From assembly GCA_021205095.1 (NCBI GenBank), contig JAJPYE010000019.1:1-52855 (forward strand): DNA of 52,855 nt, read 5' to 3'. Under the pieces are notes generated by a model that saw nothing but the letters and a program-made list of their open reading frames with translations, ran no database searches and was not told where the DNA came from. This stretch comes from Oscillospiraceae bacterium. Its GTDB lineage: Bacteria > Bacillota > Clostridia > Oscillospirales > Oscillospiraceae. A program made the position numbers and the translations under genes. This document shows, in pieces, positions 1 to 52,855 of this stretch; position 1 is the stretch's first letter, and every line of letters starts with the position of its first letter.

Positions 1-52
1 CTATACAACCGGGCGAACTTTGGCAAATTAGATTCCAGTAGCCGCCTGCAAG

Positions 53-625
53 CTAATCCTTCTTTTCCGTCGGCAGCGGCGGAATATACGTCTGCAATCC
101 TTTCAGAACCAAATTTTGCATCAGTGCGCTGATTTCCTCCGCGCTGATATTTTTTCCCTCTTCATGCCAGTGCTGCAAAAGGCCAAACATGGCAGCGTTT
201 GCAAAGCTTACGAAATAATCAAAATGAGGGGTGTCTTTAGGAATCGGAAGATACGCCTCCACAAGAGGAATCAGCTCCTTCCTTATTTTCTCCAGAAAGC
301 CTGAATCTCCGTTCGGCCCGATCAGAAGATATAACTCCTCGTTCATGACCGCAAATATGCTTTGAAAAAGGGCGCCCGGCGACTGGTTCTCCGGCGGAAG
401 CTGATAAATCGTCTGCTTGATTTTCTCCAGCAGTTCCCCCTCCACATAGGCCAGCAGGTCGTCGGTATCTAAAAAATATTCATAAAAAGTGCTGCGGTTA
501 TAGCCCGCGCGTCTCGTAAGCTCGCTGGCCGCAATTTTTCCGATCGGCTTTTCCCTGACCAGCGACCAGAAGGAATCCACAAATCTCTGCCGCGTTCTTT
601 CTGTAATTTCCGGCTGCTTTTTCAT
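53..625 (-). CDS. TetR/AcrR-family transcriptional regulator (TetR1)
   Basis: A 190-aa DNA-binding regulator with an N-terminal TetR helix-turn-helix, seen in ASELTRRAGYNRSTFYEYF at about residues 33-51, and a helical C-terminal ligand domain with no recognisable ligand signature. I start it at the ATG at 625 because a GGAGGA ribosome site lies just upstream; the frame stays open 20 codons further but without one. It is divergent from the nitroreductase/sirtuin/PARG operon. A palindrome at 708-719 sits in its own promoter and at the predicted start of the operon transcript, so autoregulation and control of the operon are likely (inference). Its opening residues MKKQPE and its recognition helix closely resemble those of the second TetR at 6683-7243, which suggests a duplicated pair. 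Confidence 0.88.
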   Translation of the reverse strand: MKKQPEITERTRQRFVDSFWSLVREKPIGKIAASELTRRAGYNRSTFYEYFLDTDDLLAYVEGELLEKIKQTIYQLPPENQSPGALFQSIFAVMNEELYLLIGPNGDSGFLEKIRKELIPLVEAYLPIPKDTPHFDYFVSFANAAMFGLLQHWHEEGKNISAEEISALMQNLVLKGLQTYIPPLPTEKKD

Positions 626-672
626 ATGCTTTTCCTCCGCACACGATCCGACAGATTTGAAAAAATTGACGG

Positions 673-701
673 TTGATATTCCCATCTCTCATGAGTATAA
701 T
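673..701 (+). promoter_or_regulatory. Predicted promoter of the sirtuin/PARG operon
   Basis: TTGATA (673-678) and a perfect TATAAT (696-701) are separated by 17 bases. The predicted start is near 708, exactly at the palindromic operator, leaving a leader of about 113 bases before the first gene at 821. Confidence 0.6.
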
Positions 702-702
702 T

Positions 703-732
703 ATTTTACAACGGGTTGTTGGATGATGTCAA
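703..732 (-). promoter_or_regulatory. Predicted promoter of tetR1
   Basis: On the minus strand TTGACA (732-727) and TAAAAT (708-703) are separated by 18 bases. The palindrome at 708-719 lies in the spacer, where a bound repressor would block RNA polymerase. Confidence 0.6.
708..719. promoter_or_regulatory. Candidate TetR1 operator
   Basis: ACAACGGGTTGT is a perfect inverted repeat with 5-base arms and a 2-base centre. It overlaps both divergent promoters. The ACAAC half-site also appears in the operators near the second tetR gene. Confidence 0.55.
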
Positions 733-820
733 GGCAGAATTTTTCCTGCTGATTGTTCCCATCAATCAGGCAAAATTCCCCTTTTCGCAAGCGCTTTTAT
801 AGGTCGGGAGGCATACATAG

Positions 821-1126
821 TTGCTGTTTCGTATTATTAAGGCCTGGTTCAAATGGCGGAAGGATTGGGATTCCCTGTGCAACTGCTGCGGCAAATGCTG
901 CTACTCCCGCTCTGTGAACCCTGACGGTAAGGTAATCATCCATTACAGCAGCCCCTGCGAATATCTGGACACGGAAACCCGCCTATGTACGATTTATGCG
1001 GATCGCTTCCGCTTGTACGACCGCTGCGGGAAGGTAAATTTATTCACTGCGTTATTTAATCCGACCCTGCCGAAGGACTGCCCTTATGTGCAGACCTTTC
1101 GGTTGTGGGAAAAGGAACAGCCGTAA
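821..1126 (+). CDS. CxxCxxCC (YkgJ-type) metal-binding protein
   Basis: A 101-aa protein with the cysteine cluster CNCCGKCC (C-x2-C-x2-CC) at about residues 20-27 and further cysteines at SPCEYLD and RLCTIY. This is the pattern of the YkgJ/UPF0153 zinc- or iron-chelating family, whose biochemical role is poorly defined. It starts at TTG 821, with GGGAGG at 806-811 as the ribosome site; no in-frame ATG fits. It is the first gene of the operon that continues to 6678. Metal or Fe-S binding is a family inference. Confidence 0.75.
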   Translation: MLFRIIKAWFKWRKDWDSLCNCCGKCCYSRSVNPDGKVIIHYSSPCEYLDTETRLCTIYADRFRLYDRCGKVNLFTALFNPTLPKDCPYVQTFRLWEKEQP

Positions 1127-1170
1127 AAAACGAATATAATCACTCACATTATGGTAAGGGGGTATTCTTT

Positions 1171-1701
1171 ATGCAGACATTAGAGGCCATTGCAAAAAGA
1201 AAATCAACGAGGGACTTTGACCCGAACAGGGCCGTGCCGGATGAGGTCATCGACACCGTCGTAAAGGCGGGCTGTCAGGCGCCTATCGGTGGGAATCAGC
1301 GGGATTCCCTTCATCTGACGGTTTGCCGCAGCAGGGACATACTGGATGAGATCAACCAGTCCACTGCCGCCGCGATGAATGTTGAGGCGCGGGACTTCTT
1401 CTATGGCGCGCCCGCCGCCATTTTTGTCTCTGCCGCTCCGAAGCAGATGGCGCCCAGCGTGGAATATGCAAACGCTGCCTGCGTCATCGAGAATATGCTG
1501 ATCGCCGCGACGGACGCCGGGGTGGACAACATTTATCTCTGGGGCGCCGTTCAGGCGCTGGCAAAGAATCCTGAACTGTGCGCAAAAATGGGGATACCTG
1601 AGGGCTTCCGACCTGTTTCCGCCGCCGCAATCGGCTACAGCCTGAGCGGAGAGGCGCAGCCACGGGAGCTGTCCGTATCGCTCAACGTCAATTACATCTG
1701 A
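1171..1701 (+). CDS. Nitroreductase-family protein
   Basis: A 176-aa FMN-dependent nitroreductase-fold protein. The N-terminal RKSTRDFDPNR is the usual FMN-phosphate-binding opening of the family, and the C-terminal half has the typical ANAACVIENMLIAA and alpha/beta pattern. It starts at ATG 1171 behind TAAGGGGG (1155-1162). Such enzymes reduce nitro groups, quinones or enones with NAD(P)H and act as dimers; the substrate here cannot be told. It is the second gene of the operon, followed at 88 bases by a flavodoxin, which suggests a shared redox step. Confidence 0.85.
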   Translation: MQTLEAIAKRKSTRDFDPNRAVPDEVIDTVVKAGCQAPIGGNQRDSLHLTVCRSRDILDEINQSTAAAMNVEARDFFYGAPAAIFVSAAPKQMAPSVEYANAACVIENMLIAATDAGVDNIYLWGAVQALAKNPELCAKMGIPEGFRPVSAAAIGYSLSGEAQPRELSVSLNVNYI

Positions 1702-1788
1702 GGAAAACCGGCAGGCAGCATCCGCCGAAGAGGATAAGCGCTCTTCGATGGAGGCTGCCTGTTGACCGATTACGAAGGAGGATTCGGT

Positions 1789-2247
1789 ATGAAAACACTG
1801 ATTGCTTATTATTCCAGAGGCGGCACGACGAGAAAGGCGGCCTATAAGCTGCAAAAGCTGACGGACGGAGACATATTTGAAATTACCGGCGAAAAGAATT
1901 ATGGCGGCTATTTCAAGGCCCTTGGCATCTCCAGAAAGGAGTTTTCCGAAAATGAGCTTCCACAGGTAACGGAAAAAGTGACGGATATGGAGTCCAACGA
2001 CCGTATCCTGCTCGGATTTCCGATTTGGTACAGCAAGTGTCCGCAGTTGGTGATGTCCTTCCTCTCCCAGTATGAGCTGTCCGGGAAGGAGATATATCCC
2101 TTCTGCACCAGCGGCACCAGCGGGCCGGAGCAGGCGGTGGAGCAACTGACAAAGGCCTGCCAGGGAGCGACCGTTCATGCAGGACTCCGCTTAAACAAAT
2201 GGGATGAAGAAAAGGTCAAAGGATGGCTCGAAGGAAGTAAGACATGA
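1789..2247 (+). CDS. Flavodoxin-like protein
   Basis: A 152-aa flavodoxin-fold protein. The P-loop-like YYSRGGTTRKAA near residues 7-18 is the FMN-phosphate site, and GFPIWYSKCPQ at mid-protein is the usual flavodoxin_4 signature. It starts at ATG 1789 behind AAGGAGG (1775-1781). The stop codon overlaps the start of the next gene (ATGA), so it is translationally coupled to the first sirtuin. It probably carries electrons or reduces quinones in the cytoplasm. Being coupled to an NAD-consuming enzyme is unusual. Confidence 0.85.
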   Translation: MKTLIAYYSRGGTTRKAAYKLQKLTDGDIFEITGEKNYGGYFKALGISRKEFSENELPQVTEKVTDMESNDRILLGFPIWYSKCPQLVMSFLSQYELSGKEIYPFCTSGTSGPEQAVEQLTKACQGATVHAGLRLNKWDEEKVKGWLEGSKT

Positions 2248-2969
2248 AAAGCGAATATGCGCGGCTGAAGGAATACATCGACCAAAGCGAAAAAACCGTC
2301 GCCGTCACCGGGGCGGGGATCTCCTATCGCTATGGGATGCGTCGGCTGAAGGAGAGCGTAGGCCGACTGAACGCCGGGCGGATATTTTCCGCCGCCTATG
2401 TCCGCAAACACCCGGAGCAATTCTATGCGGTCATGAAGGACGCCTTCCTGGACGCGACGTTCGTGAAGGGGCCGAGCGCTGTCCACAAACAGCTTGCGGC
2501 ACTGGAACAGCAGGGAAAGCTCTATGGCATAGTAACCCAGAACCTGGACTGTCTGCACACCATCGCCGGGTCTGAAAACGTGGTGGAGTTTCAGGGGAGC
2601 TTTCGGGACAACGTCTGCATTGACTGCGGCGCGCGCTGTTATGACTATCAGATATGGAACCAGGGCCATATGCCCCAGTGCGAAAAATGCGGCGCGCCGC
2701 TGATGCCGACCAGCTTCTGCATGGACTTCGCGGGCCGTGACAGCGTCGCCAGGGAGAATATGCAAAAGGCCATCGATATGATTGCTGAGGCGTCGCTGGT
2801 GATTGTCATCGGTACCACCGGCTTTCGCAGTGAGGAATATTTAAGCCGGATGAAGGCCGGGACAAAGCTTGTACAGGTCAACCCCTCGCCGACCGGCTTC
2901 GACGGCATCGCCGATTTGAATATCCGCGCGGAGGCCGCAGAGGTCTTCGATGCGGTTCTGAACGGATAA
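2244..2969 (+). CDS. Sirtuin-fold protein A, class-M-like (Gln for catalytic His)
   Basis: A 241-aa Sir2-fold protein. It shows the Rossmann motif GAGIS (23-27), TQNLDCLH (98-105) with the conserved Asn100 and Asp102, a Cys4 zinc site (C125, C128, C146, C149) and VIGTTG (188-193). The sirtuin catalytic His, normally in an E-[LF]-H-G-S context, is Gln117 (EFQGS). The usual PDFR segment after GAGIS is missing. A His-to-Gln exchange with Asn kept is the pattern I recall for the macrodomain-linked sirtuins (SirTM) described as protein ADP-ribosyltransferases rather than deacetylases, so I infer transfer of ADP-ribose from NAD. It overlaps the flavodoxin by 4 bases and is followed by a paralogue and an ADP-ribose hydrolase. 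Confidence 0.85.
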   Translation: MKSEYARLKEYIDQSEKTVAVTGAGISYRYGMRRLKESVGRLNAGRIFSAAYVRKHPEQFYAVMKDAFLDATFVKGPSAVHKQLAALEQQGKLYGIVTQNLDCLHTIAGSENVVEFQGSFRDNVCIDCGARCYDYQIWNQGHMPQCEKCGAPLMPTSFCMDFAGRDSVARENMQKAIDMIAEASLVIVIGTTGFRSEEYLSRMKAGTKLVQVNPSPTGFDGIADLNIRAEAAEVFDAVLNG

Positions 2970-3008
2970 GGGAGCGTTCCTATGGGTATTCTGAAAGGAG
3001 ATCAGCGG

Positions 3009-3710
3009 ATGGACAAAATACAGCAGCTATCCGACTATATTGACCAGAGCCATACGATAGTAGCCGTCACCGGGGCGGGGATCTCCGTGGCCGGGGGCGG
3101 CGTCACATACGGGCAGATGATCTTTTCCCGCCGGGGCCTGGGCAGTCGGCGAGGCTCCGACGCCAGCTCCTTCCTGCCCACTTATCTGGAGACGATGTTC
3201 TCCTATCAGCCCAGCTTCGCCCATTATGCCCTCGCAGAGCTGGAGGCGGAGGGAAAGCTCCTCGGTATCATCACCACAAACGTAGACTGTATGCACACGA
3301 TTGCCGGGTCGAAAAATGTGGCGGAGATACAGGGCAGCCTCCAGGTCAACTGCTGCGAAGCCTGCGGGCGGCATCACGACGGCTATGAGATATGGAACCA
3401 GGAGGAGCTGCCCCGGTGTGAGGCCTGCGGCGGGGCGATACTGCCCTGGCCCCTTTACAGCCATATCGGGCTGTGGGACGCAGATGTGGAAAAGGCGCGA
3501 GACTGGATCGCAAGAGCGGATTTGATTCTGGTTATCGGAACCCACGGCAATTTCGGGAACGCATACTGGGATCGCCGGAGGCGGGACGCCGTTATCGTGC
3601 AAATCAATCCGGGGCATACCGGCTTCGACGGGGCAGCGATCCTGAATATCCGGGAGGGATCCGACGATGTATTTCAAAAGCTGATGAAAGTGCGGGGCAA
3701 AAATGGCTGA
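3009..3710 (+). CDS. Sirtuin-fold protein B, class-M-like (Gln for catalytic His)
   Basis: A 233-aa paralogue of the preceding sirtuin. It has GAGIS (22-26) followed by a Gly-rich GGGVTYG segment resembling class M sirtuins, TTNVDCMH (89-96) with Asn91 and Asp93, EIQGS with Gln108 where classical sirtuins have His, a Cys4 zinc site (C116, C119, C137, C140) and VIGTHG. It starts at ATG 3009 behind GAAAGGAG (2993-3000); an earlier ATG at 2982 lacks a ribosome site. Its end overlaps the PARG-like gene by 8 bases, so the two are coupled. The two sirtuins differ strongly in the loop after GAGIS, which suggests different targets or a heteromer (inference). Confidence 0.86.
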   Translation: MDKIQQLSDYIDQSHTIVAVTGAGISVAGGGVTYGQMIFSRRGLGSRRGSDASSFLPTYLETMFSYQPSFAHYALAELEAEGKLLGIITTNVDCMHTIAGSKNVAEIQGSLQVNCCEACGRHHDGYEIWNQEELPRCEACGGAILPWPLYSHIGLWDADVEKARDWIARADLILVIGTHGNFGNAYWDRRRRDAVIVQINPGHTGFDGAAILNIREGSDDVFQKLMKVRGKNG

Positions 3711-4716
3711 ACAGGAAAGGAATACAGACTTATCCGAAGAGGAACGGATGAAGCGGATGGCGGCGCAGATGCGCGCGGCGGAATATCAGGGTCTTTCCAA
3801 GGAGGAGATACAGGAAAGAGAGCGGCAGAAGGAGTTGCACAGAAAGCAAAATATAGCGGAGCTGGAGGACACCCTGACCATTCTGGAAAAAGGCGGCTAT
3901 CAAAAAGATGACCGGGAGGTACGGCTGCATTTTTCCCCGGAGCAGATGCGGGAGGTTCAGGTGTTTTTGCCGGAGGATTTGGCAGCGCTCGTTTCCGCGG
4001 AGAAGGAGGCCTCAGAGGGTCGAGACGGCTGCGCCCTTGACTGCCGGGATATAGATGCCCTGGCTCTGGCCCAGGAGCAGTATGAGGGCCTGCGGGCCGC
4101 CGGAGAAGGGGAGCCGAAGCTCCTGGTGCTGAATCTGGCCAGCGCCACTCAGCCGGGGGGCCACACCCGGAAGGGCGCCAGCGCCCAGGAGGAGGATCTG
4201 TGCCGGAGAACGTCTCTGCTTCTGTCCCTGGAGAGCAAGAACGCCAAACGATATTACGACTATAACAACGCCAAAAAGACCCGCATGGGGTCTGACGGCG
4301 TTATGCTCTCCCCCTATGTGGAGGTGGTGAAGGACACCTCGTCAGAGACGCTGTCCGAGCCGTTTCCCATCGCCGTCATGAGCTGTGCGGCCCCAATGGT
4401 GCGGCTGGGGCTGGAGGGAATGAGCCAGGAGGAATATGAACAGATGCTCTATAAGCGCATCCAGGGGATGCTGCTTGTGGCGGCGTCCCAGGGCTATCGG
4501 CATTTGATTTTAGGAGCCTTTGGCTGCGGCGTTTACGGAAACGACGGGGCAGTGGTATCGGATTTGTTTGCCCGTGGAATCCGGGAGTTTGCCTATGCCG
4601 GAAAGAACAGCGGCCAGCTCTTTGATTCCATCCAGTTTGCCGTCCTCTGCCGTCCGGGAAAAGATTACAACTACAGAGAGTTTTGCAGAAACTTCTCCCG
4701 CGGCAGGATTTCCTGA
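3703..4716 (+). CDS. PARG-like ADP-ribose glycohydrolase, TIGR02452 family
   Basis: A 337-aa macrodomain-type protein. After a charged helical N-terminal segment (about residues 1-60), the bacterial PARG signature appears: NLAS (144-147), QPGGHTRKG (150-158) and AQEEDLCR (161-168), whose paired glutamates are catalytic in the family. The C-terminal part has LILGAFGCGVYGN, another hallmark of TIGR02452/DUF2263. The usual GGG loop reads GGH here. The family removes ADP-ribose from proteins or polymers, so in this operon it should reverse what the two upstream sirtuins attach (inference). Start ATG 3703 lies inside the end of the sirtuin B gene. Confidence 0.85.
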   Translation: MAEQERNTDLSEEERMKRMAAQMRAAEYQGLSKEEIQERERQKELHRKQNIAELEDTLTILEKGGYQKDDREVRLHFSPEQMREVQVFLPEDLAALVSAEKEASEGRDGCALDCRDIDALALAQEQYEGLRAAGEGEPKLLVLNLASATQPGGHTRKGASAQEEDLCRRTSLLLSLESKNAKRYYDYNNAKKTRMGSDGVMLSPYVEVVKDTSSETLSEPFPIAVMSCAAPMVRLGLEGMSQEEYEQMLYKRIQGMLLVAASQGYRHLILGAFGCGVYGNDGAVVSDLFARGIREFAYAGKNSGQLFDSIQFAVLCRPGKDYNYREFCRNFSRGRIS

Positions 4717-4742
4717 CAGCGGCGCAATAGGAGACCAGCAAT

Positions 4743-6212
4743 ATGAGCAATTCCACGATTTATGACCGTTTTGAAGAGGTGGCGGCGCAATCCCCTGAAC
4801 AGCCTGCCATTGTGGAACGGGCGCGGTTTATGACCTACGCCCAGCTTGACCGGCGCATTGACGTGATTGCGGGAAATTTCCCCTCGCAGGAGAATTTTAT
4901 CGGTATCGTGGCAGACCATGGGGCGGATCTTATCGCCTCCATTTTTGCCGTGCTGAAAACCGGCGCGGCCTATGTTCCGGCGGAACCGGATTTCCCGGAG
5001 GAACGCATCCGCTTTATGATGCAGGAAAGCCGCGTAGGCTTTATCATCACCCAGAGAAAATACCAGGAGAAGCTGAAGGGCTTTCAACTTCTGTTTTTAG
5101 AGGATATAAAAGAAATGCCCCAAACACGGCCAGGCAGACGCGCTGCGTCCCCGGAAGCTCTGGCCTATATTCTATACACCTCCGGCTCCACCGGCGTGCC
5201 GAAGGGCGTCTGCGTGACGAACGCCAACGTGTGCCATTATGTCCGGGCGTTTCAGCGTGAGTTTCACCCTGCTGCCGGGGACGTGATGCTGCAATACTCC
5301 GTCTGTTCCTTTGACATTTTTGTGGAGGAGGTTTTCACTATCCTTCTCTCCGGGGCGGCCCTGGCGATTCCAGACGGCGGCGCAAGGGCAGATGTGGTTT
5401 CTCTGATGGACTTTGTGCGGGAAAAGCGCGTGACCATCCTCAGCGGTTTTCCTTATCTTTTGATGGAGATGAACGGGCTTGAGAAAATCCCCTCCAGCCT
5501 GCGGCTGCTGATCAGCGGCGGCGACATTCTCCGGGAGAGCTATGTCAGTCATCTCCTGCCCCAGGTCACGGTTTATAATACCTATGGCCCGTCCGAGACC
5601 ACCGTATGCTGCACCTATTTCCGCTGCAACGGCCAGACGGCGCTGGAGGATGGAACCTATCCCATTGGAAAAGCGGTGCTTGGCTCAGCCGTCAAGCTGC
5701 TGGATGAGAACATGAACCCCGTCCCTGAGGGCGCTGTGGGGGAAATCTGTATATCGGGGGGCGGCATCTCCAATGGGTATCTTGACACAAGCAAAAATCA
5801 AATGTTTGTGACCGGCCCAGACGGCCAGCCTGTCTATCGAAGCGGCGACCTGGGGTATCTTCTGCCGGACGGCAATCTGGCGTTTCTCCACCGCAAGGAC
5901 TCTCAGGTGATGATTCTTGGGAAACGGGTGGAGCCGGAGGAGGTAGAAAACGTCCTCTGCGACTGCGAGGAGGTGCAGACCGCCGTGGTATGTCCGTTTA
6001 CGGATGAGCAGGGTCTCTCCTATCTGACCGCCTATGTTGTCCCGGAGGGGTCGGGATTTGTCCTTTCTGAGGTAAAAAAGAAGCTGTCCCGCTACCTGAC
6101 TTCCTTTATGATGCCGGAGTATTTTGTACTGCTGGATCATATCCCCCTGACGCCCAACGGGAAGCCGGACGTGAAAAGCCTGCCAGTTGTTTTGAAGGAG
6201 GGTGTCTGCTGA
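4743..6212 (+). CDS. Stand-alone amino-acid adenylation enzyme (AMP-binding, DltA/NRPS type)
   Basis: A 489-aa ANL-superfamily enzyme with the NRPS-type core motifs in order: LYTSGSTGVPKG (A3, about 144-155), FDIFVEE (A4, Asp191, which in NRPS domains binds a substrate alpha-amino group), NTYGPSETT (A5, 279-287), YRSGDLG (A7, 365-371) and LTPNGKPDVK (A10, Lys474). It should activate a carboxylate, probably an amino acid, as its adenylate. Length and domain plan match DltA, but no carrier-protein domain or gene is nearby. It starts at ATG 4743 behind AGGAGA (4729-4734), 26 bases after the PARG-like gene. The acceptor and product are unknown. Confidence 0.85.
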   Translation: MSNSTIYDRFEEVAAQSPEQPAIVERARFMTYAQLDRRIDVIAGNFPSQENFIGIVADHGADLIASIFAVLKTGAAYVPAEPDFPEERIRFMMQESRVGFIITQRKYQEKLKGFQLLFLEDIKEMPQTRPGRRAASPEALAYILYTSGSTGVPKGVCVTNANVCHYVRAFQREFHPAAGDVMLQYSVCSFDIFVEEVFTILLSGAALAIPDGGARADVVSLMDFVREKRVTILSGFPYLLMEMNGLEKIPSSLRLLISGGDILRESYVSHLLPQVTVYNTYGPSETTVCCTYFRCNGQTALEDGTYPIGKAVLGSAVKLLDENMNPVPEGAVGEICISGGGISNGYLDTSKNQMFVTGPDGQPVYRSGDLGYLLPDGNLAFLHRKDSQVMILGKRVEPEEVENVLCDCEEVQTAVVCPFTDEQGLSYLTAYVVPEGSGFVLSEVKKKLSRYLTSFMMPEYFVLLDHIPLTPNGKPDVKSLPVVLKEGVC

Positions 6213-6213
6213 G

Positions 6214-6678
6214 TTGGAAATCACAATAAAAAAAGCCAGCGCCTCTGATTTAGAGGCGCTGATGCGTTGGCGGGAAATGGTTTTGCGGGACGTGTTTTCA
6301 ATTCCGGCGGAAGAAAATATAGACGCGCTTCTCACTGCAAACCGAATGTATTACCGCGGCGCACTGGAGAAGGGCGAGCATATCGCCGGTTTCGCTTATA
6401 AAGGAGAACAGGCTGTAGGCTGCGGCGGTATTTGCCTCTATCAGGAGATGCCTTCGCCGGATAATCCAAGCGGCAGGTGCGGGTATCTGATGAATATTTT
6501 CACCGCCCCGGAGGCGCGAAAGCAAGGCGTTGGAAGAACGCTGGTCGAATGGCTGGTGCAGGAGGCAAGGCGCTGGGGCGCGGAAAAAATCTATCTGGAA
6601 ACAACGGAGCAGGCGCGTCCTATGTATCAAGAAATGGGATTTTGCGATATGGAGGGGTATTTAAAGCTCGAACCATGA
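6214..6678 (+). CDS. GNAT-family N-acetyltransferase
   Basis: A 154-aa acetyltransferase of the GNAT fold. The acetyl-CoA site is seen in IFTAPEARKQGVGRTLVEWL, with the Q/R-x-x-G-x-G/A motif, and the C-terminal ARPMYQEMGF is the usual beta5-alpha4 element. I start at TTG 6214 because AAGGAGGG (6195-6202) is spaced for it. A GTG at 6202 is also in frame but lies on the ribosome site itself. It overlaps no gene and is the last member of the operon, ending 4 bases from the convergent tetR2 stop. The target could be the product of the adenylating enzyme, or this could be a resistance or modification enzyme. Confidence 0.82.
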   Translation: MEITIKKASASDLEALMRWREMVLRDVFSIPAEENIDALLTANRMYYRGALEKGEHIAGFAYKGEQAVGCGGICLYQEMPSPDNPSGRCGYLMNIFTAPEARKQGVGRTLVEWLVQEARRWGAEKIYLETTEQARPMYQEMGFCDMEGYLKLEP

Positions 6679-6682
6679 TCCG

Positions 6683-7243
6683 TCAGGCGTTTTCCCTCAT
6701 CTCCGGCCAGTACCAGTTTTCAAACAGGCGCTGTATCATGTCCAGCAAATCCTCGTCGGAAAGGGCGTCCGGGCTTTGGAGGTTGACGGATATGGCATAA
6801 AAGATGCCATAAAAGTATATGTCCCTCACCACCTGCTTTTTCGGGGTGTCATTGCCCAGGCGGTATACGTTGTAGGTCACGTTTTCCCGTATCCTTCTTA
6901 AAAAGTGGGAACGGTTCTGCTCCGACAGCAGGATGGACACCCGTTCCTTCTGCTCGTGAAAGCAGCGAATGACCGTTTCAAAAAACTGCCGCTGCCCGAT
7001 TTGGTCGTCTGTACGCTGGGAATCCAGGGCCGCCCGTGTGCTTTCCAGAAACTGATCCTCCGCATACTCCATCAGAGCAAAAACATCCTGAAAATAACGA
7101 TAAAAGGTGGTGCGGTTGTATCCGGCCAAATCTGTTATTTCCTGAATCGTAATCTTATAAATACTCTTCCTTTTCGCAAGCTGGAAAAAGGCGCTCACAA
7201 AGGCTTCTCTTGTGGCGTCCGTGACCTCCGGCTGCTTTTTCAT
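6683..7243 (-). CDS. TetR/AcrR-family transcriptional regulator (TetR2)
   Basis: A 186-aa regulator with TetR helix-turn-helix QEITDLAGYNRTTFYRYF at about residues 34-51 and a helical C-terminal domain of the TetR_C type. It opens MKKQPEVTDATRE, nearly the same as TetR1 at 53-625. The start at ATG 7243 has GGGAGGGG upstream. It is divergent from the two ABC exporter genes, and three copies of a candidate operator lie in the 250-base gap. It most likely represses itself and the exporter until an effector binds. Confidence 0.88.
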   Translation of the reverse strand: MKKQPEVTDATREAFVSAFFQLAKRKSIYKITIQEITDLAGYNRTTFYRYFQDVFALMEYAEDQFLESTRAALDSQRTDDQIGQRQFFETVIRCFHEQKERVSILLSEQNRSHFLRRIRENVTYNVYRLGNDTPKKQVVRDIYFYGIFYAISVNLQSPDALSDEDLLDMIQRLFENWYWPEMRENA

Positions 7244-7303
7244 GGATGCTCCCCTCCCGGCTAAAATTAGGGATTGATGCTCTCTGCGTCAAGTTTCAGC
7301 AGC

Positions 7304-7332
7304 ATTGTACAACATATGTCGCCGAAAAACAA
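7304..7332 (-). promoter_or_regulatory. Predicted promoter of tetR2
   Basis: On the minus strand TTGTTT (7332-7327) and TACAAT (7309-7304) are 17 bases apart. Operator copy 1 (7309-7322) fills the spacer, the same layout as at tetR1. Confidence 0.55.
7309..7322 (+). promoter_or_regulatory. Candidate TetR2 operator, copy 1
   Basis: ACAACATATGTCGC with the palindromic core ACATATGT. It lies in the spacer of the tetR2 promoter. Confidence 0.5.
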
Positions 7333-7350
7333 GCGTTCAGACGCCATCAT

Positions 7351-7364
7351 GCGACACTTGTTGT
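7351..7364 (-). promoter_or_regulatory. Candidate TetR2 operator, copy 2
   Basis: GCGACACTTGTTGT, which read on the other strand is ACAACAAGTGTCGC, matching copy 1 at 12 of 14 positions. It lies upstream of both divergent promoters. Confidence 0.5.
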
Positions 7365-7374
7365 AAATTGTTGC

Positions 7375-7403
7375 TTGATGAATCCCCCACACCGTGCTAT
7401 CAT
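7375..7403 (+). promoter_or_regulatory. Predicted promoter of the ABC exporter operon
   Basis: TTGATG (7375-7380), a 17-base spacer and an extended -10 TGCTATCAT (7395-7403). The predicted start is near 7410, directly at operator copy 3. Confidence 0.5.
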
Positions 7404-7410
7404 AAATCAT

Positions 7411-7424
7411 GCAACAAATGTCGT
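7411..7424 (+). promoter_or_regulatory. Candidate TetR2 operator, copy 3
   Basis: GCAACAAATGTCGT, related to copies 1 and 2 and framed by CATGC and GCATG, which extend the symmetry. It covers the predicted exporter transcription start. Confidence 0.45.
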
Positions 7425-7493
7425 GCATGGATTCAGACGGAATCCATGCCGACAATACTATTATATTGTAAATAAATTTTTCAGGAGGTATAT

Positions 7494-9290
7494 ATGCTAC
7501 ACATCTTCAGTAACATGAAGGCCAAGGACAGATGGCTGGCGCTTTTGTGCGTGTTGTTTGTCTGCGGCCAGGTCTATTTTGACCTGCGGCTGCCGGATTA
7601 CACGGCGGAAATCACCGTGCTGATAAGCAGCGAGGTGACCGAGATGTCCCAGTACTTCACCGCAGGCGGGAAAATGCTGGGCTGCGCTCTTTGCAGCGCC
7701 GCTCTCACAGTGATCGTGGGCTATATGGCGGCCATGATTGCGGCGGATTTCTCCTTTGACATCCGTGAAAAGCTTTTCAACAAGGTGACGGCCATGGGCA
7801 GCGCCGAGATCAAGAAATTCTCCATTGCCAGCCTTATCACCCGCACTACCAACGACGTCACACAGATACACATGATTATCGCCATGGGGCTTCAGATGCT
7901 GATCCGCGCCCCCATCATGGCGATCTGGGCCATCATCAAAATCGTTGGGAAAAGCTGGCAGCTCTCCGCAGTTGTCCTGGCGGCGGTGGTGATCGTGGTC
8001 GGCTCCATGATTGTGCTGCTTGCCATCATGATCCCGAAGTTCCGCATTGTCCAGCGCCAGATCGACGATGTGAACCGGCTCACGGAGGAAAACCTGAACG
8101 GTATTCGTGTCGTCCGGGCGTTCAACGCGGAAAAGTACCAGGAGGACAAATTCGAGACGGCCAACAGCGCCCTGATGAAGACCCAGCTCTTCACCGGCAG
8201 AGGGATGGCGTTCCTGTCCCCTATTATGATGTTCGTCCAGAGCTGTGTGTCCGTGGCCATTTATTATGTGGGCGCTGTACTCATTAACGCCATCGACGTA
8301 CCCCTGACTGGCACGGCGGCGGAGATTGCCACCGCCATCTCCGACCGCTCGGTGATGCTGGGCGAGGTGGTCTCCTTCAGCTCCTATGCGCTGTATGTGA
8401 TTATGTCCTTCGTGATGCTGCTGATGATCTTCATGCTACTGCCCCGTGCGGCGGTTGCTGCCAATCGTATCAATGAGGTCATCGATTCTGACATCACTGT
8501 GACAGAGGGTACTGAACACAAATCCGACGAGGTCGGAAGCATTGAGTTTAAGAACGTATCCTTCCGCTATCCCGACGCCTCGGAGGACTGCCTGAAGCAT
8601 ATCACGTTTTCGGCGAAACAGGGGGAGACCGTGGCCTTTATCGGCGCCACCGGCTCCGGCAAATCCACTCTGGCCGGGCTGGCCGCGAGACTTTACGACA
8701 CCACGGACGGAACCGTCCTGCTGGACGGGAAGGACATTTCCCAATACAACTTTGAGACGCTCTATGATAAGGTGGGCTATATTCCCCAAAGGGCGACCCT
8801 GTTTGCCAACACGGTAGAGGGCAATATTACCTTCGGCGACAGCGGACACGCAATAACGGAGGCCGATGTGGAAAATGCGCTGGACATCGCCCAGGCAACG
8901 GACTTTGTCTCCGCCATGGACGACGGCGTAAACAGTTGGATCTCCCAGAGCGGCTCCAACGTGTCCGGCGGACAGAAGCAGCGCCTTTCCATTGCACGGG
9001 CTATTGCCAGAAAGCCGGAAATTTTGATTTTTGACGATTCCTTCTCGGCCCTGGACTATAAGACCGACCGCACACTGCGGCAGCGCATCAAAACCGATCT
9101 GAAGGACACAACCTGTCTGATCATCGCCCAGCGTATCGGCACCATTCGCCATGCGGATAAAATCGTGGTGCTGGACGACGGCGCGGTGGCCGGGATCGGC
9201 ACGCACGACGAGCTGATGAAGAATTGCCCGGTTTATCAGCAGATCGCCCTGTCGCAGCTCTCCGCTGAAGAGCTTGCGGCAAACGCGTAA
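7494..9290 (+). CDS. ABC exporter half-transporter, degenerate-site subunit
   Basis: A 598-aa type IV ABC exporter half: six membrane helices in about residues 15-330, then an ATPase domain. Walker A is GATGSGKS (about 383-390) and the signature is the canonical VSGGQ (about 489). Walker B ends ILIFDD, with Asp in place of the catalytic Glu, and the H-loop reads IIAQR, with Gln for His. These changes mark the subunit whose own Walker motifs form the non-hydrolysing site in TM287/288-type heterodimers. It starts at ATG 7494 behind AGGAGG (7483-7488) and is 14 bases upstream of its partner. The substrate is unknown; control by TetR2 suggests a drug or small toxic compound. Confidence 0.92.
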   Translation: MLHIFSNMKAKDRWLALLCVLFVCGQVYFDLRLPDYTAEITVLISSEVTEMSQYFTAGGKMLGCALCSAALTVIVGYMAAMIAADFSFDIREKLFNKVTAMGSAEIKKFSIASLITRTTNDVTQIHMIIAMGLQMLIRAPIMAIWAIIKIVGKSWQLSAVVLAAVVIVVGSMIVLLAIMIPKFRIVQRQIDDVNRLTEENLNGIRVVRAFNAEKYQEDKFETANSALMKTQLFTGRGMAFLSPIMMFVQSCVSVAIYYVGAVLINAIDVPLTGTAAEIATAISDRSVMLGEVVSFSSYALYVIMSFVMLLMIFMLLPRAAVAANRINEVIDSDITVTEGTEHKSDEVGSIEFKNVSFRYPDASEDCLKHITFSAKQGETVAFIGATGSGKSTLAGLAARLYDTTDGTVLLDGKDISQYNFETLYDKVGYIPQRATLFANTVEGNITFGDSGHAITEADVENALDIAQATDFVSAMDDGVNSWISQSGSNVSGGQKQRLSIARAIARKPEILIFDDSFSALDYKTDRTLRQRIKTDLKDTTCLIIAQRIGTIRHADKIVVLDDGAVAGIGTHDELMKNCPVYQQIALSQLSAEELAANA

Positions 9291-9304
9291 GGAGGTGCTT
9301 TATT

Positions 9305-11152
9305 ATGCCAGAAAAAAATAACAACAGATCTTCTGTTCGCACCGGCGCTCCTATGCGGAGAGGCCCCATGGGCCGTGGCCCTGGCGGCGGTGGAAAGGCA
9401 AAGAACATGCGGGGCGCGCTGATGAGCCTTATGTCCTACATCAGAGGCCAGGCGGGCATCGTTATCTTTGCCCTGGTGCTGGCCGCCGCCGGCGCGGTGT
9501 TTACCATCATCGGGCCGAACCAGCTCAGCCGCCTGACAGATTACATTTATGACGGTCTTGCCACCACCATTGACATGGACGGTGTCCTGCGGGTGGCGCT
9601 GCTGCTGGTGGGGATATATCTTGCCAGCGCGGTATTCAATTTCATCCAGCATTTTATCATGCAGACCGTGACCCAGCGAACCGCCAGACGGCTGCGCGGG
9701 GACATTGACACCAAAATCAACCGCCTGCCCCTGAAGTATTTCTCCGGCAACGCCGCAGGCGATGTGATGTCCCGCATGACAAACGACGTGGACATGATCG
9801 GTCAGGCCATGTCGAACAGCCTGTCGAACCTGGTCACAGCGGTGGCCCAATTCATTGGCTGCCTGATCATGATGTATTACACCAATTGGATCATGGCCAC
9901 CACCACTGTTGTGGCAACCGTTATCGGTATTATCCTGATGGTGGTCATTATGAGCCATTCCCAGAAGTACTTCACCGCCCGGCAGGAGAGCCTGGGCGAC
10001 ATGAACGGCTATATCGAGGAGATGTACAGCGGCCATGATGCCATCCGCATTCTGAATGCCGAAAACGAGGTAACAGGCAAATTCTCCTCTCTGAGCCAGG
10101 CGGTGCGGAAAGCAGAGTTTCGCTCTCAGTTTCTGTCCGGCCTGATGCAGCCGCTGATGACCTTCATCGGAAACCTGGGCTATGTGGCAGTCTGCGTGGT
10201 GGGCGCATGGCAGATCATCGAGGGCAATATTACCTTCGGCGTGATCACGGCATTCCTTATCTACACCCGCCTGTTTGAGTCCCCTCTGCGGCAGATCTCC
10301 ATGGCCATGACCCAGGTTCAGTCCTGCGCCGCCGCCTCCGAGCGTGTCTTTGAGTTCCTGTCCGAGGAGGAGATGGAGGACGAGTCCAGCAAGACCCAGC
10401 GCATTGATACCGTACACGGCGAGGTGGAGTTCCGTCATGTGAAGTTCTCCTATCCCAGCGCACCGGACAAGGAGATCATCCACGACTTCAATGTGAAGGT
10501 AGCGCCGGGACAGAAAGTGGCCATCGTCGGGCCCACCGGGGCGGGCAAGACCACCATGGTCAACCTGCTGATGCGGTTCTTCGAGCCGACGGGCGGCGAC
10601 ATCCTTATCGACGGCATTCCCACCTCGAACATCCCTCGAAGCAACGTACACAGCCAGTTCGGCATGGTTTTGCAGGACACCTGGCTGTTTGAGGGCACCG
10701 TCCGGGAGAACCTTCTCTATAACACCCAGGGCGTCACAGATGAGCAGATGATAGAGGCCTGCAAGGCCTGCGGCATACACAGCTTTATCAAGGCGCTGCC
10801 CCAGGGCTACGACACGGTTTTGAGCGACAACACCGCCATTTCCGCCGGCCAGAAGCAGCTTATGACCATCGCCAGGGCCATGATTCAAAACAGCCCCATG
10901 CTGATTCTGGATGAGGCCACCTCCAGCGTGGACACCAAGACAGAAATGATAACGCAGCAGGCCATGGATGCGCTGACAAATAAACGCACCAGCTTCGTCA
11001 TAGCTCACCGCCTTTCCACCATCAAGAACGCCGACATCATCCTCGTCATGCGGAACGGCGACATCGTGGAGCAGGGCAACCACGAGGATCTTCTGAAGCT
11101 CAACGGCTTCTATGCGGAGCTGTATAACAGCCAGTTCGAGGAAGTTTCCTGA
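9305..11152 (+). CDS. ABC exporter half-transporter, catalytic subunit
   Basis: A 615-aa partner of the preceding protein. An N-terminal Gly/Arg/Pro-rich cytoplasmic stretch (about residues 1-38) leads into six membrane helices, then an ATPase domain with Walker A GPTGAGKT (about 409), a degenerate signature ISAGQ (about 512), Walker B LILDEATSS with the catalytic Glu, and an H-loop IAHR with its His. Canonical Walker motifs here together with the canonical signature in the partner make the single hydrolysing site of the heterodimer. The start ATG 9305 has AAGGAGG directly upstream, overlapping the previous stop region. Confidence 0.92.
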   Translation: MPEKNNNRSSVRTGAPMRRGPMGRGPGGGGKAKNMRGALMSLMSYIRGQAGIVIFALVLAAAGAVFTIIGPNQLSRLTDYIYDGLATTIDMDGVLRVALLLVGIYLASAVFNFIQHFIMQTVTQRTARRLRGDIDTKINRLPLKYFSGNAAGDVMSRMTNDVDMIGQAMSNSLSNLVTAVAQFIGCLIMMYYTNWIMATTTVVATVIGIILMVVIMSHSQKYFTARQESLGDMNGYIEEMYSGHDAIRILNAENEVTGKFSSLSQAVRKAEFRSQFLSGLMQPLMTFIGNLGYVAVCVVGAWQIIEGNITFGVITAFLIYTRLFESPLRQISMAMTQVQSCAAASERVFEFLSEEEMEDESSKTQRIDTVHGEVEFRHVKFSYPSAPDKEIIHDFNVKVAPGQKVAIVGPTGAGKTTMVNLLMRFFEPTGGDILIDGIPTSNIPRSNVHSQFGMVLQDTWLFEGTVRENLLYNTQGVTDEQMIEACKACGIHSFIKALPQGYDTVLSDNTAISAGQKQLMTIARAMIQNSPMLILDEATSSVDTKTEMITQQAMDALTNKRTSFVIAHRLSTIKNADIILVMRNGDIVEQGNHEDLLKLNGFYAELYNSQFEEVS

Positions 11153-11175
11153 AAAACAAAAACATTATAGAAAGG

Positions 11176-11203
11176 CCCCGCCATCCTGATTGGGATGGCG
11201 GGG
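11176..11203 (+). terminator. Rho-independent terminator after the ABC exporter
   Basis: An 11-bp perfect stem, CCCCGCCATCC with GGATGGCGGGG, and a 6-base loop, 23 bases after the exporter stop. The T-tract is weak (TCTTGCATAT). Confidence 0.65.
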
Positions 11204-11247
11204 TCTTGCATATATCCTCAGACGCCGCTTTTCGTTTCTTCAGCAGC

Positions 11248-11262
11248 GTCCCACAGTGGGAC
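11248..11262. repeat. Perfect 15-base palindrome
   Basis: GTCCCACAGTGGGAC has 7-base arms around a single A. It lies between the ABC terminator and the GntR-type regulator, too compact for a hairpin loop, so it is more likely a protein-binding site than a terminator. Its role is not established. Confidence 0.35.
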
Positions 11263-11307
11263 GGGGTGCTTCTTATTTGTTTACAAAATTTTAACTGACA
11301 CACCCCT

Positions 11308-11350
11308 TAACAAAATCAAGTTGTTAGTTTAAAATAATATTATATATAAA
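11308..11350 (+). promoter_or_regulatory. Predicted promoter and inverted repeat ahead of the GntR/Opu operon
   Basis: TTGTTA (11321-11326) and TATAAA (11345-11350) are 18 bases apart. The -35 box is also the right arm of an inverted repeat, TAACAA (11308-11313) and TTGTTA, that could be the operator of the adjacent regulator. The AT-rich run contrasts with the flanking coding DNA. Confidence 0.4.
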
Positions 11351-11394
11351 ATGTAGGGTGGCACACATATTATTTACCGGGAGATGATGTTTGA

Positions 11395-12033
11395 ATGGGG
11401 ACAGCCACGTCTCCGCAGTATCTGAAAATCGCGCTGGACATAGCGGCGCGGATAGCCCGCGGCGAGCTGCCGGAGGGCAGCACTATCTATGGTCGTTCCG
11501 TGATGGCGTCGGAATACGGCGTCTCGCCGGAAACCATTCGCCGTTCGCTTCATCTTCTGGCCGACATGAAGGTGGTGGAGATCAAGCACCAGACCGGCGT
11601 GAAGGTCGTTTCCGCTGACAGCGCCAGGCGTTATATTGCAAATTTCGCCGAGTCCAGCGACGTACACAGCCTGCGGGAGCATCTGCGAGACCTTCTTGCG
11701 GAGCATCAGGATCTGACCACCCGCATTGCAGACACCGTCACCGCTCTGCTTCAGGCCAGGGAGACCTTTTCCGCCGCCCATGACCCGCTGCCGACCTATG
11801 AGGTGTCCGTCCCCGCGAACTCGCCGGTCATTGGCAAAACCATCGGCGCGCTGAGTTTCTGGCAAAATACCGGCGCGACCATCACCGGCATACGGCGGGG
11901 GAAAAACGTTATCGTCTCCCCCGGCCCCTATGCCGAGCTGTACGGCGGCGACGTTCTGCTCGTTGTCGGCGCCCCTGCCGCTGCGGCAGCCGCGCAAGTT
12001 ATCGTATCTGCGAAGGAGGAATCTAATGATTGA
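11395..12033 (+). CDS. GntR-family regulator with C-terminal TrkA_C domain
   Basis: A 212-aa regulator. Residues about 5-75 form a GntR winged helix (QYLKIALDIAARI, then SVMASEYGVSPETIRRSL). A helical linker follows, then a TrkA_C/RCK_C domain (about 135-205) with the typical PVIGKTIGAL opening and the ending LYGGDVLLVVG. TrkA_C domains bind small ligands such as cyclic dinucleotides or nucleotides in K+ and osmolyte systems, so ligand-responsive control of the following transporter is likely (inference). It starts at ATG 11395; GGGAG at 11379-11383 is the nearest ribosome site. Its stop overlaps the start of the ATPase gene. Confidence 0.85.
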   Translation: MGTATSPQYLKIALDIAARIARGELPEGSTIYGRSVMASEYGVSPETIRRSLHLLADMKVVEIKHQTGVKVVSADSARRYIANFAESSDVHSLREHLRDLLAEHQDLTTRIADTVTALLQARETFSAAHDPLPTYEVSVPANSPVIGKTIGALSFWQNTGATITGIRRGKNVIVSPGPYAELYGGDVLLVVGAPAAAAAAQVIVSAKEESND

Positions 12034-13135
12034 ATTTAAAAACGTGTGCAAAAGCTATGGGAAATCGCAGATTTTGAAGAATCTCAGCTTCACCATTGGG
12101 GACGGTGAATTTATCGTCCTCATCGGCCCGTCCGGCTGCGGCAAAACAACGACGCTGAAAACGATAAACAGGCTGGTCGAGCCAGACAGCGGCACAATCT
12201 GCATCGACGGAAAAAATATCCAGGAGGCCGACAAGGACGATCTCCGCCGTCATATCGGATACGTCATCCAGCAGATCGGCCTGTTCCCCAACATGACCGT
12301 GGCCCAGAACATATGCGTCGTGCCGAAGCTCCTGAAATACAGCAAGGAAAAGTGCAGCGAAATCGTTTCCGAGCTTCTGAAAATGGTGAACATGGAGGCC
12401 TACGCAGATAAATATCCCAACCAACTCTCCGGCGGGCAGCAACAGCGAATCGGCGTGCTGCGGGCCCTGGCCGCATCCCCGCCCATCGTGCTGATGGACG
12501 AACCCTTCGGCGCCCTTGACCCGCAAACCAGGGAGGTTTTGCAGGACGAGGTAAAGAATCTTCAGAAAAAGCTGAACAAAACCTTTATTTTTGTCACCCA
12601 CGACATGGACGAAGCCCTGAAACTGGCGGACAGAATCTTTTTCATGGACGATGGCCAAATCGTTCAAATGGCGACGCCGGAGGAAATGCTGGAGCATCCG
12701 GCAACCGTGCGTGTGGAGAGCTTTCTTGGCAAGCACACTGTCGGCGTGACCGCTCCGTCCAAGGTGGAGGACTATATGCGCTCCAATATCCAAACCATGC
12801 GCAAAGGCCGGGGCGTTCGGGAATGTGCCGAGCGCATGGCGCGCTACAACGTGGACACCCTGATCATCTCCGACAATGACGGGCACTATGTTGGAACCGT
12901 CTCCATCGGCGACATTCGGAAGTGGGGCCGGGATTTGGAGAGCATCGACCCGATTATCCGCAACACCACCCGCACGGTTCGCCTGGGCGACGACGCGAAG
13001 GAGTGCTTCGATTATCTTCTGGACGCCGGTGAGAGCTATGTAGTCGTTCTTCGCGAGGACGACACCATCGCCGGTATCGTAACGAAAACCAGCATCGCCA
13101 AGTCCGTGGCTGAAAATCTTTGGGAAAACGCATGA
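12026..13135 (+). CDS. Glycine betaine/choline-type ABC transporter ATPase with CBS domains (OpuCA-like)
   Basis: A 369-aa ATPase. It carries Walker A GPSGCGKT (about 33-40), signature LSGGQQQR, Walker B VLMDEPFGALDP and a normal switch His in FVTHDMDEA. Two C-terminal CBS motifs (about 250-365) follow, as in OpuCA and ProV, where they sense ionic strength or nucleotides. Start ATG 12026 has AAGGAGGA at 12013-12020; the 8-base overlap with the GntR gene and the ATGA overlap with the permease show a single operon. The ergothioneine ATPase EgtV has the same plan, so the substrate is uncertain. Confidence 0.88.
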   Translation: MIEFKNVCKSYGKSQILKNLSFTIGDGEFIVLIGPSGCGKTTTLKTINRLVEPDSGTICIDGKNIQEADKDDLRRHIGYVIQQIGLFPNMTVAQNICVVPKLLKYSKEKCSEIVSELLKMVNMEAYADKYPNQLSGGQQQRIGVLRALAASPPIVLMDEPFGALDPQTREVLQDEVKNLQKKLNKTFIFVTHDMDEALKLADRIFFMDDGQIVQMATPEEMLEHPATVRVESFLGKHTVGVTAPSKVEDYMRSNIQTMRKGRGVRECAERMARYNVDTLIISDNDGHYVGTVSIGDIRKWGRDLESIDPIIRNTTRTVRLGDDAKECFDYLLDAGESYVVVLREDDTIAGIVTKTSIAKSVAENLWENA

Positions 13136-13776
13136 TGAAAGATCTTATCTCAACCTACGGCTCCATGCTTGTAAACGCGATCATCACCCACACCATCTAT
13201 GTTATCATCTGCGTCGCCATCGGCTTTGTCCTCGGTCTTGTGCTGGGCATCGCCCTCTCCCGAATGCCCAGGTGGGCAAACGTCCTCATGCCGGTTATTT
13301 CCGTATTCCAGACCATTCCAGGGCTGGTGTTCATCGGCATTTTATTCCTGTGGCTCGGCATGGTACCCGCAACGGTCATTATCGCCTTATCCATCTACGC
13401 GCTGTTCCCTGTGCTTAAAAACACCTACGCCGGGCTTCTCAGCATAGACCCCAAATATATTGAGGCCGCCAAGGGTTGCGGTATGTCCGCCATGCAGTCC
13501 ATCCTTCGGGTGGAGCTGCCGCTGGCCATGCCTACGATTATTGCCGGGCTGCGGATGTCCACGATATATACCGTTTCCTGGACGGTTCTGGCCTCTATGA
13601 TTGGCCTTGGCGGCCTGGGGGATTTCATCTATCAGGGCACTGCCTCGAACAATAATACGCTGATTCTTCTGGGAGCAATCCCGGCGGCGCTGTTGGCCAT
13701 CCTGCTAGGGGCACTGATCGACCTGCTACAGAAAAAGGTCACGCCTCGCGGTCTGCGCAAGGGGGTGACCAAATGA
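13132..13776 (+). CDS. OpuCB-like ABC transporter permease
   Basis: A 214-aa inner-membrane permease with about five to six hydrophobic helices and the binding-protein-dependent EAA loop, seen as YIEAAKGCGMSAMQSILRVELP. The start is ATG 13132 (or 13135), overlapping the ATPase stop; an in-frame TTG at 13120 is less likely. Together with the second permease it should form the membrane channel for a betaine-, choline- or ergothioneine-like solute. Confidence 0.86.
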   Translation: MMKDLISTYGSMLVNAIITHTIYVIICVAIGFVLGLVLGIALSRMPRWANVLMPVISVFQTIPGLVFIGILFLWLGMVPATVIIALSIYALFPVLKNTYAGLLSIDPKYIEAAKGCGMSAMQSILRVELPLAMPTIIAGLRMSTIYTVSWTVLASMIGLGGLGDFIYQGTASNNNTLILLGAIPAALLAILLGALIDLLQKKVTPRGLRKGVTK

Positions 13777-14453
13777 GCGTCAGTCTGATTCTGGAACACC
13801 TTTACATTGTGTTTTTCTCCAGCCTGCTGTCGGTTGCCGTGGGTCTGCTGCTGGGGCTTCTGGCATATCTGTTTCCCAAAATACGGGGCCTTATTCTAAG
13901 GCTTGTGGATTTGCTGCAAACGATTCCCGCCCTGGCGCTGCTAGGCATTATCATGGTCTTCGTGGGCGCGGGCAAGGCAACGGTCATCACCGGCATTACG
14001 CTCTACTCCCTTCTTCCCATTGTGCGGAACACCTGCCTGGGGTTAGAGGAGGTAGATCCCGGCGTGAAGGAGGCCGCCAGGGGCATGGGCATGAGCAAGC
14101 TCTATCGAACCCTGTTCATTGAGCTTCCGCTGGCGTTTCCCACCGTGTTCACCGGCATCCGCATCGCCATCGTAAACGCCATCGGCACGGCGGTGTTCGC
14201 CGCCTTTGTTGGCGGCGGCGGCCTGGGCAGCATTATCACCCGCGGCATCCGTATTCAGAAAATGTCTCTGGTTCTTGCCGGCACAGGCGCCCTGATGGCG
14301 ATAGCTGTCATCGTCGATCTACTCATGGGGGCCTTCGAGCGCGGCATCCGCAATCCAAAAGCCGCTGGATACCGATGCTGGCAGTGCTTCTTGTCTGTCT
14401 GGTCGTGCTGCTGCCCTATGGAACCAGCGCCTCCGACAGCGACGACCTTCTGA
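13773..14453 (+). CDS. OpuC/OpuF-like permease, C-terminus out of frame
   Basis: A 226-aa permease with the membrane helices and EAA loop (VKEAARGMGMSKLYRTLFIELP) expected of OpuCD or the permease half of OpuF/EgtU. From about residue 192 the frame becomes unlike a protein (CWQCFLSVWSCCC). In the -1 frame, the same DNA reads SKSRWIPMLAVLLVCL and continues without a stop into the binding-protein gene. One added base in the CCAAAAG run at about 14355-14361 would join them into a single 502-aa permease/binding-protein fusion. Either a recent frameshift, a sequence error or true separate genes is possible. Confidence 0.75.
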   Translation: MSVSLILEHLYIVFFSSLLSVAVGLLLGLLAYLFPKIRGLILRLVDLLQTIPALALLGIIMVFVGAGKATVITGITLYSLLPIVRNTCLGLEEVDPGVKEAARGMGMSKLYRTLFIELPLAFPTVFTGIRIAIVNAIGTAVFAAFVGGGGLGSIITRGIRIQKMSLVLAGTGALMAIAVIVDLLMGAFERGIRNPKAAGYRCWQCFLSVWSCCCPMEPAPPTATTF

Positions 14454-15280
14454 TTTACGACGGCAACTACTCCGAAATGCAGATTATGAACCGCCTGGCA
14501 AAATACCTGATCGAGGATCAGACCGATATAACGGTCACGATTCTGGATGAGATGTCCCAGGTAAACAGCTTCAAATCCCTCATTGGCGACAGTCACACCT
14601 GCGATCTGATGTTCTCCTATGACGGCACGCTGCTGACGACCTTCCTGGGTTTGGATCCCACCGATGTGCCGGAGGACGAGACCCTGTATGATTACGCGAA
14701 CCAGGTAGCCGGGGAGGAATACAGGCTTCGCCTGCTGGCGCAGGTGGGCCTTGACAACACCTATGCCATCGCCGTAACGCAGGAGGTCGCGGAGCAATAC
14801 GGTCTGGAGACCATAAGCGACCTGGTTCCCGTGGCGGGAGAGCTGACCTTTGGCGCGGAACACGAGTTCTTCACGCAAGAGGGCAGCATGAAATATGGGC
14901 CGTTCACCGAGTATTACGGCCTGACCTTCAAGGACGCGGTATCCGTGGATGTCAGCCTGAAATACACCGCCATAGAGAGCGGCAGCTTCGAGGTAACCGA
15001 GGTCTACACTACGGACGGCCTCAACAAGAAGGCCAATCTTGTGATATTGGAGGATGATTTATCCTTCTTCCCGGAATATAACGGCGCTTTTCTCATCCGC
15101 GAGGACACCCTTACCCGTTTCTCTGACGCACCGCTGGAGGACATCCTCAACCAGCTTGAGGGTCTGATCTCCAACGAGGACATGACGGAAATGACCTATC
15201 AGGCGGACGTTCTGGAGCGCGACGTAGACGACATCGCCAGAGAGTTCCTGATCGAGCGCGGCCTTCTTGCCGCGGAATAA
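14375..15280 (+). CDS. Glycine betaine/choline-type substrate-binding protein (possible fusion half)
   Basis: A 301-aa OpuAC-superfamily binding protein. An N-terminal hydrophobic helix (MLAVLLVCLVVLLP) would anchor it. The domain begins DDLLIYDGNYSEMQIM and has the typical late motif DGLNKKANLVILEDDLSFFP. It lacks a lipobox. The ATG at 14375 has no ribosome site and overlaps the permease by 79 bases, so the real protein probably starts in the permease frame (see that entry). Ligand residues cannot be assigned safely; betaine, choline, carnitine and ergothioneine are all candidates. Confidence 0.78.
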   Translation: MLAVLLVCLVVLLPYGTSASDSDDLLIYDGNYSEMQIMNRLAKYLIEDQTDITVTILDEMSQVNSFKSLIGDSHTCDLMFSYDGTLLTTFLGLDPTDVPEDETLYDYANQVAGEEYRLRLLAQVGLDNTYAIAVTQEVAEQYGLETISDLVPVAGELTFGAEHEFFTQEGSMKYGPFTEYYGLTFKDAVSVDVSLKYTAIESGSFEVTEVYTTDGLNKKANLVILEDDLSFFPEYNGAFLIREDTLTRFSDAPLEDILNQLEGLISNEDMTEMTYQADVLERDVDDIAREFLIERGLLAAE

Positions 15281-15299
15281 CAGCAGAATTTACAAAAAA

Positions 15300-15336
15300 A
15301 TTCTCCGATAAAAAGCGCCGCTTTTTATCGGAGAAT
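15300..15336. terminator. Strong hairpin terminator between convergent units
   Basis: A perfect 17-bp stem, starting ATTCTCCGATAAAAAGC, with a 3-base GCC loop, 20 bases after the binding-protein stop. It has A-rich sequence on the left and AT-rich sequence on the right, and it also serves the minus-strand gene ending at 15365. Confidence 0.8.
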
Positions 15337-15364
15337 CGCTTATATATAGCTGCTGAAAACCGTA

Positions 15365-15622
15365 TCATGAAAATCTTACCACCGCCGCCTGGGCGCCGGT
15401 AAGCTTCACATGAACGCCTTTGGAGGCGGCGGCCTGCTCCAGCATGGTTTGGAGCTTGGCCGCGCTGGCGTTTATATATTTGGCAGCCAGCTCCTCCTTG
15501 GCGCCATCAGGCAAAACACGGGCCGCCATAGCCGCAGCGGATCCAGCCACGCCCCCGCCGGTAAGCAACTGCACAGCGGCCTCGTAATCCACCTCGCTGA
15601 CATATAATTTTAGCTCTATCAT
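15365..15622 (-). CDS. Small unknown protein
   Basis: An 85-aa protein of unknown function: a short beta start (IELKLYVSEVDYEAAVQLL) followed by Gly/Ala-rich helices and a C-terminal strand ending VHVKLTGAQAAVVRFS. No signal peptide or known motif is seen. It starts at ATG 15622 with GGGAG upstream, 4 bases after the stop of the membrane-protein gene, so the two are co-transcribed. Confidence 0.6.
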   Translation of the reverse strand: MIELKLYVSEVDYEAAVQLLTGGGVAGSAAAMAARVLPDGAKEELAAKYINASAAKLQTMLEQAAASKGVHVKLTGAQAAVVRFS

Positions 15623-15626
15623 AGGA

Positions 15627-15989
15627 TCAGATCTCCCAAAACCGTTTTTTCTTCCCGGCAGGGCAGGGTCTGGCCCGCCGCAGATAAAGATAGACAATAT
15701 CCAACACCAGCAGGGCGACCAGCATAATGGTCATCCAGCTTTCAAAGGCCGCCTGCCAGACGGCAGCGTCCACGGTCAGATAGCTGAAGCACAGATAGGC
15801 CGCCGCCAGGCACAGCCACGCGCATACCAGGCACACATCCGCCCAGTGCTGCCGCTTTGCCAGCTTTTCCTTGTCGTGCCGGGGATTTCGCGCCATCCTT
15901 CGGCCCATAAATTCAAACACGCAGGCTATCAGCAAGGCCGCCGGCCCGGCAATGCCAAGTCCAAAGCTCAAAATCGCGCCAAAGCTCAT
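15627..15989 (-). CDS. Small membrane protein, unknown
   Basis: A 120-aa protein with three likely membrane helices (about residues 7-28, 50-70 and 85-103) separated by a basic loop (RRMARNPRHDKEKLAKRQ) and ending in a basic cytoplasmic tail. Start ATG 15989 has a clear AAGGAGG. It is divergent from the large secreted protein at 16222 and upstream of the 85-aa gene. I do not recognise a family. Confidence 0.65.
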   Translation of the reverse strand: MSFGAILSFGLGIAGPAALLIACVFEFMGRRMARNPRHDKEKLAKRQHWADVCLVCAWLCLAAAYLCFSYLTVDAAVWQAAFESWMTIMLVALLVLDIVYLYLRRARPCPAGKKKRFWEI

Positions 15990-16221
15990 AAAAATTCCTC
16001 CTTGGTTCGGCTGTTTTTGACGTTTTTTCTGTTTTTGTCCCCATGGCAGGGACGGAACAGTTCAGTTTATAAGGAACAACAATATTACAGTATTATACCA
16101 CCAAAGGGCTTGATTTGCACCCCTGTCTGTGATATATTTATTTTATTACCAAACATTAATATCTTGTTCACACCTGCTGATCAGGAAAACGTGCTTTGGG
16201 GAAATCGAAAGGAATGAAAGT

Positions 16222-19200
16222 ATGAAGAAAATCCTTGCCCTGGTGCTTACAGCGGCCATGATGCTCTCTCTGGGATGCTTCGCCTTCGCGGCGGAGGACG
16301 ACATCCAAACGCAGGGCGGCTGGGAGTACTACATCAACGACGACGGCGGCGCGGTCATCGTCTCCGCGCCGGACACAGTGAAGTCCACCATGGCGGTGTT
16401 CATCCCCGGCGAGCTGGGGGGCGCGCAGGTGGTGCAGTTCGGCACCGGCACCCAAAACGTCATGTCGAACAACAAAAACAGCGGCAACTACGTTCTCTAC
16501 CCTGAGGGGCTGGAGACCATTGCCGCCATCTCCACCTACGACTTCAACGACACCGTCGGCTGGTCCATCCCCGCCTCCGTCACGGACGTGACCGCCGGCT
16601 CCTGGTCTAGCTGCGGCGGCGCGCTGTATGCCTTTGCGGGCAGTGCTGCGGCAGAGGTCAGCGGCAAGACCATCATCGACGCGGAGGAGAACACGGTATC
16701 CTTCACCATCTCCGGCGGCGAGGGCGGCTATGTCACCCCGGAGGGCACCTACTACGTCCCCACCGCCATGACCGAGGGCGGCTTCTCCGTGGAGATTATG
16801 ATTGAGTCCGCGGAAAACTACAAGATCGCCTCCGTCACGGTGGACGGGGAAATCACTGCCTACGACACCAAGACCACCTCCGCCAAGGTCACATACGACC
16901 TGTCCAACCTGACCGACGGCTCCGCCGTACTGGTGGAGTTCGAACCGCTGGCCGAGGGTGAGACCGAGGATCGGGATTTCTCCGAGGCGGAGACCGAGCA
17001 GGTCATTGAAATCCTGGACGGCGCTGTGGCCGACGGCGTGGAGCTGCCGGACGACGTATACTACGCCGGCTACACCAGCACCTCCGACTATGAAAACGCC
17101 CTGGGCATCTGCACCGGCGACTACTATGTCTATGAGGGCCAGCTCTACATTATGATCGAGTGCAACCAGGACTCCACCTTCACCACCAAGGCAGAGGCCA
17201 TCAACTACTACTATGAGACCGACGGCTGGGTCTATGGTCAGGACTATGACCTCATCAAGCTCTGGGTCTATGGCTCCAGCGGCAGCTCCTCCATGGGCGG
17301 CGGCTCCGGGGAGTCCTCCGGCGAGGCCAGCGGCGAGACAAGCGCCTCCGGCGAGGCTTCCGCGGAATCCCTGGCCGCCAAGATCACGCTGACAGCGGAG
17401 AGCCTGGGCTTCGGCGGCTCCTCCGGCTTCAACGCCTGCTATCTCTATAAGCTGGTGGACACCGGCGACGGCTCCGACAGCCCCATCAACGACTACGTCC
17501 AGATAAACGGCGGCACCAATGAGGCCTGCCTGATGGCCGAGGGCGTCGGCACCTATACCGTAACCGAGTTCACCGCCTGGGGCTCCCAGCACGGCGCAGG
17601 CCCCTCTGAGTGCCTGAACTTCTTCGGCAACGGCTCCCAGATTCATGTGAACGGCGGCACCGGCGAGAAGCTCACCACCTCCGACATTCTGGAGGAGGGC
17701 ACCACCACCCGTCTTGTGCTGAACCAGACTCACGTTCTTGGCGAGGCCAACTCCGTTTATGCCACCGGCCAGGGCCAGCTCGTTATCGAAGGCGGCGACT
17801 ACTTCTCCTGTGAGAGCTGCGGCCACGGGCCTTATTGCTCCCTGGGCGGCCAGATCCTCATCAACACCGACGGCACCAACCTCATTGACGAGGACGGCGT
17901 CATCAACATCACCGACCCCCAGGTGGAGGAAATCCCCGATTACAGCCTGGCCGGGATGGAGCAGGACGAGGAGGGGAACAACTACCTCACCCTGAACGAG
18001 CATGACGACGACGTGACCGTTATCGTCACCGGCATGGACGCCGGTACCTGCCTGGCCACCGACTCCGGCGGCGGCGTTATCGTCGCGAACAAGGTTGTCA
18101 CCAAGAGCTACGGCCTGCGCTCCGCCGGTGTTTACACCATCGGCTCCAACGAGTCCTGGGTATACCTCTATAACTCCACCTGCACCTCCATGCAGGATGC
18201 GGGCCTTTGCTCCGCCTCCTCCGGCTACGCCTACGCCTTCAACTGCCGGCTCCAGGGGCCTCAGGGTCTGAAGACCCGTGCCTCCACCGACTCCAGCACC
18301 GAGAATTCCGGCCTGTGGGTGGTAAACTCCCGCGTGTCCGCCTATTTCGACGCAGAGGACTTTGAGGACGCCTATCCCGTGGGCAGCCCCGACGAGATGA
18401 TAGAGGCCTACGGCGAGGCCGCCGGCATCGAGGCCTGGGACGAGGACAGCGAGACCTATGTGGAATATCTGACCCGCGCTGACGAGGCGCTGTATCAGGC
18501 CATTATGGTGGACGGCTCCATCTCCTTCGATATGTCCAGCACCATGGTGCTGTTCGTTGACCCCGCGAACACCGACAAATATAACTCCGGCAGCCTGCTG
18601 TGGTGGTTCGTTGACCGTTCCCTGACCCCCGGTCATTCCGGCGGCAACAAGTTCGCGGTCATCTATGTCACCGGCTCCCAGGCCCCCATCAGCGTGGACT
18701 CCACCCTGCTGATAAACGACAACTACACCTACTATGGCCCTGAGTCCGAGTGGTATCTCAGCCTGAGCGAGGCCGAGCAGGCCGAATACACTCCCGCCGA
18801 CAACCTGCTTGTTTCCGTGGAAAACGGCGGCGTGGCCAACCTGACCTTCACGAACGAGAACTCCTCCACCTGCTGGGATCTGACCGGCGAGTCTGACGAG
18901 ACCTGCGAGCTGGTGGGCGACTTCTATCTTTCCGTCCCCTGCGACGGCTCTGAGCCTGGCACCACCGCAGGCGCTGTGAACGAGATCAACGCCACGTTCA
19001 TCAACTCCGAGTGGACCGGCTGCGTCAAGTATGCCGACGACACCGGCGTTTGCGCCCTGTCCTTTGACGCGACCTCCTCCTGGACCGTCACCGAGGAGAC
19101 CACCATCGACTCCCTGACCATCGAGGACGGCGCCGTCATCAACGCCACCATGACCGTGGACGGCGTGGAGACTGAAATCACCGCCGGCGCCTATGAGGGC

Positions 19201-19227
19201 GTGATCGTCCTGACCCCGCTGGCCTGA
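16222..19227 (+). CDS. Large secreted protein with Ser/Gly/Glu linker and beta-helix-like half
   Basis: A 1001-aa exported protein. A classical signal peptide (MKKILALVLTAAMMLSLGCFAFA-type, about residues 1-25) leads into a strand-rich N-terminal half. A flexible linker made of GSG, SGE and SASGE units lies at about residues 350-383. The remaining part has short repeating strand patterns rich in Gly, Asn, Thr and Asp, like a right-handed beta-helix. It is very acidic with few lysines. There is no LPxTG or SLH anchor, so it is probably secreted freely. Start ATG 16222 has AAAGGA upstream. The function is unknown; surface display or polysaccharide contact is a guess. A long open frame on the opposite strand is a codon-bias shadow. 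Confidence 0.8.
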   Translation: MKKILALVLTAAMMLSLGCFAFAAEDDIQTQGGWEYYINDDGGAVIVSAPDTVKSTMAVFIPGELGGAQVVQFGTGTQNVMSNNKNSGNYVLYPEGLETIAAISTYDFNDTVGWSIPASVTDVTAGSWSSCGGALYAFAGSAAAEVSGKTIIDAEENTVSFTISGGEGGYVTPEGTYYVPTAMTEGGFSVEIMIESAENYKIASVTVDGEITAYDTKTTSAKVTYDLSNLTDGSAVLVEFEPLAEGETEDRDFSEAETEQVIEILDGAVADGVELPDDVYYAGYTSTSDYENALGICTGDYYVYEGQLYIMIECNQDSTFTTKAEAINYYYETDGWVYGQDYDLIKLWVYGSSGSSSMGGGSGESSGEASGETSASGEASAESLAAKITLTAESLGFGGSSGFNACYLYKLVDTGDGSDSPINDYVQINGGTNEACLMAEGVGTYTVTEFTAWGSQHGAGPSECLNFFGNGSQIHVNGGTGEKLTTSDILEEGTTTRLVLNQTHVLGEANSVYATGQGQLVIEGGDYFSCESCGHGPYCSLGGQILINTDGTNLIDEDGVINITDPQVEEIPDYSLAGMEQDEEGNNYLTLNEHDDDVTVIVTGMDAGTCLATDSGGGVIVANKVVTKSYGLRSAGVYTIGSNESWVYLYNSTCTSMQDAGLCSASSGYAYAFNCRLQGPQGLKTRASTDSSTENSGLWVVNSRVSAYFDAEDFEDAYPVGSPDEMIEAYGEAAGIEAWDEDSETYVEYLTRADEALYQAIMVDGSISFDMSSTMVLFVDPANTDKYNSGSLLWWFVDRSLTPGHSGGNKFAVIYVTGSQAPISVDSTLLINDNYTYYGPESEWYLSLSEAEQAEYTPADNLLVSVENGGVANLTFTNENSSTCWDLTGESDETCELVGDFYLSVPCDGSEPGTTAGAVNEINATFINSEWTGCVKYADDTGVCALSFDATSSWTVTEETTIDSLTIEDGAVINATMTVDGVETEITAGAYEGVIVLTPLA

Positions 19228-19257
19228 GCAAGCAAAACAGCCCCAAGCAATAAGCAG

Positions 19258-19283
19258 CCCCCTGCGGCAAATGCCGCAGGGGG
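19258..19283 (+). terminator. Rho-independent terminator after the secreted protein
   Basis: Stem CCCCCTGCGGC with GCCGCAGGGGG, loop AAAT, followed by TTCGTTTT. Confidence 0.85.
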
Positions 19284-19316
19284 TTCGTTTTGGGAAAGAT
19301 CTGGACACGCTCCCTG

Positions 19317-20678
19317 TCACAGCCCGCTAAGATACCGCTTCACGGCGGCGTTGGCCTTTTCCGCCGTCGCCGTCTCGTCGATGCCGGTCAGCTGACCGTT
19401 CTCTACCACGATTCTGCCGTTGCAGACGGTATAGTCCACGGCCCCCTTCAGCCCCACGGTGCAGAGCATGGATTTCACATCGAACTGCGCACCCACCAGC
19501 TCCAGGCGGTTCAAATCCACCAGGAAGAAGTCGGCGGCCTGGCCCAGGGCGAGAGAACCTAATTTTTCCCGGCCCAGGAGCCTGGCCCCGCCCCGCGTGG
19601 CGACCTTCAGCAGGTCGTAACCGCTGGGGGCGTTCTGGCTCCATTGCAGCCGGTGGAGCAGATAGGCCACCCGCAGCTCCTCCAGCAGGTTCGACCCGTC
19701 GTTGCTGGCGGAGCCATCCACCCCCAGGCCCACGGGAACCCCCAGGGCCAGCATTTGCGGAATCTTCGCCACCCCGGAGGCGAGCTTCATGTTGGACACC
19801 GGGCAATGGGCCACGCCGGTGCCGGTTTCAGCCAGAAGCCGCAGCTCCTCATCGGTAAAGTGTATGCCGTGGGCGTACCACACATCCGGCCCCGTCCACC
19901 CCAGACTCTCCATATATTCCAGGGGCCGCATATGGAATTTTTCCATGGTGAACCGCTCCTCGTCCAGCGTCTCCGCCAGGTGGGTGTGGAGCCGGACGTG
20001 CATTTGCCGGGCCAGCGCCGCCGACTGGCGGAGAAGCTCCCCGGTGACGCTGAAGGGGGAGCAGGGGGCCAGAGCCACCTGATGCATGGCATAGGGGCTG
20101 TCGTCGTGGAAGGTCTCTACCGCCCTTTGGGAGTCGGCCAGGATCTCGTCCACGGTCTGCACCACGCTGTCCGGGGGCAGCCCCCCGTCCTTTTTGCTCA
20201 AATCCATGCTGCCTCGCGTGGCGTGAAGGCGCAGGCCCAGGGCGTCCGCCGCGGCGAACTGGGCCTCCAAAATCCCGTCCCCGCCCTGGGGAAAGACGTA
20301 GTGGTGGTCAAGGCAGGTGGTGCAGCCGTTTTTCAGCAGCTCCCCCATGCCGGTGAGGGCGCTGTAATAGGCCGTCTCCCCGTCCACATTTTTCCAAATC
20401 TCATACAGGGTCGTCAGCCAGGGAAACAGCTCCATATTCTGCACCTGGGGCAGGTTCCGGCTGAAGGTCTGATACAGGTGATGATGAGTATTGATAAGGC
20501 CGGGATACATGACCATGTGGGCGGCGTCGATGACCTCGTCCCCCGCCATGCCCTCCGTCTCCGGACCGATATAGGCAATTACGCCGTCCCTGGCCAGCAG
20601 GCACGCTTCCTCCAGCACCCGATCCCTATCGTCGCAGGTCACAAGTCGGCTGATATTTTTCACAAGCAAGGTTCCCAT
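19317..20678 (-). CDS. Amidohydrolase, 8-oxoguanine/isoxanthopterin deaminase-like
   Basis: A 453-aa cytosolic amidohydrolase of the AtzB/TrzN/8-oxoguanine deaminase group. The metal ligands are visible as NTHHHLYQ (65-67 region), LHTHLAE, the YAHGIHF His and the VDGSASND Asp. The segment RGSMDLSKKDGGLPPDSV is very like the conserved GGLPPDS loop of 8-oxoguanine and isoxanthopterin deaminases, so hydrolytic deamination of an oxidised purine or pterin is the best guess; a chlorohydrolase-type activity cannot be excluded. Start ATG 20678 has GGAGGGG upstream. It stands alone between two secreted-protein genes. Confidence 0.82.
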   Translation of the reverse strand: MGTLLVKNISRLVTCDDRDRVLEEACLLARDGVIAYIGPETEGMAGDEVIDAAHMVMYPGLINTHHHLYQTFSRNLPQVQNMELFPWLTTLYEIWKNVDGETAYYSALTGMGELLKNGCTTCLDHHYVFPQGGDGILEAQFAAADALGLRLHATRGSMDLSKKDGGLPPDSVVQTVDEILADSQRAVETFHDDSPYAMHQVALAPCSPFSVTGELLRQSAALARQMHVRLHTHLAETLDEERFTMEKFHMRPLEYMESLGWTGPDVWYAHGIHFTDEELRLLAETGTGVAHCPVSNMKLASGVAKIPQMLALGVPVGLGVDGSASNDGSNLLEELRVAYLLHRLQWSQNAPSGYDLLKVATRGGARLLGREKLGSLALGQAADFFLVDLNRLELVGAQFDVKSMLCTVGLKGAVDYTVCNGRIVVENGQLTGIDETATAEKANAAVKRYLSGL

Positions 20679-20782
20679 GGCGTTCCCCTCCTGAACGTTA
20701 TTTTATATTGAGATTGATTCCCTGTAATCAGGGTCAGTATATCAGGAAAACGCCGCCCCGGCAATCCCTTTGCCGACAAAAA

Positions 20783-20813
20783 GAGTCTGCCACCGTAAAA
20801 CGATGGCAGACTC
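20783..20813 (-). terminator. Terminator of the repeat-containing secreted protein gene
   Basis: On the minus strand, stem GAGTCTGCCA with TGGCAGACTC and an 11-base loop, followed by TTTTTG. It lies 19 bases after the stop at 20832. Confidence 0.85.
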
Positions 20814-20831
20814 CGTTGTTTTTTGCGTGTA

Positions 20832-21968
20832 TCAGTCCGGGGTCAAGTTGGGGTCAAATTCGGGGATCTCATACACGCCTCCCGCCTCTACGAACTCATC
20901 GTAGGTCATGGCGGCATAGCCCCACCAGGTGGCGTCGAACATCATGTCGGCGGGCATGGTGGTGTAGTCGGAGGCGTCGATCAGGGCCTCAAATTCCAGA
21001 TACTGCTCGTCGGTGACGGCGGGGACAGCGTCCACATACTCCTTCAGATAGGCATGATAGGCCTCCTCGGAGGTATCGCCCCCGGCGGCGGTCTCAAACT
21101 GGGCGGCAAACTCCTCATAGGTCATGGCGGCGCCGGACTCCAGCATCCCGCTGTAGAGCATCTCCGCCGGGAAGGTGACATAGTCGCCGGCCTCGATCAG
21201 GGGCATGAACTCGTCCTCTACCTGCTCCTCGGTCATGGTGGAGTTGATCTCCAGCTCAGCCAGCAGGAACTCATGGATGTACTCGATATAGGCGGCGTCG
21301 ATGTCGATCTCGCCATTGATGGCATACCACTCCTCATAGGTCATGGGGAACTCCACGCCGGAGGGAGCCTGGTCGACCTCGCCGCTGCCGGTGAAGTTCA
21401 TAATGCTCTCGTCCTCCGGGGTCTCGGCGGCCTCCAGGGCCTCCGTCAGGCTCTCCTCGTTGCCCTGCCAGAAGCTGTCCTCCATCAGGGTCTCATAGAG
21501 GTATTCCTTGTATTCATCGAACATGGGATAGGGGTCGTCAGACGCCTCGCCGGAGGCGCTGGAGGCCGCAGCCTCGCCCTCTGTGATGGCAGGGAACTCT
21601 GCGTCCGTCTCGTCCGGGTTGGGGGTGACGGTGACGGTGATGTCCTCCTCAATGCCGGAGATGGTGACGGTCTCCGCCGTGGGATAGGCATTGGGGCCGC
21701 CGGTGGTGATGTTGGAATAGGCGATCTCGCCGCCGGTGGTGGTCACGCCGGAGCCTTCCTCCCCGTCTGCGGTGGGGCCCATATCGCAGGGCGCAGAGCA
21801 GGAGATGGTGAACACAAAGTCCTCTCCGTCGGCGACCTCATAGGTCTCATAAACCGTGCCATCCATGCCGTTAATCACGGTGACGGTGTAGCTGTCCGCA
21901 GCCATGGCCGTCACGCCAAGGCACAGGCACAGCGCCAGGGCAAGAGTCAGCGCAAGAAGTTTCTTCAT
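20832..21968 (-). CDS. Secreted acidic protein with tandem repeats
   Basis: A 378-aa exported protein. Signal peptide MKKLLALTLALALCLCLG to AMA at about residues 1-23, then a strand-rich domain (about 24-120), a short SASGEAS linker shared with the 1001-aa protein, and a helical C-terminal half. That half carries about two and a half copies of a roughly 75-residue unit beginning MTYEEW, MTYEEF and MTYDEF, each with an FPAEM/MPADM element near its end. It is strongly acidic and nearly free of lysine after the signal. Start ATG 21968 has AAGGAGG. The function is unknown; repeats suggest a binding or adhesive surface. Confidence 0.75.
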   Translation of the reverse strand: MKKLLALTLALALCLCLGVTAMAADSYTVTVINGMDGTVYETYEVADGEDFVFTISCSAPCDMGPTADGEEGSGVTTTGGEIAYSNITTGGPNAYPTAETVTISGIEEDITVTVTPNPDETDAEFPAITEGEAAASSASGEASDDPYPMFDEYKEYLYETLMEDSFWQGNEESLTEALEAAETPEDESIMNFTGSGEVDQAPSGVEFPMTYEEWYAINGEIDIDAAYIEYIHEFLLAELEINSTMTEEQVEDEFMPLIEAGDYVTFPAEMLYSGMLESGAAMTYEEFAAQFETAAGGDTSEEAYHAYLKEYVDAVPAVTDEQYLEFEALIDASDYTTMPADMMFDATWWGYAAMTYDEFVEAGGVYEIPEFDPNLTPD

Positions 21969-22133
21969 TTTTACAAGCCTCCTTAAAGTTTAGCACTTGG
22001 CTATGTGAAACATTATACAACCACGTCCAGCAAATGTCAAAACAAAAACGGCGGAAATCCGTCAGATTACAAATTTTAAATATATTCCCTGCTCGCTGCC
22101 GGGAAATTCCGGCAAGATGCCATACAAACAAAA

Positions 22134-22164
22134 AGAGGTCTGGCGCAATCGATGCCAAACCTCT
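22134..22164. terminator. Terminator downstream of tRNA-Thr
   Basis: Stem AGAGGTcTGGC with GCCAaACCTCT (one mismatch) and T-runs on both strands. On the minus strand it lies 28 bases after the tRNA. Confidence 0.75.
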
Positions 22165-22191
22165 TTTTTCCCGCCCTTTACAGGGCCATGG

Positions 22192-22264
22192 AGCTAGTGA
22201 TGTGACTCGAACACACGACCTGCTGATTACGAATCAGCTGCTCTACCGGCTGAGCTACACTAGC
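22192..22264 (-). tRNA. tRNA-Thr (anticodon CGU)
   Basis: A 73-base cloverleaf on the minus strand. The acceptor GCTAGTG pairs with CACTAGC, the D-arm is GCTC..GAGC, the anticodon arm GCTGA-TTCGTAA-TCAGC gives CGT, and the T-arm has TTCGAGT. The discriminator base is T and CCA is not encoded. It decodes ACG threonine codons. Confidence 0.95.
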
Positions 22265-22386
22265 GCAAGTACTGTGTATTTTAGCACAGCACCCCGCCAA
22301 AGTCAACAAGAAATTAGTCATCGCCGCGTTTCCCCGTCCGCTCCTGAGCCGACCGACACAAGGGGGTTTTCTTTTGGTTAATAATG

Positions 22387-22395
22387 TGTTATAAT
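22387..22395 (+). promoter_or_regulatory. Extended -10 promoter of the C39/LRR gene
   Basis: TGTTATAAT is a perfect extended -10 with a poor -35 (TTTTCT at 22367-22372, 17-base spacer). The leader to the ATG at 22538 is about 135 bases and has no obvious structure. Confidence 0.6.
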
Positions 22396-22537
22396 GCCTT
22401 TGTTTGCGTTTTCCGCAGCTTTACAGCACAGTCGAAGCGGAAAGCCTCCGCGCTACATTCAGCGCCATTTTTTCTGAAAAAGCAGAAAACTGTTTTTACC
22501 GAAGATGAACCATCGGAAAGGAGCGAGCGTATTCGCT

Positions 22538-24340
22538 ATGCACAATAAAATCAGACGTCTGACCGCCGTTCTTTGTTCCCTTGCCCTTATATTCACCCTG
22601 GGAACCGCCGCCATGGCGGATGAGGATTCCGCGGCAGCAGACGTCCAAGATACCGCCGTTACGGAAACCGTCGCCAACAGCGAGACGACAACCGAAAACT
22701 CCGCATCCACTACAGAAAACTCCGCCGACAGCACGGATACAGCCGTCTCCACGGAGGGCAGCACTGCGCAGGAATCTGCCGCCGACAGCCTGGAAACAGA
22801 TACAGATACAACAGGCACACAGGAAGCCGCCGACAGCGATAACACCGCCGACAGCAGCGAGACAGAGGACGGCACGGAAACCGGCGCAGATGACGACGAC
22901 GGAACAGACGCCGAGACAGAAGCGGAAAATGAAACAGAAACAGAGACGGATGCGGAAGAGTCAAGGGAATCCGACGAGGCTGAAACCGCCGCAGACGCCG
23001 CCTCTTCAGAGAGTGGAGACGCCGATGTCTCCGGCAGCAGCTCCAGCAGCGCTTCCACTTCTTCCACTTCCACTTCCTCTTCTTCCGCCCGCTACACAGT
23101 CTCCGAGCCGGAAGGGGACACCCACGAGCTGTATCTGACGCAGCTTGAGAGCGACACCTGCACCCTGGCCTCCGCCGCCATGCTGATTCGCAACTATATG
23201 TATCTGAACGGCAGCGACCTGTGGCAGGAATTTGGAGAAGCCGACATCCGTTCCGCAGCCTGGGACGACGGTTTGCGGGAGAGCTTTACCTATACCTACG
23301 GAGATTATACCGTCAGCGTGGCGAAAGTCTCCTTAAGCAGTCCCTCCGTAGAGGAGCTGAAGGCCCTTCTGGACAAGCATCCTGAGGGTATTGTTCTCTA
23401 TTGCGGCAACGCCCCTCACGCCGTGCTGCTGCTGGATTACGAGGGGGACGTCTTCTATTGCGCCGACCCGGCCAGCCTTTGCAGCGGCAAGCGCATTGCC
23501 CTGGAGGATTCCTGGCTCAGCTCCTACTATCAGGGGCAGGATGAGATCCTGAAAAACGTCACCAGCTACTGGTACATCACCAGCGCTGTCAGCCCCCTGG
23601 AGGACAGCGGCCTGTATTGGGCCTGGGACGGCAGCACCCTGACCATTTCCGGTGCTGGTTCGCTGACGGACGATGGCGTTATCGGCACCGCTCCCTGGGA
23701 TCGATATAAGGATTATGTGACACAGATTATAATCGAGGAGGGCGTGGTCAACGTCCCCTCCTACGCCTTTTATAACTACAGCAGCCTGACCGCCGTCACA
23801 CTGCCGGATACGCTGGAAACCATCGGCACGCGGGCCTTTTACGGCTGCGAAAGCCTGACAGCTCTTGTCATCCCGGATGGGGTATATGAAATCGGCCAAT
23901 ACGCCTTTGCCCTTTGCACCGGCCTGACGGAGCTGACCATCCCCGCCGGGGTGACGGTCATCCAAAAGGGCCTGTGCTATTGCTGCAGCAGCCTGATCTC
24001 CCTGACCATCAGCCAGGGCGTGGAAACGCTGGAGGCCAGCATTATATACGGCGCCGCCCTGACGGACATCGCCCTCCCGGCCAGCGTGACCTCCATCGCA
24101 GCCAAAGCCTTCCAGCGCTGCGAGAGCCTGACCACTGTGTATTACGCCAGCCAAGATACGCTGTCCTTGCTGGAGGACGCCGTATTCATCGGCGAGGTGG
24201 TCTTCCTCCCCGCCGACAAGAACGAGGAAAGCGCATCAGAGCAACCCGCCGCAGAGGATGCGTCTGCAACCGATCAGGAAGTCCTCGCCGAGGAAGCGCC
24301 TTCGGGCGAATCTGACACCAGCAGCGAAAGCGGACGCTGA
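22538..24340 (+). CDS. Secreted C39-like cysteine peptidase with BspA-type LRRs
   Basis: A 600-aa exported protein. Signal peptide about residues 1-27, then a Ser/Thr/Glu/Asp-rich stalk of about 160 residues. A papain-fold Peptidase_C39_2-type domain follows with Cys in SDTCTLASAAML (about 208), His in NAPHAVLLLDY (about 294) and Asp in CADPAS (about 310), in the order of the family's catalytic triad. About five BspA-type LRR units (about 390-555, with LTAVTLPDTLETIG and LTELTIPAGVTVI) end in an acidic tail. No sortase signal is seen. I start at ATG 22538 because AAAGGAG precedes it and the signal peptide then has normal length; ATG 22505 is also in frame but lacks a ribosome site. Confidence 0.78.
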   Translation: MHNKIRRLTAVLCSLALIFTLGTAAMADEDSAAADVQDTAVTETVANSETTTENSASTTENSADSTDTAVSTEGSTAQESAADSLETDTDTTGTQEAADSDNTADSSETEDGTETGADDDDGTDAETEAENETETETDAEESRESDEAETAADAASSESGDADVSGSSSSSASTSSTSTSSSSARYTVSEPEGDTHELYLTQLESDTCTLASAAMLIRNYMYLNGSDLWQEFGEADIRSAAWDDGLRESFTYTYGDYTVSVAKVSLSSPSVEELKALLDKHPEGIVLYCGNAPHAVLLLDYEGDVFYCADPASLCSGKRIALEDSWLSSYYQGQDEILKNVTSYWYITSAVSPLEDSGLYWAWDGSTLTISGAGSLTDDGVIGTAPWDRYKDYVTQIIIEEGVVNVPSYAFYNYSSLTAVTLPDTLETIGTRAFYGCESLTALVIPDGVYEIGQYAFALCTGLTELTIPAGVTVIQKGLCYCCSSLISLTISQGVETLEASIIYGAALTDIALPASVTSIAAKAFQRCESLTTVYYASQDTLSLLEDAVFIGEVVFLPADKNEESASEQPAAEDASATDQEVLAEEAPSGESDTSSESGR

Positions 24341-24350
24341 TACGAAAAAT

Positions 24351-24388
24351 TATGGGCGGCCTCGAACGCAGGTTCGAGGCCGCCCATA
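24351..24388. terminator. Bidirectional terminator between convergent genes
   Basis: A 17-bp perfect stem (starting TATGGGCGGCCTCGAAC) with a GCAG loop, A-rich sequence on the left and TTTATTTT on the right. It serves both the C39/LRR gene and the lipoprotein gene on the other strand. Confidence 0.88.
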
Positions 24389-24408
24389 TTTATTTTCTGC
24401 TTATCCCT

Positions 24409-26376
24409 TTATTGTATTGCGTCCACCAGGGTTTCCAGCAGAGCGGAGAAATCAACGTCATAGTCGTATTCATAGCCGCCGATCATAACCTGCACATCCT
24501 CTGCCATCTCGGCCCAGGCACGGAAGTCCAAGCATCTGTCTCCATCGTCATAGGTGTAAACAACGTACAGATAGGTAACGTTCCATCCGCCGACTGTGAC
24601 GGTCTCCAGCCCGGAGATCTCCACATCTGCATAGAATTCCTCATAAATCTCAAAGCTGTCCCCGTAGAGATACTCCATATCCTCCGCCGTGTAGTCGGTA
24701 TACAGAGAATAATAGGCCCAGGCATAGGCGCTGTCCTCATCCAGGTCAAAGCAGAGCCAGGTGCTGTCAGAGCTGTCTGCATCGATCACATGTCCCGCGG
24801 GCGTGGCAATGCTCACCGTGACATCGGAATAGCCGTCCTCCAGAATATAGATCCCGTCCTGGCTCTGCGTCAGCTCTAATGTCTCCGTCTCGTAGGTAAC
24901 AGCGTAGCTGTCAGAATCGACCGCCTCCAGCATCGTCGCCAGCAGAGCAGGAACATCGGCATAGGCCTGCGCCTCCTGGCCGGAGGCATGGTCGTCGCCG
25001 CCAATCAAAATACACACATCCTCAGTCAGCGCAAACCAGGCAAAGAATTGCCGGTTATTGTCTTCCAGGTAAGAGTAGGAAACGGTCAGATAGGTTACAT
25101 CAATGCCTCCTATCTCAGTCGCCTGAACCCCGGAGACCGTCACATTGTCGTAGTCCTCGCTGTAATCGTCAAACATATCCCCAAAGGTGGTCTCCATGTC
25201 CTCCGCCGTGTACCCGGCAAACAGACTGTAGTACACATAGGCAGCTTCGTCATCGCTGTCCGTCTCTGCGTCAAAGCAGAGCCAGGTGCTGTCGGAGTTG
25301 ACCCCGTCAATCACGTGTCCTGCCGGGACGGCGATATTCACAGATACAGTTTGCTCCGCCCAGGTATCCTGCTCCTCGTCATAGCCATACGCCCAATCCT
25401 CCAGAAGATAGGTGCCGTCCTCGTTGAGAACCAGCTCATAATCGTCGCCGTAGTCCGCAAGCAGCTCGTCAAAGGAGACGGCGGATTCAACGACCTCCTC
25501 CGGCACGGTGATCTCATCCACGTTGTTAAAGCCTGTATAGCTGGCCGTTATCACGCAGGGTTCCATGGAGAATTCGACGCCATCCTCCCCGGTCAGGCCG
25601 ATGGAGGCTTCCATCATGGCGGTCAGACTGTCCCCAAAATCTATCGTGGCCTGCACCGGCAACAGGGTCTCCTGATCCAGCCAGATGGTCTCCTCCACGG
25701 TCAGGGCGGAATAGTCCATATCTCCTGTCAGGTTGGAAAGACCCATCTCGTCCATCAGCGTCTGCAAATCGTCTCCCTGTATCTGGCAGGTCAGCACAAA
25801 GCACTCGGTGTCGTTCACCTTCTGGGTTTCCCCCGCCAGGGTGCAGCCGGTGGTCATATCCAGCATGGTATAGCTCTCCATCAGGTCGGCGTCCAGCTCA
25901 ATCTCCATTTTATACCAGTCGCCGTCCACGCCGGAATAGGTGACATAGACTCCATCCTCCAGCACCACATAGGTCTCCGTGGTGGTCGCCATGCTTTCCT
26001 CTTCAAAATCGGCCTCGTAGGTGACGATGGCAGACACATAGGCGGCCTCCGGGTCGCTTGTCACCTGATAAGCATAGTCCATGGCCGTGACCACACGTTC
26101 TCCATCAATGGTCATATCCATGGTAAAGCTCATGTCCATGGTCATGCTGGAGGCATTTTCCATATTCTCCTGCATAGCCGCCAGCAGACTGTCCGCCGTC
26201 AGTTCCGCCTCCGCCGTCGGTTCTGTCTCTTCCGAGGTCTCATCCAGAGCTTCTGCCGTGTTTTCGGCTTCCAGCGCCGCCTCTGTCACTGCGTTTTCTG
26301 TTTCGTTGCTGCATCCGGCCACGGCCAGCAAAAGCAGCATAGCCAGGGCCAGCAAAAGGGCTATTTGTCTTTTCAT
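24409..26376 (-). CDS. Lipoprotein with duplicated C-terminal domain
   Basis: A 655-aa lipoprotein. The signal MKRQIALLLALAMLLLL ends in lipobox AVAGC, followed by a Glu/Thr/Ala-rich linker. Residues about 60-290 look like the DUF6612/LppX-type fold (opening ADSLLAAMQENMENASSM). Two tandem copies of a roughly 140-residue domain follow, each with a PAGHVID motif, then SDSTWLCFD, then YTAEDME. It is very acidic. Start ATG 26376 has AAGGAGAG. It is probably anchored outside the membrane; the function is unknown and lipid or envelope binding is only a fold-based guess. Confidence 0.75.
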   Translation of the reverse strand: MKRQIALLLALAMLLLLAVAGCSNETENAVTEAALEAENTAEALDETSEETEPTAEAELTADSLLAAMQENMENASSMTMDMSFTMDMTIDGERVVTAMDYAYQVTSDPEAAYVSAIVTYEADFEEESMATTTETYVVLEDGVYVTYSGVDGDWYKMEIELDADLMESYTMLDMTTGCTLAGETQKVNDTECFVLTCQIQGDDLQTLMDEMGLSNLTGDMDYSALTVEETIWLDQETLLPVQATIDFGDSLTAMMEASIGLTGEDGVEFSMEPCVITASYTGFNNVDEITVPEEVVESAVSFDELLADYGDDYELVLNEDGTYLLEDWAYGYDEEQDTWAEQTVSVNIAVPAGHVIDGVNSDSTWLCFDAETDSDDEAAYVYYSLFAGYTAEDMETTFGDMFDDYSEDYDNVTVSGVQATEIGGIDVTYLTVSYSYLEDNNRQFFAWFALTEDVCILIGGDDHASGQEAQAYADVPALLATMLEAVDSDSYAVTYETETLELTQSQDGIYILEDGYSDVTVSIATPAGHVIDADSSDSTWLCFDLDEDSAYAWAYYSLYTDYTAEDMEYLYGDSFEIYEEFYADVEISGLETVTVGGWNVTYLYVVYTYDDGDRCLDFRAWAEMAEDVQVMIGGYEYDYDVDFSALLETLVDAIQ

Positions 26377-26453
26377 TATTCTCGTCTCTCCTTTTTAAGA
26401 TTCTTTCGTTTATATCATACTATAAACGTCGCCGGTTGTCTCTTAAAATTTTA

Positions 26454-26912
26454 TTAATCTCCCGGTAAAGCCCGTAAATTCTGGAAAAAATCCCGCAGGA
26501 GGGCGGCGCACTCCTCTTCCAGCACGCCGCCGTATATGGCGGGGCGGAAGCCGTAGCGCTCCTCGAAGAGATTCAGCACGCTGCCACAGGAGCCAGTGAC
26601 AGGCTCCCTGGCCCCGTAGACCACCACAGGCAGGCGGGCGTTAATCACCGCCCCTGCGCACATGGGGCAGGGCTCCAGGGTGACATAGAGAGTACACCCC
26701 TCCAGCCGCCAGGTGTTCAGGGCCTGGCACGCCTGGGAGATGGCCTCGATCTCCGCGTGGCAGACGGCGCTGCGCCGCTCCTCCCGCCGGTTCCGGCCCC
26801 GGCCTATGACCTGGCCGTCCCGTACCACAACGGCCCCCACCGGCACCTCTCCGGCCTGGGCGGCCTCCCGCGCCAGAGCCAGGGCCAGGGCCATATAATC
26901 CTCCCGCTCCAT
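26454..26912 (-). CDS. tadA: tRNA-specific adenosine deaminase TadA
   Basis: A 152-aa cytidine-deaminase-fold enzyme that converts A34 to inosine in tRNA-Arg(ACG). The zinc site is complete: HAE (His52, catalytic Glu54) and PCPMC (Cys82, Cys85). Length is normal for TadA. It is followed in the same direction after an XRE regulator gene (21-base gap), so the two may share a transcript. The CDA-type alternative guanine deaminase is less likely given the length and the EVPVGAVVV and NARLPVVVYGA motifs. Confidence 0.92.
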   Translation of the reverse strand: MEREDYMALALALAREAAQAGEVPVGAVVVRDGQVIGRGRNRREERRSAVCHAEIEAISQACQALNTWRLEGCTLYVTLEPCPMCAGAVINARLPVVVYGAREPVTGSCGSVLNLFEERYGFRPAIYGGVLEEECAALLRDFFQNLRALPGD

Positions 26913-26933
26913 GGATCTCCCCCCTATACAGGT

Positions 26934-27749
26934 TTATCCCGCCAGCTCCAAACAGAAGCTGTAATTCACCGTGCCGCTGTAGCCCTCCGCGTCGTTCCAG
27001 GCGGCTGTGACCTGGTAGACATACCCGGCCCGCGCCTGGATGGTTTCTCCATCCGTGGCCACCGTCTGGACGACGAGCAGGTCAGAGACATTGTCCCAGT
27101 CGGTTCCCCAAAAGCTGTCGTCCCAGCACTGGACAGACACCGTGTCCGGGGTCATTTCAAACAGCATGGAGATCGTGACATTCTCCTCCGTTACAGACAG
27201 GACGGGGATGTCCGTCTCATACAGCGGGGCCGCGTCGGACTGGACGCCCAGTGCGCTGCCGCCGCTTTGATATTCCCAGGAATAGGTTCCCAGGGCCGCC
27301 GTGACCTGCTGCTCCCCAAAGCTCACCGCCAGGGCCGGAGGCTCCCCCAGTGCCATGGACTCCGAGCCAGTGCTTGTTCTAACATAGCCCAGAACGACGG
27401 CGAGAAGAATAAAAAGTACATTCAGCACCACAAAGGCGATCAGCACCCCGGCGACCACCCGCCATATGCGTCTGGCCCGGCGGTTTTTCACCGCGAGCTG
27501 CTCATTGATGCGGGCAAGCTGCTCTGCCACGTCGCTGATGGACTCCTCCTGTGCCGGGGGCGCGCCCAAAAGCTGGTTCACGGACACCTCGAAAAGCTCC
27601 GCCAGCCTTTGCAGCATTTCCGCATCCGGGACGGACAGGTTCTTTTCCCACTTGGAGACCGTCTGCCGCACGACGTGCAGCCGGACGGCAACCTCTTCCT
27701 GTGTAAAGCCCCTGGACTTCCGCAGGGCCTTGATGTTGTCAGATAACAT
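26934..27749 (-). CDS. XRE-family regulator with membrane anchor
   Basis: A 271-aa protein. Residues 1-62 form an XRE/Cro helix-turn-helix (LRKSRGFTQEEVAVRLHV and RQTVSKWEKNLSVPD). One membrane helix at about residues 95-120 follows a basic stretch, and an extracytoplasmic domain of about 150 residues is rich in strands (its last part ends GYSGTVNYSFCLELAG). Start ATG 27749 has AGGAGG. The plan suggests a one-component membrane-bound sensor of an outside signal. It lies just upstream of tadA, which is probably incidental. Confidence 0.82.
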   Translation of the reverse strand: MLSDNIKALRKSRGFTQEEVAVRLHVVRQTVSKWEKNLSVPDAEMLQRLAELFEVSVNQLLGAPPAQEESISDVAEQLARINEQLAVKNRRARRIWRVVAGVLIAFVVLNVLFILLAVVLGYVRTSTGSESMALGEPPALAVSFGEQQVTAALGTYSWEYQSGGSALGVQSDAAPLYETDIPVLSVTEENVTISMLFEMTPDTVSVQCWDDSFWGTDWDNVSDLLVVQTVATDGETIQARAGYVYQVTAAWNDAEGYSGTVNYSFCLELAG

Positions 27750-27847
27750 ATGCGGTTCCTCCTATGCGTTTGGTTTTCGCCTCCATCATAAAGGGAAACC
27801 CGACCGTTGCGCAAGCAACGGAAAGTAACATTAGCCCCCATAAGACG

Positions 27848-27881
27848 CAGAGCGCCCCCGATTGTTCCCGTGGGCGCTCTG
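27848..27881 (+). terminator. Hairpin with plus-strand T-tract
   Basis: Stem CAGAGCGCCC with GGGCGCTCTG and a 14-base loop, followed on the plus strand by TTTTTATC. No plus-strand gene ends here; it lies 14 bases beyond the stop of the minus-strand lipoprotein gene, for which it could still form the hairpin although the T-tract is on the wrong side. Confidence 0.5.
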
Positions 27882-27894
27882 TTTTTATCAAAAA

Positions 27895-29214
27895 TTAGTT
27901 TGTGCCGTCCTCCACTACCTCCCCCACGTTGCTGCTGTCGGCAGCCAGAGAGAGGATGGTGGTGCGCAGGGTAGACATGGAGCCGCTGTCGCAGACATAG
28001 TACGTTCCCACCACCTGCTGAATACTGTCTCCGATAAAGTACAAAATCGGCCCGGAGCCGTCGGACAGGGTGACGGATATAGTGATGGTGTCCCCCTCCG
28101 CCTCCGTCTGGGATTCACTGGTGGCGGTGATGGCCGTAACGGCCTGAACGAGAGAAACCGCTGTGTCTCCGCTCAGGGTGAGATACCCGCTCTGTCCGTC
28201 GATGGAATAGCTGACGTATACCCCGGTAACGGTCAGATCGCCGTCCCCATTGGCGGCGTCCGCCGCCGTCTGGAAATCATCCCGCAGGGCGGTGATAAGG
28301 CCGCCCTCAAAGGCTTCTGTCTCCGTTTGCGGCACGATGGTGACGCTGGCCAGCGTCTCCGTGCCGCTGAGCCAGTAGTATACCGGCCCATAATCGCCGG
28401 AAACTGTCACCGTCAGACAGGAATCTGTGAAGGTGAAGGTATAGGTCGTCCCGTCCGACATGGTAAAGATATAATCTGTGTAGGTGGTCAGGTTGATGTT
28501 CTGGTCGGGGCTTCCCTCCACACTGGTAACAGTGGCGTTCGCCAGAAGGCTGAACACGGTGCGGATGGTCTCCTCGTCGGTGGCGGTCATGGTGGCGCCC
28601 CCATTGGTGCGGCGGCCCACGGAGACGGGAAGATTTTCCTCAAACCCGTCCGCAAAGGCGCGGACGCCGTCGTCAAAATACAGGTCGAACAGGTCGTAGC
28701 CGCTGTCATAGACCGGGAAGGTCAGGGCAAACAGCGCGTCCCCGCCGGTATAGGTATAGCTGCCTGTGTAGGTGGTCAGCACCGACCCGTTAAAGGTGAC
28801 GGAATAGACCGTCCCATCGGACATGGTGAAGGCATAGGTGCAGCTCGTCCCCTCCTGGGCGGCGTCCTCCTCCGCCCGGCCGGTGACGGTCATGTCCTTC
28901 AGGGCGTCGCAGGCGGCGATAATGGAGGCCCGGTCAAATACCGGGGAGGCGCTGCCGTCCCCCTCCTGGCAGCTCAGGGCCACAGGGGTGTCCTCATAGT
29001 AATTGCTGCCAAAATCGTCCCAGCCCATGAAGGCATAGAAGGACTTTTCCGTAAAGTCCCCCTCCTCCGTCTGGTCAAGCTGGGGGCTGATGGAGGCCGA
29101 CACCTCGTCCTCCGTTCCATCCGCCGCACCCGGCATAATGCTCACGAAGCTGTCGCAGGCGGTCAGCATAAAAAGCATGGCCACACCACAGCACAGCGCA
29201 AAAAATTTTTTCAT
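27895..29214 (-). CDS. Lipoprotein with three repeat domains
   Basis: A 439-aa lipoprotein with signal MKKFFALCCGVAMLFM and lipobox LTAC. The mature part contains three related strand-rich units of roughly 120 residues, each with a SDGT or SDGS turn (FTMSDGTVYSVTFN, FTMSDGTTYTFTFT, VTLSDGSGPILYF). It is acidic with few lysines. I start at ATG 29214, where the signal peptide begins; the frame stays open 16 codons upstream. An extended -10 promoter is seen at 29310-29318. The function is unknown. Confidence 0.75.
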   Translation of the reverse strand: MKKFFALCCGVAMLFMLTACDSFVSIMPGAADGTEDEVSASISPQLDQTEEGDFTEKSFYAFMGWDDFGSNYYEDTPVALSCQEGDGSASPVFDRASIIAACDALKDMTVTGRAEEDAAQEGTSCTYAFTMSDGTVYSVTFNGSVLTTYTGSYTYTGGDALFALTFPVYDSGYDLFDLYFDDGVRAFADGFEENLPVSVGRRTNGGATMTATDEETIRTVFSLLANATVTSVEGSPDQNINLTTYTDYIFTMSDGTTYTFTFTDSCLTVTVSGDYGPVYYWLSGTETLASVTIVPQTETEAFEGGLITALRDDFQTAADAANGDGDLTVTGVYVSYSIDGQSGYLTLSGDTAVSLVQAVTAITATSESQTEAEGDTITISVTLSDGSGPILYFIGDSIQQVVGTYYVCDSGSMSTLRTTILSLAADSSNVGEVVEDGTN

Positions 29215-29309
29215 ATTCCGTCCCATCCTTCCGATGAAATGGCGTTGGTGTTCTACGCACACGATGATAGCAAGGCGGCTTCTATGGCTTTCTCCAGGCC
29301 GCTGGGGCT

Positions 29310-29318
29310 ATTATAGCA
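29310..29318 (-). promoter_or_regulatory. Extended -10 promoter of the lipoprotein gene
   Basis: TGCTATAAT on the minus strand with a weak -35 (TTTTCC, 17 bases upstream). It overlaps the intergenic gap after the GH13 gene and gives a leader of about 90 bases. Confidence 0.55.
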
Positions 29319-29343
29319 TAGCTTTTCAATTTGGAAAAGGGGG

Positions 29344-30993
29344 TCATATGACCGTCGCTTCAAACGTCCCCGCGTCTCTGTCCACGGTGCAGCGGACGGT
29401 CTGACCGCCGCCAGTGCGGGTGAAGGTCAGCCTGCCGCCCCCTGCCTGCTGGAAGCGAATATCCCCCACCCGCAGGGCGGGGAAACTGTTTTTCATCTGC
29501 CCCAGGGAGCGGTACAGCGCCTGCATTTTCTCATCCTCTCGGCCCCAGGGGAAGGGCAGACGGCACATGGGGTCGGATCCGCCGGTCATGCCGGCCTCGT
29601 CCCCGTAATAGATAAGCGGGGAGCCGGGCAGGGCGAACTGCAAAAAGGCGGCGACGCGCCGCTCCTTCTCTCCCGGCAGGAGGGTGCCGATGCGCTGGGT
29701 GTCGTGGGAGCCAAGAACGGTCATGCAGCAGTCCAGCGCCCCGGCGGGGTAATTCTCCGCAATGGTCATCACCGTCTCCGCCAGGCTCTCGCCCCCCTCC
29801 CGGCCAGAGGCAAAAGCCATGATGGGCTTGCGGAAGGGATAGTTGATAGCCCCGTCCAGCTCCGCGCCGGTGAAATAGGCGCGCCGCACCCCGTAGCTGA
29901 CCTTGTTGGACACGTCCTCCCACACCTCGCCGATGACCACAGCCTCCGGCTTTTCCGCCTTCACCCGGCGGCGCAGGGCAGCGATAAACTCATCCGGCAG
30001 CTCGTCCGCCACATCCAGACGGAACCCGTCCACCCCCAGGCGCAGCCATTTGGCCACCACCCCCTGCTCGCCCAGGATAAATTCCATGTAGCTCGGATCC
30101 ATCTCGTTGACGCAGGGAAGCGTTTCAAATCCCCACCATGAGGTGTATTTTGAGGGAAATTCCTGAAAATCATACCATTTATAATAAGGAGAATCGGTTC
30201 CCGCCGACACAGCTCCCCCGCCGAAATGGTTTTCCCCGTCGAAATAAACGCTGTCCCGCCCCGTGTGGGAAAACACCCCGTCCAGCACAATACGCAGCCC
30301 CCGCCCATGGGCCTCCCGGCACAGGCGTACAAAATCCTCCTCCGTCCCCAGCATAGGGTCGATGCGGGTATAGTCCGCCGTGTCGTACCGATGGTTGGAG
30401 GCGGCCATGAAGATGGGGTTCAGGTATATCACATTCACCCCCAGCCCGGCGATGTAATCCAGCTTTTCTGTGATGCCGTTCAGGTTTCCCCCGGCGAAGT
30501 CGGAGGCGTCCCTGGTGGCGGGGACAAAGCTGTCAAAATCCCGGAGAATGTACGGCTCCAGCTTGCCCGTCAGGTCGCAGTCCCCGCTTTTCGCGAAGCG
30601 GTCGGGGAATATCTGGTAATATACCACGCCCCGGTAGCTCTCCGGCGGCTGATAGTCCGCCGGAAGGACGGAGAGCTGCCATCGATCTCCCAGTCCCATA
30701 TTGGTGCCGTCTCCGGCCTTGAACAGGTCGAAATCCCCGTTTTTGTCCCAGATGTGGAAGCAATAGAAATACAGCCCCGCCGTCTCCGGGACAAAGCGCC
30801 CCCGGAACAGGTCATAGTCCCCCGCCGTATCCGCCTTTTCCAGGGGAACCTCCAGCCCCTCCGCCGTCAGTATGACCCGGAAAGCCCCACACTCTGTGGG
30901 AATATGTATGCAAATATGACATTCCTGTCCCGCCCAAACCGGGCCGAACGGCGTTTTATAGGCCGTGTCCCGGCTGTTATATAATATATTCAT
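29344..30993 (-). CDS. Alpha-amylase-family glycosidase (GH13, neopullulanase-like)
   Basis: A 549-aa cytoplasmic GH13 enzyme without a signal peptide. The N-terminal about 110 residues form a CBM34-like beta domain, and the barrel starts at about 120 (VYYQIFPDRF). The GH13 conserved regions are present: DGVFSHTG (region I), GFRLDVADE with nucleophile Asp327, GEVW with acid/base Glu356 and GSHDTQR with Asp431. The SNHRYDTADYTRIDP loop is typical of cyclomaltodextrinase/neopullulanase types. It should hydrolyse imported maltodextrins. Start ATG 30993 has AGGAGGG. A 7-12-7 palindrome lies at its predicted transcription start and recurs upstream of the GH2 gene. Confidence 0.9.
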   Translation of the reverse strand: MNILYNSRDTAYKTPFGPVWAGQECHICIHIPTECGAFRVILTAEGLEVPLEKADTAGDYDLFRGRFVPETAGLYFYCFHIWDKNGDFDLFKAGDGTNMGLGDRWQLSVLPADYQPPESYRGVVYYQIFPDRFAKSGDCDLTGKLEPYILRDFDSFVPATRDASDFAGGNLNGITEKLDYIAGLGVNVIYLNPIFMAASNHRYDTADYTRIDPMLGTEEDFVRLCREAHGRGLRIVLDGVFSHTGRDSVYFDGENHFGGGAVSAGTDSPYYKWYDFQEFPSKYTSWWGFETLPCVNEMDPSYMEFILGEQGVVAKWLRLGVDGFRLDVADELPDEFIAALRRRVKAEKPEAVVIGEVWEDVSNKVSYGVRRAYFTGAELDGAINYPFRKPIMAFASGREGGESLAETVMTIAENYPAGALDCCMTVLGSHDTQRIGTLLPGEKERRVAAFLQFALPGSPLIYYGDEAGMTGGSDPMCRLPFPWGREDEKMQALYRSLGQMKNSFPALRVGDIRFQQAGGGRLTFTRTGGGQTVRCTVDRDAGTFEATVI

Positions 30994-31032
30994 CCGCGCC
31001 CTCCTGTAGGGTTTGATTGTCGGCTTAAAAAG

Positions 31033-31058
31033 TATAATAACCGCTTGCCGCTATTATA
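31033..31058. promoter_or_regulatory. TATAATA-N12-TATTATA palindrome, copy 1, with GH13 promoter
   Basis: TATAATA (31033-31039), a 12-base centre ACCGCTTGCCGC and TATTATA (31052-31058). The right arm is the -10 of the minus-strand GH13 promoter (TGCTATAAT; -35 TTTCCA at 31081-31076, 17-base spacer). The left arm gives a TATAAT reading toward csoR. The GC-rich centre would sit at the GH13 start point, a good operator position. The same geometry is at 36135-36160. Confidence 0.6.
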
Positions 31059-31124
31059 GCACAAGGTGTTTTATGTGGAAAGCGCCCCTTGCCGGGCAAT
31101 TTTCTCCAAAAAGCGTCCGCCCCA

Positions 31125-31153
31125 TTGACAAATACCCCCAAGGGGTATATAGT
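31125..31153 (+). promoter_or_regulatory. csoR-copA promoter with CsoR operator
   Basis: TTGACA (31125-31130), a 17-base spacer and TATAGT (31148-31153). The spacer holds ATACCCC-CAA-GGGGTAT (31132-31148), a classical CsoR box, so apo-CsoR should cover the promoter and copper should release it. Confidence 0.85.
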
Positions 31154-31202
31154 AGAGCTGTTCTGGATACACTATTTTATATTTTTTGAAGGAGGCGGCC
31201 AG

Positions 31203-31514
31203 ATGGGCGAGCCGGAATATTGCAGCCATTGCAGCATGAGAACAAAGGAAAGGTCGGAGGAGGAATACAAAAAGCTGATGAACCGCCTCAACCGCATCGA
31301 GGGACAGATCCGGGGCCTGAAGGGGATGCTGGAGCGGGACGCCTATTGCACGGACATTCTGGTGCAGTCCTCCGCTGTTTCGGCGGCGCTGAACGCGTTC
31401 AACAAGGAGCTGCTAGCAAACCACATCCGCACCTGCGTGGCCCAGGACATTCGGGAAGGCCGGGACGAGGTCATCGACGACCTGCTGGCCACCCTGCAAA
31501 AGCTGATGAGATAG
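31203..31514 (+). CDS. csoR: Copper-sensing repressor CsoR
   Basis: A 103-aa all-helical repressor of the CsoR/RcnR family. The opening helix reads [19 protein letters not shown]. The copper ligands of CsoR are present as Cys in DAYCTDI and His and Cys in ANHIRTCV. An extra CSHC pair lies in the N-terminal tail and may add a metal contact. Start ATG 31203 has AAGGAGG at 31189-31195. It is the first gene of a copper-export operon with copA 11 bases downstream, controlled through the box at 31132-31148. Confidence 0.92.
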
Positions 31515-31525
31515 GAGGAATTTTT

Positions 31526-34075
31526 GTGGAACAATACACTGTTACCGGCATGAGCTGTGCGGCCTGCTCCGCAAGAGTGGAAAAGGCCGTGTCCAAGGTG
31601 CCGGGGGTGACGAGCTGTTCTGTCAGCCTGCTAACCAACTCCATGGGCGTGGAGGGAGAGGCGTCCCCCCAGGCCGTCATAGCCGCCGTCACGGCGGCGG
31701 GGTATGGGGCATCCCTGAAGGGCGGTTCCGACGGCGGAAAAAGCGTCGCTTCGACCTATGCCGCAGAGGAAGAGGCTCTGCGGGATCATGACACGCCGGT
31801 GCTGAAGCGGCGGCTCATTGTATCCGTCGGGTTTCTGCTGGTGCTGATGTACTTCTCCATGGGCCACATGATGTGGGGCTGGCCCCTGCCCGCCTGGTTT
31901 GAGGGAAATCATGTGGCTATGGGCCTGGTGCAGCTTCTGCTGTGCGTCGCCGTCATGGTAATAAACCAGAAATTCTTCATCAGCGGCTATAAGAGCCTCG
32001 CGAACCGCGCTCCCAATATGGACACCCTGGTGGCGCTAGGTTCCTCCGCCTCCTTCGCCTGGAGCGTATACGCTCTGTTCGCCATGACGGACGCCGTGGT
32101 AAAGGGCGATGAGGCGCTGGTGATGACCTATATGGACGAGTTTTATTTTGAGTCCGCCGCCATGATTTTAACGCTGATCACCGTGGGGAAGCTGCTGGAG
32201 GCCCACTCCAAGGGCAAGACCACGGACGCCCTGAAAAGCCTGATGAAGCTGGCACCCAAGACTGCCGTCCTCCTGCGGGACGGGTCGGAGGAGACCGTCC
32301 CCATCGACCAGGTGCAGAAGGGGGACGTGTTCGTGGTGCGCCCCGGGGAGAACATCCCTGTGGACGGGGTGATTTTGGAGGGATCCAGCGCTGTGAACGA
32401 GTCCGCCCTGACCGGGGAGAGCATCCCTGTGGACAAGGGGGAGGGAGACATGGTCTCCGCCGCCACGGTGAATCAGTCCGGCTTCATCAAGTGCCAGGCC
32501 ACCCGCGTGGGGGAGGACACCACCCTCTCCCAAATCATCAAAATGGTCAGTGACGCCGCCGCCACCAAGGCCCCCATCGCCAAGATTGCGGACAAGGTCT
32601 CCGGCGTGTTCGTCCCGACGGTCATCGCCATCGCGGTCGTCACAACGGTCATATGGCTGCTGGTGGGACAGACCTTCAGCTTCGCCCTGTCCCGGGGCAT
32701 TTCCGTGCTGGTCATCTCCTGCCCCTGCGCCCTGGGGCTTGCCACCCCGGTAGCCATTATGGCGGGAAACGGCAAGGGAGCCAAAAACGGCATCCTGTTT
32801 AAAACCGCCGTCTCCCTGGAGGAGACGGGCAAGACTCAAATCGTGGCCCTGGATAAAACCGGCACCATCACCAGCGGGGAGCCGCGGGTGACGGATCTGG
32901 CCCCGGCGGAGGGCTTCACGGAGGCGGAGCTTCTCGCCGTCGCCTACGCCCTGGAGGCCAAAAGTGAGCATCCCCTGGCGAAGGCCATTCTTCTGCACGC
33001 CGCTCAGGAGGGGGTCGTTCCGGCGGAGGTGACGGATTTCCAGGCTCTGCCCGGCAACGGACTTTCCGCCCTGCTGGACGGGGAGCCGGTAGTAGGCGGC
33101 AGTATGCGCTTCATCGGAGGGCAGACGGAAATCCCCGCAGATCTGCTGGCCCAGGCGGAGGGCTTCGCCGAGGACGGCAAGACCCCCCTGCTGTTCACCA
33201 GGGGAGGCCGACTGGCAGGCGTTATCGCCGTGGCGGACGTGATCAAGGAGGACAGTCCCCAGGCTGTCCGGGAGCTGCAAAACATGGGCATCCAGGTCGT
33301 CATGCTCACCGGCGACAACGAGAGAACCGCCCGCGCCATTGGCCGTGAGGCCGGGGTGGATCAGGTCATCGCCGGGGTACTGCCGGACGGGAAGGAAGCC
33401 GTCGTCCGGCGGTTACAGAAATACGGCAAGGTCGCCATGGTGGGGGACGGCATCAACGATGCCCCGGCCCTGACCAGGGCGAACATAGGCATCGCCATTG
33501 GCGCAGGGGCGGACGTAGCCATCGACGCGGCGGACGTAGTGCTGATGAAAAGCCGCCTGGCCGATGTTCCCGCCGCCATCCGCCTCAGCCGGGCTACGCT
33601 GCGGAACATCCACCAGAACCTCTTTTGGGCCTTTTTTTACAACAGTATCGGCATCCCCCTGGCCGCCGGCGCGTTTATCATCCTGACCGGCTGGAAGCTG
33701 AATCCCATGTTCGCCGCCGCCGCCATGAGTCTGTCCTCCTTCTGCGTGGTGTCGAACGCTCTGCGGCTGAACCTGTTCGATTTGCGCAGCGCGAAGCGCG
33801 ACCGCCGGGCAAAGCGGGAGGCGGTTCTCCCCGACCTCTCCGCCCAATCGGAGCCGGAGGCCGCTTCTTCCACCGCCGTCATCCATATCAAAGGCATGAT
33901 GTGCGGCCACTGCGAGGCCCGCGTGAAGCAGGCTCTGGAGGCCCTGCCTGAAATTCAGGCCGCCGTCCCTGACCACCAAACCGGCACCGCCAGCCTTACC
34001 CTTTCCGCTCCTCTGGACAAAAAGGCCGTCAAAGCCGCCGTCAAGGACGCGGGCTATAAGGTAACGGGTTTTTAG
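31526..34075 (+). CDS. copA: Cu+-exporting P1B-type ATPase
   Basis: An 849-aa P-type ATPase that pumps Cu(I) out of the cytoplasm. Order of elements: N-terminal HMA domain with GMSCAAC (Cys11, Cys14), membrane helices, TGES (about 295), the transport motif SCPCALG (CPC at about 398-400), phosphorylation site DKTGT (about 442), the ATP-binding region, GDGINDAP and the last two helices. A second HMA domain with GMMCGHC (about 792) ends the protein, an arrangement in which a CopZ-like chaperone domain is fused to the C-terminus. It starts at GTG 31526 behind AGGAGG; the frame is open far upstream but overlaps csoR. Confidence 0.94.
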
Positions 34076-34246
34076 GGAACCTCTAATTCAATCGAATCAG
34101 GCAACGTCAAGGGATCCAGCATCGGAACAAGGCACGAAACCGAAGGAATATTTTGTGTATTTCAAGCTTGAACAACAATATTCCAGCGCAAAAGGCCCGG
34201 CGGGGCCAAAGCCGGATTTATTCAGCGTTTCTTTGACGCAAAAACA
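34076..34246. other. Intergenic sequence with nested inverted repeats
   Basis: 171 bases with no convincing open frame. GGAATATT (34145-34152) pairs with AATATTCC (34177-34184), enclosing the perfect palindrome TTCAAGCTTGAA (34161-34172). It looks like a structured RNA or decayed repeat element rather than a promoter, as both neighbouring genes end here. Confidence 0.35.
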
Positions 34247-34276
34247 AAGGACTGCCTCAGCTTTGAGGCAGTCCTT
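34247..34276. terminator. Terminator between copA and the GH2 gene
   Basis: Stem AAGGACTGCCTCA with TGAGGCAGTCCTT, loop GCTT, followed by CTGATTTCTTC. Its stem shares GGACTGCCTC with the rnf terminator at 41373. It lies 25 bases after the minus-strand GH2 stop, so it may serve both sides. Confidence 0.75.
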
Positions 34277-34301
34277 CTGATTTCTTCGCTTCTTCCGTCG
34301 G

Positions 34302-35924
34302 TCACACGGACACGATCTGCCGCACGATCTCCGTGGGGAGCTTCAGCACCTGGCGATCATAGGTGATGAGGCCGTTCAGCTCCTCCTCCACATCGGTGAG
34401 CTGCGTATAGATAGCGGCGGCCAGCCCGGCATGCCTGGCGGGAGTGATCTCCTTATTATATAGCTGGCGGAGCTTTACCTCCAGATCCTTGGGGCTGATA
34501 CAGCTATTATAGCCGAAATCCTTGTCGTTCCAGGTGTGGCCGGAGACGCTCAGGTTATAGCCGCCGAACTCGCTCAGCAGCACGGCCCGGCCCTTTTCGT
34601 CCGGCTGATAGCGATATTTCCGAAAATAGACATGCTGGCTATGCACCTGGCCGACGCCCTGGTCGAACCAGCCGCTGGCGTGGTCGATGGTGCGGGTGCC
34701 GTCCAGCTCCTGCACATATTCCAGGGCCTTGGCCGCGTCAAACTGGCCCCAGCCCTCGTTAAAGAGAACCCACATGGCGATGCAGGGGCAGTTGTAGAGG
34801 GTATCTATCATCTCCCGCAGCTCCGTCATAAACCTGGCCCGTCCGGCGGCGTCCCGCCGCCCCAGGGCCTTGTAGTTGTTGTCCCGCCGGGCGGAGCCGC
34901 CGGTCAGCACCGGCAGGGTCGTGGCTGCCCGGTTGTATACAGTGCCGCCGTTTGGCATATCCTGCCAGACCAGCATACCGATGCGGTCGCAGTGGTAATA
35001 CCAGCGCAGAGGCTCCACCTTTACATGCTTGCGGATGGTGTTGAAGCCCATGTCCTTGGCGAGCTGAATATCATCTATCATGGCCTGGTCGGAGGTATAG
35101 GTATACAGACCCGCCTGGTTATAGCCCTGATCCAAAATGCCATTGTGGAAATAGGGCTGATTATTCAGACACAGCTTCCCATCCTCCACAGAAAACTTCC
35201 GCATGGCGAAGTAGCCTTTTACCATATCGCTCCCCAGCGTGGCGGTGAAGCCATAAAGATGGGGATTTTCCGGCGTCCAGGGGACAAAATCCGAAACAGG
35301 GATACAGGCGGGGCTTTCATATTCCACCCCACGGAACTGGACGCTCCCTTTGGGCAGCACCTCGATGGTGACGGAGGCGTTATCATAATCCGGGGTGATA
35401 CGCAGACTCTCGATATGTTCCGCAGGAACCGTTTCGGCCCAGACAGGCTGCCAGATGCCGCTTTGGGCGGAATACCAAATGCCGCCGGGACGGAGTCTTT
35501 GCTTTCCCCGCGTCAGGCCGGACTGGGCGGTCTTATCCCGCACGCATACCAAAAGATCCCCCTGCCGGGCGCTGTCCAGCGCCTCTGTGAGATCCACCGT
35601 AAAGGGCGTATAGCCTCCAACGTGGGAGCCGACCTCCTGGCCGTTGCACCAAACGACGGTCTGCTGATCCACCGCGCCGAAGTGGAGCAGCACGCGGTCT
35701 CCCGTCCAGGGAATGTCCAGCACCCGATGATACCACAGAAAGTCCTCCGGCCCCACCTGCCGACTCACCCCTGACGCAGGCGCCTCAGGGGAGAAGGGAA
35801 CCTGAATCTGCCCGTCCCAGCGAGAGGGGATCTGGGCGGTCTGGGTAATGGCATAGTCCCACATGCCGCTAAGATTGATCCAATCTGCCCGCTCCATCTG
35901 GGGGCGGGGATATTCATCGAACAT
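34302..35924 (-). CDS. Glycoside hydrolase family 2 enzyme
   Basis: A 540-aa GH2 protein without a signal peptide. Order of domains: galactose-binding jelly roll (about 1-165, with WYHRVLDIP and HVGGYTPF), an immunoglobulin-like domain (about 165-240) and the TIM barrel. The acid/base Glu390 lies in LFNEGWGQ and the nucleophile Glu452 in LLSEFGGYN. It is shorter than LacZ and closest in plan to compact beta-galactosidase or beta-glucuronidase-like GH2 enzymes; the substrate cannot be told. Start ATG 35924 has AGGAGG upstream; the frame is open 6 codons further. Its promoter carries the same palindrome as the GH13 gene. Confidence 0.86.
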   Translation of the reverse strand: MFDEYPRPQMERADWINLSGMWDYAITQTAQIPSRWDGQIQVPFSPEAPASGVSRQVGPEDFLWYHRVLDIPWTGDRVLLHFGAVDQQTVVWCNGQEVGSHVGGYTPFTVDLTEALDSARQGDLLVCVRDKTAQSGLTRGKQRLRPGGIWYSAQSGIWQPVWAETVPAEHIESLRITPDYDNASVTIEVLPKGSVQFRGVEYESPACIPVSDFVPWTPENPHLYGFTATLGSDMVKGYFAMRKFSVEDGKLCLNNQPYFHNGILDQGYNQAGLYTYTSDQAMIDDIQLAKDMGFNTIRKHVKVEPLRWYYHCDRIGMLVWQDMPNGGTVYNRAATTLPVLTGGSARRDNNYKALGRRDAAGRARFMTELREMIDTLYNCPCIAMWVLFNEGWGQFDAAKALEYVQELDGTRTIDHASGWFDQGVGQVHSQHVYFRKYRYQPDEKGRAVLLSEFGGYNLSVSGHTWNDKDFGYNSCISPKDLEVKLRQLYNKEITPARHAGLAAAIYTQLTDVEEELNGLITYDRQVLKLPTEIVRQIVSV

Positions 35925-36134
35925 ATGAAAACCTCCTCGCATGGCCCGGCCAGGCCGAAAAGCGGCGCGCCTGTTCCGATTAATAATGCTATCATAACCT
36001 ATTATGCCATGCTCTGCAATAGGCAGCCGGAAAATTTCTCCCGCATCCGGCAGCGCCGTCGTGTCGTTTTGTAAATATTATATCATTCTCGCGGTTCCGC
36101 CCGAAGGGCGGGAGCAAGACGATTGAAATCATAA

Positions 36135-36160
36135 TATAATAGGCGCTTGCGACTATTATA
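36135..36160. promoter_or_regulatory. TATAATA-N12-TATTATA palindrome, copy 2, with GH2 promoter
   Basis: TATAATA (36135-36141), a centre GGCGCTTGCGAC and TATTATA (36154-36160). The right arm forms the -10 of a minus-strand promoter (TATAAT at 36160-36155, TTGCAC at 36183-36178, 17-base spacer) reading to the GH2 gene. The start would fall in the GC-rich centre. The rest of the 409-base gap between the GH2 and rnfC genes holds the rnf promoter and, as far as I can see, no gene. Confidence 0.6.
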
Positions 36161-36271
36161 TCAAATTTATCGCCTATGTGCAACCGTTGTAACTCCACAG
36201 CATCCCGCAAAACACCAAAGAAATATGAACTTTTTTGCACCGCAACCTGGTTTTTTTGGTGGATAATGTTG

Positions 36272-36300
36272 TGGACACCGGGGACAAGTTATGTTATCAT
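36272..36300 (+). promoter_or_regulatory. Predicted promoter of rnfCDGEAB
   Basis: TGGACA (36272-36277), a 17-base spacer and an extended -10 TGTTATCAT (36292-36300). The leader to rnfC is about 27 bases. Confidence 0.55.
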
Positions 36301-36333
36301 ATATAGGTATAAATTTAAGCAGAGGTGATGCTC

Positions 36334-37713
36334 ATGCTCTTTAAGACCCATGGCGGGGTGCATCCGAACGATAAGAAAGCACCCGCCAATGAAGCGGCGA
36401 TCTCCACCATCCCACAGCCGGCACAGGTGGTCATCCCCATGTCCCAGCACATCGGCGCACCGTGTACGCCTCTGGTCGCGGTCGGCGATCAGGTGAAACT
36501 GGGCCAAAAAATCGGCGAAGCCAAGGCGCCCGTGTCCGCGCCGGTACACGCCTCCGTATCCGGCAAGGTCGTAGCCATCGAGCCAAGACTCAATAATCTG
36601 GGCAATATGGTCACAGCGGTCATTATTGAAAACGACTTCAAGGACACCCCGGCAGATGATATGTTCCCCGCCCCGGCAGAGGCGCTGGAAAGCCCGGAGC
36701 AGATCGCGGATCTGATTCGGGAGGCCGGTATCGTCGGCATGGGCGGCGCTACGTTCCCGACCGCTTTCAAAATCACCAGCGGCTGGGGTAAAGTGGACAC
36801 CGTCATCATCAACGGCGCGGAATGTGAGCCGTACATAACCAGCGACCACCGCACCATGCTGGAACACCCGGACGAGCTGCTCAAGGGCATTGAGCTGATC
36901 ATGCGGGCCTGCAAGGTGGATCACGCCTATTTCGGCATCGAGCTGAACAAGAAGTTCGCTATCGACCTGCTGAATTTCAAGGGCGCGAAGGCCATGGGGA
37001 TTGAGATCGTTCCCCTGAAATGCCAGTACCCCCAGGGCGCTGAGAAGACGCTGATCAAGACCATTACCGGGCGGGAGGTGCCTCCCGGCGGTCTGCCTGC
37101 CCAGGTGGGCTGCGCCGTGTTCAACACCTTCACGGCCTACAGCGTGTATCGCGCCTGCTATGAGGGCTGGCCCGCCATCGAACGGGTCGTCACTGTTTCC
37201 GGCTCCGCCATCGCCCAGCCCAAAAACGTCAAGGTTCGCGTCGGCACCTCTATGGAGTGGGTGTTCGAGCAGACCGGCGGCTTCGCCAAGGAGCCGTGGA
37301 AGATTATCATGGGCGGCCCCATGATGGGTCTTGCCCAATACGACCTGGCCGTTCCATGCGGCAAGGGTACTGCAGCCCTGCTGGCCTTTGCGGAGGATGA
37401 GGATCGCAACATCGAAAATCCCACATGCATCCGCTGCGGCCAGTGCATCGACGCCTGCCCCATGAACCTCCAGCCCATCTATCTGTATATGTATGAAGAG
37501 AAGGGCGACCTGGAAATGCTGCAAAAGCTGAATATCACGGACTGCGTGGAGTGCGGCGCCTGCACCTATATCTGCCCAGGCCGTCTGCATCTGACCCACG
37601 CTTTCAAGACCGGCAAGGCGAAGCTCCAGGCCTATAACGCCGCTCTGAAGGCCAAAGAGGAAGCGGAAAAGGCCAAGGCGGAGGCCGCCGACAAGAAGGA
37701 GGAGAAGAAGTAA
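36334..37713 (+). CDS. rnfC: Rnf complex subunit C
   Basis: A 459-aa peripheral subunit of the Rnf complex, which couples ferredoxin:NAD+ oxidoreduction to Na+ or H+ movement. RnfC binds NADH and FMN in its central fold (GMGGATFPTAFK is the glycine-rich site). It carries two [4Fe-4S] motifs, CIRCGQCIDACP (from about 365) and CVECGACTYICP (from about 403). A charged Lys/Ala/Glu tail ends the protein. I start at ATG 36334, spaced 6 bases from AGAGGTG; GTG 36325 and ATG 36328 lie on that site. It is the first gene of a six-gene operon. Confidence 0.94.
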   Translation: MLFKTHGGVHPNDKKAPANEAAISTIPQPAQVVIPMSQHIGAPCTPLVAVGDQVKLGQKIGEAKAPVSAPVHASVSGKVVAIEPRLNNLGNMVTAVIIENDFKDTPADDMFPAPAEALESPEQIADLIREAGIVGMGGATFPTAFKITSGWGKVDTVIINGAECEPYITSDHRTMLEHPDELLKGIELIMRACKVDHAYFGIELNKKFAIDLLNFKGAKAMGIEIVPLKCQYPQGAEKTLIKTITGREVPPGGLPAQVGCAVFNTFTAYSVYRACYEGWPAIERVVTVSGSAIAQPKNVKVRVGTSMEWVFEQTGGFAKEPWKIIMGGPMMGLAQYDLAVPCGKGTAALLAFAEDEDRNIENPTCIRCGQCIDACPMNLQPIYLYMYEEKGDLEMLQKLNITDCVECGACTYICPGRLHLTHAFKTGKAKLQAYNAALKAKEEAEKAKAEAADKKEEKK

Positions 37714-37714
37714 G

Positions 37715-38728
37715 ATGGAAGAATCAAGAAAGCTTATCGTGTCCTCCTCCCCTCATATCCGCACACCAAGGGACACCAAGGCCATCATGCTGGACGTGCT
37801 GATCGCCCTGGCCCCGGCGCTGATAGCGTCTGTGATCCTGTTCGGCGTCTGGCCTCTGGTGCTGACCGCCGTGTCTGTGGTCTCCTGCGTAGTATTTGAA
37901 TTTTTATATCGCAAACTGCTGAAAAAGCCCAACACCGTGGGGGATCTCTCGGCAGTCGTGACCGGCGTTCTGCTGGCTTATACCCTGCCCACCACGGCCC
38001 CCTGGTGGCTGCCGGTGATCGGCGCGTTTTTCGCCATCGTCATCGTAAAGCAGCTCTTCGGCGGCCTGGGCAAAAACTTTTTGAACCCCGCTCTGGCTGG
38101 CCGCGCCTTCCTGGTGGCCTCCTATGCAGTCCTTATGACCTCCTGGAAAGCGGCGAACTTCGAGTCTGTGGCGGACGCCGCCACCTACGCCACGCCCCTG
38201 GCCTCCCTCCATCAGGGAACCCTCTCCTCCACCGGCATCGGCGCTATGCTTTTGGGCAACACCGGCGGCTGCGTGGGCGAGGTTTGCTCCATCGCCCTGT
38301 TGCTGGGCGGCGCTTACCTGGTGGTTCGTAAGGTCATTTCCCTGCGGATTCCCCTGAGCTTTATCCTGACCGTGGCGGTCGTCACCTTTATCTTCCCCCG
38401 CGGAAACAACAACTTCCTGTGGATGCTGCAAAACGTCCTCTCCGGCGGTCTACTGCTGGGCGCTATCTTTATGGCGACGGACTACTGCACCAGCCCCGTG
38501 ACCCCCAAGGGTCAGGTCATTTTCGGCATTGGCTGCGGCCTGATCACCGTGCTGATCCGCTATTTTGGCTCCTATCCGGAGGGCGTAAGCTATGCCATTT
38601 TGGTCATGAACCTGACCGTTTGGATGATCGACAAGCGGACGGCGCCCCGGCGCTTTGGCGTTCCCGGTAAGAGTCTCAAGCGCAAGGGCGCGGGCAAGGA
38701 CAAGAAAAAGGAGGACGCAAAGGGATGA
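37715..38728 (+). CDS. rnfD: Rnf complex subunit D
   Basis: A 337-aa membrane subunit with about nine to ten helices. RnfD carries an FMN bound covalently to a Thr; the DAATYATPL segment at about residues 154-162 is in the expected place, with Thr159 the likely site. A basic Lys/Gly tail ends it. The ATG is one base after the rnfC stop and its end overlaps the rnfG start, so translation is coupled. Confidence 0.93.
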   Translation: MEESRKLIVSSSPHIRTPRDTKAIMLDVLIALAPALIASVILFGVWPLVLTAVSVVSCVVFEFLYRKLLKKPNTVGDLSAVVTGVLLAYTLPTTAPWWLPVIGAFFAIVIVKQLFGGLGKNFLNPALAGRAFLVASYAVLMTSWKAANFESVADAATYATPLASLHQGTLSSTGIGAMLLGNTGGCVGEVCSIALLLGGAYLVVRKVISLRIPLSFILTVAVVTFIFPRGNNNFLWMLQNVLSGGLLLGAIFMATDYCTSPVTPKGQVIFGIGCGLITVLIRYFGSYPEGVSYAILVMNLTVWMIDKRTAPRRFGVPGKSLKRKGAGKDKKKEDAKG

Positions 38729-39267
38729 GTAAGCTCCGTGATTTTTTAAAGCCTGGCGTAACCCTTCTGGCGGTGGCAGTTGTGGCGGCTCTGGTGCTGG
38801 GTCTCGTCAATATGCTGACGGCAGGCCGCATTGAGGCCATCGCCCTGGAGACCACCACAGAGGCCATGCAGGCCGTCCTCCCTGCCGAGTCCTATACGGA
38901 TCTGGAAGTGGAGGACGATGGGGAGATTAACTCCGTCTATGCCGCCGCCGGCGGCGGCTGGGTGGTCGAGGTGACGGAAAGCGGCTCCCAAGGCACCATC
39001 ACCATGATGGTTGGCGTGGACGAGAGCCTCGCCTGCACCGGCATATCCATCACCGATTCCAGCGAGACGGCGGGCCTTGGGGCCGTGGCCTCCCAAGCCA
39101 GCGAGAAGGGCGAGGCGTTCCGCGCCCAGTTCGTGGGCGTCAGCGGCACTGTGTCCGTTTCCAAGGAGGGCGGCGAGATCGACGCCCTGTCCGGCGCTAC
39201 CATCACCTCCAGAGCCGTGTGCAAGGGCGTGACCGCGGCACTGGAATACTGCGCCAATTTAGGCTGA
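38725..39267 (+). CDS. rnfG: Rnf complex subunit G (flavinylated)
   Basis: A 180-aa protein with one N-terminal membrane helix and an outside FMN_bind domain. The flavinylation motif is SGATITS, with the modified Thr at about residue 158. RnfG passes electrons on the outer face of the membrane, as part of the Rnf chain. The ATG overlaps the rnfD stop by 4 bases. No flavin transferase gene (apbE) is in the window, so it must be elsewhere. Confidence 0.93.
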   Translation: MSKLRDFLKPGVTLLAVAVVAALVLGLVNMLTAGRIEAIALETTTEAMQAVLPAESYTDLEVEDDGEINSVYAAAGGGWVVEVTESGSQGTITMMVGVDESLACTGISITDSSETAGLGAVASQASEKGEAFRAQFVGVSGTVSVSKEGGEIDALSGATITSRAVCKGVTAALEYCANLG

Positions 39268-39280
39268 AGGGGGTAACGGC

Positions 39281-39961
39281 ATGAATGCGAAACAACAGCT
39301 AAAGGAGGGCGTTATTACCAATAACCCCGTCCTTGTACAGCAAATCGGCCTTTGCGCCACCATGGCTATTTCCACGTCCCTGTTTAACGGCATTGGCATG
39401 GGCCTGTCCGTGCTGATCATTCTGACCTGCTGCAACGTGGTCATCTCGCTCATTCGGAAGATCATTCCCGAACAGGTGCGCCTGGCCATTTTCGTGGTGG
39501 TCATCGCCGGATTCGTCACCATTGTGGATCTGCTGCTCCAGGCCTTTGTCCCGGCGCTGTCAGAGTCCCTGGGCGTTTTCATCCCCCTGATCGTGGTCAA
39601 CTGCATCATCATTGGCCGGGCGGAGGCCTTCAGCTCCAAGCAGAGCGTGGGCGCCTCCTTCCGGGACGGCGTGTTCCAGGGCCTGGGCTACACCCTGGTG
39701 CTGGTGTGTATGTGCCTGATCCGCGAGCTGCTGGGCAGCGGCACCATCGGCGGCGGCCTGTTTAACGGCGCGGACTCCTTCCTGACCCTGGACGGCACCG
39801 GCGCGGGCTTCCGAATCTTCCCGGAAACCTACGCAGCCGGGGCAATGATCCTGCCGGTGGGCGGCTTTTTGACCCTGGGCATTTTGATGGCCCTGCTCCA
39901 GTACATTCTCCGCAAGAGCGGGGAGAAAAAGGCCCGGAAGGAAAAGGAGGGTGAGAAATAA
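39281..39961 (+). CDS. rnfE: Rnf complex subunit E
   Basis: A 226-aa membrane protein with six helices, homologous to NqrD. It and RnfA face each other across the membrane and hold an Fe-S cluster between them. The opening LKEGVITNNPVLVQQIGLC is the family signature, with the conserved Cys at about residue 26 and a second in LTCCNVV. A charged tail KKARKEKEGEK ends it. Its stop overlaps the rnfA start by one base. Confidence 0.93.
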   Translation: MNAKQQLKEGVITNNPVLVQQIGLCATMAISTSLFNGIGMGLSVLIILTCCNVVISLIRKIIPEQVRLAIFVVVIAGFVTIVDLLLQAFVPALSESLGVFIPLIVVNCIIIGRAEAFSSKQSVGASFRDGVFQGLGYTLVLVCMCLIRELLGSGTIGGGLFNGADSFLTLDGTGAGFRIFPETYAAGAMILPVGGFLTLGILMALLQYILRKSGEKKARKEKEGEK

Positions 39962-40545
39962 TGTTCGCTTCTCTCGTATCTATCTCGCTGGGAGCTATCC
40001 TGGTCAACAACTTCATCTTCTCTCAGTTTTTGGGCCTTTGCCCCTTTTTGGGCGTGTCCAACAAAATGAGTACCGCCACCGGCATGAGCGTGGCCGTCAT
40101 CTTCGTTATGACCATGGCCTCCGCTATATGCTGGATTATCAACGAGTACCTGCTCATACCCCTGGGTCTGGAATTTATGCAAACTGTGGCGTATATTCTG
40201 GTGATCGCCGTGCTGGTGCAGTTTGTGGAGATGTTTTTGAAAAAGGCCATCCCCTCCCTGTACTCCGCCATGGGCATCTTCCTGCCCCTGATCACCACCA
40301 ACTGCGCGGTGCTGGGCGTTGTGCTGCTCAACACGCAAAACTACTATAACTTCCTGGAGAGCGTGGTTTACGGCTTCACCGGCGGTCTGGGTTTCACCCT
40401 GGCCATCGTGCTGTTTTCCAGCGTCCGGGAGCGGCTGGAGTTTGCCGACTACCCCAAGGCGTTCGAGGGCTTTGCCATCTGCCTGGTGGCGGCGGCCCTG
40501 TTCGCCCTGGCGTTCCTGGGCTTCTCCGGCATGAAAATTCTGTAA
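39961..40545 (+). CDS. rnfA: Rnf complex subunit A
   Basis: A 194-aa six-helix membrane protein, homologous to NqrE. The motifs NNFIFSQFLGLCPFLGVS and PLITTNCAVLGV carry the conserved cysteines of the RnfA/RnfE cluster. Length is typical. It is coupled to rnfE through a one-base overlap (TAATG) and followed at 15 bases by rnfB with its own AAGGAGG. Confidence 0.94.
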   Translation: MFASLVSISLGAILVNNFIFSQFLGLCPFLGVSNKMSTATGMSVAVIFVMTMASAICWIINEYLLIPLGLEFMQTVAYILVIAVLVQFVEMFLKKAIPSLYSAMGIFLPLITTNCAVLGVVLLNTQNYYNFLESVVYGFTGGLGFTLAIVLFSSVRERLEFADYPKAFEGFAICLVAAALFALAFLGFSGMKIL

Positions 40546-40560
40546 GGAGGCGCTTTCCAT

Positions 40561-41355
40561 ATGACTGTTTTATGGGCAATCGTTGTTTTGGGGGCGCTGG
40601 GCCTGGTGTTCGGCCTCCTGCTGGCTCTGGCCGGCAAGGTGTTTGCCGTTGAGAAGGATCCCAAGGAGGAGGCCGTCCGGGCCGTTCTGGCCGGGGCCAA
40701 CTGCGGCGCCTGCGGCTATCCTGGCTGTGACGGCTATGCCGCCGCCGTCGCCAAGGGGGAGGCGCCCGCCAACGGGTGCGTACCCGGCGGCGCGGCGGTG
40801 GCCGCCCAGATCAGCGAGATCATGGGCGTGTCCGCTGGGGCAGGGGAGGCCAACATGGCCTTCGTCCGCTGCTCCGGCACCTGCGGCCACACAAAGGAAA
40901 AATTCACCTATGAGGGCATCCCCTCCTGCCTGGCGGCCAGCCGCCTGGGCGGGGGAAGCGGCGCGAACATCTGCACCGCCGGGTGCCTGGGCTATGGCGA
41001 CTGCGTGGCCGTCTGCCCCTTTGACGCCATCCATCTGGTGGACGGCATCGCCCAGGTAGACCGCAGCAAGTGCGTGGGCTGCGCCAAGTGCGTGGCCGCC
41101 TGCCCCAAGAACCTGATCACCCTGGTTCCCGCAGCCTCTACCGACGTGGTGGGCTGCAATTCCAAGGATAAGGGCCCGGCCATCACCAAGTACTGCAACT
41201 ATGGCTGCATCGCCTGCAGCAAGTGCAAGCGGGAGTGTCCCGCGGACGCCATCACCATCACGGACTTCCTGGCCGTCATCGACCAGTCCCTGTGCGTCCA
41301 CTGCGGCCACTGCGCCGACATCTGCCCCCGCCACTGCATCCACGACATCGGCTAA
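40561..41355 (+). CDS. rnfB: Rnf complex subunit B
   Basis: A 264-aa ferredoxin-like subunit that takes electrons from reduced ferredoxin. It has an N-terminal membrane helix, a 4Fe-4S motif NCGACGYPGCDGYA (about 47-60), a further Cys set in CSGTCGHTKEKFTYEG, and three ferredoxin-type clusters in the C-terminal part (CLGYGDCVAVCP, CVGCAKCVAACP and the CIACSKCKRECP/CVHCGHCADICP pair). This is a clostridial-length RnfB. It ends the operon; a terminator follows after 17 bases. Confidence 0.94.
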   Translation: MTVLWAIVVLGALGLVFGLLLALAGKVFAVEKDPKEEAVRAVLAGANCGACGYPGCDGYAAAVAKGEAPANGCVPGGAAVAAQISEIMGVSAGAGEANMAFVRCSGTCGHTKEKFTYEGIPSCLAASRLGGGSGANICTAGCLGYGDCVAVCPFDAIHLVDGIAQVDRSKCVGCAKCVAACPKNLITLVPAASTDVVGCNSKDKGPAITKYCNYGCIACSKCKRECPADAITITDFLAVIDQSLCVHCGHCADICPRHCIHDIG

Positions 41356-41372
41356 AATCCCCCAAAAATCAG

Positions 41373-41411
41373 GACTGCCTCAAGCCTGTTCGGTGCGAGG
41401 CAGTCTTTTTT
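41373..41411 (+). terminator. Rho-independent terminator of the rnf operon
   Basis: Stem GACTGCCTC with GAGGCAGTC and a 15-base loop, followed by TTTTTT (41406-41411). Confidence 0.9.
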
Positions 41412-41452
41412 GTTGGGGTGGCGTTGGAATCTTGGGAACGTATATAAAAAGA

Positions 41453-41481
41453 ATATGACTCGCCCCGCAGGGGAGTCATAT
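41453..41481 (-). terminator. Terminator of the tat operon
   Basis: Stem ATATGACT with AGTCATAT and an inner CCCC/GGGG pair. On the minus strand it is followed by TTCTTTTTATATA. It lies 26 bases after the tatC stop. Confidence 0.75.
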
Positions 41482-41506
41482 CATAAAGTCCCTATAAACG
41501 CAGAGG

Positions 41507-42226
41507 CTATTTCTCATCCTCCGCCCCCGCCTCGGCCCGGCTTTTGGCGGCGGCGCGGGCGGACAGAATGGAAATCTCATACAGGCCAACCATGGGAATG
41601 GCGGTCATAATCTGGCTGACGGCGTCCGGGGGCGTGATGATGGCGGCGGCGATGAAGATGATAAGAACGGCATACTTCCGGCCCTTGACCAGCGTGGACG
41701 GCTTTACGATTCCCAACCGGGCCAGGATGAAGCTGACCGGGGGCATCTCAAACACCAGGCCAAAGGCCGCCAGCATACCCAGGAGGAAATTCAGATAGTT
41801 ATTGAAGGAAATGCTGGCCTGAATCTCCTGGGAGCCGTTAAAGTTATAAAAAAACCGCAGCGTCATGGGGAGGACAGCGAAATAGCAAAACACTATCCCC
41901 AGCAGAAAAAAGAACACCCCAGCGATCATGGCGGGCCGGGCGGCCCGCTCCTCCCGCTCCGTCAGACCGGGCTGCACAAAGGCCCATATCTGCCATAAAA
42001 TGAACGGCAGAGAAAACACAAGCCCCAGGGCCAGGGCCAGCTTCATATAGCTTGTCACCAGCTCGGAGGGGGCCAGGTACACGAAGCTGAACCCTGGGCT
42101 GATGGCCAGGGCCAGATCTACAAAGACGTCTATAAACAGAAAGCATACCACAGACAAGGCCCCAAACACCAGCACCACCCAAAGCAGACGGCGGCGCAGC
42201 TCCCGGAGATGCCCTGCCAGAGGCAT
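41507..42226 (-). CDS. tatC: Sec-independent translocase TatC
   Basis: A 239-aa six-helix membrane protein, the signal-peptide receptor of the Tat system. The start MPLAGHLRELRRRLLW holds the conserved HLxELRxR segment that binds the twin-arginine signal, and FxLPFILWQIWAFVQPGLTEREER is the usual mid-protein signature. The start is ATG 42226; the 14 codons back to the tatA stop are in frame but contain no normal start codon. It follows tatA in the same operon. The Tat-signal reductase at 44169 is the obvious local cargo. Confidence 0.94.
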   Translation of the reverse strand: MPLAGHLRELRRRLLWVVLVFGALSVVCFLFIDVFVDLALAISPGFSFVYLAPSELVTSYMKLALALGLVFSLPFILWQIWAFVQPGLTEREERAARPAMIAGVFFFLLGIVFCYFAVLPMTLRFFYNFNGSQEIQASISFNNYLNFLLGMLAAFGLVFEMPPVSFILARLGIVKPSTLVKGRKYAVLIIFIAAAIITPPDAVSQIMTAIPMVGLYEISILSARAAAKSRAEAGAEDEK

Positions 42227-42268
42227 GGACTTATCGTCCTGTTGTTTTTCCGGCGCGGCGGAGATGGG

Positions 42269-42463
42269 TCAGTCCTCCCCGTCCTTGGTCTCGGCGGCGT
42301 CCTTTTTGTCCTTATCCTTGTCCTCGTCGTCCTCCAGGCCCTTTTTAAAGTTTCCGATGGTCTTGCCCAGGGACTCCCCCAGCTTCGGCAGGGCCTTCGG
42401 CCCCACGAGCAGCAGGACGATGGCCAAAATGACCAGCAGCTCCCAGATTCCAATTTTTCCCAT
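42269..42463 (-). CDS. tatA: Tat pore-forming subunit TatA
   Basis: A 64-aa protein: one membrane helix (IGIWELLVILAIVLLLVGP), the hinge, then an amphipathic helix KALPKLGESLGKTIGNFKKG and an acidic Asp/Lys tail. This is the minimal TatA pattern. Its ATG 42463 is one base after the stop of the tatB-like gene, with GGAGGAG overlapping that gene's end. Confidence 0.92.
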   Translation of the reverse strand: MGKIGIWELLVILAIVLLLVGPKALPKLGESLGKTIGNFKKGLEDDEDKDKDKKDAAETKDGED

Positions 42464-42464
42464 G

Positions 42465-42803
42465 TCAGTCTCCTCCTTCTGTTGGCTCCCCCTCCGGGAC
42501 GGCGGGGGGTTCTTCCGCGTTTGTCTGCGCCGGATCCTCCTCAGCGGTGGGCGGCGCCTCTACAGATTTTTCTATATCCCGGCCCAGGGTTTCCAGCTCC
42601 TTTTGCAGGCCCTCCACCTCGTCCCGCAGCTCCTTCAGCTCCTCGGTGCCGTCCAGCTCCTCAGTGGTCTCCTGGATGGCCTTTTTCATGGAGCGAACCG
42701 TCTTGCCAAGAGTGCGGGCCAGCTCCGGCAGCTTGTCCGGCCCTATCACCAGCAGGGCGAGGACTAAAATCACCAAAATCTCTCCGAACCCAATGCGGCT
42801 CAC
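42465..42803 (-). CDS. TatA/TatB-family translocase subunit (TatB-like)
   Basis: A 112-aa protein opening SRIGFGEILVILVLALLVIG, then PDKLPELARTLGKTVRSMKKAI, the membrane helix plus amphipathic helix of TatA/B proteins, followed by a coiled coil (LKELRDEVEGLQKELETL) and an acidic Pro/Glu tail. Its greater length and coiled coil point to a TatB role, but Firmicutes often use TatA only, so the B assignment is uncertain. I start at GTG 42803, preceded by GAGGGGAGGGA; an upstream ATG at 42869 lies where the promoter is. Confidence 0.86.
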   Translation of the reverse strand: MSRIGFGEILVILVLALLVIGPDKLPELARTLGKTVRSMKKAIQETTEELDGTEELKELRDEVEGLQKELETLGRDIEKSVEAPPTAEEDPAQTNAEEPPAVPEGEPTEGGD

Positions 42804-42840
42804 AGCCCGTCCCTCCCCTCTCGGCGTTTTCTTCCTGTTT

Positions 42841-42869
42841 ATCATATCACGCCCAATGGATTCATTCAA
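42841..42869 (-). promoter_or_regulatory. Predicted promoter of the tat operon
   Basis: TTGAAT (42869-42864) and an extended -10 TGATATGAT (its TATGAT at 42846-42841) with a 17-base spacer on the minus strand. Confidence 0.6.
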
Positions 42870-42888
42870 GAAAAATTCACAAAATTGA

Positions 42889-42917
42889 TTGCAAAATAAC
42901 AGATTCTTTTATATAAT
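42889..42917 (+). promoter_or_regulatory. Predicted promoter giving a leaderless transcript
   Basis: TTGCAA (42889-42894), a 17-base spacer and a perfect TATAAT (42912-42917). Its expected start, 6-8 bases on, coincides with the ATG at 42925 of the next gene, which has no ribosome site. Confidence 0.6.
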
Positions 42918-42924
42918 AAAAATT

Positions 42925-44151
42925 ATGATAAAACGATTTGACCAGCTTTTCGGGGATATTGTGGCAATCCTACGCCGGGATTACGCCGGATGGGAGACTC
43001 CGAAGGGCTTTGACCCGCAATATTATAATCAGGCCATCGGCCAGGCCTGGCACGACGACCGGCTGGACGAGCTACTGTTTCTGCGGTACGTCAGCCAAAT
43101 GCTGGCCTGCACCGGGAACCGGGCCCTGCGCCTTGAACTGCTGCCCCAGGGGGATTACGCACCCTACGGCCCCGGCTTTTTCACCCGCCGGTATGAGGAC
43201 AGCCTGGTCGTCACCGCTCTGGCGGGAGAGACGCGGCTGGCCGTAGGCGACCGTATCACTGCCGTCAACGGCGGCAGCCCCGCCCGGCACCGGCAGACCA
43301 TCCAAAAGAATTTCTTCTACGCCGACGAGAACGCCCCGGAGCGGGAGGACTGGAACGGCCTGCTGAAAATGGCGGGCACTGTCACCGTGCAGGGGGAGAC
43401 CATCCCCCTGTCCCATTATCCCAGAAAAAGCCCTCATCCCGGCCCGGCGGTTCGGCTGCTGGAGGGAGACGTGCTGTATCTGCGTCCCCCGGCGCTGAAC
43501 GAGCCGGAGGCAGCGGAGGCCCTGACAGCCGGATGGGAAGGAAAATCCTTTCAGGGGCTGATTTTGGATATGCGCCAGGGGGAGGGATGCCGCGAGGAGG
43601 CATTTTACCCCCTGCTCCCCTGGCTTTGCGGGGAGGACAGATCCTTGTCTGCCCTGCTGGGGCCGTCGGAACTGTTTGTGAACTATACCCCCCTGAACTG
43701 CGCCCTGAAGGGGGCGACCCTGGAGAGTATCCCCGGCGGGGCGGCCTATGAGGCCGAGCTGCGGGCGAAGGCCGGACAGGGCTTCCTTTTGGAGGACAGC
43801 GCCCCGGAGGAGCGGATCATCCCCGGACGGGGGCCGAAACGGCGGGCCGTTCTGACCGATACCTGGTGCCGGGACGCGGCGGAGGGGCTGGTTCTGGCGG
43901 CGAGAAACGCCGGGGCGGCGCTGATTGGCCGCCCCACCCTGGGTACCCTGGACTACAGCGGCCTGGTGTCATGCAGGCTGGACGACAGATTTATATTCAC
44001 CTGGCCCACGGCCATCACCAGAGAGGCCAGGGAGGGCCGGGGCATGATGGGGGTCGGCGTCCAGCCGGATGTCTATATCCCCTGGACGCCGGAGGAGTGT
44101 ACACGGGACGTGCTTTTGGGCGCGGCTCTGGACTATATACATAAGGGATAA
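42925..44151 (+). CDS. S41/C-terminal-processing-peptidase-like protein lacking catalytic residues
   Basis: A 408-aa protein. About residues 75-125 are PDZ-like (LAVGDRITAVNGGSPA) and the C-terminal half follows the S41 tail pattern: RRAVLTDTWCRDAAEGLVLA, then ALIGRPTLGTLDYSG, then GVGVQPDVYIPWTPEE. Where active S41 enzymes have T-x-S-A-x-E and T-x-G-K, this one reads CRDAAE and TLGT, so the Ser and Lys of the dyad are missing. No signal peptide is seen. The ATG 42925 has no ribosome site and lies at the predicted transcription start. It precedes the Tat-exported reductase by 17 bases. It may bind peptides or act as a structural partner. Confidence 0.7.
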   Translation: MIKRFDQLFGDIVAILRRDYAGWETPKGFDPQYYNQAIGQAWHDDRLDELLFLRYVSQMLACTGNRALRLELLPQGDYAPYGPGFFTRRYEDSLVVTALAGETRLAVGDRITAVNGGSPARHRQTIQKNFFYADENAPEREDWNGLLKMAGTVTVQGETIPLSHYPRKSPHPGPAVRLLEGDVLYLRPPALNEPEAAEALTAGWEGKSFQGLILDMRQGEGCREEAFYPLLPWLCGEDRSLSALLGPSELFVNYTPLNCALKGATLESIPGGAAYEAELRAKAGQGFLLEDSAPEERIIPGRGPKRRAVLTDTWCRDAAEGLVLAARNAGAALIGRPTLGTLDYSGLVSCRLDDRFIFTWPTAITREAREGRGMMGVGVQPDVYIPWTPEECTRDVLLGAALDYIHKG

Positions 44152-44168
44152 AACAGGAGGAGCAGAAC

Positions 44169-46112
44169 ATGGGCAAGGAAAAGAAGGAGAAAAAACAGCT
44201 CTCCCGGCGGGAGTTTCTCAAGGGGGCCGGGGCGGTAACGGCAGGAGCGGCAGCGGTCAGCATCCTTGGCGTGGGAGCCTTTGCCTCCAATGAGCCGGAC
44301 GCGGCCACCGGGGCCTCTGTCAGCACCGGCAGCAGCGGCAGCGGGGATACCACAGTCAGCGGCGGCACCACCACGGACGACCGGGTCTATGGGTACAGCG
44401 GCCCCGGAGATTGGCTGGGCCAGGCCCCGGAGATCGCAGACAGCGACATCAGCAAGACCCTGGAATGTGACGTGGCCGTCATCGGTCTGGGCCACGGGGG
44501 AACCCAGGCGGTGCTGGCGGCGGCGGAAAAGGGCGCCAAGGTCATCGGCGTGGAAAAACAGACCAAAGACACCCACTCCTGGTTCGGAGAGGATTTCGGC
44601 TGCTGGAACTCCCAGGTGCAGGTGGAGCAGGCGGGCTTCGGCCCCTATGACCTGGGAGAGGTGGTGGATGAGTTCATCACCCGCGGCGGCGGGCGGGCCT
44701 ATCCCGACATCGTCCGGCTGTATGTGCAGAACTCCGGCCCCACCATGGATCATATGCTTGAAATCTGCAAGGAGATGGGGGTGGACTCCCGTGTCTACAC
44801 CTATGACAACACCAGAGACGGCTGGCTCATCATCCAGGCCAACTTCGACTACGACAAATGGGCCTCCGGGGCAGATATATACGACTGCCTGCGCAAGGAT
44901 TACCCCATCTGGCCCGGCACCAAAACCTGGGCCGCCTCCTGCCAGTTTATGGGGGAGTACAGCGACACCCAGGTAAACGGCGTGGCCGCCAACTCCAAAA
45001 TCGGCCTGGTGCAGCAGGCCTGCCTGGACAAGGCCACCAGAGACCTGGGTGCGGAGCTGTTGTATAACACCTCCGGGGTGGTGCTGGTGCAGGATTCCAG
45101 CAAGGCCGTCACCGGGGTCATCGTCCAGGACAACAGCACTGGGGAATATATCCGCATCAACACCGCCAAGGGCGTGGTCATGGCCGGGGGCGACTACTCC
45201 GCCAACGCGGATATGTGCTGGGCGCTGCTGAACGAATACATGGAGCGGAACGAGCGCTCCGGCGGCTCCAAGAGCCGGTTCTACTCCTCCGGGTGGGACG
45301 GCTCCTCGGTGAAAATGCTGTGCTGGGCCGGGGGCTACATAGAACCGGCTCCCCGCGGCACCATGATTCTGGGGGGCGGCCCCAGCAGCGGGCCGTGGGG
45401 CGCCAACTCCATGCTCTGGCTGAACGCGGAGGGCAAGCGCTTCTGCAACGAGGGGAACATCACCGCCGCCCAGACCGCCACCTCCCGCCAGAAAAAGGGT
45501 ACCGGCTGCCTGGTGACAGACCAGAAGTGGTTCAAGGGCGTCTGCGCCAGCGGTCTGGAGCATCAGGGGCCAAACGGAGGCCGTCCCCAGTATTACCAGG
45601 ACATGATAGACGGCATGAACGCCTTAAAGCCCGGCGGGCGGGCCAACATCATCGGCTGCACCATCGCCGAGCGGATGAGCGGCTCCGTCATGTGCGGGGA
45701 AACGCTGGAGGACATCGCCAAAATGGTGGGCTATGACGACGAGGCCACCGCCAATATGCTGGAAGCCGTGGCCCGGTATAACGAGATGTGCTACGCCGGG
45801 CAGGACACGGATTTCGGCAAGCGGGCGGAGGCCCTGATTCCCGTGGACAAGGGCCCCTATTACGCCTGCACCGGCACCATGGGCAGCTTCAGCGCCAGCC
45901 CCTCCATGGTCACAATGTCCGGGGTTATGACCGACGCCCGGCTGAACGTCCTGGACGGCAGCATGAATCCCATCAAGGGCCTGTACACCTGCGGCAACTC
46001 CCTGGGAGGCCGCTACGGCACCGGCTACTGCACCCCCTGCGCCGGCACCTCCATCGGCATGGCCGGCACCCACGGCAGACTAGCGGGTCAGTTCGTGTGC
46101 GAGGAGGAGTAA
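44169..46112 (+). CDS. Tat-exported FAD-dependent reductase (fumarate-reductase-like flavoprotein)
   Basis: A 647-aa flavoprotein with twin-arginine signal SRREFLKGAGAV (residues 12-23) and a cleavable hydrophobic stretch ending GAFA. A Ser/Gly/Thr linker follows, then an FAD_binding_2 fold: Rossmann AVIGLGHGGTQAVLAAA and the late GLYTCGNSLGGRYGTGYC. There are no heme motifs and no FMN_bind domain, so electrons must come from a partner. It belongs to the large group of outside-facing reductases for organic acceptors (fumarate, urocanate and others); the substrate is unknown. Start ATG 44169 has AGGAGGAG. Its position beside tat and rnf genes suggests export and electron supply. Confidence 0.87.
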   Translation: MGKEKKEKKQLSRREFLKGAGAVTAGAAAVSILGVGAFASNEPDAATGASVSTGSSGSGDTTVSGGTTTDDRVYGYSGPGDWLGQAPEIADSDISKTLECDVAVIGLGHGGTQAVLAAAEKGAKVIGVEKQTKDTHSWFGEDFGCWNSQVQVEQAGFGPYDLGEVVDEFITRGGGRAYPDIVRLYVQNSGPTMDHMLEICKEMGVDSRVYTYDNTRDGWLIIQANFDYDKWASGADIYDCLRKDYPIWPGTKTWAASCQFMGEYSDTQVNGVAANSKIGLVQQACLDKATRDLGAELLYNTSGVVLVQDSSKAVTGVIVQDNSTGEYIRINTAKGVVMAGGDYSANADMCWALLNEYMERNERSGGSKSRFYSSGWDGSSVKMLCWAGGYIEPAPRGTMILGGGPSSGPWGANSMLWLNAEGKRFCNEGNITAAQTATSRQKKGTGCLVTDQKWFKGVCASGLEHQGPNGGRPQYYQDMIDGMNALKPGGRANIIGCTIAERMSGSVMCGETLEDIAKMVGYDDEATANMLEAVARYNEMCYAGQDTDFGKRAEALIPVDKGPYYACTGTMGSFSASPSMVTMSGVMTDARLNVLDGSMNPIKGLYTCGNSLGGRYGTGYCTPCAGTSIGMAGTHGRLAGQFVCEEE

Positions 46113-46257
46113 AATCAGCAATTTTTCCAATTTTCACCATGCTGCGCCGCCGCGCATATTTGGCGGGCGGCGGTGCAAACTACTCCTGATAAGACCGGCG
46201 CTGGCTGGGGATGGATGGATTTCCGGGCGGGCGCTGGAAGCAAAAGGAGTCATTTTC

Positions 46258-46470
46258 ATGGTCATTGACAGAATTGCCCTGATCCTCGCCATCATCGGCG
46301 GGCTGAACTGGGGCAGCATCGGCCTGTTTCGATTCGATATTGTGGCGTGGATTTTCGGCGGGCAGACCGCCGCCGTCTCGCGGGTGATTTATACCCTGGT
46401 GGGCCTGGCGGCGCTGTGGTGTATTTCCCTGCTGTTCCGCGCCCGCGATGAGGCGGACGAGGAGGCATGA
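46258..46470 (+). CDS. DUF378-family small membrane protein
   Basis: A 70-aa protein with two membrane helices. The opening DRIALILAIIGGLNWGSIGLF is the hallmark of the DUF378 (YuzA-like) family, whose function is unknown. An acidic tail RARDEADEEA ends it. Start ATG 46258 has AAAGGAG. It lies in the same direction 145 bases after the reductase gene; the gap holds only a GC-rich imperfect hairpin. Confidence 0.88.
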   Translation: MVIDRIALILAIIGGLNWGSIGLFRFDIVAWIFGGQTAAVSRVIYTLVGLAALWCISLLFRARDEADEEA

Positions 46471-46640
46471 CCCCGGAGGGGGCAAATATGGAGAGGCTGC
46501 GGCAAGGCGATCGCTTTGACGCGGCCCTCTTTTATTCATAAAGGAAAGGGCGGCCTCATGCCCATCTCCCCTGTTTCGCCCCTTTTCTCACGTTCAATGA
46601 GGTATAGTGGGACAAGAGATTGGAAAAAGGGGGGAAATCA

Positions 46641-47444
46641 ATGCCTGTGGTAAAAACCGGGCGGCGCCGGACGGGAGAGGGAATCCTGATGATCTCTGTG
46701 GAGGAGATAGACCCCAACCCCTTTCAGCCCCGGCAGAGCTTTGACCGGCGGGCGCTGGAGGAGCTGGCGGACAGCATAGGCCGGTATGGGGTGCTAAGTC
46801 CCCTTTCCGTCCGCCGCCGGTGCGGGCGGTACGAGCTGGTGGCCGGGGAGCGGCGGCTGCGGGCGGCTAGGCTGGCGGGGCTGGAGCAGGTACCCTGTAT
46901 TTTGCTGGACGTGGACGGAGCGGAGTCCGGGGCTATCGCTCTGGTGGAAAATTTGCAGAGGCAGGATCTGGATTTCGTGGAGCAGGCCCAGGGGATCGCC
47001 CGGCTGATCGAGCTGTTCGGCCTGAGTCAGGAGGAATGTGCCCGCCGCCTGGGAAAGAGCCAGCCCGCCATCGCCAACAAGCTGCGGCTTTTAAAGCTGC
47101 CGGAGGACGTGCTGGAACGTCTGCGGGACGCGGGCCTGACGGAACGGCATGGCCGGGCGCTGCTGCGTCTGCCGGAGGACATGAACCGGCGGGAGGCTCT
47201 GGAGTACATCATCCGGCACCATCTCACCGTTTCCGCCACCGACCGATACATCGACAGCCTGCTTTGTCCCCCGCCGCCCGTGGAGGAAAAGGGACTCAAC
47301 CGCCTCGTGCTGAAGGACGTGGGGGTGTTTTTGAACAGCCTCCAGCACAGCGTAGACGTGATGCGTCAGGGGGGCGTGGACGTGGGAGTGCGCCGCCAGC
47401 AGACGGAGCAGGAGGTGGTGGTAACAATCCGCATCCGCCGGTGA
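46641..47444 (+). CDS. ParB/Noc-family DNA-binding protein
   Basis: A 267-aa protein of the ParB family. The N-terminal CTP-binding part shows IDPNPFQPRQSFD, GRYELVAGERRLRAARLAG and ALVENLQRQDLDFVEQA; these are the C, GERRxRA and ENxQR boxes. A helix-turn-helix (SQEECARRLGKSQPAIANKLRLLKLP) and a C-terminal part ending VVVTIRIRR complete it. It is closest in style to Noc, the nucleoid-occlusion factor. No parA, rsmG or gidA lies next to it, so it is not at the origin cluster. Start ATG 46641 has an AGGGGGG site. Confidence 0.86.
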   Translation: MPVVKTGRRRTGEGILMISVEEIDPNPFQPRQSFDRRALEELADSIGRYGVLSPLSVRRRCGRYELVAGERRLRAARLAGLEQVPCILLDVDGAESGAIALVENLQRQDLDFVEQAQGIARLIELFGLSQEECARRLGKSQPAIANKLRLLKLPEDVLERLRDAGLTERHGRALLRLPEDMNRREALEYIIRHHLTVSATDRYIDSLLCPPPPVEEKGLNRLVLKDVGVFLNSLQHSVDVMRQGGVDVGVRRQQTEQEVVVTIRIRR

Positions 47445-47468
47445 CGGCGGAAATTTTGGGACTTCCTC

Positions 47469-47497
47469 TTGCCAGGGGTGTCTGCCGGGTATAAAAT
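47469..47497 (+). promoter_or_regulatory. Predicted promoter of the MATE gene
   Basis: TTGCCA (47469-47474), 17 bases and TAAAAT (47492-47497), giving a leader of about 38 bases. Confidence 0.4.
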
Positions 47498-47541
47498 AAT
47501 TACATATAAAGTATAAAATAATACTCGATGGGAGATATAGT

Positions 47542-48906
47542 ATGGCGGGCGAGAGTCTGATAAACGATTATACCTCCGGCCCTGTGGCAAAGCAGCTTTT
47601 GGGCTTTGCCTGGCCTTTTATGGTGTCAAATCTGCTGCAAACAGCCTATAACCTGGTGGACATGATGGTGGTGGGTCGGTTCGTGGGAGCCGCCGGGCTT
47701 TCCGCCGTCAGCGTGGGGGCGGATCTGTTGCATTTCTATACCTTCATCGGCATGGGCTTCTGCAACGCCGGTCAGGTTATTATCAGCCAGTATGTGGGCC
47801 TGGGAGACAGGAAGGGCCTGTCGAAAATTGTAGGCACCATGTTCACCTTCATCCTGAGCCTGAGCCTTGTTGTGTCCGCCCTGGGCCTGGTGGGGGTGGA
47901 CGCCATTATGGGCTGGCTGAACGTCCCGGCGGAAGCTCTGGATTCCTGCCGGGCCTACACGGTGTGCTGCACGGCGGGGCTGCTGTTCAGCTTCGGCTAT
48001 GTGATGGTGGCCGCCATCCTCCGGGGCATGGGAGACGCCAAGAGACCGCTGATTTTCGTGGCGATCGCCTCAGTCCTGAACATAGTGCTGGATGTGCTGC
48101 TTGTGTCTCAGGGCATGGGAACCCTTGGAGCGGCATTGGCTACGGTCATCGCCCAAGGAACCAGCTTCGTGTTTTCCGTGGTATACCTGTGGCGGCGGCG
48201 GGAACGGCTGGGCTTTGACTTCCAGCTCCGTGACTTGATTCCCGATCGACGGAACCTGAGTCTGCTGCTGAAGCTGGGGATTCCCATGATGATTCAAACC
48301 TGCGCCATCAGCGTCTCCACCCTGTTCGTTTCCAGCCGCATCAACACCTACGGCGTCACGGTCTCCGCCGTCACCGGGGTCGGCGCCAAGCTGTCCACCA
48401 TCGCCAGCATCGTTACCCAGGCCCTGAGCCAGGCAGGAGCCACCATGGTGGGCCAGAACTTCGCCGCCCGGAAGCCGGAGCGGGTGCAAAAAACGCTGGT
48501 CACATCCATTGCGCTGGGGGGAGCCTTCGCTGTCCTGCTGTCCGCCGTCATGGTTCTCTGGCCGGAGCAGGTGTTCGCCCTGTTTAACAGCGAGCCGGAG
48601 GTGCTGGCCATGAGCCATGCCTATGTGGGGATCGCGGTGCTGAACTTCTTCGGCTGGGCCTGCCGTGGGCCAAGCACCGCCCTGTGTAACGGCATGGGTT
48701 TTCCCGCCATGAATTTTACTTTGGGCCTGATCGACGGGGTAGTCATGCGCATCGGTCTGTGCCTGCTGCTGGGAGAGGCGCTCCAAATGGGCGTCCAGGG
48801 CTACTGGCTTGGCAGCGCCCTGGCGGGCTATGCCTTTTTCATCGTCATGTTCCCATACTTCCTCTCCGGCAGGTGGAAAAAACGCCAGCCGCCAGTTGTA
48901 GAATAA
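47542..48906 (+). CDS. MATE-family efflux transporter
   Basis: A 454-aa antiporter with twelve membrane helices in two similar halves. The opening PVAKQLLGFAWPFMVSNLLQTAYNLVDMMVVGRFVG and the second-half GIPMMIQTCAISVSTLFVSS with QALSQAGATMVGQNFAA are typical of the DinF/NorM-like clostridial group. It exports cationic drugs or metabolites using Na+ or H+. Start ATG 47542 has GGGAG upstream. It is a single-gene unit ending at a strong terminator; no regulator is adjacent. Confidence 0.92.
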   Translation: MAGESLINDYTSGPVAKQLLGFAWPFMVSNLLQTAYNLVDMMVVGRFVGAAGLSAVSVGADLLHFYTFIGMGFCNAGQVIISQYVGLGDRKGLSKIVGTMFTFILSLSLVVSALGLVGVDAIMGWLNVPAEALDSCRAYTVCCTAGLLFSFGYVMVAAILRGMGDAKRPLIFVAIASVLNIVLDVLLVSQGMGTLGAALATVIAQGTSFVFSVVYLWRRRERLGFDFQLRDLIPDRRNLSLLLKLGIPMMIQTCAISVSTLFVSSRINTYGVTVSAVTGVGAKLSTIASIVTQALSQAGATMVGQNFAARKPERVQKTLVTSIALGGAFAVLLSAVMVLWPEQVFALFNSEPEVLAMSHAYVGIAVLNFFGWACRGPSTALCNGMGFPAMNFTLGLIDGVVMRIGLCLLLGEALQMGVQGYWLGSALAGYAFFIVMFPYFLSGRWKKRQPPVVE

Positions 48907-48911
48907 AAACC

Positions 48912-48946
48912 AGGCCCCGCGTCAAAACTGGTTTGACGCGGGGCCT
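48912..48946. terminator. Bidirectional terminator after the MATE gene
   Basis: A 15-bp perfect stem (AGGCCCCGCGTCAAA with its complement) and a 5-base loop, followed by TTTT; on the left AAAAACC serves the minus strand, whose 38-aa gene ends at 48949. Confidence 0.9.
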
Positions 48947-48948
48947 TT

Positions 48949-49065
48949 TCATGCTCCTTCTTCTATGGAGTCCATGTATTCGTAATAGTCCGCTTCGCAG
49001 GCGAACAGCATATAGCGGCTGCCCACCTTGCCATAAAAGCCGCTGGATGTGAAATACCCTCGCAT
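48949..49065 (-). CDS. 38-aa conserved-looking small protein
   Basis: A very short gene with a strong ribosome site (AACAGGAGG) before ATG 49065. The product has a strand-rich start (RGYFTSSGFYGKVG), then RYMLFACEADYYEYMDSIEE. I recall similar short proteins in gut Clostridia but cannot give a family. The longer open frame upstream (to 49203) has no ribosome site and overlaps the next gene. It lies downstream of the C39-like gene in the same direction. Confidence 0.6.
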   Translation of the reverse strand: MRGYFTSSGFYGKVGSRYMLFACEADYYEYMDSIEEGA

Positions 49066-49159
49066 GACGACGCCTCCTGTTTTGGTTTTCCTTTCGGTGT
49101 CTTTAGTATACCAAAACAGATGTCCCATAAAACAGACAGCAAGCAGGAAAATCAAAAAC

Positions 49160-49660
49160 TTACAAAGCCCGCTCCTTGGGGACGATAACCACCACAGACC
49201 CAAAGCGGCAATGCGTGGAAAAAAATTCCTCCATCGGACAGATCATGTCCTCCATACCGTCGGCCACGTTAAGGAAGCGATACTCTCCTTTCTCCCGGCG
49301 GAGAAAGGGAATGTAATGGAGTTCCTTCCCCTCCCAATAGCGCAGGATTCCTGCCGAAGCCTTTCCCGCCGCCCGCAGGCTGGCCCGCCGCCCCCAACAC
49401 TGGCGATAATCGCCAAAACCGGCCAGATACTGTCGCAGCACCCGAACGGGGGTGGGGCCTGGCATTTTGGCCGGATGGATACCGTTCAGCCCGGCCAGAA
49501 CCTCCTGAAACGGAACCTCCCGTCCCTGGGCGCGGAGCAGGTCGAAGGCCGCCACCCAGCCACAGCCGTTGATGTTGGAGGTGGAGCCCCGGTAGGGATA
49601 GGCGGCGAAATAATCCTGGTCAATAATATATCCGTCTTCGGAAAAACCGTTCTGCGGCAC
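49160..49660 (-). CDS. C39-like papain-fold protein without signal peptide
   Basis: A 166-aa protein in which Cys33 (NINGCGWVAAFDLL), His115 (ELHYIPFLRR) and Asn131 or Asp134 (FLNVADGM) are in the order of a C39-type triad, resembling a Peptidase_C39_2-type domain with Cys-Gly at the helix start. There is no export signal. It starts at GTG 49660 with AAGGAGG 8 bases upstream. The small gene at 48949-49065 follows. Whether it is an active peptidase is not certain. Confidence 0.65.
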   Translation of the reverse strand: MPQNGFSEDGYIIDQDYFAAYPYRGSTSNINGCGWVAAFDLLRAQGREVPFQEVLAGLNGIHPAKMPGPTPVRVLRQYLAGFGDYRQCWGRRASLRAAGKASAGILRYWEGKELHYIPFLRREKGEYRFLNVADGMEDMICPMEEFFSTHCRFGSVVVIVPKERAL

Positions 49661-49693
49661 GGAGCCAGCCTCCTTTCACGCTGTATATTTTTC

Positions 49694-49722
49694 ATTATAG
49701 CATGGATTCCCTTCGGAGGAAA
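49694..49722 (-). promoter_or_regulatory. Predicted promoter of the C39-like gene
   Basis: TTTCCT (49722-49717) and extended -10 TGCTATAAT (its TATAAT at 49699-49694) with a 17-base spacer. Confidence 0.55.
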
Positions 49723-49736
49723 GAGGTGAAAAAAGC

Positions 49737-49765
49737 TTTACGAACCGACCCGGTCGTTGTATAAT
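49737..49765 (+). promoter_or_regulatory. Predicted promoter of the lipid-kinase gene, with inverted repeat
   Basis: TTTACG (49737-49742) and TATAAT (49760-49765), 17 bases apart. The spacer holds CGACC-C-GGTCG (49746-49756), a possible operator. Confidence 0.45.
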
Positions 49766-49841
49766 CAATGTATATCACTTGTAGCTTAGTTGTTATAAGA
49801 TATTACATCCGCGCCCTGCGTGGACGGAAAGAGAGACAGCC

Positions 49842-50679
49842 ATGATCTTTATCCTCTATAATCCCCATGCCTGCAGCGGCAATGGATATGCCGGCGTACA
49901 GAAGGTGGTAGACAGCCTTTGGCCGGAAAGGCCGGAGGTGCGGGACATCACGCAGACGGATATTCGCCCCTTTCTGACCGGCCTGGGGACGGAGGATCAG
50001 GTAATCCTTTGTGGCGGAGACGGCACGCTCCATTTTGTAATAAACGCCCTGGACGGGACAGCACCCGCCGTCCCGGTCTATGTGTGGTGGTTCGGCACGG
50101 GGAATGACTTTCTCCGAGATGTGCGGCCCACAAACGGAGTGCGGAAGGCCCGGCTGAACGACTATATGCAGCGTCTGCCAACCGTAGAGGTAAACGGCGA
50201 GGCCAGGCGCTTTCTCAATAACAGCAGCTTCGGCCTGGAGACAGGTGTGCGAACTGGGAGACGAAATAAAGCAAACGCGCAAGACCAAGGTGAGCTATGT
50301 TATGCTGGCCCTGCGACTGGTGCTGGGCCGGTACCACTGGACAAACGCTACTGTCACCGTGGACGGAGAGACCCATCACTATAAAAAAGTGTGGATTGCC
50401 TCGGCGCTGAATGGTCGATACATCGGCGGCGGCATTAAAATCGCCCCAGACCAGAATCGTTTGAGCGAAACTCTTTGCTGCATTGTATGGCACGACACCG
50501 GGCGATTCGGCACCCTTCTGCGGCTTCCCTCCCTTCTGTGGGGCGGTCATGTGAAGATGAAGAAAAAGTGCGACGTCTTTTTTGGCCGGGATATTACGGT
50601 GGAGTTTGAACGCCCCTGCGCCATCCAACTGGACGGAGAGGTCATCTCCGGCGTCACCCGCTACCGGGCCCGGAAGTGA
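49842..50679 (+). pseudogene. Frameshifted diacylglycerol kinase-like gene (YegS/DgkB type)
   Basis: Two overlapping frames together cover one lipid-kinase protein of about 278 residues. The first (from ATG 49842) has the nucleotide site ILCGGDGTLHFVINAL and GTGNDF, then runs to FLNNSSFGLETG. The second picks up at 50245 with VCELGDEIKQT and continues through TVDGETHHYKKVWIASALNGRYIGGG to a normal C-terminus. One extra G in ACAGGTGTG (50241-50249) explains the shift. Without it the protein reads through to 50679. It would phosphorylate diacylglycerol or a related lipid. The break is either a real mutation or a sequencing error. Confidence 0.82.
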
Positions 50680-50720
50680 GCGCGCCACGGCTGACCATTA
50701 ACTTATAGGAGGAAACAACC

Positions 50721-51608
50721 ATGAGCAACTACATTTTAAGCTGCTGCTCTACGGCTGATCTGTCAGCGGAGCATATGACGGCGAGAGATCTGCATTATAT
50801 CTGCTTTCACTATTTTCTGGACGGAAAGGAATACCCGGACGATCTGGGTCGGACGATGCCCTTTGACAAATTCTATCAGGCCATGACGGACGGGGCCATG
50901 ACCAAGACCTCCCAGGTCAACATCTCAGAATATGTGGACTACTTCACGCCCTTCCTGGAGGAAGGGAAGGACATCCTGCATCTGAGCCTGTCCTCCGGCA
51001 TCTCCGGCACATTTACCTCTGCGGCGGGAGCGGCGGACATTCTGCGGGAACGCTACCCGGAACGGAAGATATACATTCTCGATTCCCTGGCGGCCTCCTC
51101 CGGCTATGGCCTGCTGATGGACAAGCTGGCAGATCTGCGGGACGAGGGCATGGACATCGACAGCCTGTACGCCTGGGCGGAGGAAAACCGTCTGCGCCTG
51201 CACCACTGGTTTTTCTCCACAGACTTGACCTTTTTTGTCCGGGGCGGACGCATTTCCAAGGCGGCGGGCGTTTTCGGTGGCCTGCTGAATATCTGCCCGC
51301 TGATGAATGTGGACAATCAGGGCCGCCTGGTTCCCAGAGAAAAAATACGCACCAAGGCAAAGGTCATCGAGGCCATAGTGGATAAAATGGAGCAGTATGC
51401 CGACGGAGGGCTGGAATATAACGGCAAGTGCTATATCTCCATGTCCGCCTGCCCGGAGGACGCGGCGGCAGTGGCCAGGCTGGTGGAGGAACGCTTCCCC
51501 AATCTGAACGGGCGCGTACTCATTAACAGCATCGGCACCACCATCGGCAGCCATACCGGCCCCGGCACCGTGGCCCTCTTCTTCTGGGGCGCAAAGCGGG
51601 AAAACTGA
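50721..51608 (+). CDS. DegV-family fatty-acid-binding protein
   Basis: A 295-aa DegV/FakB-type protein. The opening ILSCCSTADLS, then the MTKTSQVNISEY and LSSGISGTFTSA loops, which contact the fatty-acid carboxylate, and later FFVRGGRISKAAG and GTTIGSHTGPGTVALFF are the family signatures. It hands fatty acids to the FakA kinase in cytosolic phospholipid synthesis. Start ATG 50721 has AGGAGG. It follows the broken lipid-kinase gene, a fitting lipid context. Confidence 0.9.
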   Translation: MSNYILSCCSTADLSAEHMTARDLHYICFHYFLDGKEYPDDLGRTMPFDKFYQAMTDGAMTKTSQVNISEYVDYFTPFLEEGKDILHLSLSSGISGTFTSAAGAADILRERYPERKIYILDSLAASSGYGLLMDKLADLRDEGMDIDSLYAWAEENRLRLHHWFFSTDLTFFVRGGRISKAAGVFGGLLNICPLMNVDNQGRLVPREKIRTKAKVIEAIVDKMEQYADGGLEYNGKCYISMSACPEDAAAVARLVEERFPNLNGRVLINSIGTTIGSHTGPGTVALFFWGAKREN

Positions 51609-51714
51609 CCCCTTGTCAGCGCCAGGCGGCGAAAGGGCCGCGCCGTTCCTGCACCGAAACGGACGACGGGCAAGCGGAAACGGACAAAAGATTCCTGCCG
51701 CACACAAAAATAAC

Positions 51715-51744
51715 AGGCTGTCTCACCGATTGGCGAGACAGCCT
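51715..51744. terminator. Terminator between the DegV and LysR genes
   Basis: Stem AGGCTGTCTC with GAGACAGCCT and a 10-base loop. On the minus strand it is followed by TGTTATTTTTG; the LysR stop codon (51723) lies inside the stem. Confidence 0.75.
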
Positions 51745-52691
51745 TCGTCTGTATGAAAAAACGCCCTCGTCTCTTCCATAGAGAGCATAGCGCGGGCCTG
51801 GGCCACCGCGGCGGCATAGCGACGCAGATAGTCCAGCAGACGGCGGGCCGGCTCACCGAACTGCTTGTTTGGCAGGGCGGTAAGGTAGACGTGTCGCATC
51901 AGCGCCGCGTCCGTTATCTTCAGGGGCACGGTTTGGGGCGGCAGAACCATAGTCGTCGGCCCATGCATATTGATAATGCTCTCCGGGATAAAGGTAACGC
52001 CCATGCCTCTGGAGACCATGACTGTCAGCGCCTCCTCGTCGTGCAGCTCATATATATGCCACATTTGAAAGCCGTTTTCCTCGCACATCCGCTCTATGGA
52101 CAGGCGATGGGCGTATTCCGGCTTGATGACAATGAAGGTCTCGTCCTTCAGCTCCGCCAGAGATACCGACTCCCTGGCCGCCAGGGGATGCTCCCGGCTG
52201 ACCAGCAGCTCCATAGGCTCTGAGAGAATCCTTTCCACCTGAAAGCCTGCCCCCGTGTCGTCCACAGCGGTAATGCAGAAATCCACCTGACCGCTGCGGA
52301 GAAGCTGATGGGTCATATTCCGGGTGGAGCGCACCTGCCGAATCGAGTCGTCTGGCCAAATACCACTGTATCGGGACAGAGCCTCCACGGAAAAATCCAC
52401 GGCCTCCACTGCTACCGCCACGCCGGCCCTCCGGGCCTGCGCTCGGCATTGCTGGGCAAGATCTTCCAGTTCCCCTAAAATCCGGGCCGTGCCGCTGTAA
52501 AACCGCATCCCATCCTCCGTGGGATAGAGGCGGCGGCCTACCCGCCGGAACAGACCAAATCCAAGCTCCGCCTCCAGCCGCTTCATGGCCATGCTGAGGG
52601 TAGACTGGGACACATGTAACGTCTCCGCCGCCTGCAGCATGGTTCCCTCCTCCACAATCGCCAAAAAATATTTAAGCTGGATAAGCTCCAT
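51723..52691 (-). CDS. LysR-family transcriptional regulator
   Basis: A 322-aa regulator. Residues 1-60 form the LysR winged helix (LKYFLAIVEEGTMLQAAETL, then SQSTLSMAMKRLEAELGFGLF), followed by a periplasmic-binding-like effector domain. The last about 40 residues (AAAVAQARAMLSMEETRAFF) extend a little beyond the common length. It is divergent from a flavin-oxidoreductase gene starting at 52816. A T-N11-A palindrome between them (52710-52728) fits the usual LysR site, so it probably activates that gene in response to a metabolite. Confidence 0.9.
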   Translation of the reverse strand: MELIQLKYFLAIVEEGTMLQAAETLHVSQSTLSMAMKRLEAELGFGLFRRVGRRLYPTEDGMRFYSGTARILGELEDLAQQCRAQARRAGVAVAVEAVDFSVEALSRYSGIWPDDSIRQVRSTRNMTHQLLRSGQVDFCITAVDDTGAGFQVERILSEPMELLVSREHPLAARESVSLAELKDETFIVIKPEYAHRLSIERMCEENGFQMWHIYELHDEEALTVMVSRGMGVTFIPESIINMHGPTTMVLPPQTVPLKITDAALMRHVYLTALPNKQFGEPARRLLDYLRRYAAAVAQARAMLSMEETRAFFHTDEGCLANR

Positions 52692-52709
52692 AAGCGTTCC
52701 CTCGTTTTT

Positions 52710-52728
52710 ATATCAAATGAATTGATAT
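52710..52728. promoter_or_regulatory. Candidate LysR box
   Basis: ATATCAA-ATGAA-TTGATAT is a perfect interrupted palindrome containing the T-N11-A pattern of LysR-type regulators. It is 19 bases upstream of the LysR start codon and about 21 bases ahead of the -35 of the divergent promoter. Confidence 0.6.
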
Positions 52729-52748
52729 TATATATGAATATTATATAT

Positions 52749-52777
52749 TAGACGTTGGCCTTTGACAAGTATATAAT
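52749..52777 (+). promoter_or_regulatory. Predicted promoter of the flavin oxidoreductase gene
   Basis: TAGACG (52749-52754) and TATAAT (52772-52777), 17 bases apart. The weak -35 suits an activated promoter. Confidence 0.5.
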
Positions 52778-52815
52778 GACAGGCAGATAACAAAAACCGC
52801 AAAGGAGCAGACAGT

Positions 52816-52855
52816 ATGAAATATCCCCACATATTTGCGCCCCTGACCATTAAGG
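52816..52855 (+). CDS. Start of an NADH:flavin oxidoreductase (Old Yellow Enzyme type), cut by the window end
   Basis: Only 13 codons are present (MKYPHIFAPLTIK). The PHIFAPLTI opening is typical of Old Yellow Enzyme/2,4-dienoyl-CoA reductase/BaiCD-type flavoproteins. The ATG at 52816 has AAAGGAG at 52801-52807. It is probably controlled by the divergent LysR regulator. The identification rests on few residues. Confidence 0.5.
   Translation, partial: MKYPHIFAPLTIK

What the first reader, a model, noticed from the sequence alone, without database searches (positions are those of the whole stretch)
673..6678. Operon pairing two class-M-like sirtuins with a PARG-like hydrolase, an adenylating enzyme and an acetyltransferase
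Eight genes run in one direction with overlaps or short gaps (flavodoxin/sirtuin A 4 bases; sirtuin B/PARG 8 bases). The sirtuins should attach ADP-ribose and the TIGR02452 hydrolase remove it. Known macrodomain-sirtuin loci, as I recall them, carry one sirtuin, a zinc-macrodomain, a GcvH-like carrier and a lipoate ligase. This locus has no GcvH-like or lipoyl protein and instead has a second sirtuin, a different hydrolase fold and an amino-acid adenylation enzyme plus GNAT. This may be a distinct ADP-ribosylation system whose target is a small molecule, an RNA or an unseen carrier.
Basis: partly seen in the sequence, partly recalled or inferred. Interest (0 to 1): 0.85.

Follow-up and report, generated by a model that had tools for sequence, protein, structure and literature searches.

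The report
Multi-sirtuin and PARG ADP-ribosylation gene cluster
This is a conserved gene cluster of gut Clostridia in which usually two to four unusual sirtuins, with their catalytic histidine replaced by glutamine, sit beside an enzyme of the kind that removes ADP-ribose, so it is probably a previously undescribed reversible ADP-ribosylation system.

Summary
In detail: eight co-directional genes, with overlaps as stated. It is not unique to this genome. A genome-collection scan gave 262 relatives (best 80 kept). Of 82 non-duplicate loci, SirB has SirA nearby in 69 and PARG in 64. The adenylating enzyme and GNAT are accessory (25 each).

In 188 of 190 cluster sirtuins Gln replaces the catalytic His; catalytic Asn, Asp and zinc cysteines stay. 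This is the class M hallmark, but other class M features fail (GVGx[NT]TP motif, Zn-macrodomain partner), and the same genome carries a genuine class M/Zn-macrodomain pair elsewhere. By identity the clade is nearer to ordinary sirtuins. Whether His-to-Gln arose once or twice is unresolved. The eraser is altered too: the third Gly of the PARG signature GGG is replaced in 61 of 63, with QEE intact.

Best reading: a redox- or xenobiotic-linked ADP-ribosyl writer/eraser module with unknown target. A nitroreductase often accompanies it, even beside a phage-borne relative. All 80 kept loci come from a few MAG accession series; one series is from a koala, hosts of the others are not established. No enzyme activity was tested.

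The parts
53..685 (-). TetR-family regulator (TetR_C_8 type), divergent from the operon
   Evidence: ortholog in same-genus genome (L024/L046)
673..701 (+). promoter-like site before the operon (weak; frequency as in shuffles)
821..1126 (+). small cysteine-cluster protein (YcgN-like, below the curated cut-off), TTG start
   Evidence: on the same strand near SirB in 25 of 82 loci
1171..1701 (+). nitroreductase-family flavoenzyme (listed ORF 1105-1701; start at ATG 1171 is a guess from many homologues of about 176 aa)
   Evidence: a nitroreductase of one of three groups in 51 of 82 loci
1762..2247 (+). flavodoxin (Flavodoxin_4)
   Evidence: 18 of 82 loci
2244..2969 (+). SirA, sirtuin with QG in place of HG (EFQGS), TQN kept, four zinc cysteines
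2982..3710 (+). SirB, second sirtuin with QG in place of HG (EIQGS), TTN in place of TQN, four zinc cysteines
3703..4716 (+). microbial-PARG-type macrodomain (TIGR02452), QEE intact, third Gly of GGG replaced by His
4743..6212 (+). stand-alone amino-acid adenylation enzyme (no carrier domain matched); accessory
6202..6678 (+). GNAT acetyltransferase; accessory; GNAT directly follows the adenylation gene in 25 pairs
6683..7243 (-). second TetR-family regulator (weak Pfam matches)
7494..9290 (+). ABC exporter subunit 1; ABC genes of this family lie near the cassette in 20 of 82 loci; part of the system uncertain
9305..11152 (+). ABC exporter subunit 2; as above

Best explanation
A reversible ADP-ribosylation module. 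The His-to-Gln sirtuins (SirA, SirB and in other genomes further paralogs) would use NAD+ to attach ADP-ribose to an acceptor instead of deacylating lysine, and the overlapping PARG-type macrodomain would remove it. The module probably answers to a stress regulator (TetR here, Rrf2 in many relatives) together with flavin reductases, so the likely setting is redox or xenobiotic stress, as proposed for the class M sirtuin operons. The adenylating enzyme, GNAT and, in relatives, an esterase are accessory. Shown by sequence: gene order and its conservation, active-site residues, predicted fold. Inferred: ADP-ribosyl transfer, reversal by the PARG gene, stress induction. Unknown: the acceptor (an operon flavoprotein, another protein, or a small molecule).
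Against: No activity data. Gln for His argues for loss of ordinary deacylation more securely than for gain of transferase activity. Class M motif and Zn-macro partner are absent; the SirTM Arg192 partner could not be located by alignment. Some loci lack PARG nearby: of 37 loci with 3 kb on both sides 30 have it, and a 31st (L084) was hidden by an overlapping gene call; L075 has SirB with AMP, GNAT and esterase but no PARG or SirA. Microbial PARGs are reviewed as strict exo-hydrolases of the polymer and PARG as not cutting the terminal protein bond (PMC7050489, passages and section 9), so removal of mono-ADP-ribose would be an unusual activity. The SirB model is only moderate (pLDDT 74.6).
Confidence: 0.55

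Rival explanations
1. Small-molecule ADP-ribosylation for detoxification or biosynthesis: the nitroreductase and flavodoxin reduce a xenobiotic, the Gln-sirtuins cap it with ADP-ribose, PARG reverses this, adenylating enzyme/GNAT/esterase modify it further and the ABC pair exports it.
For: Nitroreductases in 51, AMP and GNAT in 25 each, esterase in 24, ABC genes in 20 of 82 loci; TetR, Rrf2 or MarR regulators; nitroreductase next to the relative in a phage; one of the MAG series comes from a koala, whose diet is rich in plant toxins; third Gly of the PARG loop replaced in 61 of 63, which could mark a different leaving group (inference).
Against: No substrate is known; ABC, esterase, AMP and GNAT are each present in a minority; regulators and exporters of this sort are common neighbours; habitat of most loci not established.
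Confidence: 0.17
2. Reversible lysine acetylation of the AMP-forming enzyme, like acetyl-CoA synthetase regulated by a GNAT and a CobB-type sirtuin; PARG clears O-acetyl-ADP-ribose.
For: AMP-forming enzyme, GNAT and sirtuins lie together in about 25 of 82 loci; the A10 lysine is kept in 24 of 24. The Acs/Pat/CobB scheme itself is recalled, not read here.
Against: The catalytic His needed for deacylation is missing in 190 of 190 (Gln in 188); SirA, SirB and PARG occur without AMP/GNAT in most loci; several sirtuins per locus would be needless.
Confidence: 0.1
3. The sirtuins do not transfer at all: they are NAD+/ADP-ribose sensors or NADases, for instance part of a toxin-antitoxin or phage defence pair with PARG as antidote.
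For: The GIPxFR region is lost in both groups; a relative is carried in a phage tail region.
Against: Catalytic Asn and Asp are kept in 189 of 190, unlike a decayed fold; no PADLOC family matches any of 7 proteins at E 0.001; the recurring neighbours identified are metabolic and redox enzymes, regulators and transporters.
Confidence: 0.12

Closest known systems
Class M sirtuin (SirTM) / Zn-macrodomain operons (Rack 2015; Ariza 2024)
   Same: Gln for catalytic His in the sirtuin; sirtuin gene beside a macrodomain-fold hydrolase gene; in the extended operon flavin oxidoreductases and a ligase that adenylates its substrate; redox setting proposed.
   Different: Sirtuins have a median of 243 aa, lack GVGx[NT]TP (0 of 190), come as two to four paralogs in 72 of 85 loci, and are about 21% identical to SirTM; the hydrolase is PARG-type; no GcvH-L or LplA among the operon genes. 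The window genome has a genuine SirTM/Zn-macro pair as well (contig C14).
Bacterial and archaeal CobB-type deacylase sirtuins (Sir2Tm, Sir2Af1/Af2)
   Same: Closest solved structures by sequence (28-30%) and predicted fold; GAGxS, NxDxxH and four zinc cysteines.
   Different: Catalytic His replaced by Gln, GIPxFR region lost, operon with PARG.
Microbial PARGs / TIGR02452 (tcPARG 3sig, DrPARG 5zdb)
   Same: Family membership over the curated cut-off; QEE catalytic motif; conserved Asn before it (63 of 63).
   Different: Third Gly of GGG is Gln 34, His 14, Arg 12, Lys 1, Gly 2 of 63; GGG in 8 of the 9 other phylum loci looked at, the ninth not matched by the pattern; about 50 residues before the Pfam match; partner sirtuins.
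Sirtuin-Macro toxin-antitoxin-like pairs in phages (PMC9503650, passages read)
   Same: Sirtuin beside an ADP-ribose hydrolase.
   Different: Two-gene units with Macro domains in the passages read; PARG and TIGR02452 have zero occurrences in that text.

Membership tests
Class M sirtuins (SirTM) | HG motif replaced by QG | tested here: met
   188 of 190 cluster sirtuins; 18 of 18 cluster rows in A1
Class M sirtuins (SirTM) | GVGx[NT]TP pyrophosphate motif | tested here: not met
   0 of 190 cluster sirtuins; present in 7 of 11 Zn-macro loci read; SirA group has GTTGFRS in 21 of 21
Class M sirtuins (SirTM) | genetic linkage to a Zn-macrodomain | tested here: not met
   the only Zn-macro match of the window genome is on contig C14, not C49; the operon hydrolase is PARG_cat_microb; other loci not searched for Zn-macro
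Class M sirtuins (SirTM) | clade with SirTM in a tree | tested here: inconclusive
   unresolved; cluster sirtuins plus SirTM against ordinary sirtuins 86 and 86/68, not starred, long branches
Class M sirtuins (SirTM) | Arg partner of the Gln (SpySirTM Arg192) | tested here: inconclusive
   column not identified in the alignment
Class M sirtuins (SirTM) | ADP-ribosyltransferase, no deacylase activity | not testable with these tools
   needs biochemistry
SirTM extended operon | GcvH-L carrier and LplA beside the sirtuin | tested here: not met
   none of the eight operon genes matches such a family
Microbial PARG (TIGR02452 / PF10021) | profile match over curated cut-off | tested here: met
   146.5 bits vs 50; 89.7 vs 23.5
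Microbial PARG (TIGR02452 / PF10021) | GGGx(6,8)QEE catalytic signature | tested here: not met
   QEE 63 of 63, but third Gly kept in only 2 of 63; QEE part met, GGG part not
Ordinary deacylase sirtuins (CobB type) | catalytic His in HG | tested here: not met
   0 of 190 (Gln 188, Glu 1, Tyr 1)
Known anti-phage defence proteins (PADLOC) | profile match | tested here: not met
   0 families for each of 7 proteins at E 0.001

The most novel reading that the evidence does not exclude
A second class of ADP-ribosylating sirtuins, working as two- to four-member sets with a re-tooled PARG whose catalytic loop has lost its third glycine, that reversibly ADP-ribosylates a small molecule handled by the operon's nitroreductase, and that has spread among unrelated gut Clostridia of eucalypt-eating marsupials to cope with dietary toxins.
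Probability: 0.12. Interest if true: 0.92.

Novelty: new variant of a known kind. Interest (0 to 1): 0.72.

Why it matters
[quoted passage not shown] Here is a large sirtuin clade without the class M motif that has the same substitution, usually with several paralogs per locus, and with a PARG-type partner whose active site is also changed. If it writes and erases ADP-ribose, it shows that sirtuin-based ADP-ribosylation uses more than one partner type, and it gives microbial PARGs a candidate dedicated writer that can be tested directly in vitro.

Tried and rejected
Class M membership was considered and not adopted: one defining residue is met, the motif and partner are not. Independent origin of His-to-Gln was expected from the identities (32% vs 21%), but the trees do not show it: one search leaves it open, weakly favour the opposite (86; 86/68), so it is left open. 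No row titled as a class M sirtuin is among the 50 listed Foldseek or VIA rows for SirA, nor among the 50 Foldseek rows for SirB; an absence in such a list is not evidence. Plasmid spread: of 14 plasmid records with a sirtuin match the best identity is 36%, and all 27 PARG matches are under 60%. Phage spread: one IMG/VR contig only. The host of the JAJP/JAJQ/JAJB MAG series was looked for in papers without success; only the Zagget series is tied to a koala, by its name. Print: papers were searched; none of the titles and abstract starts listed describes a sirtuin/TIGR02452 cluster, and TIGR02452 had zero occurrences in each of the 20 papers listed (of 422). Older work by de Souza and Aravind (recalled) was not seen and could mention such pairs.

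Rows dropped: L024, L025, L027, L029 as duplicates of L046, L072, L079, L120; L030, L031, L032, L114 from the 82-locus count (no SirB over 350 bits); 17 sirtuin ORFs under 200 aa from the 190 (207 found). For the trees I dropped one outlier sirtuin (L088), one SirTM (L164), one ordinary sirtuin (L199), one duplicate (L011) and about half of the cluster rows. Scan bias: the 80 loci were found with two patterns of which one requires QG, and were ranked by likeness to SirB; the family search is free of that.
Full report
What is there. The window is contig C49 (bases 1-52855) of a 2.34-Mb, 66-contig draft genome. Eight genes run in one direction from 821 to 6678 between two TetR genes (families): a small cysteine-cluster protein, a nitroreductase, a flavodoxin, two sirtuins (SirA, SirB), a microbial-PARG-type protein (TIGR02452), an amino-acid adenylation enzyme and a GNAT.

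The active sites. SirA reads EFQGS and SirB EIQGS where ordinary sirtuins read E.HG. In an alignment whose rows come from a family search that used no Gln pattern, 18 of 18 cluster sirtuins have Gln. Across 85 loci, 190 sirtuins of at least 200 aa have Gln in 188, catalytic Asn in 189, Asp in 189 and all four zinc cysteines in 190; 28 of 28 ordinary sirtuins from the same order have His. The exceptions are one Glu (L115) and one Tyr, in an outlier (L088) that groups with ordinary sirtuins and also lacks the Asn and Asp. SirA-type proteins keep TQN, SirB-type have TTN, as 7 of 8 SirTMs do at that place. The GIPxFR region is lost in both, in different ways. The PARG partner keeps QEE in 63 of 63, but the third Gly of GGG is Gln 34, His 14, Arg 12, Lys 1 and Gly only 2 of 63. 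Of nine other TIGR02452 loci of the phylum, eight show the motif and all eight have GGG; the ninth was not matched by the pattern. So writer and eraser both differ from their nearest ordinary relatives at the catalytic site.

Conservation. In 150 genomes of the family, matches to SirB at 1e-54 or better are in 8, the next genome being at 1.7e-31; several of the eight have the block nitroreductase-flavodoxin-SirA-SirB-(third sirtuin)-PARG or parts of it. In the phylum the system is rare: in 398 genomes searched with the PARG alignment the window's own genome scores 653 bits and the best of 13 others 136, and with the phage sirtuin only it and one 35%-identical match pass 1e-30. In 295 genomes of the order there is a wide gap between cluster sirtuins (1.8e-109 or better) and the rest (2.1e-52 or worse) in the rows listed. 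A genome-collection scan gave 262 relatives, the best 80 kept. Of 82 non-duplicate loci with a SirB over 350 bits, the following lie nearby: SirA 69, PARG 62 (64 with two genes hidden by overlapping calls), a nitroreductase of one of three groups 51, Rrf2 regulator 31, AMP 25, GNAT 25, YcgN-like 25, esterase 24, ABC genes 20, flavodoxin 18; many loci are cut by contig ends. Of the 37 loci with 3 kb on both sides: SirA 32, PARG 30 (31 with L084), nitroreductase 26, AMP and GNAT 12 each. SirA to SirB-type gaps have a median of 11 bases (67 pairs) and SirB-type to PARG overlaps a median of 14 (62 pairs). Of 85 loci, 42 have two full sirtuins, 27 three and 3 four (L051, L078, L121); 13 have one. 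Exceptions: SirB without SirA but with PARG (L085, L087, L103), and SirB with AMP, GNAT and esterase but no SirA or PARG (L075; also L076, cut by a contig end).

Relation to class M. Rack and co-workers define class M by QG for HG, further short motifs including GVGx[NT]TP, and linkage to a macrodomain (PMC4518038, sections 8, 9, 15 and 20 and passages read); Ariza and co-workers treat the Zn-macrodomains (PMC11490716, abstract and passages). Here QG is met, and the motif (0 of 190) and partner are not. The window genome carries a separate SirTM/Zn-macro pair on contig C14, so the two systems coexist. Mean identity is 32% to ordinary sirtuins and 21% to SirTM. Of the columns conserved in all three groups, 14 agree in all, 5 agree between cluster and ordinary sirtuins alone, one between cluster and SirTM alone (the Gln), one between ordinary sirtuins and SirTM alone, and 2 differ. 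Yet the trees put the cluster sirtuins and SirTM on one side of a branch with 86 and 86/68 support, not starred, and one search leaves it open, so one origin of the Gln is neither shown nor excluded. AlphaFold models (SirA pLDDT 88.8, SirB 74.6) fold as sirtuins nearest Sir2Tm and Sir2Af.

Distant relatives. A sirtuin in genome G059 and one on an IMG/VR contig (L161) form a third supported branch of the Gln clade beside the SirA and SirB branches (the root is not known). The phage gene lies with a MarR regulator and a nitroreductase between tail genes. That nitroreductase is 54% identical to the one in L095, of a group found in 13 cluster loci and directly before SirA in 8. So the link between a nitroreductase and a Gln-sirtuin reaches beyond the cluster.

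How it most likely works. Inference, by analogy with SirTM: loss of His disables deacylation, and Gln orients the ribose for transfer of ADP-ribose to an acceptor; PARG releases it. Flavin reductases and redox- or ligand-sensing regulators suggest induction by redox stress or xenobiotics. The acceptor is unknown. The third-glycine change in PARG would suit a substrate other than poly(ADP-ribose). The adenylating enzyme keeps the Asp and Lys of amino-acid activation in 24 of 24 (the meaning of these positions is recalled), but it and GNAT are optional.

Habitat. All 80 kept records, the best of 262, carry a few accession prefixes: 66 JAJP/JAJQ, 11 JAJB and 3 MSH (counted by hand; some share a genome). 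The MSH records are named Zagget, the name of a koala whose faecal genomes were deposited (PMC5697889, passages read). Two JAJ loci (L074, L121) share 91.5% and 92.8% DNA identity over 9.1 and 6.9 kb with the Zagget locus L073, which suggests the same kind of host, but the host of those series was not found in any text read, and how large a share of the collection these series make up is not known.

Noticed in passing
G000 contig C14 (L166:2589-4287): The window's genome also holds a class M sirtuin with Zn-macrodomain, with a GTGMNTP variant of the class motif; the other ORFs there were not searched for GcvH-L or LplA.
   Followed up: partly
L161:8900-10699 (IMG/VR contig): A MarR regulator, a TM1586-type nitroreductase and a Gln-sirtuin sit between phage tail genes, like a cargo cassette.
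   Followed up: partly
window 7494-11152: ABC exporter pair next to a TetR gene; genes of this family lie within 7.5 kb of SirB in 20 of 82 loci, and in L054, L088 and L122 directly upstream of SirA.
   Followed up: partly
L110:4522-5214 and similar genes: A 230-aa putative esterase (PF00756) is found in 22 of the 26 loci with GNAT, and in two without; the window lacks it.
   Followed up: no
80 loci: All come from a few MAG series, one of them from a koala; the cassette may be tied to one kind of host gut.
   Followed up: partly
L047, L051, L055, L084, L097, L121: HXXEE-domain membrane proteins recur near the cassette.
   Followed up: no
L031:6101-6598: Beside the G059 sirtuin, on the other strand, lies a C_GCAxxG_C_C redox-active protein.
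   Followed up: no
window 11395-13135: GntR/TrkA_C protein overlapping an ABC-CBS ATPase gene, outside the finding.
   Followed up: no
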